NCBI GenBank assembly: GCA_013823625.1
Contig: PNMM01000002.1
Span: 372,001 to 436,000 of the forward strand
DNA from: Microbacterium sp.
GTDB lineage: Bacteria; Actinomycetota; Actinomycetes; Actinomycetales; Microbacteriaceae
Length of the DNA stretch: 64,000 nucleotides
Reading direction: 5' to 3'
Positions 1 through 64,000 of this stretch are shown in pieces (the stretch's first letter is position 1; the number at the start of each line of letters is the position of its first letter). A model generated the notes under the pieces. The model worked only from the letters and a program-made list of their open reading frames with translations, was not told where the DNA came from and did no database searches. A program made the translations under genes and the position numbers.

Positions 1-563
1 TGGGTTCACCGACACCATGGAACCTCCTCAATCTCGACCTCTACGCCCCGCAGCTCGACCAGATTCGTGACGATGAACTGCGCGCCAACGCGGGCCAGGT
101 TGTCGATGAGGCGCGGGATGCCCTGCTGCCCGCCGCGCGCGCCCTCCCCGCACTGCTCGCCCACAACGACCTGCACGGCGACAACGTGCTCGTGCGCTCC
201 GAGCCGTTCGCCATCACGGGCGTGCTCGACTTTGGAGACATGACACGCACGCCGCGCGTCGCCGACCTCGCGGTTGCCGCGTCGTATGCCCGCGGCCGCG
301 TAGGCGACGCGCGTGAGCCGTGGGACGCCGCGCGCGCCTACGTCGCTGGCTTCGAGACCGAGCAGGCCCTCACGCCCGAGGAGCACGCGCTCGTGCCCGG
401 GCTCGTGGTGCTGCGGGTGGCCCAGCGCGCCATCCTGAACTCGGCGATTGCCGCCGCCAACCCCGCCGCCGCGGAGTACGCGAGCCGCAACCTGAGCGCC
501 ATTGCTCGCGATCTGCGCGAGCTGCGGGCGAGCATCCCGAGCACGATCGGAGCACGCGCATGA
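1..563 (+). CDS. APH-family small-molecule kinase, 3' part
   Basis: The reading frame is open from the window edge, so the N-terminus is missing; 186 residues are visible. It carries the phosphotransferase catalytic loop HNDLHGDN (visible residues 54-61) and the metal-binding DFGD (76-79), the hallmarks of the aminoglycoside/choline/hydroxylysine kinase superfamily. The stop overlaps the start of the next gene (ATGA at 560-563), which implies translational coupling with the class III aminotransferase-fold enzyme downstream. In other organisms APH kinases and this enzyme class act as kinase plus phospho-lyase pairs, for example on hydroxylysine. I infer that it phosphorylates an amino alcohol or hydroxy-amino acid rather than an antibiotic. 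The substrate cannot be told from the sequence. Confidence 0.85.
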   Translation, partial: GSPTPWNLLNLDLYAPQLDQIRDDELRANAGQVVDEARDALLPAARALPALLAHNDLHGDNVLVRSEPFAITGVLDFGDMTRTPRVADLAVAASYARGRVGDAREPWDAARAYVAGFETEQALTPEEHALVPGLVVLRVAQRAILNSAIAAANPAAAEYASRNLSAIARDLRELRASIPSTIGARA

Positions 564-1882
564 TCGGACCAGCCACCTACTTCAGACCTGAGCACCGAGC
601 GGGCCTCGACGACCGCACGCGAACCTTGATCGATCGGCGCGAGGCCGTGCTCTCGCCCGGCTATCGGCTGTTCTATGCGCACCCGCTCGAGTTTGTGCGG
701 GGCAGCGGCACCTCGCTCTATACCCGCGACGGTACTGAGTATCTCGATGCCTACAACAACGTTCCGTCGGTCGGGCACGCCCACCCCCGCGTCACCGCGG
801 CCATCGCCGAGCAAGCGGCGCAACTCAACACGCACACGCGCTATCTGCACGAGGGTCTCATCGACTACGCCGAACTCTTGCTCGGCTCGTTCGACGACAC
901 CCTCGACACGCTCACGCTCGTGTGCACGGGCTCAGAAGCCAACGATCTCGCTCTGCGCGTGGCCAAACACGCCACGGGCAACCGCGGCGTCATCGTGACC
1001 GAGAACGCCTACCACGGCGTCACGACCGAGATCGCGGCGATCTCACCGTCACTCGGCGGCATCGATTCGCTCGCCGAGTGGGTGCGCACGGTGCGCCCTC
1101 CCGTGGGCGACGGTACGGAGATGGTGGCGGATGCTCGCGCCGCCATCGCCGCCCTGCAGGCCGCGGGCCACGGAGTCGCGGCGTTCATCGTCGACACCGC
1201 CTTCGCGAGCGATGGCTTCATCGCGCCGTCGCCCGAGACAGCCACGGCTCTCGCCGAGGTGGCGCGACTCGTGCGTGCCGCGGGCGGAGTCATCATCGCC
1301 GATGAGGTTCAACCCGGCTTCGGGCGCCTCGGCCGACGCGCGGGCGCGCCCGGGCTCTGGGGTTACCGGCACCACGACATGACCCCCGACCTCGTGACGA
1401 TCGGCAAGCCCATGGCCAACGGGTTCCCCGTTGCCGGGCTCGTCGCGCGCCGCGAGCTCATGCAGCAGTTCGGCGAGCACGTGCGTTACTTCAACACCTT
1501 CGCCGGAACCCCCGTGTCGGTCGCGGCCGCGCGCGCGACGTGGGAGGTGTTGCACGACGAACAATTGCCCGAGCACGCCGCGACGGTGGGCGACGAGCTG
1601 AGAGGCATGCTCGTCGAGTTGGCCGCACGCCACGACCGCGTGCACGCGGTGCGCGGGGCCGGGCTGTACCTCGGGGTCGACATTGTCGACCCCGCCACGG
1701 GCGAACCCGACTCGGCGGCCGCGGTCAGCCTGGTGGGAGCGCTGCGCGAGCGGCGCATCCTGATCAGTGCATCGGGGCGCGACAATGCCGCCCTCAAGGT
1801 GCGGCCTCCCCTGCCGTTCTCGCGCGCCGATGCCGAGCGGCTGACCACCGAGCTCGACGGCGCGCTCAGCGACCTCGCCTGA
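560..1882 (+). CDS. Class III aminotransferase-fold PLP enzyme, phospho-lyase-like
   Basis: 440 residues, a normal length for the class III (ornithine/GABA) aminotransferase family. The PLP-binding lysine is K283 in TIGKPMANG; the cofactor aspartate is D248 in DEVQPGFGR; a GSEAND phosphate-cup motif lies near 124-129. The N-terminal block around residues 63-100 (YNNVPSVGHAHP and LNTHTRYLH) resembles ethanolamine-phosphate and 5-phosphohydroxylysine phospho-lyases more than true aminotransferases, from memory of those families. The ATG at 560 is chosen because it overlaps the kinase stop; longer in-frame extensions would run back over the kinase gene. Coupling to the kinase suggests a phosphorylate-then-eliminate pathway. 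A conventional omega-aminotransferase remains possible. Confidence 0.85.
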   Translation: MIGPATYFRPEHRAGLDDRTRTLIDRREAVLSPGYRLFYAHPLEFVRGSGTSLYTRDGTEYLDAYNNVPSVGHAHPRVTAAIAEQAAQLNTHTRYLHEGLIDYAELLLGSFDDTLDTLTLVCTGSEANDLALRVAKHATGNRGVIVTENAYHGVTTEIAAISPSLGGIDSLAEWVRTVRPPVGDGTEMVADARAAIAALQAAGHGVAAFIVDTAFASDGFIAPSPETATALAEVARLVRAAGGVIIADEVQPGFGRLGRRAGAPGLWGYRHHDMTPDLVTIGKPMANGFPVAGLVARRELMQQFGEHVRYFNTFAGTPVSVAAARATWEVLHDEQLPEHAATVGDELRGMLVELAARHDRVHAVRGAGLYLGVDIVDPATGEPDSAAAVSLVGALRERRILISASGRDNAALKVRPPLPFSRADAERLTTELDGALSDLA

Positions 1883-1906
1883 CCGCGGCGCCCGCCGACC
1901 TCACGG

Positions 1907-2851
1907 TCAGACCGTTTCGATCGGGCCTGTCTCTGCGGCAACCGCACGGCGTTCGCGCATGGCTCGCCGACGGTGCACGACCGCTTCGGTCGAGAGCACG
2001 ACGAGTGCGAGCCACACCAGGGCGAAGCCGATCCACCGCTCGAGCGGCATGGGCTCAAGCAACACCGCGACGCCAAAGACGAACTGAATCAGTGGCGCAA
2101 AGTACTGGATGAATCCCATGACGCTCAGCGGAAGCCGTCGGGTCGCCCCGGCGAAAAGCAAGAGCGGCACGGCGGTGACGATGCCCGCGAGCGAGAGCAG
2201 TACGGCGTTCCCGACTCCCGAGGTGCCGAGCGTGATGCCACTTGTCAGCTGCACGACGACGAGGGCGACGACAGCCACCGGAACGAGCCAGGCCGTCTCG
2301 AGCGTCAGCCCCGCAACCGCTGAGACGCGACCACCCATTCGGTTCTTGATGTAGCCGTAGAACCCAAACGAGAAAGCCAGGGCGAGCGAGATGTACGGCG
2401 GCTGGCCATAGCCGACGGCGAGCACGAGCACGGCGAGCACGCTGATGCCCACAGCCACCCACTGGCCCACGCGCAAGCGCTCGCGCAAGAAGATGACCCC
2501 GAGCGCAATCGACACAATCGGGTTGATGAAGTAGCCGAGAGCGGCTTCAACGACGAAACCGTTGGTCGACCCGTAGACGTAGACGATCCAGTTGATGGCG
2601 ATCAGGACGCCGGCGAGGGCACTCAGCCCCATGATGCGCCGGTCACGCAGCAGCGCGGCAAACGGTCGAAACGCTCGCGTCACCGCAAGCAGCAGCGCGC
2701 AAAAGACGAGCGAGAGCACAATGCGCCACGCCACAATCTCGATGGGCGTGCTGGGATCGAGCAACAAGAAGTAGATGGGCAGAAAGCCCCAGAGCCCATA
2801 GGCCGAGACGGCGAGGGCGAGCCCGCTGGGAGAGAGTCGCGAGTCGGGCAC
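1907..2851 (-). CDS. rarD: RarD-type EamA transporter
   Basis: 314 residues with about ten hydrophobic segments, the size of RarD proteins in the drug/metabolite transporter superfamily. The N-terminal SAYGLWGFLPIYF and EIVAWRIVLSLVF segments match the RarD pattern. The start is GTG at 2851 with only a distant GAGGA upstream, so it is less secure than the rest. It converges on the aminotransferase gene with a 24 bp gap. RarD proteins are putative metabolite exporters; the E. coli name comes from a chloramphenicol-sensitivity phenotype in Pseudomonas, and the natural substrate is unknown. Confidence 0.88.
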   Translation of the reverse strand: MPDSRLSPSGLALAVSAYGLWGFLPIYFLLLDPSTPIEIVAWRIVLSLVFCALLLAVTRAFRPFAALLRDRRIMGLSALAGVLIAINWIVYVYGSTNGFVVEAALGYFINPIVSIALGVIFLRERLRVGQWVAVGISVLAVLVLAVGYGQPPYISLALAFSFGFYGYIKNRMGGRVSAVAGLTLETAWLVPVAVVALVVVQLTSGITLGTSGVGNAVLLSLAGIVTAVPLLLFAGATRRLPLSVMGFIQYFAPLIQFVFGVAVLLEPMPLERWIGFALVWLALVVLSTEAVVHRRRAMRERRAVAAETGPIETV

Positions 2852-2903
2852 GCAGACACTGTAGTCCTCAAGCGTTGACCATCATGACCCCGCCAGACAA
2901 GCA

Positions 2904-2939
2904 CGAACCCCCGACCGCTCGAGGCGGTTCGGGGGTTCG
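2904..2939 (-). terminator. Hairpin terminator after groES
   Basis: The arms pair over about 15 bp (CGAACCCCCGA with TCGGGGGTTCG, then CCGC with GCGG, one bulged base) around a 5-base loop. It sits 19 bp past the groES stop in the direction of groES transcription. No clear T-tract follows, as is usual for actinobacterial hairpin terminators. Confidence 0.6.
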
Positions 2940-2957
2940 AATGCGAGGGGGTTGCGC

Positions 2958-3254
2958 TTAGCGCACGACCACCGCGAGCACGTCGCGAGCCGACAGCACC
3001 AAGAATTCCTGGCCGCCGTACTTCACCTCGGTGCCGCCGTACTTCGAGTACAGCACGCGGTCGCCCACGGCGACGTCGAGCGGAACACGGTTGCCGTTGT
3101 CGTCAATGCGGCCGGGGCCGACGGCGACAACTTCGCCCTCCTGGGGCTTTTCTTTGGCAGTGTCGGGGATGACGAGACCCGAAGCGGTGGTCTGCTCCGC
3201 TTCGACCTGCGTGATGACGATGCGATCCTCGAGCGGCTTAATGCTGACCGACAC
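2958..3254 (-). CDS. groES: Co-chaperonin GroES
   Basis: 98 residues, the standard 10 kDa chaperonin length. It starts with GTG at 3254, preceded by AGAAGAGG; the frame extends upstream but the family begins at [11 protein letters not shown]. The mobile-loop region (TASGLVIPD) and the roof beta-hairpin ([16 protein letters not shown]) are intact. It caps the GroEL ring during protein folding. No groEL lies next to it; the gene ends at a hairpin and rarD follows. Actinobacteria commonly keep a separate groEL elsewhere. Two CIRCE elements upstream place it under HrcA heat-shock repression. Confidence 0.97.
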
Positions 3255-3288
3255 GGTTGACCTCTTCTTTCTTACGACGATGAGGGGG

Positions 3289-3315
3289 TTGGCACACTCG
3301 ACGTGCGAGTGCCAG
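3289..3315 (-). promoter_or_regulatory. Second, degenerate CIRCE element
   Basis: TTGGCACAC, nine bases, then GAGTGCCAG. This keeps the exact 9-9-9 architecture of CIRCE with a degenerate left arm. It lies just downstream of the predicted groES transcription start, between promoter and start codon. Confidence 0.6.
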
Positions 3316-3319
3316 CACA

Positions 3320-3349
3320 ACTGTATCGAAGCGGTTAGCACTCACGCAA
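3320..3349 (-). promoter_or_regulatory. Predicted groES promoter
   Basis: On the minus strand TTGCGT (3344-3349) and TACAGT (3320-3325) are separated by 18 bases. The -35 hexamer lies inside the upstream CIRCE element, so bound HrcA would block polymerase. Prediction from hexamer match only. Confidence 0.45.
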
Positions 3350-3361
3350 TCCGAGTGCCAA
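3335..3361 (-). promoter_or_regulatory. CIRCE operator (HrcA binding site)
   Basis: TTAGCACTC, nine bases, then GAGTGCCAA. This matches the CIRCE consensus (TTAGCACTC-N9-GAGTGCTAA) at all but one position. It sits in the divergent region between groES and the methyltransferase gene, 36 bp before the latter's start, so HrcA could in principle affect both. Confidence 0.93.
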
Positions 3362-3396
3362 CCCTGGCGGAGCGACCCGGGTGGCAAGATCGGGGA

Positions 3397-4578
3397 ATGG
3401 ATGCGAGCGAGCTGCGAGAACTGCTGACGCCCGAGGCGCTGCGGTTGCTCGACGAGCTCGAGCCCAGCACCGGGGTGAGCGACGCCCTCGCGCTCGTGTC
3501 GAGACTGCGCAAGCAGGGGCATCCACCCGCTCGTGTCGCCGCCGTGCTGACGCAGTATCGACTGCGACGCAAGGCGGCCGAGAAGTTTGGCCCTTTCGCG
3601 GGGCGGATGCTCTTCACGCCGACGGGCCTCGAGCAGGCCACCCGGCTGCGGGTGGCGGCGCTGCACGCCGGCCGCTTTGCCGCGGCCGGGCTCACGCGCG
3701 TCGCTGACCTCGGCTGCGGCATCGGCGGCGACGCCATGGCCCTCGCGGCTCTCGACCTGCGCGTCACGGCGGTCGAGCGCGATGAAGCGACGGCCGCGAT
3801 CGCGGCCTACAACCTCATGCCGTTCGCCAGTGCGACCGTCGTGCACGGCGATGCGCTCGAGCAGCCACTCGACGACATCGACGGCGTGTGGCTCGACCCC
3901 GCCCGGCGCGAGGGCGTCACGCGACTCGCGTCGCCCGATGACTGGTCGCCGAGTCTGACCGATGCCCTCGCGATTGCCGATCGACTACCGACGGGCATCA
4001 AGCTGGGCCCTGGGATGGACCGCGCCCTGTTACCCGAGGGGCTCGAGGCGCAGTGGATCTCGGTGGACGGCGAGGTCGTCGAGCTCGTTCTGTGGAGCGG
4101 CAGCCTCGCGCGCCCCGGCGTCGGTCGTGGGGCGCTCGTTCTTCGGGGGAATGAGCCCCCCGCCGAACTACGCGCCGAGGCCGACACCGATGACGTCGAC
4201 GCCGGCCCTCTGGGCGAGTACGTCTACGAACCCGACGGAGCCGTTATTCGCGCGCGCCTCATCGGCGATCTCGCCCGCAGTATCGGGGGGCGGATGCTCG
4301 ACCCCACGATCGCGTACATCACGACCGACGCCCCCACCTCGACGCCGTTCGCACGCGGGTTTCGCGTGCTCGAACGATTGCCCATCAACGTGCCGACCCT
4401 CAAGCGTGCCCTCGCCGCGCGCGAGATCGGAACCCTCGAAATCAAGAAGCGCGGCGTCGACATCGACCCCGCAACACTTCGCCCGAAGCTCTCATTGCGC
4501 GGACCGCACTCGGCGGTGCTGCTGCTCACCCGCATCGCGGGTGAGCGAGCAGCACTCATCGCCGAACGCTGCGACTAG
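3397..4578 (+). CDS. Class I SAM methyltransferase with THUMP-like domain
   Basis: 393 residues from the ATG at 3397; the longer open frame would run across groES and its operators. SAM-binding motif I is DLGCGIGGD near residues 107-115. A motif IV-like LDPARRE follows near residue 168, where N6-adenine methylases have NPPY. The C-terminal third fits the THUMP-like domain found fused to this methyltransferase in Actinobacteria. The substrate is not established; an RNA target is suggested by the THUMP-like domain. Only 1 bp separates its stop from the convergent DUF4190 gene. Confidence 0.85.
   Translation: MDASELRELLTPEALRLLDELEPSTGVSDALALVSRLRKQGHPPARVAAVLTQYRLRRKAAEKFGPFAGRMLFTPTGLEQATRLRVAALHAGRFAAAGLTRVADLGCGIGGDAMALAALDLRVTAVERDEATAAIAAYNLMPFASATVVHGDALEQPLDDIDGVWLDPARREGVTRLASPDDWSPSLTDALAIADRLPTGIKLGPGMDRALLPEGLEAQWISVDGEVVELVLWSGSLARPGVGRGALVLRGNEPPAELRAEADTDDVDAGPLGEYVYEPDGAVIRARLIGDLARSIGGRMLDPTIAYITTDAPTSTPFARGFRVLERLPINVPTLKRALAAREIGTLEIKKRGVDIDPATLRPKLSLRGPHSAVLLLTRIAGERAALIAERCD
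4524..4546. other. Perfect hairpin inside the methyltransferase 3' end
   Basis: GCTCACCCGC and GCGGGTGAGC form a 10 bp perfect stem with a 3-base loop, extendable outward through TGCTG/CAGCA. It lies 32 bp before two convergent stop codons that leave almost no intergenic space, so it may serve as a bidirectional terminator embedded in coding sequence. Confidence 0.4.
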
Positions 4579-4579
4579 C

Positions 4580-5347
4580 TCAAAGCCCGCTACCGAGTCC
4601 AGAAATCGTGCCGAAGAAGAGCAATGCAGGAACGAGAAAAACGAGCCCCCACAGCAATGAGATTGCGATTCCCACGTAGCCCGTCACGAGCCCGCCAATA
4701 CCCATTCCTCGAGCGTGCGGCTCGCGCTTGAGGGCGATGTGGCCGAGGACGACTCCGGCAATAGCGGGAAGTAGCCCGAATGCCATGAACGAGAGCACGA
4801 GCCCGAGTACTCCGAAGACGAGCGCGAGCACGCTGAGCGTCGACGAGGGGGCCGCAGGGATCGCGTTGTAGGGGTTCGCGGGTGCGACGGCTGACGGCGC
4901 GGGTGCAGCGGCGGGTGCCGCTGCGTAGGGGTTCGGGCGCTCAGCTGCCGGCGCGACGATGGGAGCAGGCTCGACGGCGGCAGGCTTCGCAGCAGCGGTC
5001 TTCGCGGCGGCGGGAGCCTTTGCAGCAGCAGGAGCCTTCGTTGCGGCGGGCTTCGCCGCCGCAGGGGCCTTGGCCGCCGCCGGTGTCTTAGCCGTCGCCG
5101 GTGCCTTAGCGGCAGCCGGCTTCGCCGCAGCGGGAGTCTTTGCAGCGGGCGCTTTGGCAGCGGCAGCTGGCTTGGCCGCAGCAGGAGCCTTGGCGGCGGC
5201 AGGCTTCGCAGCCGCAGCGGGCTTGGCAGCCGCGGGCGTGCGCGCGGCCGGCTTCGCGGGTGCTGCGGCGGCGGCCGGCAGCGGAGCATCCGTCGCACCC
5301 TGACCGGGCGCGGGAGCGGGAGGCGGAGGAAGGGTCGAATCGGCCAC
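4580..5347 (-). CDS. DUF4190-type membrane protein with long Ala-Lys-Pro arm
   Basis: 255 residues from the GTG at 5347, which has a good AAGGAG upstream. Residues 1-28 are Pro/Ala-rich, residues 29-123 are an almost pure Ala-Lys-Pro repeat, and residues 124-168 are a Pro/Ala linker with NPY boxes. Two hydrophobic segments follow (about 170-208 and 215-248) around LGHIALKREPHARG, the DUF4190 pattern. It is presumably anchored in the cytoplasmic membrane with a long basic arm. The arm resembles histone H1 tails, so nucleic-acid or polyanion binding is possible but only inferred. Two shorter paralogues lie directly upstream. Confidence 0.8.
   Translation of the reverse strand: MADSTLPPPPAPAPGQGATDAPLPAAAAAPAKPAARTPAAAKPAAAAKPAAAKAPAAAKPAAAAKAPAAKTPAAAKPAAAKAPATAKTPAAAKAPAAAKPAATKAPAAAKAPAAAKTAAAKPAAVEPAPIVAPAAERPNPYAAAPAAAPAPSAVAPANPYNAIPAAPSSTLSVLALVFGVLGLVLSFMAFGLLPAIAGVVLGHIALKREPHARGMGIGGLVTGYVGIAISLLWGLVFLVPALLFFGTISGLGSGL
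4979..5263 (-). repeat. Imperfect Ala-Lys-Pro coding repeat
   Basis: About 95 codons built from PAAAK and KAPAAA units with no fixed period. The nucleotide repeats are degenerate at third positions, which suggests the composition is kept by selection on protein rather than by recent slippage. Confidence 0.8.
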
Positions 5348-5382
5348 GAGGGTCTCCTTAGTCGGTAGTGAGAACGAGCTGG

Positions 5383-5622
5383 TCAGAGTGCGAGAGTGCC
5401 GAGGGTTGCGAGGTAGACGCCCCAGAAGGCGAACCAGGCGATCGTTCCGACCCACCCGATGATGGTGGCGACGAGCGCCATGCCTCGGCCCGACTCGCCG
5501 GTTTGGGCGATCTGGCGCAGCGTGATGTGGCCAAGCACAGCCCCGGCGATCGGAACGAGAATCGCCAGGATGAGCGCGACGGGGGCCAGGCGATTTGAGC
5601 TGCGAGTGGATGACTCGGTCAT
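5383..5622 (-). CDS. DUF4190-type small membrane protein
   Basis: 79 residues from the ATG at 5622. A GTG at 5670 would add 16 residues; neither start has a convincing ribosome site. A short Ser/Arg-rich N-terminus precedes two transmembrane segments around LGHITLRQIAQTGESGRG, close to the core of its two neighbours. It is the shortest of three tandem paralogues. Function unknown; the family is common in Actinobacteria, often in proteins with Pro-rich tails. Confidence 0.72.
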   Translation of the reverse strand: MTESSTRSSNRLAPVALILAILVPIAGAVLGHITLRQIAQTGESGRGMALVATIIGWVGTIAWFAFWGVYLATLGTLAL

Positions 5623-5676
5623 GGGCGCACGCCGTTCGGGTCGGGTGATGGGTGGGTAACTGCTTCGCACATGATA

Positions 5677-5713
5677 GAGGCCCGCACCCGGTGATCTGCC
5701 GGGTGCGGGCCTC
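5677..5713 (-). terminator. Perfect 15 bp hairpin terminator
   Basis: GAGGCCCGCACCCGG pairs perfectly with CCGGGTGCGGGCCTC around a 7-base loop. It lies 16 bp past the stop of the upstream DUF4190 gene on the minus strand and has no T-tract. Confidence 0.65.
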
Positions 5714-5729
5714 GTGTCAGAGATCGCGC

Positions 5730-6038
5730 TTAGTACGAGAACCCACCGCTCGTTCCGAAGATCAAGATCGGCAAGAAGATCGAGAAGATGACAACCAAGA
5801 AGCCCACAACAAGGCCGAGGTAGCCGAGAACGAGGCCAGCGATCGCGAGACCGCGGCCGTTCTCGCCGGTCTTCTTGATCTGGCTCAGGGCGATGTGCCC
5901 GCAGATGATGGCACCGAGCGAGATGAAGAACGCCAGCACGAGCGAGACGATCGCGAGCGTGTTGGTCTTCGGGCCCGTGGCCGACGCGGCGTAGGGCGAC
6001 GCGGCGGGGGCGGCGGGGGGAGGCGTGACGTCAGACAT
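5730..6038 (-). CDS. DUF4190-type small membrane protein
   Basis: 102 residues from the ATG at 6038, with AGGAG nine bases upstream; the frame is open further but lacks a better site. A Pro/Ala N-terminal tail (about 25 residues) precedes two transmembrane segments flanking CGHIALSQIKKTGENGRG, nearly the same core as the next two genes. It is followed by a strong hairpin, so it may be its own transcription unit. Confidence 0.78.
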   Translation of the reverse strand: MSDVTPPPAAPAASPYAASATGPKTNTLAIVSLVLAFFISLGAIICGHIALSQIKKTGENGRGLAIAGLVLGYLGLVVGFLVVIFSIFLPILIFGTSGGFSY

Positions 6039-6137
6039 TGAACAACTCCTGCTGAAAGGGAACGGTGGCAACCCGAATGGGCTCACGCCATGGTTGCAGT
6101 GTGCCCCCTGAGTGTCAACGAGGCACGACGCGCGGCG

Positions 6138-7193
6138 TCACGCCTGAATCTGTGTCACCGGCAAGGTCGAGTCGGCACTGACCTCGAGCGACGAGGGCGC
6201 GTGCCCGGCCATGATGAGCTGCGCGGCAAGCGCGGCAATCATCGCGCCGTTGTCGGTGCAGAGCGACATCGGCGGGATGCGCAGCTCAACCCCCGCGGCA
6301 GCGCAGCGTTCGGCGGCGAGCGCCCGCACCCGCGCGTTTGCTGCTACTCCCCCGCCAAGCAGCAAGCGCGGCACCCCGAGATCGGTGCATGCCGCGATGG
6401 CTTTGGCCGTGAGCACGTCGGCGACCGCCTCGCGAAACGAGGCGGCAATGTCGGCGGTGGGCACGGGCTCGCCCGCATCCCGAAGCTTTTCGACATGCCG
6501 GGCCACGGCAGTCTTGAGGCCCGAGAACGAAAAGTCGTAGCGGTGGCGCTCGAGGTCTTTCGGCAGCGTGAGGCCGCGCGGAAACCGCACCGCGGTCGGG
6601 TTGCCCTCGGCGGCCGCTCGGTCGATGTGCGGGCCGCCCGGGTAGGGCAGGCCGAGCAAGCGGGCAACCTTGTCAAAGGCCTCACCCGCCGCATCGTCGA
6701 TCGTCTCGCCCAAGAGTTCGACGTCGCTCGTCAGATTGCGCACGTGCAGCAGCGAGGTGTGGCCGCCCGAGACGAGCAGCGCGATCGTGGGCAGTTCGAT
6801 GTCGGGCTCGCCCTCGGTACGCAACACGTCGGCTCCGACGTGGCCCACGAGGTGGTTGACCGCGTAGAAGGGCTTGTCGAGCGCAACGGCGAGCGCCTTG
6901 GCGGCACCCACTCCCACCATGAGGGCGCCCGCGAGGCCCGGCCCGCTCGTCACAGCAAGGGCGTCGAGCTCGTCGAGCGTCACGCCCGCCACGGCGAGGG
7001 CTTCACGCAGCGCCGGTTCGAGGGCTTCGAGGTGAGCGCGGGCGGCGACTTCGGGCACGACTCCCCCGAAGCGCGCGTGCTGCTCCATCGACGACGAGAT
7101 CACGTTGGCGAGCAGCGTGGTTCCGCGCACGATACCGATGCCGGTCTCGTCGCAGCTCGACTCGATACCGAGCACCAAGGGCTGGGCCGTCAT
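6138..7193 (-). CDS. tsaD: tRNA t6A threonylcarbamoyltransferase TsaD
   Basis: 351 residues. It shows the Kae1/TsaD start [15 protein letters not shown], the metal-binding histidines in [21 protein letters not shown], and the C-terminal CTDNGAMIA nucleotide site. With TsaB and TsaE it transfers the threonylcarbamoyl group to A37 of ANN-decoding tRNAs in the cytoplasm. The start overlaps the rimI stop by 4 bp, so the pair is coupled. It is the last gene of the glmS-acpS-alr-tsaE-tsaB-rimI-tsaD run. Confidence 0.97.
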
Positions 7194-7648
7194 CGCGTGA
7201 CCTCCCGGCGCATCACGATGGCGTCGACATCATCGGGTTGGTAGTAGCGCGGCCGCACCGCGATGGCCTCGAAGCCGTGGCGCTCGTAGAGCCGCTGTGC
7301 CGTCGGGTTGTCGGCGCGCACTTCCAGCAGCACGTCATCGGCGCTGCGGGCGGCGGCCTCGGCGAGCAGCACGTCGAGGAGGCGCGCCCCGATTCCCCTG
7401 CCTCGATGCGCTGCGTCGACCGCGATCGTCTGCACGTCTGCTTGCCCTGCGCCCCGCGGCGCACTGAGCCCGGCATAGCCAATCACCGCGTCGCCCTCGA
7501 GTGCCACGACGTAGCGGGTGTGCGGCGCGACGAGCTCGGCGGCCATCATGTCGCGGCTCCAGGCGTCGGTGAGAAACGTCGTGGTCTCGAGGTGCATGAT
7601 GGCGTCGAGATCGCTCAGCTCGGCGTCGCGAATGGCGGGCGGATGCAC
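7190..7648 (-). CDS. rimI: Ribosomal protein S18-alanine N-acetyltransferase
   Basis: 152 residues, one GNAT domain. The acetyl-CoA pyrophosphate loop is in [14 protein letters not shown] (about 76-89), followed by [19 protein letters not shown], typical of RimI. The GTG start shares one base with the tsaB stop (TAGTG). Placement between tsaB and tsaD is the classical context. RimI acetylates the N-terminus of S18; other N-terminal substrates are known in Actinobacteria. Confidence 0.9.
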
Positions 7649-8262
7649 TAACTCACCCGCTTCGGGGCAGACAGCGTCACATCAGGAGCGCGCAAGTACA
7701 GCGGCTGCGGTGCGGCAAACGGCAGCCCCGCGGCGAGCCGAGCGAGTGCCACATGCGCAAGCGGCACGGCCGCAATCTCGAGCACCTCGTGCGCGGGCAC
7801 GGCCTCATCGGGCGTCCACTCGATACGTGCGACGCGGTGCGCGGGCTCGACGACCGTGGGCAGGGGCAGCCCGGCCGAGTAGACCGTGACGGCGACTTCG
7901 CGGCGGCGGGCATCCGTCACCACGGCGAATCGGCCGGCGGCGATGCCTCCTTCGACGAGTGCGAGCGCCACGGCGTCGTGACTGGGAACGGGCAGCAACG
8001 GGATGCCCCGCGCTATCGCGACCGCGTGCGCCGCCGCGATGCCGACGCGCAAGCCCGTGTAGGGGCCGGGGCCGATGCCCGTGACGACGCCCGTGAGAGC
8101 CGCGGCCGAGACCCCTGGCGCGTGCAGCACCTCGTCGAGAAATGGGCCGATGACTTCGGCGTGCCGACGGGTGTCGTCGGTGCTGCGCTCAGCGAGCACG
8201 CGACCGTCGACCGCGACGACCGCCACGGCGGTGCCCGCCGAGGTGTCAATCGCGAGCAGCAT
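7648..8262 (-). CDS. tsaB: tRNA t6A synthesis protein TsaB
   Basis: 204 residues with the degenerate ASKHA fold: LLAIDTSAGTAVAVV at the N-terminus and GIGPGPYTGLRVGIAAA near residues 63-77. TsaB scaffolds TsaD and has lost catalytic residues; it forms the TsaBDE complex. Its ATG lies inside the end of tsaE (17 bp overlap). Confidence 0.95.
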   Translation of the reverse strand: MLLAIDTSAGTAVAVVAVDGRVLAERSTDDTRRHAEVIGPFLDEVLHAPGVSAAALTGVVTGIGPGPYTGLRVGIAAAHAVAIARGIPLLPVPSHDAVALALVEGGIAAGRFAVVTDARRREVAVTVYSAGLPLPTVVEPAHRVARIEWTPDEAVPAHEVLEIAAVPLAHVALARLAAGLPFAAPQPLYLRAPDVTLSAPKRVS

Positions 8263-8749
8263 GCAGCCAGCCTAGGTCGGCCCACCGCGGGCCGACGCCC
8301 TCGATCGTGACCGTGCGGGGTTCGATCGGCTCGATCTCTTCGGCCGCCGTCGCGCCCGCGCCGGTCGGCCGCTCGATCGTGATCGCGAGCCACTCATCGA
8401 CGAGGTGCTCGAGCAACCCCGCTCCCCACTCGACAACGACGATCGAACCGGCGAAGTCGAGATCGAGATCGTCGAGCTCGGCGGCGTCGCGCAACCGATA
8501 GGCATCGACGTGCACGAGCGAGGGGCCGTCGACGCGCGGATGCGTGCGCGCGAGCACGAACGTCGGACTCGTCACGGCCCCCCGCACGCCGAGCGCGGCA
8601 CCGAGGCCGCGCGTGAGCGTCGTCTTGCCCGCGCCCAGTTCGCCCGTGAGCAACACGGTGTCACCGGCACGCAGTTCGGCGGCGAGCGCCGTACCGAGCC
8701 GCGCCATGGCGTCGGGGTCGGCGATCGACAGAGTGACCGCCACCGTCAC
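8246..8749 (-). CDS. tsaE: tRNA t6A synthesis ATPase TsaE
   Basis: 167 residues from the GTG at 8749, whose bases overlap the alr stop as GTGA. A second in-frame GTG two codons later is possible. Walker A is GELGAGKTTL near residues 36-45; switch-like SPTFVLAR and VHVDAYRL follow, ending with VVEWGAG. It is the ATPase that resets the TsaBD complex. The C-terminal Ala/Glu-rich stretch before PRTVTI is longer than in E. coli. Confidence 0.95.
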   Translation of the reverse strand: MTVAVTLSIADPDAMARLGTALAAELRAGDTVLLTGELGAGKTTLTRGLGAALGVRGAVTSPTFVLARTHPRVDGPSLVHVDAYRLRDAAELDDLDLDFAGSIVVVEWGAGLLEHLVDEWLAITIERPTGAGATAAEEIEPIEPRTVTIEGVGPRWADLGWLHAARD

Positions 8750-9840
8750 GCCCCCGTGCGATGTACGCGACGCCCGAGGCGCGTCACGAGCTCGTAGGCG
8801 ATCGTGCCCGCCGCATCGGCCCACTCGTCGACACTCGGGTCACCTTCGGCGGGGTTGCCCCACAGCACAGCGCGGTCGCCCACGGCAACCGGAGCGTCGC
8901 CGACGTCAACGATGAGCTGGTCCATCGCGATGCGCCCGACCGCGCGGTGCACGGCGTCGCCGATGCGCACGGGTGCATCAACCGCCGCGCGCGGCACGCC
9001 ATCGGCATACCCGAGCGGCACGAGAGCGAGCGTCGTGGGGGCAGCCGTGCGGTGCAGGTAGCCATACGACACACCACTACCCGCGGGCACGCGCTTGAGC
9101 CCGACGACGCGAGCGCTCAGTTGCATCGCCGGCACGAGCGGCAGCGTGCCCCGCAAGTGGCGCTCCGGAGCGATGCCGTAGAGCGCCAGCCCGAGCCGCA
9201 CCATGTCGTACCGGGCGGCCGGGTGGTCGAGAGCCGCGGCCGACGCGGCGAGATGACGGATGCCCGGGTCAAGATCGACCGAGCGCACCGCATCCACAAA
9301 CCGCTCGAAGGCGACCACTTGCGCGCGATCATCGTCGGGCGAGGTGTTCGACAAGTGGCTGAATACACCGCCCAGGTGCACGGTGTTCGCGGAGACGGCA
9401 GCCGCCAGCTCGTCGACGAAGGCGGCCCACTCTGATTCGACGACGCCATTGCGCGAGAGGCCCGTGTCGACCTTGACGTGCACCGTGGCTCGGTGTCCGG
9501 TCGCTGCGGCCCGAGCGAGCTGCTCGCGTGAGCTGATGCCGAGCATGATGCCCGCCTCGGCCGCCGCGGCGAAGTCGGCCTCGGGGTCGTGCAGCCACGC
9601 CAGCACGGGGGCATCGATGCCCGCGGCCCGTAGCTCAAAGGCCTCATCGAGATCGGCAACACCCAGATGATCAACGCCGGCCTCGAGGGCGGCCCGCGCC
9701 GCCGTGACCGCGCCATGGCCGTAGCCGTCGGCCTTGACGATCGCCATGGTGTGGCGCGTGGGCACGAGGCGGCGCATGGCCTCGGCGTTCGCCCCGATGG
9801 CCGATGCCGAAATGCGGGCTTCGCGCAGCGGGCGCGTCAT
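8746..9840 (-). CDS. alr: Alanine racemase
   Basis: 364 residues. The PLP lysine is in AIVKADGYGHG (about 33-43). The C-terminal domain carries GSGVSYGYLHR with the second catalytic tyrosine and a regular PLGYADGVPR motif. It makes D-alanine for peptidoglycan. The start overlaps the acpS stop (ATGA) and the stop overlaps the tsaE start, so the three genes are translationally coupled. No nnrD gene lies between acpS and alr, unlike in many Actinobacteria. Confidence 0.96.
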   Translation of the reverse strand: MTRPLREARISASAIGANAEAMRRLVPTRHTMAIVKADGYGHGAVTAARAALEAGVDHLGVADLDEAFELRAAGIDAPVLAWLHDPEADFAAAAEAGIMLGISSREQLARAAATGHRATVHVKVDTGLSRNGVVESEWAAFVDELAAAVSANTVHLGGVFSHLSNTSPDDDRAQVVAFERFVDAVRSVDLDPGIRHLAASAAALDHPAARYDMVRLGLALYGIAPERHLRGTLPLVPAMQLSARVVGLKRVPAGSGVSYGYLHRTAAPTTLALVPLGYADGVPRAAVDAPVRIGDAVHRAVGRIAMDQLIVDVGDAPVAVGDRAVLWGNPAEGDPSVDEWADAAGTIAYELVTRLGRRVHRTGA

Positions 9841-10193
9841 GACTCCGCCACCACGAACGCGATCGCGACTCCCGCATCGTGCGACATCGAGACGTGCAGC
9901 GACGCAATGCCCCGCGCAGCGACGATGTCTGCCGCGCGACCGCTCACGACCAGATCGGGGTTGCCCTCGGCGTCAGCGATCACGCGCATGTCGTGCCAAC
10001 TGACCCCGTCGGTGGCGCCGAGTGCCTTCAAGAGCGCTTCTTTCGCCGCGAAGCGACCGGCGAGTGAGCGCAACGGTAAGTCGCGCTCGTTCTCGGCAAA
10101 GAGTCGATCGCGCAATCGGGGCGTGCGGTCGAGAGCGCGCTCGAAGCGCGCGAGGTCGACGACATCGACTCCGATCCCGACGATCCGCCCCAT
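9837..10193 (-). CDS. acpS: Holo-[acyl-carrier-protein] synthase
   Basis: 118 residues from the ATG at 10193; an upstream extension would enter glmS. Motif 1 is GIGVDVVDLARFERAL and motif 3 is RFAAKEALLKALG, with the Mg-binding Asp and Glu in place. It moves the phosphopantetheine arm from CoA to ACP. It starts 28 bp after glmS. Confidence 0.95.
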   Translation of the reverse strand: MGRIVGIGVDVVDLARFERALDRTPRLRDRLFAENERDLPLRSLAGRFAAKEALLKALGATDGVSWHDMRVIADAEGNPDLVVSGRAADIVAARGIASLHVSMSHDAGVAIAFVVAES

Positions 10194-10221
10194 CGCGTGC
10201 TCGATGACCCCGTCGACCCGG

Positions 10222-12072
10222 CTATTCGACCGTGACCGACTTGGCGAGGTTGCGCGGCTGGTCAACGTCGAGACCCTTTGCCGCGGCGAGCTCCATGCCG
10301 AAGATGTGCAGCGGAACGACCGCAAGCAACGGCTCGAAGAACGGCGAGGCGAGAGGAATGCGAATGACCTCGTCGGCGTGCGGAAGCACGGCAACGTCGC
10401 CTTCTTCGGCGATCGCGATCACGCGCGCACCGCGGGCACGAATCTCTTGGATGTTCGAGACCACCTTGGCGTGCAACGAGTTAGGGTCACGCGGGCTCGG
10501 AACGATCACGAACACGACTTGCCCCGGCTCGATCAAGGCGATCGGCCCGTGCTTGAGCTCGCCAGCGGCAAAGCCTTCAGCATGGATATACGCGAGTTCT
10601 TTGAGCTTGAGGGCACCCTCGAGGGCTACCGGGTAGCCGACGTGGCGACCGAGGAAGAGCACCGAGCGCGTGTCGGCCATCCAGTGCGCGAGTTCTTTGA
10701 TGCGCTCACCCGTCGCGAGCACGGTCGAGAGCTTTTCGGGCACTGACTGCAACTCGGCCACGAGGCCGCGCGCACGCTCGAGGCTGAGAGTGCCGCGAAC
10801 CTGGCCGAGCTGGAGACCGAGCAGGTAGATCGCGGTGATCTGCGCCACGAACGCCTTGGTCGACGCGACCGCGACCTCGGGGCCTGCGTGGGTGTAGACG
10901 ACGGCGTCAGACTCGCGCGGAATCGTTGCGCCTTGCGTGTTGCAGATCGAGAGCGTACGGGCACCCTGCTCGCGGGCGTACTTGACCGCCATCAAGGTGT
11001 CCATCGTCTCGCCCGACTGGCTGATCGAGACCACGAGAGTGTTCGGCGAGAGCACCGGCTCGCGGTAGCGGAACTCGTGCGCGAGCTCGACGTCAACCGG
11101 AATGCGCGCCCACTGCTCAATCGCATACTTGCCCACCATTCCGGCGTAGGCGGCCGTGCCACACGCGATGATGAGTACGCGGTCGATGCTCGAGAGCACG
11201 TCTGCGCCGAGCGCCGTCACTTCGGGCAGGTCGACGAGACCGTCGTGGACGCGGCCAATGATGGTCTTGGCGACCGCTTCAGGCTCTTCGCTGATCTCTT
11301 TCGCCATGAAGCTCGACCAGCCGCCCTTTTCGGCGGCCGAGGCATCCCAATCCACCTCGAAGGTTTTGGGTGACACGGGAGTGCCCTCGAAGTCGACAAC
11401 CTCGACACTGTCGGGGCGAATCGTGACGAGCTGGTCTTGGCCGATCTCCATGGCATGGTGCGTGTACTCGACGAATGCGGCAACGTCAGAGCCCAAGAAG
11501 TTTTCGCCCTCGCCGAGACCGATCACGAGCGGCGAATTGCGGCGAGCGCCGACGACGACGTTCGGCTGGTCAGAGTGCACGGCCAGCAAGGTGAAGGCAC
11601 CCTCAAGGCGGTTGACGACGCTCAGCATCGCCGTCGTGAGGTCTCCCGACTCGCGGAAGGCATCGCCCACGAGCAGTGCGGCGACCTCGCTGTCGGTCTG
11701 CGAGCTAAACGTGTGACCGCCCGCGAGCAATTCAGCCTTGAGTTCAGAGAAGTTTTCGATGATGCCGTTGTGAATGAGCGCGAGCTTGCCCTCGTCACCG
11801 AGGTGGGGGTGAGCGTTCTCGTCGGTCGGGCCGCCGTGGGTTGCCCACCGGGTGTGGCCAATGCCCGTCTGCCCATCGGTCAGCGGGGTCGCCACGAGGT
11901 CGTCGCTCAGAATGCCGAGCTTGCCCGCGTGCTTTCGCGTGTCGAGGTGGCCGTGATCATCGATGACCGCGACTCCCGCGGAGTCATACCCCCGGTATTC
12001 GAGTCGCTTCAGGCCGCCCAGAAGCACCTCTACGCTGCTCCGGGTTCCGACATACCCCACGATTCCGCACAT
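10222..12072 (-). CDS. glmS: Glutamine-fructose-6-phosphate aminotransferase
   Basis: 616 residues, the family length. Translation starts at MCGIVGYVG so that Cys2 becomes the glutaminase nucleophile; the longer frame is overlap with coaA. The N-terminal Ntn glutaminase (1-240) is followed by two SIS sugar-isomerase domains with [10 protein letters not shown] and the C-terminal AKSVTVE signature. It makes glucosamine-6-phosphate, feeding GlmM. There is no Shine-Dalgarno sequence, and a -10-like TAGAAT lies 8 bases before the ATG, so the message may be leaderless. Confidence 0.97.
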
Positions 12073-12080
12073 AACCAACC

Positions 12081-12086
12081 ATTCTA
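12081..12086 (-). promoter_or_regulatory. Candidate -10 box for a leaderless glmS transcript
   Basis: TAGAAT on the minus strand ends 8 bases before the glmS ATG, so transcription would begin at or next to the start codon. The -35 region is poor (GGACTG-like). The 58 bp gap to divergent coaA must hold both promoters. Confidence 0.3.
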
Positions 12087-12130
12087 CGGCCCCTGCCAGG
12101 GCGCAGTCCCCGGGGGTACTGTGGGGGGCG

Positions 12131-13075
12131 ATGAGCGATCCACACGCAGCGCGCGAGACGAGCCCGTTCGACGAGATCGACCGGCACCAGTGGGCCGCCC
12201 TGGCTCCCGCCACCGCGCATCCGTTGACCGAAACCGAGCTCGTGCAGCTTCGCGGTCTCGGCGACGCGCTCGACATGCGCGAGGTCGCCGAGGTCTACGT
12301 TCCGTTGAGCCGCTTGCTGAGCTTGTATGCCGTGGGCGCCCGCGAACTGCACCAGGCGACGCGCAGCTTCTTGGGCGAGCCCGGTCAACACACTCCTTTT
12401 GTCATTGGCGTGGCGGGCTCGGTTGCCGTGGGCAAGTCGACGATCGCGCGACTGCTGCGCGAACTGCTGTCTCGCTGGCCCGACACTCCTCGGGTCGAAC
12501 GCGTGACGACCGACGGCTTCTTGCTGCCGACCGACGAACTCGCGCGGCGCGGCATTCTGCATCGCAAGGGGTTTCCCGAGTCGTACGACCGCCGCGCCCT
12601 GCTGAGGTTTGTAGCGCGGGTAAAGGCGGGAGCAGATGAAGTGCGCGCTCCGGTCTACAGCCACTTGAGCTACGACCGCGTGCCCGGTGCCGAAATCATT
12701 GTGCGCCGCCCCGACATCTTGATTGTCGAGGGCCTCAACGTCTTGCAGCCGCCCAACCTGGGTGCCTCGCTCGCCGTGAGCGATCTCTTCGACTTCACGA
12801 TTTATGTGGATGCCCGCACGAGCGACATCGCGCAGTGGTACGAAGAGCGCTTCTTGGCACTGCAGCGCGGCGCCTTCACTGATCCGCGCAGCTACTTTCA
12901 CCGCTATGCCGCGCTCTCGCCCGACGAGGCGCTCGACAAGGCTCGCGAGATCTGGCGCGAGGTCAACGAGCCCAACCTCGTGCAGAACATTTTGCCCACG
13001 CGCGCTCGCGCCTCACTCGTGCTTCGCAAGGCGAGCGATCACACGGTCGAAACCGTGCTGCTGCGCAAGATCTGA
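12131..13075 (+). CDS. coaA: Type I pantothenate kinase
   Basis: 314 residues, the CoaA length. The ATG at 12131 follows GGGGGG; the upstream frame crosses glmS. P-loop [12 protein letters not shown] lies near residues 96-107, followed by VTTDGFLLP and the [13 protein letters not shown] strand. It performs the first committed step of CoA synthesis. The last base of its stop is shared with the start of the methyltransferase (TGATG). Confidence 0.97.
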
Positions 13076-13902
13076 TGAGCGACGACCCGGGCGCATCGCC
13101 GGCCACCTACACTCACGGACACCACGAGAGCGTGCTGGCCGCACACCGCTGGCGCACAATCGCCAACTCTGCTGCCTACCTCGAGCCACATCTCACCGCC
13201 GGCAGATCGCTGCTCGATGTCGGCTGCGGCCCGGGCACGATTACGGCGGAGTTCGCCACGCGCCTCTCCCCCGGCCGAGTCGTCGGGGTGGACGCCGCTG
13301 CCGACGCCATCGTCGCTGCCGAGCGCCACGCTGCCGAGGTCGGAGCGACAATCGACCTCGTCCAGGCCGACGCGCTCGCCTTGCCGTTCGCCGACGGCAC
13401 GTTTGACATCACACACACCCACCAAACCCTGCAGCATGTCGCCGAACCGGTTTCCATGCTGCAAGAGATGGCTCGCGTCACCGTGACCGGAGGCATCATC
13501 GCTGCGCGCGAGGTCGACTACGCGGCAACCGCGATCTACCCGTTGTCACCAGAACTCGAGCTGTGGCTCGATCTCTATCGACGGGTGCATCGCGGCAATG
13601 GTGGCGAGCCGGATGCCGGTCGGCACATGACGGCGTGGGCACGATCGGCGGGCCTGCGATCCATAGCGACCACGGCATCCGTCTGGTTGTTTCAGTCTCC
13701 CGCTGAGCGCGCCTGGTGGGGTGGCGCCTGGGCAGAGAGAGTACTGCAGTCATCGTTCGCGCACGACGCCCGTGAGGGTGGTCACGCAACGCAGCGCGAA
13801 CTGGAATCCATCAGCGCAGCGTGGAAGGAATGGGCCGCCAACGACGACGCGGTACTGACCATGACGCATGTCGAAGTCATTGCCACGCCCGACCGCGGCT
13901 GA
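13075..13902 (+). CDS. Class I SAM-dependent methyltransferase (UbiE-like)
   Basis: 275 residues. Motif I is LLDVGCGPGTIT near 46-57, then GVDAAADAI, and HTHQTLQHVAEP as motif IV. The fold resembles Methyltransf_11/UbiE enzymes acting on small molecules. It is coupled to coaA by a one-base overlap and converges on glmM with an 11 bp gap. The substrate is unknown; a quinone or small metabolite is only a guess. Confidence 0.82.
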   Translation: MSDDPGASPATYTHGHHESVLAAHRWRTIANSAAYLEPHLTAGRSLLDVGCGPGTITAEFATRLSPGRVVGVDAAADAIVAAERHAAEVGATIDLVQADALALPFADGTFDITHTHQTLQHVAEPVSMLQEMARVTVTGGIIAAREVDYAATAIYPLSPELELWLDLYRRVHRGNGGEPDAGRHMTAWARSAGLRSIATTASVWLFQSPAERAWWGGAWAERVLQSSFAHDAREGGHATQRELESISAAWKEWAANDDAVLTMTHVEVIATPDRG

Positions 13903-13913
13903 CGACCGGCTGG

Positions 13914-15275
13914 CTAGACGGCGAGCTGCTCGCGCACGACTGCAGCCAAGCGATCGGCAACCTCTTCGGCAGTGTGCTGCTCGGCGGCCTCGACCATGAC
14001 ACGAACCATGGGCTCGGTTCCGCTCGCGCGCAGCAGCACGCGGCCGCTGTCGCCGAGCGCGGCCTCTTCGGCCGCGACGGCCGCCGCGATGATTGCGTGG
14101 CCCTCGAGCGCCGTCCGGTCGACGCCGCGCACGTTAATGAGCACTTGCGGAAACACCGTCATGACATCGGCCAGCTCGGCGAGCGTCTGCCCCGAGCGCA
14201 CCATCTCGGCCGCGAGTTGCAGTCCCGTGAGAATGCCGTCGCCTGTCGTCGCGTGCTCACTCATGATGATGTGGCCCGATTGCTCGCCACCCAGACTCAG
14301 CCCGTGTTCGGCGAGCGCCTCGAGAACGTAGCGGTCACCGACGCCCGTCTCGATCATGCGCACACCGTGCTCGGCCATCGCGCGCTTGAGCCCCAGGTTG
14401 CTCATGACCGTGGCGACAAGGGTGTCGTCGGTGAGCAAGCCGCGCGCCTTCATCGAGAGCGCAATGATCGCCATGATCTGGTCGCCGTCGATGACGCGAC
14501 CCGCAGCATCCACCGCCAAACAGCGGTCGGCGTCGCCATCGTGCGCGATGCCGAGGTCAGCACCGTGCTCGAGAACCGCCGCTTGCAGGGGCTCGAGGTG
14601 TGTTGACCCGACGCCATCGTTGATGTTGAGGCCATCGGGGTCGCTTCCGATCACCGTGACGCGAGCGCCCGCATCGGCAAAGACCTGGGGCGAAATACCC
14701 GCCGCGGCGCCGTGCGCACAGTCGATCACGACGTGCAAGCCCGCGAGCGACACGTCGACCGTGCCGAGCAGGTGCAGCACGTAACGGTCTTCGGCGTCGG
14801 CAAAGCGACGGATGCGACCGACGCCCGCGCCGGTCGGCGCGAGCTTTTCGCCCGACATCGCCTCTTCGATGCGGTCTTCGACCGCATCGGGCAGCTTCGT
14901 GCCCCCGAACGAAAAGAACTTGATGCCGTTGTCGGGTGCCGGATTGTGCGAGGCCGAGATCATGACGCCGAAGTCGGCACCAATATCGCCCACGAGAAAC
15001 GCCGCGGCCGGGGTCGGAATCACGCCGGCATCGAGAACGTCAATGCCCGAACTCGCGAGCCCCGCCGAGACGGCAGCCGTCAAGAATTGGCCAGAGACGC
15101 GCGGGTCTCGCGCGACAATCGCCGTCGGGCGCTTGCCCGCGGCGCGCAACTCTTCAGCGTGCCTCCCCGAGGTGAGCACGCGAGCAGCGGCCTGGGAGAG
15201 GCCGAGGGCGAGGTCAGCGGTGAGATCACCGTTGGCCAGCCCTCGAACCCCATCCGTGCCGAAAAGTCGACCCAT
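13914..15275 (-). CDS. glmM: Phosphoglucosamine mutase
   Basis: 453 residues. The catalytic phosphoserine is in [13 protein letters not shown] (about 99-111); the metal loop is AHDGDADRC; the sugar loop GGEQSGH and the phosphate loop [12 protein letters not shown] are intact. It converts glucosamine-6-phosphate to the 1-phosphate for UDP-GlcNAc. It lies 22 bp after rpsI and is probably co-transcribed with rplM-rpsI, the usual actinobacterial order. Confidence 0.97.
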
Positions 15276-15297
15276 GACGAGTCTTCTCCTCGATCGA

Positions 15298-15807
15298 CTA
15301 GCGCTTCGAGTACTGAGGAGCCTTGCGGGCCTTCTTGAGACCGGCCTTCTTGCGCTCGATCACGCGCGCGTCGCGCGTGAGGAAGCCGGCCTTCTTGAGC
15401 GTGGGGCGGTTGTTCTCGCGGTCGATCTCGTTGAGAGCGCGCGCGATGGCGAGACGCAAAGCGCCGGCCTGGCCCGAGGGGCCACCACCGGTGATGCGCG
15501 CGACGACGTCGTAGGCACCACCCAGCTGCAGGATCGTGAAGGGGTCGTTGATGAGCTGCTGGTGCAGCTTGTTCGGGAAGTAGTCCTCGAGCGTGCGCCC
15601 GTTGACCTTGTAAGTGCCGGCACCCGGGTTGATGCGCACGCGGGCGATGGCCTGCTTGCGACGACCCACGGCCGCGCCACCAACCGAGAGGATGGCGCGG
15701 GGCGCCACCGATGCTGCGGGAGCAGCCGACTCGGTCGTGTAGCTCTCGGGAGCCGACTCAGGAGTGATGTCGTCGGTGTTGATGTCGGTGTTCGTAACGT
15801 CTGCCAC
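15298..15807 (-). CDS. rpsI: 30S ribosomal protein S9
   Basis: 169 residues: about 40 acidic/Ala-rich N-terminal residues precede the conserved core, which starts at [13 protein letters not shown]. The end [12 protein letters not shown] is the universal S9 tail reaching the P-site tRNA. GTG start at 15807 with AAGGA upstream. The N-terminal extension is longer than the E. coli form and is common in Actinobacteria. Confidence 0.97.
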
Positions 15808-15837
15808 GATGCTGATTCCTTAGCGTCTGCGCGGCCG

Positions 15838-16284
15838 CTACTGGGCGACCTGGTCGAGGGTGTAGATCGTCGGCTGCTGCGCAGCGTGCGGGTGCTCGGC
15901 ACCCGTGTAGACCTTGAGCTTCTTGATCTGGGCGCGGCCCAGCGAGTTCTTCGGCAGCATGCCGCGAATGGCCTTCTCGACGGCACGCTCGGGGTTCTTC
16001 TCGAGCAGCTCGCTGTAGGAGGTCGCCGTGAGGCCGCCCGGGTAACCCGAGTGGCGGTAGGCCTTCTTCTGCGCGAGCTTCGAGCCCGTCAGGGCCACCT
16101 TGTCGGCATTGATGATGATGACGAAGTCGCCCATGTCCATGTGCTGGGCGAAGGTCGGCTTGTGCTTGCCGCGCAAGAGGACGGCGGCGTGGCTGGCGAG
16201 GCGGCCCAGGACGACATCGGTTGCGTCGATGACGACCCAGTTGCGCTGAACGTCAGCGGGAGTGGGGCTGAAAGTGCGCGTCAC
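15838..16284 (-). CDS. rplM: 50S ribosomal protein L13
   Basis: 148 residues from the GTG at 16284, giving the family start [20 protein letters not shown]. The signature [12 protein letters not shown] and the end [14 protein letters not shown] are present. The ribosome site is weak (GAAAG), while a strong promoter and a 120-base leader lie upstream, which would suit control by leader structure. It forms an operon with rpsI. Confidence 0.97.
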
Positions 16285-16334
16285 AGTGCTAGTACTTTCG
16301 TGTCGAGTAGTTCGTGAATCCCGCTCCGGGGGGA

Positions 16335-16358
16335 GTTCGTGTCTCGATGAGAACGAAC
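16335..16358 (-). promoter_or_regulatory. Hairpin in the rplM leader
   Basis: GTTCGT pairs with ACGAAC and an inner TCTC with GAGA, within the predicted untranslated leader between the rplM promoter and its GTG. L13 leader autoregulation is known in other bacteria; equivalence here is inferred. Confidence 0.35.
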
Positions 16359-16411
16359 GCCACGGTGGAGGGCTCAACCGGATGGCCGTCGGCGACGGGC
16401 ACCAAGGGTCG

Positions 16412-16440
16412 AGCCTACCCGTCGGCGGGAGGCCGGTCAA
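16412..16440 (-). promoter_or_regulatory. Predicted promoter of rplM-rpsI
   Basis: TTGACC (16435-16440), a 17-base spacer, then TAGGCT (16412-16417) on the minus strand. This is a close match to the actinobacterial housekeeping consensus, placed between the truA stop and rplM. Initiation is expected near 16405. Confidence 0.75.
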
Positions 16441-16450
16441 TCTGAGGCGA

Positions 16451-17332
16451 TTAGTCAGAGGGGTCGGATGCCCGGCCCACGGGCTCGCGACGAGCTCGCG
16501 TGAGCTCCGCGCGCGCCCCGAGCTCGGCGTCGGGCGGGTAGGCCACCTCGACGAGCGTGAGCCCTTTCGCCGCCACGACCGGAAACGCGTTGGCCTTCAC
16601 GGCGGCATCGAGAATGCGCGTGAGCTCATCGTGCTCGAGCTTGCCGAGGCCCACCGCGACCGCTGCACCCACGAGCGCACGCACCATCGAGTGGCAGAAG
16701 GCATCGGCCCGCACGGTGGCGATGAGCACACCCTCGGCATCGCGCGTCCACTCGTAGTCGAGCAGAGTACGAACGGTGGTCGCGCCCTCGCGCGGCTTAC
16801 AGAAGGCCGCGAAGTCATGCAAGCCGCGCAGACTGCGGGCAGCAGCATCCATCGCCGCCTCATCAAGAGCACTCGGATGCCACAGCGTGTGCGCCCGTCG
16901 GCGCGGGTCGTGACCGCTCGTCGCGTCAGCGATGCGGTACTCATAGCGGCGCCACAGGGGCGAAAAACGCGCGTCGAAGCCCTCGGGGGCCACCGTCACG
17001 CGCGAGATCACCACATCTTTCGCCGTGGCCGCGATGATGCCGTTGAGGCGCCGCGTGAGTGACGCTTCGGTGGTTGCGCCGCGACGCGCCGCCGCGATCG
17101 CCCGCCACTGCTGCTCGGTCAGATCGATATGCGCGACCTGCCCCGTGGCGTGCACTCCCGCGTCGGTGCGACCCGCCACGACGAGGCGTACTTCAAGATC
17201 GGGATGCCGCACGAGCGTCGCAATCGCGTCTTCGATGACCTCTTGCACGGTGCGCAGACCCGGCTGCTTGCTCCAGCCCGAGAAAGCTGTGCCGTCGTAG
17301 GCGATATCGAGCCGCAGGCGCACAGTCTCCAC
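16451..17332 (-). CDS. truA: tRNA pseudouridine(38-40) synthase
   Basis: 293 residues. The catalytic aspartate is in [14 protein letters not shown] (about 54-67); the start [16 protein letters not shown] is typical. It modifies U38-U40 in tRNA anticodon arms. In most Actinobacteria truA directly follows rplQ; here a 3 kb acyltransferase/GNAT segment separates them. The C-terminus is about 20 residues longer than the E. coli enzyme. Confidence 0.96.
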
Positions 17333-17395
17333 AACCGCCCAGTGTACGGCGCGTTATTTGACCCGCGGCGTTCGGGGCGCGACGCTTGAGACACC

Positions 17396-19282
17396 ATGTC
17401 GGCCATCTCCACGAGCACTGTCGCCCGCGATCGCCTCCCCGGCCTCGACGGCCTGCGCGCCCTGGCGATCGTGCTCGTGCTCGCCTACCACCTGTTTCCG
17501 GGGCTCGCCCCCGGCGGATTCATCGGCGTCGACGTGTTTTTCGTCGTGAGCGGGTATCTCATCACGGCCCTGCTGGTCGCCGAGCACCGAGCGCGAGGCC
17601 GCATCGCGCTCGGGTCGTTTTGGGCGCGACGCGCGCGACGCCTACTGCCCGCGCTCATCGTCGTCGTCGGGCTCTCGTCGGCCGTCGCAGCGCTCATCGG
17701 GGGCGACATTCTCGTCGGCATCGGGTGGCAGCTCGCCGGCGTGCTCACCTTCAGCAGCAACTGGTGGTCGATCGCCCAGGGCGCGAGCTACCTCGACCAA
17801 ACAAGCCCCGACCTCTTTCGGCACGCGTGGTCGCTCGCCGTTGAAGAGCAGTTCTACCTCGTGTGGCCCCTCGTCATCATCCTGACTCTGCTGCTGCCCC
17901 CGCGGTGGTTGCGGGTTGCGGTGCCGCTCGCCCTCGCGGTGGGTTCGGCGGTGGCGATGGCGGTGCTCGCGGGTGACCCCGGCATGGATCCGGCGCCGGC
18001 CTCGGTCGCGTATCTGTCGACCCTCACCCACGGCTTCGGGCTGCTGCTCGGCGCGGGCGTGGCGCTCGGGATGGAGCCGTTGCGCGAGCGGGCATCCGCC
18101 CCACGCACCGCTGGCTGGCTCGCCGACCTCGGCGCGCTGCTCGCGGCGAGCGGGCTCATCGCACTCGCGTGGGTTCTGTCGATTGACGCGGCCGTCACCT
18201 ATCGTGGGGGGCTTGTTGCCGCCACGCTGCTCACCGCCGTCGTCATCGTGTGCCTCGCGCATCCCGCAGGGCGAACGGCGCGTTGGGCGGATGCTCGCCT
18301 CGCGCGCTGGGTCGGTGAGCGCTCGTACGGCCTCTACCTCTGGCACTGGCCCGTGCTCATGCTTCTCGGTGCCGCCCTGCCGCAGATCGATCGCGTTGGC
18401 GACCAGAGTTGGCTGCTGGGGCTCGCGGCACTCGCGATCTCGGTCGTGCTCGCGGCGCTCAGTTACCGCTTCATTGAGCAGCCGGTGCGCCATCGGCGCC
18501 CACAGCGCGCGCTGCGCGGCGAACTCGGCTGGGGCCGCGCCCGCCGGGTAGCCCTAGGGGTGGGCGTTACCGCGGCCCTCGTCGGACTCATTGCGGGTGG
18601 CGCTATCGCCGTCGTTCGGGCACCGGCACAGTCGCAAGCCGAAGCGTTCATCGCGGCGGGGCAAGCCGCTCTCGCTGCTCCCCGGCCCGAAGTTCCGCTG
18701 CGGGTGCCCCTCAGCGAACGCGGGCCCGATGATGCCTCGGCAGGGCAACTCGCGACCGGCGATCAGATCATCGCGATTGGCGACTCAGTGATGCTCGCCG
18801 CGGCACCGCAACTGCAAGCCCGTTTTCCGGGAATCGCGATCGATGCCGCGGTCTCTCGACAAATGCGGCAAGCGCCCGAGATCGTTCAGTCGCTCGCGGG
18901 CGCGGGCCTTTTGCGGCCCGTCATGATCATCGGTCTTGGCACCAACGGGTCGATCGACCCGGCGACCTTGCACGAGGTTCGCGCACTTCTCGGGCCCGAT
19001 CGGCACCTCGTGCTCGTGAGCGCACAGGCCCCTCGCGAGTGGATACCGAGTGTCAACGCCCACCTTGTGGCCTTCGCTGACGACTACCGTGATGTCGTCA
19101 TCGCCGATTGGTACTCGGCCATCGCCCCGCAGCTCAGGCTGCTTGCCCGAGACCAAGTGCATCCCGGCTCCGCGGGCGGAAGCGTCTACGCGGGTGCGAT
19201 CGAGATAGCTCTCCAGCAGCTCGCCGAGCTTCCCGAGACGATCAACTACGACGAGAATCCCGAGTTGCTGCGACCGCAGTAG
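17396..19282 (+). CDS. Acyltransferase 3 with C-terminal SGNH domain
   Basis: 628 residues. Residues 1-365 form about ten transmembrane helices starting with LDGLRALAIVLVLAYHLFP and GVDVFFVVSGYL, the OafA/YrhL acyltransferase-3 pattern with its conserved Arg and His. A further transmembrane segment near 390 leads to an extracytoplasmic SGNH hydrolase-like domain: IGDSVM (serine block), GLGTNG (Asn block) and DQVHPG (Asp-His). Such proteins move acyl groups, usually acetyl, to surface polysaccharide or peptidoglycan. The acceptor is unknown. It is transcribed against the flanking core genes. Confidence 0.9.
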   Translation: MSAISTSTVARDRLPGLDGLRALAIVLVLAYHLFPGLAPGGFIGVDVFFVVSGYLITALLVAEHRARGRIALGSFWARRARRLLPALIVVVGLSSAVAALIGGDILVGIGWQLAGVLTFSSNWWSIAQGASYLDQTSPDLFRHAWSLAVEEQFYLVWPLVIILTLLLPPRWLRVAVPLALAVGSAVAMAVLAGDPGMDPAPASVAYLSTLTHGFGLLLGAGVALGMEPLRERASAPRTAGWLADLGALLAASGLIALAWVLSIDAAVTYRGGLVAATLLTAVVIVCLAHPAGRTARWADARLARWVGERSYGLYLWHWPVLMLLGAALPQIDRVGDQSWLLGLAALAISVVLAALSYRFIEQPVRHRRPQRALRGELGWGRARRVALGVGVTAALVGLIAGGAIAVVRAPAQSQAEAFIAAGQAALAAPRPEVPLRVPLSERGPDDASAGQLATGDQIIAIGDSVMLAAAPQLQARFPGIAIDAAVSRQMRQAPEIVQSLAGAGLLRPVMIIGLGTNGSIDPATLHEVRALLGPDRHLVLVSAQAPREWIPSVNAHLVAFADDYRDVVIADWYSAIAPQLRLLARDQVHPGSAGGSVYAGAIEIALQQLAELPETINYDENPELLRPQ

Positions 19283-19301
19283 TCGGGCGGCGGCACACGA
19301 A

Positions 19302-20330
19302 CTAGTAGGCGATGCGATACGACACGTCGCGCGCCGTGGGCTCGAAGCCGAGTCGGGTGTAGACGCCGAGCGCGCCCGTGGGGTTCTCGGTGTCGACGTC
19401 GAGCGCGGCGCTCTCGAGCCCCGCATCCCGATACGCCTGCATCACGTCGGTGAGCAAAGCGCTGGCAAGGCCGCGACCTCGCCACTCGCGCACCGTGCCG
19501 ACGAGACCGATGTATCCCGACCGCGTTCCGCCCCGCTCCCAGTCGTCTTCGTTGATCTCGGTCATCACGAACCCGACAACGTCACTGCCCGCGAGTGCGA
19601 CGCGACTGAGATCAGCGCGAAAACTCGGAAGCCCTTGCATCGATTCCCACCCCTCGCGACTCGCGGGCTGACTGCCCCAGTGGTCGGCGAACGCGGCGTT
19701 CTTCGCCTCGCGCACGGCCTCACTGAGGGTCGAATCGAACGGCACCACGCTCACCCCATCCGGCATGGGGGTCGGTGTCGCGGCCACGGCAAGGTCGGCC
19801 TCGAGCGTCGTGAAGTAGCGCGCGGGCTCGAACCCGAGGCGTTGGGCGAGCCGACCGTGCTCGGGTGCGAGATCGGGCGCGTAACTCAGCACCCACGCGG
19901 GCATGGTCAGGTCGCTCTCGGCGAGCTTGTGGCGCGCACGGGTGTGCTGCCACGCCAGAAGCTCGCGCCCGATTCCTTGCCCGCGGTGCTCGGCCGCAAC
20001 GCCGCCAAACAAGATCACCCGAACAAGAGACTCGGGGTCAGGAGGAGCCACGACCAGGCCCCATGCCACGGCCGTGCCGTCGGCATCGAACGCGATCAGT
20101 CCGTCTCGCTCGGGCTCCACCCACGAGTGCGTCAGCTCTTCCTGCATCTCATCGAGAGTCTCGCTCCAGGTGGGGTGATCGCGCGCGCTCATGCGCTCGG
20201 CGAGCTCGGTGATGACCCCGGCGTCGTCCGCCGTGAGGGGACGCCAATGGATGCCCTCCGGGCCGGTCGGCAGCGATGAGTCCTCCGGCACTGGCACGCG
20301 GTCGCGCAAGGGAAGCAAGGGTTCGGTCAC
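19302..20330 (-). CDS. Tandem GNAT-domain N-acetyltransferase
   Basis: 342 residues from the GTG at 20330, chosen because the longer frame would include the rplQ terminator. It has two GNAT domains: acetyl-CoA loops GVAAEHRGQGIGREL (about 120-134) and VREWRGRGLASALL (about 285-298). The two-domain arrangement recalls mycothiol synthase, but the mshD pattern is not clear enough to name it. It lies between the rplQ terminator and the convergent acyltransferase. Function unknown. Confidence 0.8.
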   Translation of the reverse strand: MTEPLLPLRDRVPVPEDSSLPTGPEGIHWRPLTADDAGVITELAERMSARDHPTWSETLDEMQEELTHSWVEPERDGLIAFDADGTAVAWGLVVAPPDPESLVRVILFGGVAAEHRGQGIGRELLAWQHTRARHKLAESDLTMPAWVLSYAPDLAPEHGRLAQRLGFEPARYFTTLEADLAVAATPTPMPDGVSVVPFDSTLSEAVREAKNAAFADHWGSQPASREGWESMQGLPSFRADLSRVALAGSDVVGFVMTEINEDDWERGGTRSGYIGLVGTVREWRGRGLASALLTDVMQAYRDAGLESAALDVDTENPTGALGVYTRLGFEPTARDVSYRIAY

Positions 20331-20344
20331 GAAGAAAAGCGTAC

Positions 20345-20370
20345 GGCCCTCGCTCCGAAGAGCGAGGGCC
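20345..20370 (-). terminator. Intrinsic terminator of the ribosomal superoperon
   Basis: GGCCCTCGCTC and GAGCGAGGGCC form an 11 bp perfect stem with a CGAA tetraloop, followed on the minus strand by a T-rich run (GCTTTTCTTC). It lies 26 bp past the rplQ stop. Confidence 0.87.
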
Positions 20371-20395
20371 GACACGGGATCGTGATCGATCAGTG

Positions 20396-20986
20396 CTACT
20401 TGGCCTCGTCGCTAGCCTCGGCGGCAGCGGCGCTGTCATCAGCGACGACCGCGTCGGCGGCGGCCTCGTCGGCAACCGGAGCGTCGGCGACAGGCTCGTC
20501 GACGACAACCTCGTCAGCAACAACCTCATCAGCAGCGGGCTCGTCAGCGACAACCTCAGCGGCGGGAGCCTTCTTGGCCGGCGCGGCAGCCGCGGCGGTC
20601 TTCTTGGCGCTCGATGCCTTGGGGCTGACCGGCTCGAGTACGAGCTCGATCACGGCCATGGGGGCGTTGTCGCCCTTGCGGTAGCCAACCTTCGTGATGC
20701 GGGTGTAGCCACCCTCACGCTCGGCAACGAGCGGCGCGATCTCGGTGAAGAGCTCGTGCACCGCACTCTTGTCGCGAATGATGGTCATCACGCGACGACG
20801 AGCGTGCAGATCGCCGCGCTTGGCGAAGGTGATCAGGCGCTCAGCGAGCGGACGAAGGCGCTTGGCCTTCGTCTCGGTCGTGGTGATGCGCTTGTGGGTG
20901 AACAGCGCCGTCGCGAGGTTCGCGAGAAGAAGGCGCTCGTGGGCGGGTCCGCCACCGAGGCGGGGGCCCTTCGTGGGCTGAGGCAT
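20396..20986 (-). CDS. rplQ: 50S ribosomal protein L17 with acidic tail
   Basis: 196 residues. The conserved L17 core is residues 1-120 ([19 protein letters not shown], then [19 protein letters not shown]). About 75 further residues begin with Lys/Ala and become a run of VADEP-like acidic repeats. The tail is strongly negative and disordered by composition. It is the last gene of the alpha operon before a strong terminator. E. coli L17 is about 127 residues. Confidence 0.97.
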
Positions 20987-21044
20987 GGTGTGTGTTCTTT
21001 CGTATCAGAGAAGAGAGGGCGAGCAGGAAGGAACGCGGGGCGTC

Positions 21045-22034
21045 CTAGCTCTCCTCGTCGTCGTAGCCGCCGTAGAAGTGAGCGCCGTCGAACCCGGGAA
21101 CCGCGTCCTTGAGCGAGAGGCCCATCTCGACGAGCTTGTCCTTGACCTCGTCGACCGACTTCTGGCCGAAGTTGCGGATGTTCATCAGCTGCGTCTCAGA
21201 GAGCGCAACGAGCTCGCTGACCGTGTTGATGCCCTCGCGCTTGAGGCAGTTGTAGCTGCGCACCGAGAGGTCGAGGTCTTCGATCGGCATTGAGAGCTCG
21301 GTCGAGAGAACCGCGTCAACCGGCGCCGGGCCGATCTCGATACCCTCGGCCTGCGTGTTGAGCTCACGCGCGAGGCCGAACAGCTCAACCAGCGTGCGGC
21401 CAGCCGACGCGATCGCGTCGCGAGGGGTGATCGCAGGCTTCGACTCGACGTCGACAACGAGACGGTCGAAGTCGGTGCGCTCACCGGCACGCGTTGCTTC
21501 AACGCGGTAGGTCACCTTGAGCACGGGCGAGTAGATCGAGTCGACCGGAATCTGGCCGGCCTCGCTGAACTCGCTGCGGTTCTGCGTCGCGCTCACGTAG
21601 CCGCGGCCACGCTCGATCGTCAGTTCGAGTTCGAACTTCGCGCTGTCGTTGAGCGTCGCGATCACGAGCTCGGGGTTGTGAATCTCAACACCCGCCGGAG
21701 CCGAAATGTCGGCAGCCGTGACCTCGCCCGCGCCCTGCTTGCGCAAGTACGCCGTGATCGGCTCATCGTGCTCGCTCGAAACAACGAGGTTCTTGACGTT
21801 GAGGATGATCTCGGTGACGTCTTCTTTCACCCCAGCGATGGTGCTGAACTCGTGCAAGACGCCGTCAATGCGGATGCTCGTCACGGCAGCCCCGGGAATC
21901 GACGAGAGCAGCGTGCGGCGCAGTGAGTTGCCGAGGGTGTAGCCGAAACCGGGCTCCAGCGGCTCGATGATGAACCGGGACCGGAACTCGGAGACGTTCT
22001 CCTCGGTCAGCGTGGGACGTTGTGCGATGAGCAC
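21045..22034 (-). CDS. rpoA: RNA polymerase alpha subunit
   Basis: 329 residues. The N-terminal dimerisation domain contains [24 protein letters not shown]; the C-terminal domain contains [16 protein letters not shown] and [14 protein letters not shown] for UP-element and activator contact. GTG start at 22034 with AAAGGA nine bases upstream. No rpsD lies between rpsK and rpoA; a 171-base hairpin-rich gap is there instead. Confidence 0.98.
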
Positions 22035-22052
22035 TGTTGATTCCTTTCGGCA

Positions 22053-22074
22053 AAGTGTCCGCCATATGACACTT
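22053..22074 (-). other. Hairpin just upstream of rpoA
   Basis: AAGTGTC and GACACTT form a 7 bp perfect stem 19 bases before the rpoA GTG. A second stem (CGACGAG with CTCGTCG, 22081-22101) is adjacent. Either could tune rpoA expression relative to the ribosomal genes. Confidence 0.4.
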
Positions 22075-22142
22075 GTGGCGCGACGAGTGGCTGGCTCGTC
22101 GAGTGTGTTGAGTTATTGAAGAGCGAGGGATGCCCGGCCGGC

Positions 22143-22160
22143 GTGCGCCTCTCGGCGCAC
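22143..22160 (-). other. Hairpin in the rpsK-rpoA gap
   Basis: GTGCGCC and GGCGCAC form a 7 bp stem with a 4-base loop, 45 bp after the rpsK stop. It could be an attenuator or an RNA-processing site; no T-tract follows. Confidence 0.4.
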
Positions 22161-22205
22161 ACCGCCGCAATTCCCGTGACTAGCGCCAGGGGAATCGCCA
22201 CTGGG

Positions 22206-22604
22206 CTAGACGCGACGACGCTTGGGCGGGCGGCAGCCGTTGTGCGCCTGGGGCGTCACATCGCTGATCGAGCCGACCTCGAGCCCAGCGGCCTGCAGCG
22301 AGCGGATCGCCGTCTCACGACCCGAGCCCGGGCCCTTGACGAAGACGTCAACCTTCTTCATGCCGTGCTCTTGCGCCTGACGCGCGGCCGACTCTGCGGC
22401 GAGCTGAGCGGCGAACGGGGTCGACTTGCGCGAGCCCTTGAAACCAACCTGGCCCGACGAGGCCCAGCTGATCACAGCGCCGGTCGGGTCGGTGATCGAC
22501 ACGATCGTGTTGTTGAAGGTCGACTTGATGTGAGCCTGCCCAACGGCGATGCTCTTCTTTTCTTTGCGGCGGGGCTTACGCGCGGCCGACTTGGGTGCTG
22601 CCAT
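22206..22604 (-). CDS. rpsK: 30S ribosomal protein S11
   Basis: 132 residues. The core [20 protein letters not shown] and the C-terminal [12 protein letters not shown] are the S11 signatures; the protein lines the platform of the 30S subunit. A short Lys/Arg-rich N-terminus is typical. ATG start preceded by AGGAG. It lies 47 bp after rpsM. Confidence 0.98.
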
Positions 22605-22651
22605 GGTCTTCTCCTAAACCTGTGGATTACGCGGGTCGCGGCGGGGCCGGA

Positions 22652-23026
22652 CTAACGCGCCTTCTTCTTGCCGGCGACGGTGCGCTTCGGGCCCTTGCGG
22701 GTGCGCGCGTTGGTCTTGGTGCGCTGACCGCGCACGGGCAGACCGCGACGGTGGCGGATGCCCTCGTACGAGCCGATCTCGACCTTGCGGCGGATGTCGG
22801 CGGCGACCTCACGGCGGAGGTCACCCTCGACCTTGTAGGTGCCTTCGATGTGGTCGCGCAGAGCGACGAGCTGGTCGTCGGTCAGGTCCTTGACGCGCAC
22901 GTTGGGGTCGATACCCGTGGCGACGAGGGTTTCGGTCGAACGGGTACGACCGACTCCATAGATGTAGGTGAGGGCAATCTCCACGCGCTTATCGCGCGGG
23001 ATGTCCACTCCGGCAAGACGGGCCAT
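22652..23026 (-). CDS. rpsM: 30S ribosomal protein S13
   Basis: 124 residues, beginning [20 protein letters not shown] and containing [20 protein letters not shown], the S13 signature that contacts P-site tRNA and bridges to 50S. It starts 141 bp after rpmJ. Confidence 0.98.
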
Positions 23027-23167
23027 GACGGCTCCTTCAGGTGGGTGAGAGGTGTGGAGCAGAACCGGTGCCAGGGCCTCCCGCCCTGGGTGTCCTCCGC
23101 ATGAGCGGGATCTGGAACTGCCTGGAGTTCGTATTCAGTTGTGAGTTCGTGGGGAGGCTCTAAAGCC

Positions 23168-23281
23168 TTAGCCCTGGCGCTGCTTGTGCCGCGGGTTCTC
23201 GCAAATGACCATCACGTTGCCGTGGCGACGGATGACCTTGCACTTGTCGCAGATGGGCTTGACGCTGGGGTTGACCTTCAT
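23168..23281 (-). CDS. rpmJ: 50S ribosomal protein L36
   Basis: 37 residues, read directly from the sequence. It starts [14 protein letters not shown] and ends HKQRQG. The zinc ligands C11, C14, C27 and H32 are all present, so this is the zinc-binding (C+) form. It lies 70 bp after infA and begins the infA-rpmJ-rpsM-rpsK-rpoA-rplQ segment. Confidence 0.97.
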
Positions 23282-23351
23282 GGTGTTCTTCTCTCTCGCT
23301 GGCCTCGTGCGCCGGGTGGATCCCCGGGCCGTTCCTTATCCGGCGAAACGG

Positions 23352-23573
23352 TTACTTGTAGCGATATACGATGCGGCCACGGGTCAGGTCGTAGGGGCTC
23401 AGCTCTACGATCACGCGGTCTTCAGGAAGAATGCGGATGTAGTGCTGGCGCATCTTTCCCGAGATGTGGGCGAGCACCTTGTGGCCGTTGGTCAGCTCAA
23501 CGCGAAACATCGCATTGGGCAGCGCTTCGACCACCGAGCCTTCAATCTCGATGACACCGTCTTTTTTGGCCAT
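23352..23573 (-). CDS. infA: Translation initiation factor IF-1
   Basis: 73 residues, one S1-like OB domain ([20 protein letters not shown], then [16 protein letters not shown]). The ATG at 23573 is preceded by AAGAGG; the longer frame is non-coding leader. It binds the A site during initiation. A 192 bp gap separates it from adk; methionine aminopeptidase (map), usually between adk and infA in Actinobacteria, is absent. Confidence 0.98.
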
Positions 23574-23673
23574 TGCCTCTTCGTCGCTAAAAGTGTGGTT
23601 TCTACCGGTCGTGCGGATGACGCGGTGCTGCTGCGAGAAATCCCCTCTGCACGGCGGGATCTCGGGAGACACG

Positions 23674-23700
23674 CCAAAGGCGTGCCAAAGGCACCAAAGG
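23674..23700. repeat. Three CCAAAGG direct repeats upstream of infA
   Basis: CCAAAGG occurs at 23674, 23685 and 23694. The first two copies lie in small inverted repeats (ACGCC-AAA-GGCGT and TGCC-AAA-GGCA). They are about 100 bases upstream of the infA start. Confidence 0.6.
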
Positions 23701-23737
23701 TCGAGCCTAGGTGATATGGATGCCCGAAGGCAAGTCG

Positions 23738-23755
23738 GTGCGCGAATCCGCGCAC
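23738..23755 (-). terminator. Weak hairpin after adk
   Basis: GTGCGCG and CGCGCAC form a 7 bp stem with an AATC loop, 11 bp past the adk stop. It is short and lacks a T-tract; termination may be partial. Confidence 0.35.
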
Positions 23756-23765
23756 ATCGACCGAA

Positions 23766-24356
23766 CTACGCTGCGAAGACGATGCCCCGAGTTGCGAGTG
23801 CGGCCTCAATGCGATCGGTGACCTCAGCGACCTCGCCGATGCCATCGACCTTCGCCAGCAACCCGCGCTCGTCGTAGACACCAATGAGCGGTGCTGTCTG
23901 CTGCGCGTAGACCTCAAGCCGATGGCGCACCACGGCCTCATCGTCGTCAGAACGACCCTGTTCGAGCGCGCGCTTCTTGAGGCGTTCGACCACGACGTCA
24001 GGCTCGGCGACCAGTTCGACCACCGCATCCATCGATGCCCCGCCGGCCGCCAGCAGCTCGTCGAGAGCGCGAACCTGATCGATCGTTCGCGGGTAGCCGT
24101 CAAGTAAGAAGCCTGCCGTCGCATCGGGCTGCGAAAGTCGATCGGCGACGAGGTCGTTCGTGAGACTGTCGGGAACGTTGTCGCCCGCATCCATGTATGC
24201 CTTGGCCTTCAGACCCAGCTCAGTCTCGTTGCGCAAGTGCTCACGAAAAATGTCACCCGTCGAGATGGCCGGAATGCCCAGTGCGGTCGAGAGGCGGTGC
24301 GCCTGCGTGCCCTTGCCCGCGCCAGGCGGGCCGATCAGCAGCAGACGGGCACTCAT
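23766..24356 (-). CDS. adk: Adenylate kinase
   Basis: 196 residues. The P-loop is [14 protein letters not shown]; the AMP site is [30 protein letters not shown] follows. The LID is the short zinc-free type, typical of Actinobacteria. The start overlaps the secY stop by 4 bp (ATGA). It balances adenylate pools. Confidence 0.98.
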
Positions 24357-25678
24357 CGCAGCAGGCCTTCGTAGTGGCGCTGCTGCAATTGGGCGTCGAT
24401 CTGCTTGACGGTCTCAAGGCCCACACCAACGATGATCAGGATGCTCGCACCACCGAACGGGAAGTTCTGGTTGGCACCGATAGCCGCGAAGGCAATCAGC
24501 GGGATGAGCGCGATCAGACCGAGGTAGAGCGAGCCAGGCAGGGTAACCCGGGTGAGCACGTAGTCGAGGTACTCAGCCGTCGGACGACCCGCGCGAATGC
24601 CCGGGATGAAGCCGCCGTACTTCTTCATGTTGTCGGCGACCTCTTCAGGGTTGAAGGTGATCGCGACGTAGAAGTAGGTGAAGCCCACGATGAGGAAGAA
24701 GTACACGACCATGTAGATCGGGTTGTCGCCCGAGACCAGGTTGTTCTGAATCCAGACAACCCACTCCGGCGCCGTCTCGCCCGCCGCCGGCTGGTTGAAC
24801 TGCGCAATGAGTGCCGGCAAGTAGAGCAACGACGAGGCGAAGATGACGGGCACCACGCCGGCCATGTTGACCTTGATCGGAATGTAGGTGTTGTTGCCAC
24901 CATACGTGCGGCGGCCAACCATGCGCTTGGCGTACTGCACCGGAATGCGACGCTGCGACTGCTCGACGAACACCACACCGGCCATGACGAGCAAGCCAAT
25001 GCCCAGCACGAGCACGAAGACCTCAGGGCCCTGCGACACGGCGATGGCACCGAGTGCCGAGGGGAACGTCGCGGCAATCGAGGTGAAGATCAGCAGCGAC
25101 ATGCCGTTGCCGATGCCGCGCTCGGTCACGAGCTCACCGAACCACATGATGAGACCAGTACCGGCGGTCATCGTGATGACCATGAGCAAGATGGCGTACC
25201 ACGCGTCATTGGTGATGAGCTGGCTGCACTCGGGCACGCCGCTCGTGGTCGGGAACAGTGCACCAGCGCGCGCCACGGTGATGAGCGTGGTCGACTGCAG
25301 CACCGCGAGGGCGATCGTCATGTACCGCGTGTACTGCGTGAGCTTTGCCTGCCCCGCTTGACCCTCTTTGTGCAGGGTGTCGAAGTGAGGAATGACGACG
25401 CGCAACAGCTGGGTGATGATCGACGCCGTGATGTACGGCATGATGCCGAGCGCGAAGATCGAGAGCTGAAGCAGGGCGCCGCCACTGAACAGGTTGACGA
25501 GTTGGTAAAGACCCGTCGCACCTTGATTGCCGGCGAGGCACAACTGCACGTTCTGGAAATCGACGAAGGGCGCGGGAATAAACGATCCCAGGCGGAAGAT
25601 AGCGACAATCCCGAGGGTAAAGCCGATCTTCCGGCGCAGGTCGGGCGTGCGGAAGATCCGCCCGATAGCTCTGAACAC
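24353..25678 (-). CDS. secY: Protein translocase subunit SecY
   Basis: 441 residues with ten transmembrane segments. The GTG at 25678 follows a strong GGGAGG, and the product then begins [21 protein letters not shown] as in actinobacterial SecY; a frame start ten codons earlier lacks support. It forms the SecYEG channel in the cytoplasmic membrane. It lies 113 bp after rplO and is coupled to adk. Confidence 0.98.
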
Positions 25679-25791
25679 GAGGACCTCCCGTAGAAAAACC
25701 ATGAGCACCCGACCGCCCGGCGGCGGCGGATGCTGTGGCCCGATTGGGCCGGACCCGCAGGGAAGGGTGGCCCCGAAGGGCCACCCATCAC

Positions 25792-26538
25792 CTACTGAAT
25801 CGAACCGCCGGCAGCGACGATCTTTTGCTCAGCCGAGCGCGAGACCTTGTCGACGGTCACATTGAGCTTAACCGCAATATCGCCATCACCGAGAACCTTG
25901 ACCTTCTCGTTCTTGCGCACGGCGCCCTTCGCCACGAGGTCAGCGATGGTCACATCGCCGCCCTTGGGGTAGAGCTCGGCGAGAGCAGCAAGGTTGACGA
26001 CCTGGTACTCGACCCGGAACGGGTTCGTGAAGCCGCGCAGCTTGGGCGCGCGCATCACCGAGTTCAGGTTGCCACCTTCGAAGCCGGGCTTGACCTGGTA
26101 GCGGGCCTTGGTTCCCTTGGTACCGCGGCCAGCCGTCTTGCCCTTCGAGCCTTCACCACGACCAACGCGCGTGCGGTCTTTCTTCGAACCGGCAGCGGGG
26201 CGCAGGTGGTGAACCTTGAGCACCTGCGGGCGCGCGACGTCAGCCGACGCGGCCTTCTTCGCGGGTGCCGACTTCGCGGCAGGAGCCTTGGCGGCAGGAG
26301 CCTTCTCGGCGGCAGCCTTGGCCGGAGCCTTCTCAGCTGCAGCCTTGGCCGGAGCCTTGTCAGCTGCTGCCTTGGCAGGGGCCTTCTCGGCCGCCGGGGC
26401 CTTCGCAGCAGCGGGTGCCTTGGCAGCCGCAGCCTTGGCCGGAGCCTTCGCCGCAGCCGCGGCGGGCGCCTTGGCAGCCGCAGCCGTCGTCTTCTTGGCC
26501 GGGGCCTTGGGGGCCGCGTCCTTCTTCTCTTCAGCCAT
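25792..26538 (-). CDS. rplO: 50S ribosomal protein L15 with Ala-Lys-Pro N-terminal arm
   Basis: 248 residues. The ribosomal core begins near residue 104 ([20 protein letters not shown], then [10 protein letters not shown]). Residues 1-103 are a basic, disordered Ala/Lys/Pro arm with three tandem KAPAKAAA(D/E) nonamers at 52-78. E. coli L15 is 144 residues. Other Microbacteriaceae also have extended L15 as far as I recall, but this arm is long. ATG overlaps the rpmD stop by one base (TAATG). Confidence 0.97.
26305..26385 (-). repeat. Three 27 bp tandem repeats in rplO
   Basis: Three consecutive nine-codon units encode [27 protein letters not shown]. They differ at silent and one replacement position. 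A polymerase-slippage origin of arm growth is plausible. Confidence 0.75.
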
Positions 26539-26723
26539 TAGTCAATCTCCTCGACCGTCACGAGGTGAGCAACCGCACGCACGTAGCCACGGTTGGCCGG
26601 GGTGTCTTCGCGAACGACGACATCGCCGATGCGCTTGAGACCCAAGCTCCGCAGCGTGTCGCGCTGGTTCTGCTTCTCGCTAATGACGGACTTGATCTGG
26701 GTCACCTTGAGCTGCGCAGCCAT
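26538..26723 (-). CDS. rpmD: 50S ribosomal protein L30
   Basis: 61 residues: [20 protein letters not shown] and [20 protein letters not shown], the complete bacterial L30. The start shares one base with the rpsE stop and the stop shares one base with the rplO start, so translation of the three genes is tightly coupled. Confidence 0.97.
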
Positions 26724-27412
26724 CACGCACCAGCCTTTCCGGCGGCGGCCTCGGCCGCGAGGGCCTCGGCGCGCACGAGGCGCGCGGGAGCGACATCCTC
26801 GAACTCGAGTCCACGACGGGCGGCGACGGCACGCGGCTCTTCGAGCTGCTTGAGCGCTGCCACCGTCGCGTGGACGATGTTGATGGTGTTCGACGAGCCG
26901 AGCGACTTGCTCAGCACGTCGTGGATGCCCGCGCACTCAAGAACGGCGCGAACGGGACCACCCGCGATAACACCTGTACCGGCAGCGGCGGGGCGCAGGA
27001 GCACCACGCCAGCAGCGGCCTCACCCTGCACAGGGTGCGGGATCGTCGCAGCGACGCGAGGAACGCGGAAGAAGTTCTTCTTCGCCTCCTCGACGCCCTT
27101 CGAGATCGCGGTGGGAACCTCGCGAGCCTTGCCGTAGCCGACGCCGACCATGCCGTTGCCGTCACCGACGACCACGAGGGCGGTGAAGCTAAAGCGACGA
27201 CCACCCTTCACGACCTTCGATACGCGGTTGATGGTGACGACACGCTCGAGGAACGGGCTCTTCTCCGTCTCGCGCTGACCGCGGTCGCGGTTGGGGTTGC
27301 GCTCGCGACCACCGCGACGCGCCTCGCGCGGCTCAGTGGTGGCGTCTGACGACGCAGCGGTCTCCACGGGGGCTTCAGACGCCACGGTCTGCTCCTTCTC
27401 GTTTTCGCTCAC
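26723..27412 (-). CDS. rpsE: 30S ribosomal protein S5
   Basis: 229 residues. The N-terminal 45 residues are charged and low-complexity; the core starts [20 protein letters not shown], with [20 protein letters not shown] and [15 protein letters not shown]. It acts in mRNA helicase activity and decoding fidelity. GTG start overlapping the rplR stop (GTGA). Confidence 0.98.
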
Positions 27413-27780
27413 AGGTCCAGTCCACCCTCTCGAGCTCCTTCGGCGATCGCCGCGACGCGGCCCGCGTAGCGGTTACCACCGCGGTCGAACACGACGGCGC
27501 CGACGCCCGCCTTCTTGGCGCGCTCGGCGACGAGTTCGCCGACCTTGCGAGCCTTTGCGGTCTTGTCGCCCTCGAAGCCACGGAGGTCGCCCTCCATGGT
27601 CGAGGCGCTCGCCACGGTGTGACCCTTGGTGTCGTCAACGACCTGTACAAAGACGTGACGCGCCGAGCGCGTAACAACGAGACGCGGCCGCTCGGCCGTG
27701 CCCGTGATGCGCTTGCGCAGGCGGGTGTGACGGCGGCTCTTGGCGGCCGTCTTGCTCTTGCCTCTAGTTCCGAGACCCAT
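27409..27780 (-). CDS. rplR: 50S ribosomal protein L18
   Basis: 123 residues: [19 protein letters not shown] at the N-terminus for 5S rRNA binding, then [10 protein letters not shown] and the ending [15 protein letters not shown]. It starts 2 bp after rplF. Confidence 0.98.
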
Positions 27781-27782
27781 GA

Positions 27783-28319
27783 CTACTTCCCACTCTTTCC
27801 GGCCTTGCGGCGCACAACCTCGCCGGCGTACCGCACACCCTTGCCCTTGTACGGCTCGGGCTTGCGGATCTTGCGGATGTTCGCAGCGACTTCACCGACG
27901 GCTTGCTTGTCGATGCCACTGACGGTGAGCTTGTTGTTGCCCTCAACCGTGAAGGTGATACCCGCGGGCGGGTTCACCGTGACCGGGTGCGAGAAGCCGA
28001 GCGCGAACTCGACGCCGTCACCCTTGGCCTGCACGCGGTAACCGGTACCGACGACCTCGAGGCCCTTGGAGTAACCCTGGGTGACGCCGATGATCTGGTT
28101 CGCGATGAGCGTGCGAGTGAGCCCGTGCAGCGAGCGCGAAGCGCGCTCGTCGTCGGGGCGGGTCACAACAACCTGGTTGTCTTCAATGGCGACCTCAATG
28201 GGGCTCGCGACGTTCAACGCGAGCTCGCCCTTGGGGCCCTTGACGGTGACGGCCTGGCCGTCAATCTTCACCTCGACACCACCAGGGATGTCGATAGGCA
28301 TGCGTCCGATACGTGACAT
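27783..28319 (-). CDS. rplF: 50S ribosomal protein L6
   Basis: 178 residues: [19 protein letters not shown] start, two L6 domains, and the signature [20 protein letters not shown] near the C-terminus. It binds near the sarcin-ricin loop. It starts 6 bp after rpsH. Confidence 0.98.
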
Positions 28320-28325
28320 GGCGGG

Positions 28326-28724
28326 TTACCACACGTAGGCGAGGACTTCCCCACCCACGCCCTTCTTCATCGCCTCGCGGTCGGTCAACAGACCCGAGGA
28401 AGTCGACAGGATCGCCACACCGAGCCCACCGAGCACGGTGGGGATTTCGGTCGACTTTGCGTACACGCGCAGACCCGGCTTTGACACGCGCTTGATTCCG
28501 GCGATCGACCGCTCGCGGTTCGGGCCGTACTTCAGCGACAGCGTCAAGGTGCTGCCGACGCGAGCGTCAGCAACAGCCCAGTCAGCGATGTAACCCTCGC
28601 GCTTGAGGATCTCGGCGATGTGCGTCTTCAGCTTCGAGCTGGGGAGCGACACCGAGTCGTGGAACGCCGAGTTGGCGTTCCGCAGTCTGGTCAGCAAGTC
28701 TGCGACCGGATCTGTCATCGTCAT
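28326..28724 (-). CDS. rpsH: 30S ribosomal protein S8
   Basis: 132 residues: [20 protein letters not shown] at the start and [11 protein letters not shown] at the end, both canonical. It nucleates central-domain assembly of 16S rRNA. It follows rplE directly; the rpsN usually placed between the two in many bacteria is missing, leaving a 90-base gap with no reading frame. Confidence 0.98.
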
Positions 28725-28814
28725 GATGAGTGTTTCCGTTTCTCGTCCGGTTTCGACGCCCGGTACACCGGGAGCCGACCTGGCCGATCGTGGTCCGAAG
28801 ACCGGATGAAAGTG

Positions 28815-29420
28815 TTACTGGGCAGCGTCGGTCGAGCGGAAGGGGAAGCCCAGCTCGCGCAGCAAAGCGCGACCCTCGTCATCCGTCTTCGCCGTCGTGA
28901 CGACAGTGATGTCGAAACCGCGAACGCGGTCGATCTTGTCCTGGTCGATCTCGTGGAACACGCTCTGTTCTTGGAGGCCGAAGGTGTAGTTGCCGTTGCC
29001 GTCAAACTGCGTGGCGCTCAGGCCACGGAAGTCACGGATACGCGGCAGCGCGAGCGTGATGAGACGGTCCATGAACTCCCAGGCGCGGTCGCCACGGAGC
29101 GTCACGTGAGCACCAATCGGCATGCCCTCGCGCAGCTTGAACTGAGCAATCGACTTACGCGCCTTGGTGACCTGGGGCTTCTGCCCCGTGATCGCGGTGA
29201 GGTCTTTGATGGCGCCGTCGATGACCTTCGAGTCACGAGCGGCCTCACCAACACCAGTGTTCACAACGATCTTCACGAGAGCGGGAACCTGGTGCGGGTT
29301 GGTGTACCCGAACTGCTCAGTGAGGGTCTTCGTGATCTCTGCGCGGTACTTCTGCTTGAGGCGCGGCTGGACCTTGTTCGCCAAGGCAGCGCCAGCCGGC
29401 GCGGCAGTTTCGGTTGACAT
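28815..29420 (-). CDS. rplE: 50S ribosomal protein L5
   Basis: 201 residues. Contains [34 protein letters not shown] and [16 protein letters not shown]; binds 5S rRNA and contacts P-site tRNA. The ATG shares a base with the rplX stop (TAATG). Confidence 0.98.
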
Positions 29421-29779
29421 TAGAGCTTCTCACCTGACTTCTTGGCGTACCGCACGCGGACGGTCTTCTTGACGCCGTTCTTTTCGACGACCTCTTCGCG
29501 GAAACCCACGCGGGTCGGCTTCTTGGACTTCGGGTCGACGAGAGCCACGTTCGAGATGTGGATCGGCGCTTCTTGGGTTTCGATGCCACCCGTCTTGGTG
29601 CCACGCTGCGTCTGACCGACGCGAACGTGCTTGGTGACGTAGTTGACGCCCTCGACGATCACGCGGTTCTTCTCCGCGATGACCTCGATCACGCGACCCT
29701 GCTTGCCGCGGTCGCCGCCGCGCTCTTGCGTGGCGCCGCTGATCACCTGGACGAGATCGCCCTTCTTGATCTTGGCCAT
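29420..29779 (-). CDS. rplX: 50S ribosomal protein L24
   Basis: 119 residues, KOW motif [20 protein letters not shown] at the N-terminus and [20 protein letters not shown] downstream. It initiates 50S assembly. It starts 2 bp after rplN. Confidence 0.98.
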
Positions 29780-29781
29780 GG

Positions 29782-30150
29782 TTACAGCACCTCCGGGGCG
29801 AGCGAGACGATCTTCATGAACTTCTTGTCGCGAAGCTCACGGCCAACCGGACCGAAGATGCGGGTACCGCGAGGGTCTCCGTCGTTCTTCAGAATCACGG
29901 CAGCGTTCTCGTCGAACTTGATGTACGAGCCATCGGCACGACGCGTCTGCTTGACGGTGCGCACGATGACCGCCTTGACGACATCACCCTTCTTGACGTT
30001 GCCGCCGGGGATCGCGTCTTTGACGGTGGCGACAATGATGTCGCCCAGACCCGCGTAGCGGCGGCCGGAGCCACCGAGAACGCGAATCGTCAGGAGTTCT
30101 TTGGCGCCCGTGTTGTCGGCCACCTTGACTCTGGATTCTTGCTGAAGCAT
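29782..30150 (-). CDS. rplN: 50S ribosomal protein L14
   Basis: 122 residues: [40 protein letters not shown] and the ending [10 protein letters not shown]. Universal protein at the subunit interface. It starts 31 bp after rpsQ. Confidence 0.98.
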
Positions 30151-30181
30151 TTCTTACTCCTAGTGGGCAAGCAGGCGAGGC

Positions 30182-30502
30182 CTACTTGGCCTTCTCGAGA
30201 ATCTCGACGAGGCGCCAGCGCTTCGTAGCGGACAGGGGACGGGTCTCAGAGATGAGCACCAGGTCGCCGATGCCGGCGGTGTTGAGCTCGTCGTGCGCCT
30301 TGACTTTCGAGGTACGGCGAATGACCTTGCCGTACAGCGGGTGCTTCACGCGGTCTTCGACCTCGACGACGATGGTCTTCTCCATCTTGTCGCTCGTCAC
30401 ATAGCCGCGACGAACCTTGCGGTAGCCGCGTGCGGCCTCGTCACGAACATCGTGCGCCGCCGACTCGTGGCCGGCAGAGGCCTTCTTCTCGGTGGTCGCC
30501 AT
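30182..30502 (-). CDS. rpsQ: 30S ribosomal protein S17
   Basis: 106 residues; about 30 charged N-terminal residues precede the OB-fold core [20 protein letters not shown] and [17 protein letters not shown]. The ATG shares a base with the rpmC stop (TGATG). Confidence 0.98.
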
Positions 30503-30848
30503 CAGTTCTTCTCCTCAGTCTTGTCCGACGTCGCGGGCTCGGCGTCAGCGGCAGCCTCGGCCGGAGCCTCGGTCTTCGCCTTCGCGGCCTTCTTCGCGGG
30601 CTTCTCCGGAACCTCGATGGGTGCCGGGGTGGCCCGCAAGCCGAGCTCGCGCTCGCGAATAATCGTGTAGATGCGCGCGATGTCGCGCTTCACCGCACGA
30701 AGTCGGCCGTGGCTCTCAAGCTGGCCGGTCGCGGCCTGGAAGCGCAGGTTGAACAGCTCTTCCTTGGCCTTCTTCAGCTCATCGACGAGTCGCTCGTCTT
30801 CAAACGTGTCGAGCTCGACAGGTGCCAGCTCTTTCGATCCGATCGCCA

Positions 30849-30849
<1 letters not shown>
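30502..30849 (-). CDS. rpmC: 50S ribosomal protein L29 with extended tail
   Basis: 115 residues. The L29 helical hairpin covers about 15-65 ([20 protein letters not shown], then [20 protein letters not shown]). About 45 extra C-terminal residues are Pro/Ala/Lys then Glu/Asp-rich. Most bacterial L29 proteins are 60-70 residues. It overlaps rplP by one base. Confidence 0.96.
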
Positions 30850-31268
<419 letters not shown>

Positions 31269-31273
31269 TGTTC

Positions 31274-32050
31274 TTAGCCTTCCGCTCCGGCCGCGACGGG
31301 AGCCGCGGTGGCGGCCGAACGGCCACCCTCACGACGAGGACCGCGGTCCGAATCACGACGCTCGGGGCGCGACGACTTCTGGGTCGCCTGCTCGCGAGCA
31401 AGTTCTTTATTGGTGATGTCGCCCTTGTAGATCCAGACCTTCACGCCGATACGGCCGAAGGTGGTCTTGGCCTCGTAGAAGCCGTAGTCGATGTTCGCGC
31501 GCAGCGTGTGCAGCGGCACACGGCCTTCGCGGTAGAACTCCGACCGGCTCATCTCAGCGCCACCAAGGCGGCCCGAGACCTGGATGCGAACACCCTTGAC
31601 GGTTCCGGTGCGCTGCGCGCCCTGCAGACCCTTGCGCATTGCGCGGCGGAATGCCACGCGAGCGCTGAGCTGCTCGGCGATGCCCTGCGCAACCAGCTGA
31701 GCCTCAGCCTCGGGGTTCTTGACCTCGAGGATGTTGAGCTGAATCTGCTTGGCGGTGAGCTTCTCGAGGTCGGCACGAATGCGCTCGGCCTCGGCGCCAC
31801 GACGACCAATCACAATGCCCGGGCGGGCGGTGTGGATGTCGACGCGAACGCGGTCACGCGTGCGCTCGATCTCGATGCGGGCAACGCCGGCGCGGTCGAG
31901 GCTCTTGGTGAGCATCGCGCGAATCTTGACGTCTTCGGCAACGTAGTCCGAGTACCGCTGGCCGGGCTTGGTCGAGTCGGAGAACCAGCGCGACACGTGG
32001 TCGGTCGTGATTCCGAGACGGAAACCGTACGGGTTGACTTTCTGGCCCAT
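31274..32050 (-). CDS. rpsC: 30S ribosomal protein S3
   Basis: 258 residues. [18 protein letters not shown] start, KH domain with the GRRG loop in [15 protein letters not shown], and the C-terminal [10 protein letters not shown] 40-residue Arg/Ala tail is typical of Actinobacteria. It lines the mRNA entry channel. Start is 2 bp after rplV. Confidence 0.98.
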
Positions 32051-32052
32051 GA

Positions 32053-32454
32053 CTACTTGCTCGCCTTCTTCTTGCCGGTGCTCGAACCCGTGGCGACCAG
32101 CTCGTCCGGCGTGGCGAGCACGACGGTGATGTGGCTGGTGCGCTTGAGGATGCGGAACGCACGACCCTGGGCACGCGGCTGGAACCGCTTGAGGGTGGCG
32201 CCCTCGTCGACGAACGCGCGAGACACGTACAGGTCTTGCTCGTCGAGGAAGGTGTTCGCAGCATCCGCCTTCACACGTGCATTGGCAATGGCCGCAGCGA
32301 CGAGCTTGTAGACGGGCTCGCTCGCACCCTGGGGCGCGAACTTCAGGATGGCAAGGGCCTCGAGGGCTTGCTTGCCGCGGATCAGGTCGACGACGCGACG
32401 AGCCTTCTGAGGCGTCACGCGGATGTGTCGCACGCGGGCGATCGACTCCACCAT
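32053..32454 (-). CDS. rplV: 50S ribosomal protein L22
   Basis: 133 residues from the ATG at 32454 (AGGAG nine bases upstream), giving [20 protein letters not shown]. The exit-tunnel hairpin [20 protein letters not shown] is intact and looks macrolide-sensitive wild type. Confidence 0.98.
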
Positions 32455-32481
32455 GTCAGTACTCCTCTTCACGCCGCCGGG

Positions 32482-32763
32482 TTACCGGCGACGACCCTTC
32501 TTGTCGTCCTTCTCGTGGCCGCGGAAGGTGCGGGTCGGCGCAAACTCGCCGAGCTTGTGGCCCACCATGGTTTCGGTCACGAACACGGGAATGTGCTTGC
32601 GGCCGTCGTGCACAGCGATGGTGTGTCCGAGCATGGCGGGCACGATCATCGACCGGCGCGACCAGGTCTTGATGACGTTCTTGGTGCTGGCCTCGTTCTG
32701 GGCGAACACCTTGCGGAGCAGGTGGTCGTCGACGAACGGACCCTTTTTGAGACTGCGAGGCAT
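32482..32763 (-). CDS. rpsS: 30S ribosomal protein S19
   Basis: 93 residues: [39 protein letters not shown] and [19 protein letters not shown]. Complete. It starts 15 bp after rplB. Confidence 0.98.
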
Positions 32764-32778
32764 TGTTCTCGACTCCTA

Positions 32779-33615
32779 CTAGCGCTTCTTGCCAACGTTG
32801 CGGCGACGGACGATGAGCTTGTCGCTCTCTTTCTTGCGACCACGCGTGCGGCCCTCAGACTGGCCCCACGGGCTGACCGGGTGACGACCACCACTGGTCT
32901 TGCCCTCACCACCACCGTGCGGGTGGTCGATCGGGTTCATCGCGACACCACGCACCGTCGGGCGAACGCCCTTCCAGCGCATACGGCCGGCCTTACCCCA
33001 GTTGATGTTCGACTGCTCGGCGTTGCCGACCTCGCCGACGGTCGCGCGGCAGCGCGCGTCAACGTTGCGGATCTCACCCGAGGGCAGACGCAGCTGGGCG
33101 TAGGGGCCGTCTTTCGCGACGAGGCGAACCGACGCGCCGGCCGAACGCGCCATCTTTGCGCCGCCACCGGGGCGAAGCTCAATGGCGTGGATGACCGTAC
33201 CCACGGGGATGTTGCGCAACGGCAGGTTGTTGCCGGGCTTGATGTCAGCCGACGGACCCGACTCGACGATGTCGCCCTGCGCGAGCTTGTTGGGGGCCAA
33301 GATGTAGCGCTTGGTGCCGTCAACAAAGTGCAGGAGCGCGATGCGCGCCGTGCGGTTGGGGTCGTACTCGATGTGCGCGACCTTGGCGTTCACGCCGTCT
33401 TTGTCATTGCGACGGAAGTCGATGACGCGGTACTGACGCTTGTGGCCACCGCCGATGTGGCGGGTGGTGATGCGACCCGAGTTGTTGCGACCACCCGTCT
33501 TGGGCAGCGGACGGAGGAGCGACTTCTCGGGAGTCGAGCGCGTGATCTCACTGAAGTCAGAGACCGACGAACCGCGACGACCGGGAGTCGTGGGCTTGTA
33601 CTTGCGAATAGCCAT
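32779..33615 (-). CDS. rplB: 50S ribosomal protein L2
   Basis: 278 residues: [39 protein letters not shown] and the signature [20 protein letters not shown], which includes the conserved histidine near the peptidyl transferase centre. It starts 19 bp after rplW. Confidence 0.99.
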
Positions 33616-33634
33616 TGTCGTTGTTCCTTCGTGC

Positions 33635-33946
33635 CTAGCCGACGGCCGTGAAGATGTCGATGGAGCCCGACTTCAGGGTGACAATCGCGCGCTTGGTGTC
33701 TTTGCGCTTGCCGGTGCCGAAGCGGGTGCGGCGGGTCTTGCCCGTGCGGTTCAGCGTGTTCACCGTGGCGACCTTGACCGAGAAGATCTTCTCGATAGCG
33801 AGTTTGATCTCGGTCTTGTTCGCGCGCGGGTCAACGAGGAACGTGTACTTGCCGTCATCGATGAGCGCGTAGCTCTTTTCGCTCACGACGGGCGCGATGA
33901 TGATGTCGCGCGGGTCTTTGTTTTGAGCGACAGCGTGGATGCTCAT
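33635..33946 (-). CDS. rplW: 50S ribosomal protein L23
   Basis: 103 residues: [20 protein letters not shown] and [20 protein letters not shown]. It docks trigger factor and SRP at the exit tunnel. The start overlaps the rplD stop by 4 bp. Confidence 0.98.
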
Positions 33947-34590
33947 GCGCCGGCCTCTTCTTTCTTCGTCTTCGCGGCCACGAAAGCGCTGTAGGCACCC
34001 TTCGTGAACACGACATCGTCGCTGACCAGAACGTCGTAGGCGTTGAGCTGGTCGGGGCTGATCACGTGCAGGTTCTTGAGGTTGCGCACGCTCTTGCGGT
34101 TGAGCTCGTCGTCGCGCTCGATCACGACGAGAACCTTGCGGCCCGTCGTGAGCTGAGCGAGAACGGCGGCTGCGGCCTTGGTCGACGGCACGTCAGAGCC
34201 GAAGCCCTCAACGACGTGCAGACGCTCGCCCCGAGCGCGGTCGCTCAGCGCACCCAGCAGGGCGGCGGCGATCATCTTCTTGGGGGTGCGCTGCGCGTAG
34301 TTGCGCGGGGTCGGACCGTGCACGATGCCACCGCCGCGGTGCTCGGGAGCACGCACAGAGCCCTGGCGGCTGCGGCCGGTGCCCTTCTGCTTGAACGGCT
34401 TGACACCCGAGCCCGAGACCTCGCCGCGACCCTTGGTCGAGTGAGTGCCCTGGCGGGCGGCCGCAAGCTGGGCCACAACGACCTGGTGCAGCAGCGGAAC
34501 GTTGGTGGAGACGTCGAAGACGGCGGCGGGCAGGTCGACCGAACCGGTCTTCTTGCCGGCGGCGTCGATTACGTCGAGCGTGGTTGCCAT
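33943..34590 (-). CDS. rplD: 50S ribosomal protein L4
   Basis: 215 residues. The exit-tunnel loop [20 protein letters not shown] is intact; [20 protein letters not shown] follows. In E. coli L4 represses the S10 operon through its leader; here a 420-base region upstream of rpsJ leaves room for leader control, which is not demonstrated. It starts 5 bp after rplC. Confidence 0.98.
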
Positions 34591-34595
34591 GGCGA

Positions 34596-35246
34596 TTACG
34601 CTCCCTTCACGGCGTTGCGAACGAAAACGAGACGGCCACGAGCACCGGGAACCGCGCCCTTGATGAGCAGCAGACCCTTCTCGAGGTCGACGGAGTGGAC
34701 AAGCAGGTTCATGACCGTCACGCGGTCGCCACCCATACGGCCCGCCATGCGCATGCCCTTGAAGACGCGGCTGGGGGTCGACGAAGCGCCGATCGAGCCG
34801 GGCTTGCGGTGGTTGCGGTGCGAACCGTGCGAGGCCGAAACACCCTTGAAGTTGTGGCGCTTCATGACACCCGCGAAGCCCTTGCCCTTGCTCGTGCCGA
34901 CGACGTCGACGAGCTGGCCCGCCTCGAAGATGTCGACAGCAAGCAACTGGCCGGGCGTGTACTGCGCGGCGTCAGCCGTGCGTACCTCGGTGAGGTGACG
35001 GCGCGGCGTGCTGCCGGCCTTCTCGAAGTGGCCGCTGAGCGGCTTGGTGACCTTGCGCGGGTCGATGGCGCCGTAGGCGATCTGAACGGCCGAGTAGCCG
35101 TCGACCTCAGGGGTGCGCACCTGCGTCACCACGTTGGGCGAAATCTCTACGACGGTGACGGGAACGAGCTTGTTGTTCGCGTCCCACACCTGCGTCATGC
35201 CGAGCTTCGTGCCCAGCAGACCCTTGGTCGTCTTGGTTGCAGACAT
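34596..35246 (-). CDS. rplC: 50S ribosomal protein L3
   Basis: 216 residues: [20 protein letters not shown] and the central extension [20 protein letters not shown] with [13 protein letters not shown]. It starts 11 bp after rpsJ. Confidence 0.98.
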
Positions 35247-35257
35247 GTCGGGGTTCC

Positions 35258-35566
35258 TTAGAGCTTGATCTCGATGTTGACGTCGGCGGGCAGGTCGAGG
35301 CGCATGAGCGAGTCGACCGCCTTCGGCGTCGGATCGATGATGTCGATGAGACGCTTGTGCGTGCGCTTTTCGAAGTGCTCGCGGCTGTCTTTGTACTTGT
35401 GGGGCGACCGGATGACGGCAATGACGTTCTTCTCCGTCGGCAGCGGCACGGGGCCAACCACAGTGGCGCCAGCACGGGTAACCGTGTCGACGATCTTGCG
35501 CGCCGATGCGTCGAGACCTGCGTGGTCATACGACTTAAGTCGGATGCGGATCTTCTGTCCCGCCAT
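35258..35566 (-). CDS. rpsJ: 30S ribosomal protein S10
   Basis: 102 residues from the ATG at 35566: [20 protein letters not shown], then [20 protein letters not shown]. It is the first gene of a run of 27 ribosomal, secretion and polymerase genes reading to rplQ. Also the NusB partner in antitermination. The site GGAAGAGAG precedes the ATG. Confidence 0.98.
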
Positions 35567-35737
35567 GCTCAACTCTCTTCCTTCTTGGACGTGATGCACC
35601 CATCAGGGCACACCTCACGCGGAGCGCAATCGCTGTCGCACCACTGTTCTTCTGTCAAACGAACGGCGCTGACTCAACGGCACCGACCGACCCCCGCGCT
35701 CGGGCGTGTCGCCCTGGTGGGAAACACACACGAACAG

Positions 35738-35757
35738 GCACAGGGATACCCCTGTGC
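35738..35757 (-). other. Hairpin in the predicted S10 leader
   Basis: GCACAGGG and CCCTGTGC form an 8 bp perfect stem with an ATAC loop, about 170 bases before rpsJ. It is a candidate element of ribosomal-protein leader control. Confidence 0.4.
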
Positions 35758-35858
35758 TGATCGGAGTGGGTTTAAGCTGTGTTCTTCTGCCTGCGGCCTA
35801 GGCTCATCGCGACCTTCACGACCCCTCGCGAGAGATGTTGTGCGGTGCTCGTCCTATG

Positions 35859-35873
35859 CACTGCCTGGCAGTG
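35859..35873. promoter_or_regulatory. Inverted repeat upstream of rpsJ
   Basis: CACTGCC-T-GGCAGTG, a perfect 7-1-7 inverted repeat suited to a dimeric regulator, placed downstream of the candidate promoter. No family assigned. Confidence 0.35.
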
Positions 35874-35907
35874 AGCCGCGCTAAAGCACGGCGTGTGGAA
35901 CTAGAAG

Positions 35908-35936
35908 AGTCTGCCACACGGCCCACACGCGTGCAA
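35908..35936 (-). promoter_or_regulatory. Candidate S10 operon promoter
   Basis: TTGCAC (35931-35936), 17 bases, CAGACT (35908-35913) on the minus strand. The -10 is one base from TAGACT, a common actinobacterial form. Expected leader about 330 bases. Confidence 0.3.
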
Positions 35937-35940
35937 CCCG

Positions 35941-35967
35941 GGCGTGTCGCGCAGGCCGCGACACGCC
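35941..35967 (-). terminator. Hairpin after the 35987-36466 gene
   Basis: GGCGTGTCGC and GCGACACGCC form a 10 bp stem (11 with an inner G-C) around GCAGGCC, 20 bp past the membrane-protein stop. No T-tract. Confidence 0.5.
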
Positions 35968-35986
35968 GCAGAACCCGAAAACTGCT

Positions 35987-36466
35987 CTACGAGGGGCTGT
36001 TTTCAGCCTCGGCAGGGGCCGATTGGGCGGGTTTCGGCCGCAGAATGACGAGGTTGACCAGCAGAATCGCCGTGATACCGGCCACGAGCAGGGTCACGCT
36101 CGCTGCTCCGGCGATGACGAGCACGAGCATCCCCCACGAATCGGCTCCTCCGCCGTTCACTGCGACCGTCACGAGCGTCAGGAGCGCCACGTTGATGACA
36201 ATCGCGATAACGAGCGCCACGAGGTGGGCAACGATGCGAGCGCGGCGCGGTCGGCGACGTAGCGCGATGCTGCCGATCGTGACGAACACAACGAACAGGC
36301 CGATTGCGATGCCCAGAAGGCCAAACATCAGGCGTGGAGCCTGATCAACGAACGCAGCGAGCGGATCCACCGCCTCGGCGAGTGAGATCACCCCGAGAAT
36401 GAGCCACGCGATTGCGACGGTGATGACGACAATGAGCACAATCTCGAGCGCGATGCGGCGGGCCAT
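35987..36466 (-). CDS. Hypothetical four-helix membrane protein
   Basis: 159 residues from the ATG at 36466, preceded by AGAAGG; the longer open frame lacks membrane character. Four hydrophobic segments (about 8-28, 40-65, 78-103, 118-145), with an Arg-rich RRRPRRAR between the second and third, and a short Pro/Glu C-terminus. I do not recognise a family. It sits between the hut operon and the S10 operon with its own hairpin, so it is likely monocistronic. Confidence 0.7.
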   Translation of the reverse strand: MARRIALEIVLIVVITVAIAWLILGVISLAEAVDPLAAFVDQAPRLMFGLLGIAIGLFVVFVTIGSIALRRRPRRARIVAHLVALVIAIVINVALLTLVTVAVNGGGADSWGMLVLVIAGAASVTLLVAGITAILLVNLVILRPKPAQSAPAEAENSPS

Positions 36467-36506
36467 GTGCGACCTTCTTCCCGTGGGGTGAATCAGTGTC
36501 GCGAGC

Positions 36507-37700
36507 CTAGCGGGCCTGCCGTAGGTGAGCGATGTCGACTCCGCCAACGACCACGGTGCGCACGAGCGGCACCCCGGGACGATACGCGAGATAGCGATAG
36601 TCAGGCGCATCGAGGATGACCGCGTCTCCCCGCGCGCCCACCCCCAGGTGCCCCACATCGGTGCGACGCAACGCTCGCGCGCCGCCTCGAGTGGCCGCGG
36701 CGAGCGCTTCGAGCGGAGTCATGCCGAGCTCGCGCACCGCGAGCGCCACGGCCAGCGGCACGCTGCTCGAGTAGTTCGAGCCCGGGTTGCAGTCGCTCGC
36801 GATGGCGATGGCGACTCCCGCGTCGAGCAAGCGACGGGCGTCGAGGTAGGGCTGTTTCGTCGAGAACTCGACGAGCGGCAGAAGGGTTGCCACCGTGCCC
36901 GCGCCCCCGCGCGCACTCTCGGCGAGAGCAGCGATGTCGGCGTCGGTGAGGTGCGTGCAGTGGTCGACACTCGCGGCGTCGAGCTCGACCGCGAGAGCGA
37001 CTCCGCCGTCGGCCTCGAGCTGCCCGGCGTGCACGCGCAGGCCGAGCCCCGCATCCCGACCTGCGGTGAGAATGCGCCGGGCCTCGTCGACCGTGAAGGC
37101 ACCCGAGTCGATGAACACGTCGACCCAGCGGGCGTGCGGAGCGCAGGCAGCGAGCATGTCGCCGCACACGAGGTCGACGTACGCCCCGCGGTCGTGAGCG
37201 AACTCGGCCGGTACGACGTGGGCGCCCAAGAACGTCGTCTCGTCGGTGACCTCGCGCGCGAGGCGGAGTGCGCGCTCTTCGTCGGCGAGGCTGAGCCCGT
37301 ATCCGCTCTTGATCTCGAGCGTCGTGGTGCCCTGGGCTCGCGATTGGGCAACGAGGTGCGCGAGTCGCGCGCGGAGGTCGTCGTCGCTGGCGGCGCGCGT
37401 TGCGGCCACGGTCGTGCGAATGCCACCCGCGGTATAGGGGCGGCCAGTCATGCGCGCTTCGAACTCCGCCACGCGATCGCCCGCGAAGACCAGGTGGCTG
37501 TGGCTGTCAACGAAGCCGGGAATGACCGCGGCGCCGTCGGCGTCGATGCGCGTGTCGGCGGCGGGAGCGTTCGCAGCGTCGCCCACCCACGGGACGAGGC
37601 CCTCGTCGATCACGAGCGCAGCGTCGGTGCGAATCGGCCGGTCAGGGTCGGCCGGATCGAACGTGACGAGTTGCCCGATGTTGGTGATGACGCAGCTCAT
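36507..37700 (-). CDS. hutI: Imidazolonepropionase
   Basis: 397 residues from the ATG at 37700 (GGGAG upstream). Amidohydrolase fold: [10 protein letters not shown] with the two metal histidines (about 69-78), [16 protein letters not shown] and the metal aspartate in SDCNPGSNY. It hydrolyses 4-imidazolone-5-propionate to N-formimino-L-glutamate, step three of histidine degradation. Four-base overlap with hutG. Confidence 0.96.
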
Positions 37701-38602
37701 GCGCTCTCCCCCGCGGTACGGCTCGCGAGACCGGCCAGTGCCTCGAGCACGCACAACGCGGCTAGCCGAATCGTGCGCTGATCAGGAGTATCGCGCATCG
37801 CGTCGAGTTCGGTGAGGTCAATGCTCGTGACGGCCGGATGCGCTCCCGCAAGCCGCGCGGCGGTACGCAGTTCGATCGCGCTCACGCCGCCGGGCACGCT
37901 CGCCGGGCAGCCGGGCGCCACGCTGCGGTCGCACACATCGAGGTCGAGGTCGACGTGCACGGGGCCGCCCGCCGACGCCGCACGGTCGAGCGCCGCGGTC
38001 ATGGCGGATTCGATCGGGGTGCTCAGCAGCTCGGCCCGGGTGACGACGGTGATGCCGTGCTCGTGCGCCCGCGCGCGATAGGCACGTGAGTTCGCGAGCG
38101 GGTCGATGCCCAGCTGGCTCACGCGCGCGCCCGCGAGGCCGGCCTCGATCAGCCGGCGCACGGGCGAGCCGTTGGTGACGCCATCGCGCAGGTCGTGGTG
38201 CGCATCGAGTGTCACGAGTCCGGCGGTGCTGACTGCCGCGCCCCATGAGCCGAGGGCCGCTGGCACTGTCGCGGCGTTGTCGCCGCCGAGCACGATCACG
38301 AGAGCTGCCGTGCTCGTGAGTTCGGCAACGCGCGCCGTCGCGGCTGCCTCACCGGCGCCGTCGGGCTCGGGCACATCGCCCGCGTCGAGCACGGTCAGCT
38401 CTGAGCCGTCGGGCCGAGTGAGGGAGTCGGCCGAGTAGTAGCGGAGGGCATCCCGAATCGCCGCGGGCGTCGTGTGCGCTTGCCCCGGCGAGAGCGCGGT
38501 GCGCCACGTCGGGATGCCCACCACCACCGCATCCGCGCGCGAACCCGGCGCCCACGCAGGCCAGTCGCCCGCGCGCGGCCACAGCGGGTCGTGGCTCAGC
38601 AC
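37697..38602 (-). CDS. hutG: Formimidoylglutamase, ureohydrolase family
   Basis: 301 residues from the GTG at 38602, 2 bp after the hutU stop. Arginase-fold metal motifs are LDAHHD (D133, H135, D137) and DLDLDVCD (D220, D222). The first motif is GGDN (106-109), where most relatives have GGDH, so the first Mn-ligand position is Asn109. Operon position between hutU and hutI argues for formiminoglutamate hydrolysis to glutamate and formamide. The changed ligand makes the exact chemistry worth testing. Confidence 0.85.
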
Positions 38603-38604
38603 GA

Positions 38605-40296
<1,692 letters not shown>

Positions 40297-40318
40297 GGCT
40301 GTTCTCCTGTCGTCAGGT

Positions 40319-41863
40319 CTAGCGAATCTCAGTGACCGCGCGCGCGGCGGCCAGTAGCGTTCCGTCGTGCGTGAGCCGCACGGCGTGTTCGATTTCGGGG
40401 GCGAGGTAGCGGTCGGGGCCGGGGCCGGGCACGTGTTCGCGCAAGGCCACGACAACGGCCGCGGTCGCGGCCGCCGGGGCGATGCCGCGCAAGTCGAGCC
40501 CGCGCGCGGCCGTGAGCAGCTCGATCGCGACGACCCTCGTCAGCCCGTCGATCGAGCGCCGCAGTTTGCGGGCTGCCGACCACCCCATCGCTACGTGGTC
40601 TTCTTGCATCGCGCTCGACGGAATCGAGTCGACGCTCGCGGGCACCGCGAGTCGCTTGAGCTCACTCACGATGCCGGCCTGCGTGTATTGCGCGATCATG
40701 TGGCCCGAGTCGACTCCGGGGTCGTGCGCGAGAAACGGCGGCAGGCCTTGGTTGCGGCTCGCGTCGAGGAAGCGGTCGGTGCGGCGCTCGCTCATGCTCG
40801 CGAGGTCGGCCACGGCGATCGCGAGAAAGTCGAGAACGTAGCCGATGGGGGCCCCGTGGAACGAGCCGTTCGAGACCACGCGGCCGTCGAGCGTGACGAC
40901 GGGGTTGTCGACCGAGCTCGCCAACTCGCGGTTGGCGACCGACGCCGCGTGCGCCATCGTGTCGCGCACGGCGCCGTGCACCTGCGGCGCGCAGCGCAGC
41001 GAGTACGCGTCTTGCACGCGCTGGCAGTCGTCGTGTCCGTCGGTGACCGTGCGGTGGCTCGCAACGATCGGCGAGCCACTGAGCACGCGGCGCAGGTTTC
41101 CGGCGCTGGTCGCGATGCCCGGGTGGGGGCGCAAGCTTTGCAGATCCTCAGCGAACGGGCGATCGGTGCCGAGCAGTGCCTCGACGCTCATCGCCGCGGC
41201 GAGGTCGGCCGTGGCCACGAGACGGTCGAGATCAGTCAGGGCGAGAGCGAGCATCCCGAGCATGCCGTCGGTTCCATTGATGAGAGCGAGGCCCTCTTTC
41301 TCGCGAAGCTCAACCGGCTCGATGCCGGCGGCGGCAAGCGCCTGCGCCGCGGGCATGAGGTCGCCGCTCGCGTCGCGCACGGTGCCTTCGCCCATGATCG
41401 CGAGCGCGCAGTGCGCGAGGGGGGCGAGGTCGCCCGAGCAGCCGAGGCTGCCGTACTCGCCGACGATCGGAGTGAGCCCTGCATTGAGCACGGCCGCATA
41501 GGTCTCGGCGACGATCGGACGCGCGCCCGTGCGCGCCGTCGTGAGGGTCTGCAGGCGCAGCAGCATCGTGCCGCGCACGACCTCGCGCTCGACCTCGGGG
41601 CCACTGCTCGCGGCGTGCGAGCGCACGAGCGAGCGCTGCAGCTCGGCGCGCTTGGCCGGTGGAATGTGGGTCGTCGCGAGCGCGCCAAACCCCGTCGAGA
41701 CGCCGTAGTGCGGTTCGACATCGTCGGCGAGGCCGTCGATGATCGCGCGCGTCGAGGCCATTGCGCCGAGCGCATCGGGGTCGATCACCACGCGCGCGTC
41801 GTGCCGCGCAACGGCGACGACCTCGTCGATCGTGAGGGGGCGAGTGCCGAGCGTGATCTGCAT
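40319..41863 (-). CDS. hutH: Histidine ammonia-lyase
   Basis: 514 residues, first gene of the operon. The MIO cofactor tripeptide is C142-S143-G144 in [14 protein letters not shown], at the same numbering as the Ala-Ser-Gly of Pseudomonas HutH; Cys in the first position is a known variant, since the backbone cyclisation needs Ser-Gly. YGVSTGFG and the active-site Tyr near residue 54 are present. It deaminates histidine to urocanate. The ribosome site is weak. No histidine transporter gene is in the cluster. Confidence 0.96.
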
Positions 41864-41916
41864 GACCCTAGTGAACGCGTCGCTCGCCTCGACCGCATCG
41901 GCCCGTCACGATAATC

Positions 41917-41934
41917 TGTCTGAAATCACAGACA
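41917..41934. promoter_or_regulatory. Inverted repeat, predicted IclR-family operator
   Basis: TGTCTG-AAATCA-CAGACA in the 80 bp gap between divergent hutH and the regulator gene, ending 9 bp before the regulator start. Size and symmetry fit an IclR dimer site; on the minus strand it abuts a GATTAT -10-like box for hutH. Confidence 0.55.
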
Positions 41935-41943
41935 AGGGGGTGG

Positions 41944-42717
41944 ATGCGCGTGCCCGACGTCCCCGCCGCCCGCGCCGCCCTGCGCATCGTCACGCACCTC
42001 GCGCACCACAATGACCCGGTGCCCGCCTCGACCCTCGCGCGCGAGTTGGAGCTGCCGCGGTCAACCGTCTACCAATTGCTGCGCGTGCTGCAAGACGAGG
42101 GCTTCGTCGTGCACTACCCGGAGGCGCGTGCCTACGGCTTGGGAGCTCTCGTCGCTGAGATCGGCGGCTCGGTGTTGAGTGCTAGCCGACTCGCGCGGCT
42201 CGGCGGGCCCCTGCTCGAGCGCCTCGTGCGCGCGGCCCCCGTTCCGGTCGTCGCGCAGTTGGCCGTGCTCGCGGGCAGCGACGTCTCGTATGTCGGCCAA
42301 ACCTCGGCGCCGCGCGCACCGACGACCGTCGTGCGCGTGGGCGTTCGCCTGCCCGCCCACCTCACGGCCACGGGCCGCGCGATGCTCGCCGCACTGCCCC
42401 CGGCGCAAGTGCGCGCGCTCTTCCCCCATCGCGATTCGCTCATCACGCGCCGCGGGGTCGGGCCGCGCACCTTGCCCGAACTCGACCGCATTCTCGCCAA
42501 CGCCCGCGAGGTCGGCGTCGCAAGTGAAGACGGCGACATCACGGCGGGCTACGCCTCGGTCGCGGCCACCGGCATCGATCGCACGGGCTACCCGGCCGCC
42601 GCGCTCGGGCTCACCTATCGCGCCGAAGCAGTCAGCGCCGACCAGGTAACTTCCCTGGCCGGCGCTGTGCGTGATGCGGCAGCTGCCCTTACGGCGCGGC
42701 TGCAGGGTCGGTCGTAG
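41944..42717 (+). CDS. IclR-family regulator of the hut operon
   Basis: 257 residues. N-terminal winged helix (ALRIVTHLAHHNDPVPASTL, then LPRSTVYQLLRVLQDEGFV, about 10-58) and C-terminal effector domain (LPAHLTATGRAMLA, about 135-148). ATG at 41944 after AAGGGGG. Divergent from hutH with a palindrome between, so it most likely controls hutHUGI and itself; urocanate or histidine as ligand is a guess. Its 3' end overlaps the next gene by 29 bp on the other strand. Confidence 0.9.
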   Translation: MRVPDVPAARAALRIVTHLAHHNDPVPASTLARELELPRSTVYQLLRVLQDEGFVVHYPEARAYGLGALVAEIGGSVLSASRLARLGGPLLERLVRAAPVPVVAQLAVLAGSDVSYVGQTSAPRAPTTVVRVGVRLPAHLTATGRAMLAALPPAQVRALFPHRDSLITRRGVGPRTLPELDRILANAREVGVASEDGDITAGYASVAATGIDRTGYPAAALGLTYRAEAVSADQVTSLAGAVRDAAAALTARLQGRS

Positions 42718-42961
42718 CCGCCGGAGCCTCGGGCTCGTCGCCGTCGAAGCGGTCTTTGATGTCTTCAGCAGCGGCCTTGGCCTTCTCGGCCGCGTCGCCC
42801 GCGAACTCCTTTACGTCGCCCGCGAACTCCTTTGCGTTCTCAGCAACGTCTCCCGCGAACTCTTTGGCGTTATCGGCCACGTCTCCCGCGACATCCTTCG
42901 CCTTGTCGGCAACGTCGCCCGCGATGTCTTTGGCCTTGTCGACGATGTCTTCGATACCCAC
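42689..42961 (-). CDS. Small 11-mer-repeat (LEA-like) amphipathic protein
   Basis: 90 residues from the GTG at 42961 with AGGAAGGA upstream. Residues 8-69 are six 11-residue units of the form xKAKxxAGDVA, one shortened to 8. The units would form an amphipathic helix, like group 3 LEA or apolipoprotein repeats; the family is also close in look to small CsbD/MT0933-like helical proteins. The C-terminus is acidic, then Ala/Pro-rich. No cysteine, no transmembrane segment. A stress or membrane-surface role is inferred only. Its 3' end overlaps the IclR gene by 29 bp. Confidence 0.72.
   Translation of the reverse strand: MGIEDIVDKAKDIAGDVADKAKDVAGDVADNAKEFAGDVAENAKEFAGDVKEFAGDAAEKAKAAAEDIKDRFDGDEPEAPAATTDPAAAP
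42755..42940 (-). repeat. 33 bp tandem coding repeats
   Basis: Six units encode the 11-mers; units 3 and 4 are nearly identical at nucleotide level (AACGCCAAAGAGTTCGCGGG-like). One unit has lost nine bases in frame. Confidence 0.75.
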
Positions 42962-43063
42962 GCTTGGTCCTTCCTGACGGTCGGGAGCATCCCGACGCTC
43001 GCCCCATTGTGGCGAATTGTGAGCAATTGCAGAAGGGGTCGTTCGCGACACCCAGCAACAGCG

Positions 43064-43097
43064 AAGCGGGGCCGCACCCGAAGGTGCGACCCCGCTT
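43064..43097 (-). terminator. Terminator of the str operon after tuf
   Basis: AAGCGGGGCCGCACC and GGTGCGACCCCGCTT pair over 15 positions with one mismatch around a CGAA loop, 18 bp past the tuf stop. Confidence 0.78.
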
Positions 43098-43114
43098 GAC
43101 AGTGAGTCAGAAGA

Positions 43115-44308
43115 CTACTTGAGGATCTTCGTGACCGTGCCGGCGCCAACGGTGCGGCCACCCTCACGGATGGCGAAGCCGAGGCCCTCTTCCATGGCGA
43201 TGGGCTGGATCAGCTCAACGACCATGTCGGTGGTGTCGCCGGGCATGACCATCTCGGTGCCCTCGGGCAGCGAGATGACGCCGGTGACGTCGGTGGTGCG
43301 GAAGTAGAACTGCGGACGGTAGTTCGTGTAGAACGGGTTGTGACGGCCACCCTCGTCCTTCGAGAGGATGTACGCGGTGCCCTCGAAGTTCGTGTGCGGC
43401 ATGACCGAACCCGGCTTGACGACAACCTGGCCGCGCTCGACGTCTTCGCGCTTGGTGCCGCGAAGGAGCAGACCACAGTTCTCGCCGGCCCAGGCCTCGT
43501 CGAGCTGCTTGTGGAACATCTCGATACCCGTGACGATCGTCTTCTGCGTCGGGCGGATGCCGACGATCTCGACCTCGGAGTTGATCGCGAGGGTGCCGCG
43601 CTCGGCGCGACCCGTCACAACCGTGCCACGGCCGGTGATGGTGAAGACGTCTTCGATGGGCATGAGGAACGGCTTGTCCTTGTCGCGCACCGGGTCGGGC
43701 ACCGAAGCGTCAACCGCGTCCATCAGGTCGAGGATGGACTGCGTCCACTTCTCGTCACCCTCGAGAGCCTTGAGGCCCGAGACGCGCACAACGGGAGCGT
43801 TGTCGCCGTCGAAGCCCTGGCTCGAGAGCAGCTCGCGAACCTCGATCTCGACGAGCTCGAGGATCTCTTCGTCGTCGACCATGTCGCTCTTGTTGAGGGC
43901 GACGAGCAGGTAGGGCACGCCGACCTGCTTGGCGAGGAGCACGTGCTCACGCGTCTGAGCCATCGGGCCGTCGGTCGCCGCAACCACGAGGATCGCGCCG
44001 TCCATCTGAGCAGCACCGGTGATCATGTTCTTGATGTAGTCAGCGTGGCCCGGGGCGTCGACGTGCGCGTAGTGGCGCTTCGGCGTCTCGTACTCAACGT
44101 GCGAGATGTTGATGGTGATACCGCGCTGACGCTCTTCGGGAGCCGAGTCGATCGACGCGAAGTCGCGCTGAACGTTGGTCGCCGAAGGGAACTTGTCGGC
44201 AAGCACCTTCGAGATGGCAGCGGTGAGCGTGGTCTTGCCGTGGTCGACGTGACCGATGGTTCCGATGTTGACGTGCGGCTTGCTCCGCTCGAACTTGGCC
44301 TTAGCCAC
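43115..44308 (-). CDS. tuf: Elongation factor Tu
   Basis: 397 residues. GTP motifs [20 protein letters not shown] (Ala where most EF-Tu have Cys), NKSDMVDD and SGLKALEG; three domains complete to [16 protein letters not shown] start with AGGAGG. Delivers aminoacyl-tRNA to the ribosome. A 105 bp gap to fusA contains a small GGCTC/GAGCC hairpin and a TACGAT box, so tuf may have its own promoter. Confidence 0.99.
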
Positions 44309-44413
44309 TGTGGGTCCTCCTCAGGACTTGGTGCTCAGCATCCGGTGAGACGCCGCGCGGTTTGGTGTGTATGTATCGTACTCAGGCTCGGCGAGCCCTC
44401 GCAGGTCGGGCGA

Positions 44414-46528
<2,115 letters not shown>

Positions 46529-46601
46529 AGCAGTGTCCTTACGTTAAGTAGTTGATGTTTCTTGGCTACCGGATGGTGTCGGCCCGGGGCGGGCCGCCAC
46601 C

Positions 46602-46651
46602 CGAGGTTCGCAGCGGGGGCCAGTAATGGCCCCCGCCTTGAGCGAACCTCG
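46602..46651 (-). other. Large stem-loop in the rpsG-fusA gap
   Basis: Outer stem CGAGGTTCGC with GCGAACCTCG (10 bp) and inner stem GCGGGGGCC with GGCCCCCGC (9 bp) enclose AGTAAT, with a 1 x 5 internal loop. Two smaller hairpins flank it: GGCCC/GGGCC near 46581-46595 and AGGGCC/GGCCCT at 46669-46683. Confidence 0.6.
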
Positions 46652-46697
46652 GCGCGCTACCCCGCTTCAGGGCCTCCGGCCCTTCAGCGATAGCGCG

Positions 46698-47168
46698 CTA
46701 CCAGCGGTAGTGCGCGAACGCCTTGTTCGACTCAGCCATCTTGTGCGTGTCTTCGCGACGCTTCACTGCGGCACCCAGGCCGTTGGATGCGTCGAGAATC
46801 TCGTTCATGAGGCGCTCGGTCATGGTCTTCTCGCGACGCGCCTTGGCGTAGCTCGTCAGCCAGCGCAGCGCGAGAGTGTTCGCGCGGTGCGGCTTAACCT
46901 CAACCGGAACCTGGTAGGTCGAGCCACCGACACGACGCGACCGCACCTCGAGGGTGGGGCGCACGTTGTCGAGGGCCTTCTTGAGCGTGGCAACAGCGTC
47001 TTGACCGTTCTTGGCAGCGACGCCTTCGAGGGCACCGTAGACGATGCGCTCGGCGAGGCCCTTTTTGCCATCGAGCAAGATCTTGTTGACGAGCTGGCTC
47101 ACGATCGGAGCGCCGTAAACCGGGTCGGCAACGACAGGGCGCTTGGGTGCTGGTCCTTTACGAGGCAT
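46698..47168 (-). CDS. rpsG: 30S ribosomal protein S7
   Basis: 156 residues: [20 protein letters not shown] and the C-terminal [20 protein letters not shown]. It organises the 30S head and, in E. coli, represses the str operon. The ATG shares one base with the rpsL stop (TAATG). Confidence 0.98.
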
Positions 47169-47542
47169 TACTTCTTGTCCATCTTCGCTCCGTAGCGGCT
47201 ACGCGCTTGCTTCCGGTTCTTGACCGCCTGGGTGTCGAGCGCGCCGCGCACGATCTTGTAGCGCACACCGGGCAGGTCTTTCACACGACCGCCACGCACG
47301 AGCACCATCGAGTGCTCCTGCAGGTTGTGGCCCTCGCCCGGAATGTAGGCGGTGACCTCAGTGCCGTTGCTGAGCTTGACGCGAGCGACCTTGCGCAGAG
47401 CCGAGTTCGGCTTCTTCGGAGTCGTCGTGTAAACGCGCGTGCACACGCCGCGCTGCTGGGGGTTGGCCTTGAGGGCCGGTGCCTTGGTCTTGGAGACCTT
47501 CGGCGTGCGGCCCTTGCGGACCAGCTGCTGAATAGTGGGCAA
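47168..47542 (-). CDS. rpsL: 30S ribosomal protein S12
   Basis: 124 residues when started at the TTG at 47542, which follows AAGGAG at good spacing and gives [19 protein letters not shown], the exact family start. No in-frame ATG or GTG fits. The decoding-centre segments [13 protein letters not shown] and [11 protein letters not shown] carry the streptomycin-sensitive lysines. First gene of the str operon, under a strong predicted promoter 250 bases upstream. Confidence 0.97.
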
Positions 47543-47596
47543 AAGTGCTCCTTGTGAATGCTGCACGGTGACAGCGGTTGCGGTTGGATGTCCCCA

Positions 47597-47616
47597 CTCG
47601 AAGCTTGCGCTTCGAG
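47597..47616 (-). other. Hairpin in the rpsL leader
   Basis: CTCGAAGC and GCTTCGAG form an 8 bp perfect stem with a 4-base loop, about 55 bases before the rpsL start, within the predicted leader. Confidence 0.45.
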
Positions 47617-47800
47617 CGGGCTCACGCGAATCCGACGATTTCGCCGAGCAAGCTCGACGACGACGAATATGCCGTGGGGGTGTTGGCTCACCCGCCGAAG
47701 CGAGAGAAAACCCAGTGACCCTCTGTGTGAACCGGGGCCGCACCCATGCCGCCGCTTTCACGGCACAACACAGACGCGTGCCTAAGCACACACCTGCCCA

Positions 47801-47829
47801 AGAATAGACCTCGCGCGCGACGCGGTCAA
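47801..47829 (-). promoter_or_regulatory. Predicted str operon promoter
   Basis: TTGACC (47824-47829), a 17-base spacer, TATTCT (47801-47806) on the minus strand. The -35 box overlaps the stop codon of the upstream membrane-protein gene. Initiation is expected near 47794, giving a leader of about 250 bases. Confidence 0.75.
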
Positions 47830-48548
47830 ACGGCGGTTGTGCCGCCCACAGTTGCGCGGTGCTCGGCGAGCTCGCGCTCATAGCTCGCCCGCGCCTCAAC
47901 GTTGCGCGCTCGGGCCGTGCGGCCGCGACGCGAAACGATTCCGCCGACCCAAATGGGCACTTCACGCGCGGCGATCGCGGCGGCGAACCCGAGGGGGTTG
48001 GTGAGCTGCTGCACGACGATGGCAGAGACCTCGGCGGCCGAGCCGCCGACGGCACCCGCCGCGATGATGGCGGCGCCGACGAAGCCGACCCACACCACGA
48101 CGGCGACGATGAATCCGCCCAGAACGTGCGCCCACCATCCGGCGCGGTTCACGATCACGACGAGGAGCAGATAAGCCAAGAAGAACACGATGACCGGAAG
48201 CCAGTAGGCCGGCGCCGAGAGCGACGACACAACCTCTTGCAGCGAAATGCCACGAACGGCGATCGCGATGACGGCCACGAGGGCCGCGTAGACCGCGGCG
48301 AAGACTCCCGTGCTGAACACGGCAACCAGCGCTCCCACCCCGCGCGCTCCGCGCTTCTTCGGCGGCTGCGGAGCGGTGACGAAAACGACCGTCGGCTGAG
48401 CAGACTCGGCCGCAGCGCCCGACGACGCGCTCGCATCTGCTTCGAGGGCCGGGCTTGGCTCAGCGGCCGCCAGGTCGTCGACCGGTTTCTCTGACACGTT
48501 CTCTGATGTCGGTTCGGGAACTGACTCGGGTGCAGATGATGTGGCCAT
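47826..48548 (-). CDS. Hypothetical membrane protein with acidic N-terminus
   Basis: 240 residues from the ATG at 48548 (AAAGGA upstream). Residues 1-65 are acidic and Ser/Ala/Pro-rich, residues 66-72 basic, then three to four transmembrane segments (about 74-100, 115-135, 140-170). A cytoplasmic Arg-rich tail ends with a short helix ([20 protein letters not shown]). I do not recognise the family. It is wedged between the pil locus and the str promoter, and its stop is part of that promoter. Confidence 0.72.
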
Positions 48549-48636
48549 GACGCGTCCTTTCACGGGGAATGCGAACGCGCCACCCTACCAAGGTGCGGTT
48601 TCGGGATGCCCATCGCGGGCATCCCGAAACCACCAC

Positions 48637-49350
48637 CTACGGCGTGGGAGTGGGTGTCGGCGAGCCCGAGTCGGTCGGCACCGGAGTGGGCGTCGGCTCG
48701 GGTTCGGGCTCCGGCTCAGGTTCGGGCGCCGGATTCACCAGGTCGTCACCGCTCACGACATACATGACCATCGAGAACGTGATCGTGCCCGAGCCGTCAC
48801 CGGTTGTCGTGTAGTCGCCACTCGACACAATGGAGAACCGAGGTGATTTCTGCAACGCTTCGATGTAATCCAAAATCGACGACAGCGGCCCGGTGACGGT
48901 CACCGCGACGGGCACGCCCAGCAGTGAACCGGCGGGCAGGATGCCGTCCCCGTCAATCTCGGTTGTGGGAGGCGGTGCGTCCGCTTCGAGCACCAGGGGC
49001 GTAGTCGGGGCCGGCTCGTTGATCTGGATGTTCTGCAGGCCGAGACCGGCCGAGAGCAAGCGGGTCAGTAGCTCCTCGATCGCGTCGTCGTATTGCGCGG
49101 CGGTCGGAAACTCTTCGCGCAAACCTTCGAGTTCAACGAGCAACTCGTCGAGGTTCTCGAAGTCAGACTGCAATTGGGCGATCGCAGCACGCGCGACATC
49201 GTTCTGCGCTTGCACGTTTCGACGTTCAGTTTCGAACCGAGCCGCATCGGCGAGCCGCGGAGAGATGCCCAAGAACCATCCGAGGGCAACCACGGCAATC
49301 ATGATGAGCACCGCGGCGAAGGTCCAGATTCGAGTTGTTGCCGTGGTCAT
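48637..49350 (-). CDS. pilO: PilO-like pilus inner-membrane assembly protein
   Basis: 237 residues. One N-terminal transmembrane helix (about 8-30), a coiled coil (about 32-85: TERRNVQAQNDVARAAIAQL), a ferredoxin-like PilO domain (VAVTVTGPLSSILDYIEALQ), then a 30-residue PEPEP/TPTP tail outside the membrane. PilO pairs with PilN to align the pilus motor. Start overlaps the pilN-like stop by 4 bp. It is the last pil gene. Confidence 0.85.
   Translation of the reverse strand: MTTATTRIWTFAAVLIMIAVVALGWFLGISPRLADAARFETERRNVQAQNDVARAAIAQLQSDFENLDELLVELEGLREEFPTAAQYDDAIEELLTRLLSAGLGLQNIQINEPAPTTPLVLEADAPPPTTEIDGDGILPAGSLLGVPVAVTVTGPLSSILDYIEALQKSPRFSIVSSGDYTTTGDGSGTITFSMVMYVVSGDDLVNPAPEPEPEPEPEPTPTPVPTDSGSPTPTPTP
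48695..48727 (-). repeat. Hexanucleotide repeat encoding the PEPEP tail
   Basis: Five consecutive six-base units (GGCTCG, GGTTCG, GGCTCC, GGCTCA, GGTTCG on the plus strand) encode alternating Pro-Glu near the end of the pilO-like gene. Confidence 0.7.
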
Positions 49351-50018
49351 TCGGTCACCTCATCCACACCAAAGCGCTGCGCGAGAGCCAGGTCATTCAG
49401 GTTGATCGTCACGGCCGTCTTGTAGCCGCTCTCTTGGAAAGTGACCGAATCAATGCTCGCGTCGGCGAAAGTCTCGATCTTCTCCCACGCGCGATACCAC
49501 GTCTGGGGCGTGGGTACCTCGGCAGTCGAGATCACTATGCGAATCGTCGCCGTGCGCGGAGCACGGAGCGGACCGGTCACGCCCAAGGCCGGCTGGGCGG
49601 GCGCATCAGACTGAAACGTGAGCGTATCCACAAGCTCGTCGGCGCTCAATACGGCCAAGTACGGCGTCAACGACTCGCGCCACAAGACCTCAACGGTACC
49701 CAGTTGGGCTCGAACATCCGTGATCGACTGCAGCTGACCGCGCACTTGCGTCACCTCAGCGAACTCCAACTGCGTGACGAGCAATTCTTCGGTGATTCTC
49801 CGCTCAGCAGCGAGCTGTGCTTCAGACGCTGTGGCGATGAAGGTCGACCCGACGATGCCGGCGACGGTCAGCGCAATCACGGCGATGACAGCCGTCACTA
49901 GTCCCCGACGACGCCCGCGCTCTTTCTTCTGCATCGCCACTTCGGGCGGCATGAGGTGCGCGCGCGGCACGCCCCCATAGACGAGCGCCCCGGTCTCGCG
50001 GCCATCTCGACGACTCAT
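49347..50018 (-). CDS. pilN: PilN-like pilus assembly protein
   Basis: 223 residues from the ATG at 50018, overlapping the pilM stop. About 38 cytoplasmic residues precede one transmembrane helix (RRGLVTAVIAVIALTVAGIV), a short coiled coil, and a periplasm-side alpha/beta domain with VPTPQTWYRAWEKIETFADA. The N-terminal segment carries the region that binds PilM in other systems. Divergent sequence; assignment rests on position between pilM and pilO and on topology. Confidence 0.8.
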   Translation of the reverse strand: MSRRDGRETGALVYGGVPRAHLMPPEVAMQKKERGRRRGLVTAVIAVIALTVAGIVGSTFIATASEAQLAAERRITEELLVTQLEFAEVTQVRGQLQSITDVRAQLGTVEVLWRESLTPYLAVLSADELVDTLTFQSDAPAQPALGVTGPLRAPRTATIRIVISTAEVPTPQTWYRAWEKIETFADASIDSVTFQESGYKTAVTINLNDLALAQRFGVDEVTE

Positions 50019-51064
50019 GCTGCGCTCCCGACGGCTAGACCGATCGCGGTGATCCACGTCTGCATTTGCTCATTGCTGTCGTGGCCACGCATCGACCGCG
50101 CGACCGAGACGCCTGCGGTGGGGTTCACCGGAACGACAGAAATGCGCGTCGACTCAGCGAGTGCGCTTGCGAGCCCCCGCAGTCGAGTGGCGCCGCCCGC
50201 TACCGACAAGTGATCGAACGCCACACCCGTGCGCACTCCCGCAAAGTACGCGAGAGTGTTGCGCACGGCCGTGAGCAACTCACTCGTCGACTCGTGAATC
50301 ACCTCCGCGGCAAGTCGCTCTTCATCGGTACTCCCGGCACCCGTCAGCCCCAGGTCGCGCTTGAGGGCTTCAGCCCGCTCGCGCGGCACCGAGAGTCGCG
50401 TCATGATGGCGCGCGTCGCATCGTCACCGCCAGCGGGAACGATGCGCACGAAGAGCGGAACGCCAGCCTGAACGATCACGATCGAGGTCGCGTTTGCCCC
50501 GATATTCATGTGCACCGCGAATCCGCTCGTCGGGCTCGACAGGGTGTGCACGCGGGTCATGGCGAAGGGGAGCAAATCCATGCTCACGGGAGTGAGTCCC
50601 GCAAGAGTCGCCGCCGTGACATTGACGCTCACCGCCTGCTTGAAGGCGGCAACCAACAGCCCATTCACGATGGGCCCCGATTCGTTTTGGCCTTCACCGA
50701 TCGGGTAGTAGTCAAGTACGGCATCACTCACCGGTACGGGGAGTAATTCTTGAACCTGGTACGGAAGCGACTCTTTGATTTGAGCGAGAGGGATGCGCGG
50801 CACGGCGAAGTCGCGCACGATGACGCTCTGCCCGCCGATGCCGAGGGCAACCTCTTTCGAGCGAAAGCCCCCTGCCGACCAGAGCCGCTTGAAGGCCGAC
50901 GCTACGGTGTGCACCTCGAGAATCTCGCCCCGCTTGACCGATCCATCGGGCAGCGGCACTTCATGGGCGCGAAGCAGAGTCGGCCGCGCTTTCGATGCGT
51001 CGTCGATCTCGACGGCGCGCAGAAACGAGCTGCCGATGTCGACACCTACTACTCCGCCAGCCAT
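50015..51064 (-). CDS. pilM: PilM, actin-like pilus assembly ATPase
   Basis: 349 residues. Actin/FtsA fold: phosphate-1 loop GVVGVDIGSSFLRAVEI at the N-terminus, MNIGANATSIVIVQAG as phosphate-2, and VAGGATRLRGLASAL near the C-terminus as adenosine motif. LPYQVQELLPVPVSDAVLDY is the PilM signature. Cytoplasmic ring protein that binds PilN. It starts 10 bp after the prepilin peptidase. Confidence 0.92.
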   Translation of the reverse strand: MAGGVVGVDIGSSFLRAVEIDDASKARPTLLRAHEVPLPDGSVKRGEILEVHTVASAFKRLWSAGGFRSKEVALGIGGQSVIVRDFAVPRIPLAQIKESLPYQVQELLPVPVSDAVLDYYPIGEGQNESGPIVNGLLVAAFKQAVSVNVTAATLAGLTPVSMDLLPFAMTRVHTLSSPTSGFAVHMNIGANATSIVIVQAGVPLFVRIVPAGGDDATRAIMTRLSVPRERAEALKRDLGLTGAGSTDEERLAAEVIHESTSELLTAVRNTLAYFAGVRTGVAFDHLSVAGGATRLRGLASALAESTRISVVPVNPTAGVSVARSMRGHDSNEQMQTWITAIGLAVGSAA

Positions 51065-51074
51065 GTGTTTCTCC

Positions 51075-51902
51075 TCAGTTCAGTCCGAATAGGGCGAGGT
51101 AGCCTCGCGCGATCGGTTCGCCCAGCAGTATGCCTACCCAGGCCCCTCCCAGCATCCACGGCCCGAAGGGTATTCCTGTGTTGCGACTCGCCCGTCGTGC
51201 CACGATCAGCGCAACGCCGACCACGCCGCCCAGAATGAAGGCCGCGAGTGCGCCCACGGCGAGAGCAGCCCAGCCAAACCAGCCCAGCACGAGACCGATA
51301 ACGCCCGCCAGCTTAACGTCGCCCATGCCCATTCCTCGCGGCGAGATGAGGGCGAGGGCGAAATATCCGGCAAACAGGATGCCCGCGCCCGCGGCAGCGC
51401 GAGCCGCCGACTCCAGATCACCCGCCGCAATCGCGGCTGCGGCAAGCAGAGCGGCGAGCACGGGGTAGGCGGGCAAGACGATCGCGTCGGGCAAGCGGTG
51501 CGTGTCGAGGTCGATGGCGGTGAGGGCGATCGAGATCGAGGCGAAGTAGAGCAGGGCCGTGGTGACGAGGAGCACGGCGAGGGCATCCGTCATTGTGGTC
51601 GTCGCCAAGAGAGCCGGCAACTGAATGACCGCAATTGCCGCGAAGGCGAGAGCAGTCGCGAGTTCGATCAGCGGGTAGCGAATGGAGAACGGCGCTGCGC
51701 AATCGCGGCACCGGCCCCGAAGCACGAGCCACGAGACGATCGGAATGTTGTCGTAGGGCCGCACCGGAGCCGCGCACGCCGCACACGCGCTGGGCGGCCG
51801 CACGATCGACACCCCGAGTGGCACACGGTGAATCACCACGTTCAAGAACGAGCCGATGGCGGCGCCAAACACGCCGACGAGCGTCGGCACAACGATGGTC
51901 AC
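51075..51902 (-). CDS. pilD: Prepilin peptidase (A24)
   Basis: 275 residues from the GTG at 51902; no good ribosome site, 11 bp after the upstream gene. N-terminal methylase-type domain with two CxxC pairs (CAACAAP, CRDCAAP) implies zinc and methyltransferase activity. Catalytic aspartates are in LDTHRLPDAI and GMGMGDVKLAG (GxGD). About seven to eight transmembrane helices. It cleaves and methylates the prepilins encoded upstream. Confidence 0.93.
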   Translation of the reverse strand: MTIVVPTLVGVFGAAIGSFLNVVIHRVPLGVSIVRPPSACAACAAPVRPYDNIPIVSWLVLRGRCRDCAAPFSIRYPLIELATALAFAAIAVIQLPALLATTTMTDALAVLLVTTALLYFASISIALTAIDLDTHRLPDAIVLPAYPVLAALLAAAAIAAGDLESAARAAAGAGILFAGYFALALISPRGMGMGDVKLAGVIGLVLGWFGWAALAVGALAAFILGGVVGVALIVARRASRNTGIPFGPWMLGGAWVGILLGEPIARGYLALFGLN

Positions 51903-51913
51903 GCGCGAGCCGG

Positions 51914-53554
51914 TTACGCGGGTGGGTCGATGTCGGTGTATTCGACGAGCGCACCGGGGTGTCCGGGCATGGCCGGCCCGCCAACCGCGCCCTCTCCGCC
52001 GGGGCCGCCTGCGCCATTGCCGAGGTCGAACCCAGGAATACCGATCGGCACGTAGGTGAGCTCGCTGTTGTTGGAGAAGGTCACTCGGCCGCTGTAGTAC
52101 TGACCTCGCCACGCGAGTTGGTTGCTGTTCTGCACGGTGCAGGGGCTGTAGATCAAGATGGCGACGGCATCGATGGTTTCGTTGCGGTTGTTGATGTCGA
52201 AGCGGCCGCACCCGGTCGTCGTCGGTCGATTATCGGCAACCGTGTCGGGCGTGATGAACCGCAGGGCGCGGTCGAAGTTGCCAACAGAGCTCACGGTGAA
52301 GTTCTCGAGGTTGACGGTACGCGGCATGATGAACGTCAAGTCGGTGCGCATCGACATCACGAGGTTGGCGCTTGACGAGAAGACGACTCCGGCCGTGCAT
52401 CCCCGCATGTCGATGACCGTCGGGGTGGTGTACGTGCTGAATGCCGTCACCTGGGCGTTGGTTCTCGTGCGGTTGTCGATCGTGCACGGGCCTGTGTAGG
52501 TGCGCAGAGTCCACCCGAGGGCCGTCCAGTTCGCCGGCACATAGCTGACGTCAATCCATCGGGGTGGGGTGGGCGGGACGACGTCGTTACGGTTGAAGAA
52601 GACGGGGTCGGCGCCGGTCGTGCGCGCGACCGAGCAAGCATCACCCGCAGCATCCCACCCGGTCGCCCCGCTGGTGCAGCGCTGACCCCAGCTGTCAATC
52701 TCACCGCGGGCGTAGACGCCGCCCTCAATACTCGTGCTGGGGTCAATGCGCGTGATGCCCGTTCCGGCCGCGATTACATCGCCGCCGATCGTCTTGTTGC
52801 CTTGAAGCCCGACGGTTCCGGAGGCCCACACATTGCCGCCAGCGCTGCACGTGTTGTCGAGCTGGATGTTGCCATTCGCGGCAACGATGTCGCCTTCGAC
52901 GTAAACGCTGTTGCTGCACAAGATGTTGCCTTCGGCCACGATCACGTTGGCCGAGTTGCCGTTGAACGAGAGCAACTCAAGGCTGTTCGAGAGACCGGGC
53001 GTGCCGTAGCTGAAGACCGCGGCGCCCGTGACGGCCTCGGAGTTCGCTCCGGGCGTCCAGACATACACCGCCTGCACTGCTGACTCATCGCCGGCCGACG
53101 CAGACTCAGCGACACCGGTGTCAGCCGCGAAGCCGGTTGACTGAATGCGAATCTGGGTAGTGGCCCCGTCGGGACAACCGGGTGTCCACGCGGCGCCGGC
53201 GTTGGTGCGGTGCGCAACGTTCGCGATGAAGAAGGGTGCGGCGGCTGCGGTGCCCGTCAAGGTTGGGTCGACGGCGCCCTGTGTCACGGTCAGCTCTCCC
53301 GTGCCCGGGCAGTCGTCGGCGAACAACTCGGCGAGCATCGCATCGACACCCGCTTCGGCAGCGGCGTTCGACTGCACACCCGCACGGGTGAGCGAGGTGT
53401 AGCTCAACGCATCTACGGTGGCGCCGGTAACGGTCATGGTGACCATCGAGGTCACCGCAATCAAGCCGACAACCGCGATCATGGCGTTGCCACGATCGTC
53501 TCGGCTCGCAGCACGGGTGACCCCCGTGGGGCGAACAGCACGTGTCAGAAACAT
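51914..53554 (-). CDS. PilX-like pilus protein with beta-solenoid ectodomain
   Basis: 546 residues. DRGNAMIAVVGLIAVTSMV (about 21-39) is a pilin-like transmembrane stem of the PilX type, lacking the Glu5 of classical pilins. Residues about 185-290 are a run of short turns such as VIVAEGNI, VYVEGDIVAANGNI and VWASGTVGL, a bactofilin or beta-helix pattern. At least ten cysteines suggest disulfides. The C-terminus is Gly/Pro-rich. Length is two to three times that of known PilX. It probably caps or decorates the pilus; adhesin or surface-sensor roles are inferred. It overlaps the upstream gene by 10 bp. Confidence 0.75.
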   Translation of the reverse strand: MFLTRAVRPTGVTRAASRDDRGNAMIAVVGLIAVTSMVTMTVTGATVDALSYTSLTRAGVQSNAAAEAGVDAMLAELFADDCPGTGELTVTQGAVDPTLTGTAAAAPFFIANVAHRTNAGAAWTPGCPDGATTQIRIQSTGFAADTGVAESASAGDESAVQAVYVWTPGANSEAVTGAAVFSYGTPGLSNSLELLSFNGNSANVIVAEGNILCSNSVYVEGDIVAANGNIQLDNTCSAGGNVWASGTVGLQGNKTIGGDVIAAGTGITRIDPSTSIEGGVYARGEIDSWGQRCTSGATGWDAAGDACSVARTTGADPVFFNRNDVVPPTPPRWIDVSYVPANWTALGWTLRTYTGPCTIDNRTRTNAQVTAFSTYTTPTVIDMRGCTAGVVFSSSANLVMSMRTDLTFIMPRTVNLENFTVSSVGNFDRALRFITPDTVADNRPTTTGCGRFDINNRNETIDAVAILIYSPCTVQNSNQLAWRGQYYSGRVTFSNNSELTYVPIGIPGFDLGNGAGGPGGEGAVGGPAMPGHPGALVEYTDIDPPA

Positions 53555-54123
53555 GTCGGACTCACATTCGATTGCGGTGCACGGCCGGTCACGGTCGTGA
53601 TGAAGAGCGAGCTGACTCCTGCTCCCCCGTCAACAGAGAAGCTTACGGCCAGGCCGCGTGTTCCATCCAGGGCGAATACCGGAACGGCGGTGCCCGAGTT
53701 GTCAACGATGGGCGCAACTCCTGAACTAATCGCAGTCCAGTCGGTACTGACCGACCCCGGGGCCGGCGGAACGATTGCGACGGCGCTTGAGCGCTCGAAG
53801 ATCGTGCCAACCTCGTTGTCGTAGAACCACGCCTGGCACCGAGCCGCGCCCCCAGCTGTCGTTCGAGCAACGGCAAAAATGGAGGAGCCGTCGGCGTCAG
53901 GATCGATCGACACAGCGGTTGAGTTGCGAACCGTTTCTTCGATCACGTTCACGACAAGTTGACCGTCAGTGGTCGACCCGGTGACGTCTCGCACCGTGCG
54001 GTCGGCGGTGAGGGCACTCACAATGATGCTGCCGACAACGGTCACGACGACGGCAAAGAGCGACATGGCGACGAGCAACTCTATGAGCGAGAAGCCGCGG
54101 TCATTGACGCCAGGTCGCATCAC
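53545..54123 (-). CDS. Minor pilin, PilW-like
   Basis: 192 residues. Prepilin site NDRG|FSLIELLVAM with Glu at mature position 5, then a hydrophobic stem. The ectodomain has two cysteines (CQAWFYDNEV and the final PTCF) typical of a C-terminal disulfide loop. Start is GTG 54123 or ATG 54120; both overlap the upstream stop. Confidence 0.83.
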   Translation of the reverse strand: MMRPGVNDRGFSLIELLVAMSLFAVVVTVVGSIIVSALTADRTVRDVTGSTTDGQLVVNVIEETVRNSTAVSIDPDADGSSIFAVARTTAGGAARCQAWFYDNEVGTIFERSSAVAIVPPAPGSVSTDWTAISSGVAPIVDNSGTAVPVFALDGTRGLAVSFSVDGGAGVSSLFITTVTGRAPQSNVSPTCF

Positions 54124-54560
54124 GGCGTGCCTGCCAAAAAGATTTGCGTGCGGGCGTCGGCAAGAACCGCCTCGGTGGCGCTATTGATCGCGATGACTGT
54201 GACGGTGATGGCGCTGCCAGCGACACAGTTCGCCGCGGTCGGAACCGTCGTGGTGACCGTGATGGTGACACCTTGCGCGTCGACTTCTTGGGTGGTGGCG
54301 TTGAGAAGCTGGGCTGCGGCGCAATCGGCCGCACCGCGCGAGCGTGCGTCGTCGATCGCCTGAGATACGAGCCTGGTCGCGGTAGCCGAGGTTGAGTTGA
54401 GCTCTGAGGCGCGGAGCGCCGAGACAATGACCGGAATAAAGGCAATGGCGAGAAGAGAAATCAAGAACATCGAGATGACAATCTCGATCAAGCCGATACC
54501 GGCATCGGAAAGCGTGGGGCGCGCGGCATCACGGCGAGAGCGGCTGCGCTCTATCGACAT
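54120..54560 (-). CDS. Minor pilin, PilV-like
   Basis: 146 residues. A long 21-residue basic leader ends LSDAG, cleaved before IGLIEIVISMFLI with Glu5. Short ectodomain with one Cys pair (DCAAAQLL, NCVAGS). First of three minor pilin-like genes; ATG at 54560. Confidence 0.83.
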   Translation of the reverse strand: MSIERSRSRRDAARPTLSDAGIGLIEIVISMFLISLLAIAFIPVIVSALRASELNSTSATATRLVSQAIDDARSRGAADCAAAQLLNATTQEVDAQGVTITVTTTVPTAANCVAGSAITVTVIAINSATEAVLADARTQIFLAGTP

Positions 54561-54620
54561 GATCCCCCCGATCCTTCGTACATGTGAACTTGATGGAGCT
54601 AGTGAAGCGAGTTCTTGCGA

Positions 54621-54667
54621 AAACCGTACAGTGGGGCCGTCTGCTTCGACGACCCCACTGACGGTTT
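54621..54667 (-). terminator. Hairpin after the major pilin gene
   Basis: AAACCG with CGGTTT and CAGTGGGG with CCCCACTG form a two-part stem with a small internal loop; an inner GTC/GAC closes the top. It lies 19 bp past the pilin stop and probably sets pilin above downstream genes in expression. Confidence 0.62.
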
Positions 54668-54686
54668 CAGCGTTACGGACTACCGG

Positions 54687-55103
54687 TTACGGCACGACCG
54701 TGCAAGCCGACGCGGTCGGGCCCGCCGCGCCGCTACCGACGCTAAAGACGGTGCCGCTCGCGCTGGTCGCCTGGAGGCAGAACGTGCGACCACCGTTGAT
54801 GATCGCGACGCTCGCCGGGAAGCCGAGGTCGGTGAGCGCCGTCGGAGCAGCACCTGCGGCAGCAGGTGACGGGCCGTTGGGGCTCGAGACGAGCGAACTC
54901 ACGACAGCGACCTTGGCGGTCGCGAGGTCGGAGATAGCCGCCGAGTTCTGCGCCTGAGCCTGCTGGCCGAGGAAGACCGGCACAGCGATGGCGGCGAGGA
55001 TGCCGATGATGATAACGACCACGAGAAGCTCGATCAGGGTGAAGCCCTTTTCGTTGTTCTGGATGCGGTTGAGGCGGTTCTCAAGAGCGGTGCGAATGGA
55101 CAT
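54687..55103 (-). CDS. pilA: Major type IV pilin, PilA-like
   Basis: 138 residues from the ATG at 55103 (AAAGGAAA upstream). Leader cleavage at G20|F21 in EKGFTLIELLVVVIIIGILA, with Glu at +5, then AIAVPVFLGQQAQAQNSA as the stem. The ectodomain is small (about 75 residues) and Ala/Gly/Ser-rich with one disulfide pair (FCLQ, ACTVVP). It has its own leader and terminator within the locus, consistent with high expression. Confidence 0.95.
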   Translation of the reverse strand: MSIRTALENRLNRIQNNEKGFTLIELLVVVIIIGILAAIAVPVFLGQQAQAQNSAAISDLATAKVAVVSSLVSSPNGPSPAAAGAAPTALTDLGFPASVAIINGGRTFCLQATSASGTVFSVGSGAAGPTASACTVVP

Positions 55104-55200
55104 GTGTCCGTTTCCTTTCCCATCAAATGAAGGTTGATAGGTGGGCCCCCCACGGAACATGAAACCGGCCCCCCACTGGGTAATTCTGTATCCCTGCCCT

Positions 55201-55212
55201 ATGCCATGGCAT
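55201..55212. promoter_or_regulatory. Perfect 12 bp palindrome upstream of the pilin gene
   Basis: ATGCCATGGCAT in the 140 bp gap between the pilC and pilin genes. On the minus strand it covers the -35 zone of a TACAGA box at 55185-55190. Two 10 bp direct repeats (GGCCCCCCAC at 55144 and 55167) lie in the predicted leader. Confidence 0.35.
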
Positions 55213-55243
55213 CCCCATTGCGGGGGGCACCCCGGCGTGTCGT

Positions 55244-56473
55244 CTAGATCTGATTAAAGATGTCGAAGATGGGCAAGTAGAGCGCCACGATCATGCCGCC
55301 GAGAATGACGCCGAGGAAGGCGATCATGAGCGGCTCGATGAGCGAAGTCAAGGCTTCGGTCGTGCTTTGCACTTCGCTGTCATAGAAGTCGGCGATCTTC
55401 TCAAGCATCGTCTCGAGGGCTCCCGAGTCTTCGCCAACGGCGATCATTTGCGTCACCATGCTCGGAAAGATCGGCTGGAGCGCGAGCGGCGCAGCGATCG
55501 TTCGCCCCTGCCGAACAGATTCTTGCACCGCCTGCACCGATTGTTCGATCTGCCAGTTGCCCGAGGTTGAACCCACGATCGAGAGGGCCTGCAAAATCGG
55601 AACGCCCGAGCCGATCATGGTTCCGAAGTTGCGCGTGAAACGAGCGATAGCGATCTTCTTGAAGAGGTCACCAAAGACCGGCATCTTGAGCAAGAGGGGT
55701 TCCCACACCGACCGAAACTTCGGAGTGTGACGATTCGCCCGCCACCAGATGGTGCCCACTATTGCGCCGATCACGACGACCGGCCCGAGCCACACCATGT
55801 TTTGTGAGATGACGACGAGGATGCGCGTCGGAACCGGCAACTCGCCGCCGAGGTCAGCGAACAGGTCTTCGAAGACGGGAACGATAAACAAGATCATGCC
55901 GACGACGGCCAAGAGCGCCATGATCAGCACGACGACGGGATACGTCAAGGCCGACTTGATCGTCGCCTTAAGCTCGACCTCTTTCTCGTAGTTCTTTGCG
56001 ACTGAGTCGAGCGAGGTCTCGAGGAAGCCGCCCACCTCACCGGCACGCACGAGGTTGAGGAAGATCGGTGGAAACTCTCGCGGATGCTTTGCGAGAGCGT
56101 CAGAGAACGTGCTTCCGCCTTCGACGGAACCGCGCACATCATCGAGCGTCGATGCGAGCTTCGGGTTCTCTGACTGATCGGCAAGGATCGTCAGGGCCTT
56201 GAGCAGCGGAAGACCGGCGCCGATCATGGTCGCGAGCTGCCGGCTCATGACCGAAAGATCTTTGATCGAGACCTTCTTGTCGAAGATTCCACCGAGGGAG
56301 AGATCGCGGTTGAGTCCGGTTCCAGAGGCGACTTGCTTGATCGAGACGGGGGCAATGCCCATCGTGCGCAAGCGCGCGACGACGGACGACTCGCCTGCAG
56401 CATCCACCCGCCCCTTGACGAGCTTGCCGCTCGAGTCGCGGCCCGTGTATTCGAACGTGAGCGTGGCAGCCAC
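55244..56473 (-). CDS. pilC: PilC, platform protein of the pilus motor
   Basis: 409 residues. Two T2SSF domains (about 70-195 and 272-395) with three transmembrane helices; ISRQLATMIGAGLPLLKAL-like first block, FTRNFGTMIGSGVPILQALS second block, and ending IVALYLPIFDIFNQI. GTG start sharing one base with the pilT stop (TAGTG). It links PilB/PilT rotation to pilin movement. Confidence 0.95.
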   Translation of the reverse strand: MAATLTFEYTGRDSSGKLVKGRVDAAGESSVVARLRTMGIAPVSIKQVASGTGLNRDLSLGGIFDKKVSIKDLSVMSRQLATMIGAGLPLLKALTILADQSENPKLASTLDDVRGSVEGGSTFSDALAKHPREFPPIFLNLVRAGEVGGFLETSLDSVAKNYEKEVELKATIKSALTYPVVVLIMALLAVVGMILFIVPVFEDLFADLGGELPVPTRILVVISQNMVWLGPVVVIGAIVGTIWWRANRHTPKFRSVWEPLLLKMPVFGDLFKKIAIARFTRNFGTMIGSGVPILQALSIVGSTSGNWQIEQSVQAVQESVRQGRTIAAPLALQPIFPSMVTQMIAVGEDSGALETMLEKIADFYDSEVQSTTEALTSLIEPLMIAFLGVILGGMIVALYLPIFDIFNQI

Positions 56474-57918
56474 TATCGGGTTCCTCCGAATCCGTCAGCG
56501 AAGGGCGTTGGAGCTGCGCCTGCGGGCGCTCCAGTGCGGTGGACCAAACGATTGAAGTTCTCGGGTTCTTGCATTTTCGATTGGGCGGCTTCGTACGTCA
56601 CCATGTGGCTATTCACGAGGTCGGCAAGGTGTTGGTCCATTGTGTGCATGCCAGCCTCGCGCCCGGCCTGTAGGGCCGAAGGGATCTGGTAGGTCTTTCC
56701 TTCGCGGATCAGGTTGGCAATGGCCCCGGTGGTCATCATGATCTCGGTCGCAATGATTCGACCTTGGCCTGACGCGCGGGGCAACAGGGTTTGGCACACG
56801 ACACCCTGGAGGGTGAGCGCAAGCTGTGAGCGCACTTGGCTCTGCTGGTGCGGCGGAAAGACATCGATGATGCGGTCGATTGTTTGTGCCGCGGACTGCG
56901 TGTGAAGCGTCGCAAACACAAGGTGACCGGTCTCGGCTGCGGTCAACGCGGTAGAGATCGTTTCGAGGTCACGAAGCTCGCCAATGAGGATGACGTCAGG
57001 GTCTTGACGCAACACCCGTCGGAGCGCGTCGGCGAACGAGTGCGTGTCGCTGCCCACCTCGCGTTGATTGACGAGCGCTCGCTGGTTGTGGTGCACGAAC
57101 TCGATCGGGTCTTCAATCGTGACGATGTGATCGGCGCGAGACTTGTTGACGAGGTCGATCAAGGCCGCGAGGGTCGTCGACTTTCCTGAACCGGTTGGCC
57201 CCGTCACGAGCACAAGCCCGCGCGGCAGCGTGGCGAATTGGGCGACCACGCTGGGCACACCCAACTGCTTGAGCGACTTGATCTCCGTAGGAATAAGGCG
57301 GAACGCTCCGGCCATCGCCTCGCGGTCTTTGAAGATGTTGACCCGGAAGCGGTCACCACCCCGGGGGCTGATCGCGATGTCGAGCTCCCACTCAGAGAGA
57401 AAGTTCTCGCGCTGGTGCGCCGTCATGATGCTCTGAAGGATCGCCGTGACCTCAGCGCGGCTCCACACCGTGGAGTTCGCGGCCGGTCGCAACTCGCCGT
57501 CTAGGCGAATCATGGGAGGGGCATCCCCCGCCACATGGAGGTCAGACGCCCCGCGAGCGACCACGTCATCGAGAGCTGCGAGCAGAGCCGGGTGGATTCC
57601 GGCCATGACGCCTCCTGCGACCGGGGGAGGCGGCGGTGCAAGAACCGGGACCAGACCGGCGGGCGGCGCTCCGGGCTCTGGCGCCGCGATCGGCTGCTGG
57701 CCGACCGGAGGGGGTGGACTGAGGTGCGCCATCTCGGCCGAGAAGTCGGGAAGCGACGCAGAGGGGCTCGGAAGAGGTGGCACCGCCATCGGCGACGAGA
57801 GCGAGGCAGCGTTCGCGGCCGCAACGGCTGAACTCTCGTCGGCGGTCACCGACCAAACACGGCGCGTGCTCGGGCTAGCGCCGTCGGCCGGCAATCCGAG
57901 TCCTAGCGAGTCGGTCAT
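56473..57918 (-). CDS. pilT: PilT, retraction ATPase with Pro-rich extension
   Basis: 481 residues from the ATG at 57918 (GAGGGG upstream). Residues 1-125 are Ser/Ala then Pro-rich and disordered; the PilT core follows (SDLHVAGDAPPMIRLDGELR). Walker A GPTGSGKSTT, Asp box IVTIEDPIEF, Walker B DPDVILIGELRD, His box and the PilT-specific AIANLIREGKTYQIPSALQ are intact. Typical PilT is about 345 residues. Presence implies retractable pili. Confidence 0.94.
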   Translation of the reverse strand: MTDSLGLGLPADGASPSTRRVWSVTADESSAVAAANAASLSSPMAVPPLPSPSASLPDFSAEMAHLSPPPPVGQQPIAAPEPGAPPAGLVPVLAPPPPPVAGGVMAGIHPALLAALDDVVARGASDLHVAGDAPPMIRLDGELRPAANSTVWSRAEVTAILQSIMTAHQRENFLSEWELDIAISPRGGDRFRVNIFKDREAMAGAFRLIPTEIKSLKQLGVPSVVAQFATLPRGLVLVTGPTGSGKSTTLAALIDLVNKSRADHIVTIEDPIEFVHHNQRALVNQREVGSDTHSFADALRRVLRQDPDVILIGELRDLETISTALTAAETGHLVFATLHTQSAAQTIDRIIDVFPPHQQSQVRSQLALTLQGVVCQTLLPRASGQGRIIATEIMMTTGAIANLIREGKTYQIPSALQAGREAGMHTMDQHLADLVNSHMVTYEAAQSKMQEPENFNRLVHRTGAPAGAAPTPFADGFGGTR

Positions 57919-58027
57919 GGTGTTCCCCTCGTTGTTGCGTGGTGCGAGTGCGATGCCCGGAGGCCCTGCCATGCGATTGTTGCGCGGCCTCGCCCCGTGA
58001 CGGCGCCGCGACAGTTGCCGCGTGTCG

Positions 58028-59692
58028 TCAGGCAACCACGCGAAGAACCTCTTCGATCGACGTCAGACCCGCACGTACCTTTGCCCAGCCGTCTTGCCGC
58101 AGAGTCAGCATGCCCTGTGCCGTGGCGGTGTGCATAATCTCAACGCTCGATGCCCGCGAGACCGCGAGCCGTTCGATCTCTTCGCTCACCATCATGACCT
58201 CGTGCAAGGCCAAGCGGCCGCGGTAACCGGTGCCCGAACACGCCGAGCACCCGACCGCGTGATAGAACCGCGGGCTGAACTCGTCTTCACGTCGGCCAAA
58301 GCCCAAGTGATCGAGATGCGTCATGTCGTACTCCTGCAACTGCTTGCAGCGGTCGCAGAGTTTGCGGGCGAGACGCTGGGCGACCACGCAGTCGAGAGCA
58401 GAGCCCACGAGGAACGGCTCGATATCCATCTCGATGAGTCGAGTGATCGCACTGGGTGCATCGTTCGTGTGCAGGGTCGACAGCACGAGGTGACCCGTCA
58501 GCGAGGCCTCGATGGCAATCTGAGCAGTCTCTTGGTCTCGAATCTCACCAATGAGCACAACGTCAGGGTCAGAACGAAGGATGCTGCGCAGCGCGCTGGC
58601 GAAGGTCAAGCCCGCCTTCGGGTTGACCTGCACCTGGTTGATGCCGACCATGCGGTATTCGACCGGGTCTTCAACCGTGATGACGTTGATCTCGGGTCGG
58701 GCGACCGCGTGCAAGGTCGTGTAGAGCGTCGTCGACTTACCAGAGCCGGTCGGCCCGGTGACGAGAATCATGCCGTAGGGCTTGGTGTACGAGTTGCGGT
58801 AGACCGTCAGGTTGCGGTCGAGCATGCCGAGGTCGCCAATGTCGCGACGCGTCGCATTGTTGTCGAGAATACGCATGACGACTTTTTCGCCCCACACGGT
58901 CGGCAGGGTGGCCACGCGCAAGTCGATCACTTCGCCGCCGTGCTGCACCGACATGCGGCCGTCTTGCGGGCGACGCCGCTCAGCGATGTTGATGTCGCTC
59001 ATGATCTTCAGTCGCGAGATCACGCCGTTCTGGATGTTCTTGGGGGCCTGCTGCACATCGTGCAATACGCCGTCGATGCGGTATCGCACACGCATCTCAA
59101 ACTCACCCGGTTCGATGTGAATGTCAGATGCAAGGTCTTGAATCGCCTGGCCGATGATGAGGTTGACGAAGCGAACGATCGGCGCATCGTCGGCATCGGC
59201 TTCGCGCAGGGCCAGTTCGTCGACCTTGCTCGGCGCCGACTCTTCTTGAATCGCGGTCGAGAGGTCGCTCAGCTCATTGTCGGCGCGGTGCAAGCGATTA
59301 ATGGCTGCAGTGAGGTCATTGCGCTCGGCGACAACGGCGACGACGTGCATGCGCGTGAGGGCGCGCACGTCGTCCATGGCCAGAACGTCGCCCGGTTCGA
59401 CCATGGCAAGCGTGATGGTCGTCGGCGTGGCATGGATGGGCAGGATGTTGTGGCGCCGGCACAGCTGCGCCGGAACGAGCGCCACCGCAGTGCGGTCGAC
59501 CGGGTACTCGGCTAGCTCGACGAAAGAGAGCCCAGCGACCTCAGCCTTGGCCGACGCAACCTGGGAGGGAGTGACGAGTCCGCGCTCGACAAAGTCGCCG
59601 ACGACGACCTCGTCGCCTTCTTCACGAAGCTTGTCGAGAGTCTCGATCGGCAGCAGCCCACGAATGATGAGCACTTCACTGACGGAAACCAC
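58028..59692 (-). CDS. pilB: PilB, pilus extension ATPase
   Basis: 554 residues from the GTG at 59692, after GGGAGGG. N-terminal T2SSE_N domain (about 1-150), catalytic ATPase with Walker A GPTGSGKSTT, Walker B DPDVVLIGEIRD and His box LSTLHTNDAP, and the C-terminal zinc site CDRCKQ...CSACSG that marks extension ATPases. First gene of the locus. A 109 bp gap to pilT holds no gene. Confidence 0.95.
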   Translation of the reverse strand: MVSVSEVLIIRGLLPIETLDKLREEGDEVVVGDFVERGLVTPSQVASAKAEVAGLSFVELAEYPVDRTAVALVPAQLCRRHNILPIHATPTTITLAMVEPGDVLAMDDVRALTRMHVVAVVAERNDLTAAINRLHRADNELSDLSTAIQEESAPSKVDELALREADADDAPIVRFVNLIIGQAIQDLASDIHIEPGEFEMRVRYRIDGVLHDVQQAPKNIQNGVISRLKIMSDINIAERRRPQDGRMSVQHGGEVIDLRVATLPTVWGEKVVMRILDNNATRRDIGDLGMLDRNLTVYRNSYTKPYGMILVTGPTGSGKSTTLYTTLHAVARPEINVITVEDPVEYRMVGINQVQVNPKAGLTFASALRSILRSDPDVVLIGEIRDQETAQIAIEASLTGHLVLSTLHTNDAPSAITRLIEMDIEPFLVGSALDCVVAQRLARKLCDRCKQLQEYDMTHLDHLGFGRREDEFSPRFYHAVGCSACSGTGYRGRLALHEVMMVSEEIERLAVSRASSVEIMHTATAQGMLTLRQDGWAKVRAGLTSIEEVLRVVA

Positions 59693-59784
59693 AGCAGATC
59701 CCTCCCCCCTGGACGCACGCGGCCCGACAATGGGTCGCTTGCACGGACTGCCTGACCGACACGGTACGACACGCCGTGGTTCTG

Positions 59785-59813
59785 ACAATAGTCCCGCATT
59801 CGGGGGTAGTCCA
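59785..59813 (-). promoter_or_regulatory. Candidate promoter of the pil locus
   Basis: TGGACT (59808-59813), 17 bases, TATTGT (59785-59790) on the minus strand, between the rpoC terminator region and pilB. The leader would be about 85 bases. Confidence 0.4.
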
Positions 59814-59853
59814 CACCAGTCACACTGTTAACACTCGCCCCAGAACGGCGACA

Positions 59854-59881
59854 GGGCCCTCACCGTGAGTGGTGTGGGCCC
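59854..59881 (-). terminator. Terminator of rpoBC
   Basis: GGGCCC-T-CACC and GGTG-T-GGGCCC form a 10 bp stem with one T-T mismatch around GTGAGT, 26 bp past the rpoC stop. It should insulate the pil genes from rpoBC transcription. Confidence 0.6.
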
Positions 59882-59906
59882 CGCCGTCGTGTGACGTGAC
59901 GCGTGA

Positions 59907-63755
<3,849 letters not shown>

Positions 63756-63827
63756 GTGTTATCTCTTCTCTTGCAGTCTTCTGCGTCTAGCGAAAATCAG
63801 CGTTGTGCGAAAGGTGTGAAGCCCGGC

Positions 63828-64000
63828 TTAGATCTCGTCGATCGACGACGACTCGAAGCGGGTGGAGATGTTGATGCCCAGCTCTTCAGCGGCACGGAAG
63901 ACTTCGTCATCCGTGTCTTTCAGGCTCAACACGGTGCCGTCAGCCGAGAGCACCTCGACGTTCAAACACAGCGACTGCATCTCTTTGATGAGCACCTTGA
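63828..64000 (-). CDS. rpoB: RNA polymerase beta subunit, 3' end
   Basis: The last 57 codons are visible, running off the window edge. The segment [20 protein letters not shown] is the conserved C-terminal clamp anchor of beta; the protein ends [13 protein letters not shown]. Confidence 0.97.

Follow-up and report, generated by a model that had tools for sequence, protein, structure and literature searches.

Eleven intact genes on the minus strand (48637-59692), lying between rpoC and rpsL, probably encode a complete, retractile type IVa pilus (T4aP) of the monoderm kind, a reading of the genes to which we give a probability of about 0.8. The locus holds a PilB-type ATPase, PilT, a single platform protein with two T2SSF stretches, PilM, PilN, and PilO, and class III prepilins together with a PilD that carries CxxC pairs, and the T4aP call is to be read with PilB falling under the curated equivalog cut-offs for PilB and GspE, and PilC under those for PilC and GspF. 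The machine is of a known kind; the host group is unstudied, and the predicted tip is changing and partly ComZ-like.

The pil locus

The window, meaning the whole 64,000-nucleotide stretch of DNA that was analysed, comes from a genome of 2.45 Mb in four contigs. The named relatives of its PilM (an Actinomycetota MAG at 100% identity, a Microcella MAG at 87%, and Microcella pacifica at 76%) place the host in or beside Microcella, in the family Microbacteriaceae. The genes run in the order pilB-pilT-pilC-pilA-pilV-pilW-pilX-pilD-pilM-pilN-pilO, followed by a membrane-protein gene (Table 1), with rpoC (59907-63755) on one side and rpsL-rpsG-fusA on the other. All eleven are present, in order, with open frames on one strand, as the preliminary description of this DNA had reported. 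Several adjacent genes share a few bases at their ends (e.g., pilM-pilN and pilN-pilO), which fits one transcription unit. The likely starts, chosen from the sequence and from relatives, are 59692 for pilB, 57918 for pilT, 55103 for pilA, 51902 for pilD, and 50018 for pilN, and the names of the minor pilins were assigned here by position and weak matches.

Table 1. Features of the pil locus and its borders (window coordinates)
Feature	Position	Strand	Evidence or detail
pilB, extension ATPase (MshEN + T2SSE)	58028..59692	-	profiles, motifs
pilT, retraction ATPase, long N-terminal extension ahead of the PilT core	56473..57918	-	TIGR01420, AIANLIRE
pilC, platform protein	55244..56473	-	two T2SSF stretches
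pilA, probably the major pilin, with leader cleavage ahead of FTLIEL	54687..55103	-	N_methyl E 6.6e-10
inverted repeat between pilA and pilV, possible attenuator	54629..54660		13-nt arms, 92%
pilV-like minor pilin, Glu5 present	54120..54560	-	PilV and ComGE matches weak, below cut-off
pilW-like minor pilin, Glu5 present	53545..54123	-	N_methyl; GspI and GspJ matches weak, below cut-off
pilX-like large minor pilin, without Glu5, predicted ComZ-like beta-solenoid	51914..53554	-	
pilD, prepilin peptidase	51075..51902	-	A24_N + A24; single A24 peptidase found in genome
pilM	50015..51064	-	TIGR01175 above cut-off
pilN, LMPPE motif near N terminus	49347..50018	-	profile-profile
pilO, Pro/Glu/Thr-rich C-terminal tail	48637..49350	-	profile + fold
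flanking membrane-protein gene	47826..48563	-	probably outside the pilus system
inverted repeat after rpoC	59845..59890		20-nt arms, 80% complementary

The inverted repeat between pilA and pilV could permit an excess of the major pilin. The one after rpoC had been taken as a hairpin bounding the locus; the repeat exists, but the terminator consensus scan does not have it among its sites. Promoter-like sites numbered 6 against 1.7 expected and terminator-like sites 6 against 8.1. The membrane protein has no Pfam or NCBIfam match. Its relatives occur near rpsL both with and without pilus genes, and 10 of the 20 examined genomes that lack pil genes have one ahead of rpsL (on the opposite strand in 2 of the 10), so the gene is probably no part of the pilus system.

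Two pilins match N_methyl above its cut-off, and one further pilin matches PilV weakly, below cut-off. A search of the genome for A24 peptidases returned PilD as its single match (G000:C2:423213-423548, inside the pilD of the window). Two loci elsewhere in the genome (L199 and L200) carry T2SSF proteins and an ATPase with TadA as its best NCBIfam match, in fragments that score 260 and 290 bits against a cut-off of 373. With no second A24 peptidase among the matches, PilD may serve both TadA-type loci as well and mature both kinds of pilin. The single A24 match was likewise at the pil locus in 13 of 20 T4aP-bearing genomes checked, and at least one A24 match was found in 21 of 23 genomes without pil genes. 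In a search for PilY1, none of the controls was positive.

The predicted tip pilin and its possible ligand

PilX is a 546-aa minor pilin with a prepilin-like start that lacks Glu5. Neither Pfam nor NCBIfam gives it a match at E<=0.01, and the members of its family match no pilin family in Pfam (Bactofilin is matched in 8/27 and DUF7305 in 1/27); in their alignment, seven cysteine columns are each conserved in 26 or all of the 27 rows. In the AlphaFold model (pLDDT 79, dropping below 50 at the N terminus and in some loops), a long helix at the N terminus is joined by a head, a beta-solenoid, and a last strand. Its best match in the PDB is ComZ of Thermus thermophilus (6qvi); within about 2 Z units of it come a domain that may be an adhesin, ice-binding proteins, and tapirins. 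With a low whole-model TM of 0.27 and a high rmsd of 17.8 Å over 332 residues, the comparison does not establish the arrangement of the domains. The sequence profile of PilX does not match ComZ and matches Bactofilin A weakly (E 0.0074). The likeness, a pilin frame with an inserted beta-solenoid, is therefore one of predicted fold, and it had been missed in the preliminary description, which had otherwise listed the three minor-pilin-like proteins that are present.

ComZ is a competence pilin whose solenoid is inserted in the pilin sheet, whose position at the tip has been argued, and whose binding of DNA has been shown, according to passages of PMC6561018. Set beside the same passages, PilX as modelled shares with ComZ the pilin frame with a large beta-solenoid and an adjoining gene for a GspI-like pilin, and the ice-binding protein FfIBP, the closest fold to the solenoid of ComZ, is among the closest to the PilX model. 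PilX differs in having no sequence match to ComZ, in its monoderm host, in being acidic and poor in Lys, and in the weakness of its neighbour's GspI-like match. The ectodomain has a net charge of -18 and one Lys, and it is net negative in 24 of 27 rows, that of the window included. ComZ binds DNA through lysines between its domains; possible counterparts in the PilX alignment are column 136, with Lys or Arg throughout (27/27 rows), and column 540, with Arg in 23/27 (Thr in the window).

The slot for this pilin may not always hold the same protein. Among named loci, which are the best 80 of 236 matches, the PilX family profile matches 56 of the 80, and PilX occupies the slot between pilW and pilD in 49 of the 72 in which both of these genes were placed. 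The other 23 slots hold an open frame of at least 1.6 kb in 22 cases, several with a similar hydrophobic start, and some of these frames may be spurious because they are read from stop to stop in GC-rich DNA. Outside the family, 5 of 245 other genomes of the phylum (G360, G382, G436, G334, and G371) gave a near full-length match to PilX, and G522 gave a truncated one; in G382, G371, and G522 it lies just upstream of pilM on one contig. The match is only partial in 36 of the 43 matching genomes, a count that includes the genome studied here. A changing tip pilin would show the retargeting of one machine.

In the proposed mechanism, PilD would process the prepilins, and PilV, PilW, and PilX, the last without Glu5, would most likely form a tip complex of the I-J-K type that starts assembly. 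Tip complexes of minor pilins capped by a subunit without Glu5 are described in passages of a review (PMC10191384). PilB would then power the addition of PilA by PilC at the base, held by a PilM-PilN-PilO ring; PilT would reverse the assembly; the filament would cross the cell wall without a secretin; and the beta-solenoid of PilX would be the ligand receptor at the tip. The tip position, assembly, retraction, and ligand are what we infer; the components, their intact motifs, the purifying selection seen in pairwise comparison, the lack of a secretin among the matches, and the predicted ComZ-like model are read from sequence or fold.

What the tip would bind is a question of DNA or surface. 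The preliminary description had suggested a search for comEC and comEA, and both were found: comEA (SLBB+HHH) adjoins comEC (L198:2477-5571), beside a DNA polymerase III delta-like gene. Co-occurrence with ComEC failed as a test of DNA uptake: almost every genome of the family has ComEC (293 of 299, with or without T4aP), which therefore does not tie T4aP to uptake. The capture of DNA by the pilus is plausible, with comEA-comEC present but the tip acidic, and we rate it about equal to surface adhesion. Somewhat below even odds, the ligand of PilX may be DNA that is handed to ComEA-ComEC, with surface polysaccharide as a close second.

The best of the alternatives keeps the same machine and uses it for adhesion and twitching on polysaccharide surfaces, with a PilX solenoid that binds carbohydrate like the tapirins and with DNA uptake left to Tad-type pili or absent; we hold this to be only a little short of an even chance. 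Doubtful is the broadest reading of our data, a widespread actinobacterial retractile T4aP with an exchangeable large tip pilin that delivers DNA to ComEA-ComEC. The tip would be a ComZ-like solenoid in Microcella, in many genera related to it, and in certain members of other classes, with other modules elsewhere; transformation would proceed via T4aP and not Tad or Com pili; and PilM-N-O with the disordered tail of PilO would be the only wall-crossing apparatus.

The kind of machine

The assignment to T4aP is made by the motors, the platform, PilM-N-O, and the prepilins with PilD taken together. PilB matches T2SSE at 453.9 bits, plus MshEN, and its best NCBIfam match is PilB (TIGR02538, 624 bits), under the curated cut-off of 676. 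It carries Walker A, Walker B, a His box, and two CxxC motifs, and it is 92% identical to that of a relative, L092, over 552 codons. PilT scores 468 bits on TIGR01420, above the cut-off of 319, and has the AIANLIRE motif. PilC matches T2SSF at 217 bits in two stretches within one gene, and its NCBIfam matches (PilC/GspF) are under cut-off.

The N-terminal extension of PilT (window 56473-57918) is rich in Pro and Ala. Among 65 relatives, one of which lacks the core motif, 75 to 172 residues lie ahead of that motif in 62 of 64 and 46 residues in 2 of 64, lengths that lean towards that of the window because the starts nearest to its start were picked.

PilM scores 160 bits on TIGR01175, above the cut-off of 133. 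PilN has no family match as a single sequence, no PDB match even with its profile, and no Pfam PilN match among 38 members; its identity is secured by profile-profile comparison with the PilN of the phylum (99.3%, E 3.2e-20), of which 12/20 match PF05137. PilO has a single-sequence match at E=0.009, below cut-off, and its identity is secured by profile and predicted fold, with the VIA rows for both PilO and PilX leaving room for other folds. The Pro-rich C-terminal tail of PilO is found in 20 of 77 relatives, compared to 0/80 for PilM and 0/70 for PilC. One could speculate that this tail spans the wall, which agrees with a suggestion by Pelicic for PilO of monoderms in passages of PMC6916266.

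The presence of PilM-N-O without PilP or PilQ had been presented as surprising. It is not odd, because the T4aP of Streptococcus sanguinis need PilM, PilN, and PilO and have no PilP or PilQ (passages of PMC6916266). Like the locus here, this monoderm system has pilins that include three minor ones, along with PilD, a platform, an extension ATPase, and PilT. Its PilO is 56.6 kDa, compared to a short one here (237 aa) with a Pro-rich tail, and the large minor pilin here is predicted to carry a solenoid in place of the vWA or lectin modules described there (passages of PMC8179133). The locus bears on how a pilus that lacks a secretin gets through a thick wall and on the role of PilM-N-O on their own.

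Other classes were tried and rejected. For a Tad pilus (T4cP), the TIGR03819 model gives 43 bits to PilB and 52 to PilT, under its cut-off of 373. For a type II secretion system (T2SS), no secretin was found in the genome (PF00263, 0 matches; control positive in 6/14 genomes). The Com pilus of monoderms has core components only, without PilMNO and PilT, in passages of PMC10191384 and PMC6668835; here, PilT, PilM, PilN, and PilO are all present. The preliminary description of a complete machine with intact motors in a monoderm without a secretin, to be abandoned if the ATPases fell in a Tad or T2SS clade or the motor genes were frameshifted, agrees with these profile searches, with PilT above its own cut-off, and with motor genes whose frames are open and motifs intact.

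The idea of a short pseudopilus that secretes proteins in the manner of a T2SS would draw on the close scores of PilB on its own profile and on that of GspE (624 and 581 bits, the latter under a cut-off of 630) and on the resemblance of the ComZ pilin domain to GspK noted in passages of PMC6561018. We consider it very unlikely given a PilT above cut-off with AIANLIRE, separate PilM, PilN, and PilO, and no secretin found.

Among actinobacterial type IV filaments, the Tad/Flp pili of Micrococcus luteus and Bifidobacterium breve have a TadA-type ATPase, a small Flp pilin, and no PilMNO, unlike the T4aP locus here; in passages of PMC6916266, the pilus experiments in Actinobacteria concern Tad-type pili, and the Tad/Flp pilus of Micrococcus serves transformation. 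The claim that T4P are little described in the phylum holds for experiments, but a survey by Denise et al. (2019) had detected T4aP in Actinobacteria, the same system class and phylum, in passages that name no Microbacteriaceae, site, or tip pilin (PMC6668835). PMC10973392, as far as its passages go, is on Saccharibacteria. A literature search of titles and abstracts found no experimental T4aP in Microbacteriaceae and no ComZ-like pilin in Actinobacteria.

Distribution and inheritance

PilM (PF11104) is found in 145 of 299 genomes and 51 of 85 genera of the family, in 79/345 genomes of the class and 240/396 of the phylum, and in 6/6 sampled genomes of the genus. Related genes are therefore common in the family, and the locus is not an oddity of one genome. 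The named loci lean towards relatives, being the best 80 of 236 matches; of these, 63 have full flanks and contain pilN and pilO in 63, pilB, pilT, and pilA in 62, pilC in 61, and pilD in 60. They include the genera Cryobacterium, Salinibacterium, and Microcella, in isolates of which twitching or DNA uptake by T4aP is directly testable in a high-GC Gram-positive.

The site recurs as well. In 20 fetched PilM stretches (19 from the family and one from another family of the order), rpoC, rpsL, or both are present in 14 and neither in 6. Among the 63 full-flank loci from the best 80 of 236, rpsL is downstream in 44 and absent in 19; rpoC is seen in 14, with a search window of 10 kb upstream of pilM that is often short of it. 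The preliminary description, which had called for this synteny comparison, saw an unusual insertion splitting rpoC from rpsL. Instead, many genomes of the family have the locus, most often at this one site, although some of the stretches and loci lack rpsL or both genes. The pil genes are thus a trait of the family, for which the interval between rpoC and rpsL is a preferred but non-universal site.

Genomes without pil genes were compared at the same region (20 examined out of 23 searched). In 10 of the 20, rpoC and rpsL are both in reach, spaced 176 to 6467 bp apart, and the only pil gene found there is one A24 peptidase between the two (L182:7643-8128; 161 aa, with 38% identity to PilD across 124 residues), possibly a remnant after loss of the locus. 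Lineages without the locus have likely lost it. The distances of pilC and pilM track those of fusA+rpsG (r 0.69 and 0.56, n=39, 0 of 2000 permutations as high; pilN and pilO were left out, as rows were missing), which fits inheritance.

That horizontal transfer recently placed the locus between rpoC and rpsL is disfavoured and has little probability. Such an event would account for the patchiness of PilM in family and class and for gaps of just 176 and 180 bp in 2 of the 20 genomes without pil genes. Against it are the one site across many genera, PilM in every sampled member of the genus, the distances that follow housekeeping genes, and the A24 peptidase in L182.

In two genomes, several PilM matches lie on one contig (G078:C10 and G193:C11), perhaps as several T4P loci. 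A very small genome of the family, of 1.4 Mb (G092, L071), keeps a pil locus with neither rpoC nor rpsL within its 20 kb; its fetched genus mate (G010, L187) has no PilM match and a rpoC-rpsL gap of 180 bp.

Selection on the locus

Pairwise comparison with L092 points to purifying selection on the pil genes. The dN/dS is below 0.4 in all eleven, at about 0.06 for pilB, 0.07 for pilC, 0.11 for pilT and pilM, 0.2-0.25 for pilA, pilX, and pilD, and 0.3-0.4 for pilN, pilO, pilV, and pilW, values that are rough because dS is near saturation. Nothing was found in favour of a decaying relic, to which we give next to no credence in view of the open frames, the intact motifs, and the low dN/dS of PilB, PilC, PilT, and PilM. 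Against a second relative, L093, with pilB left out (9 codons, wrong start), the other ten genes range from about 0.12 (pilC) to 0.44 (pilA).
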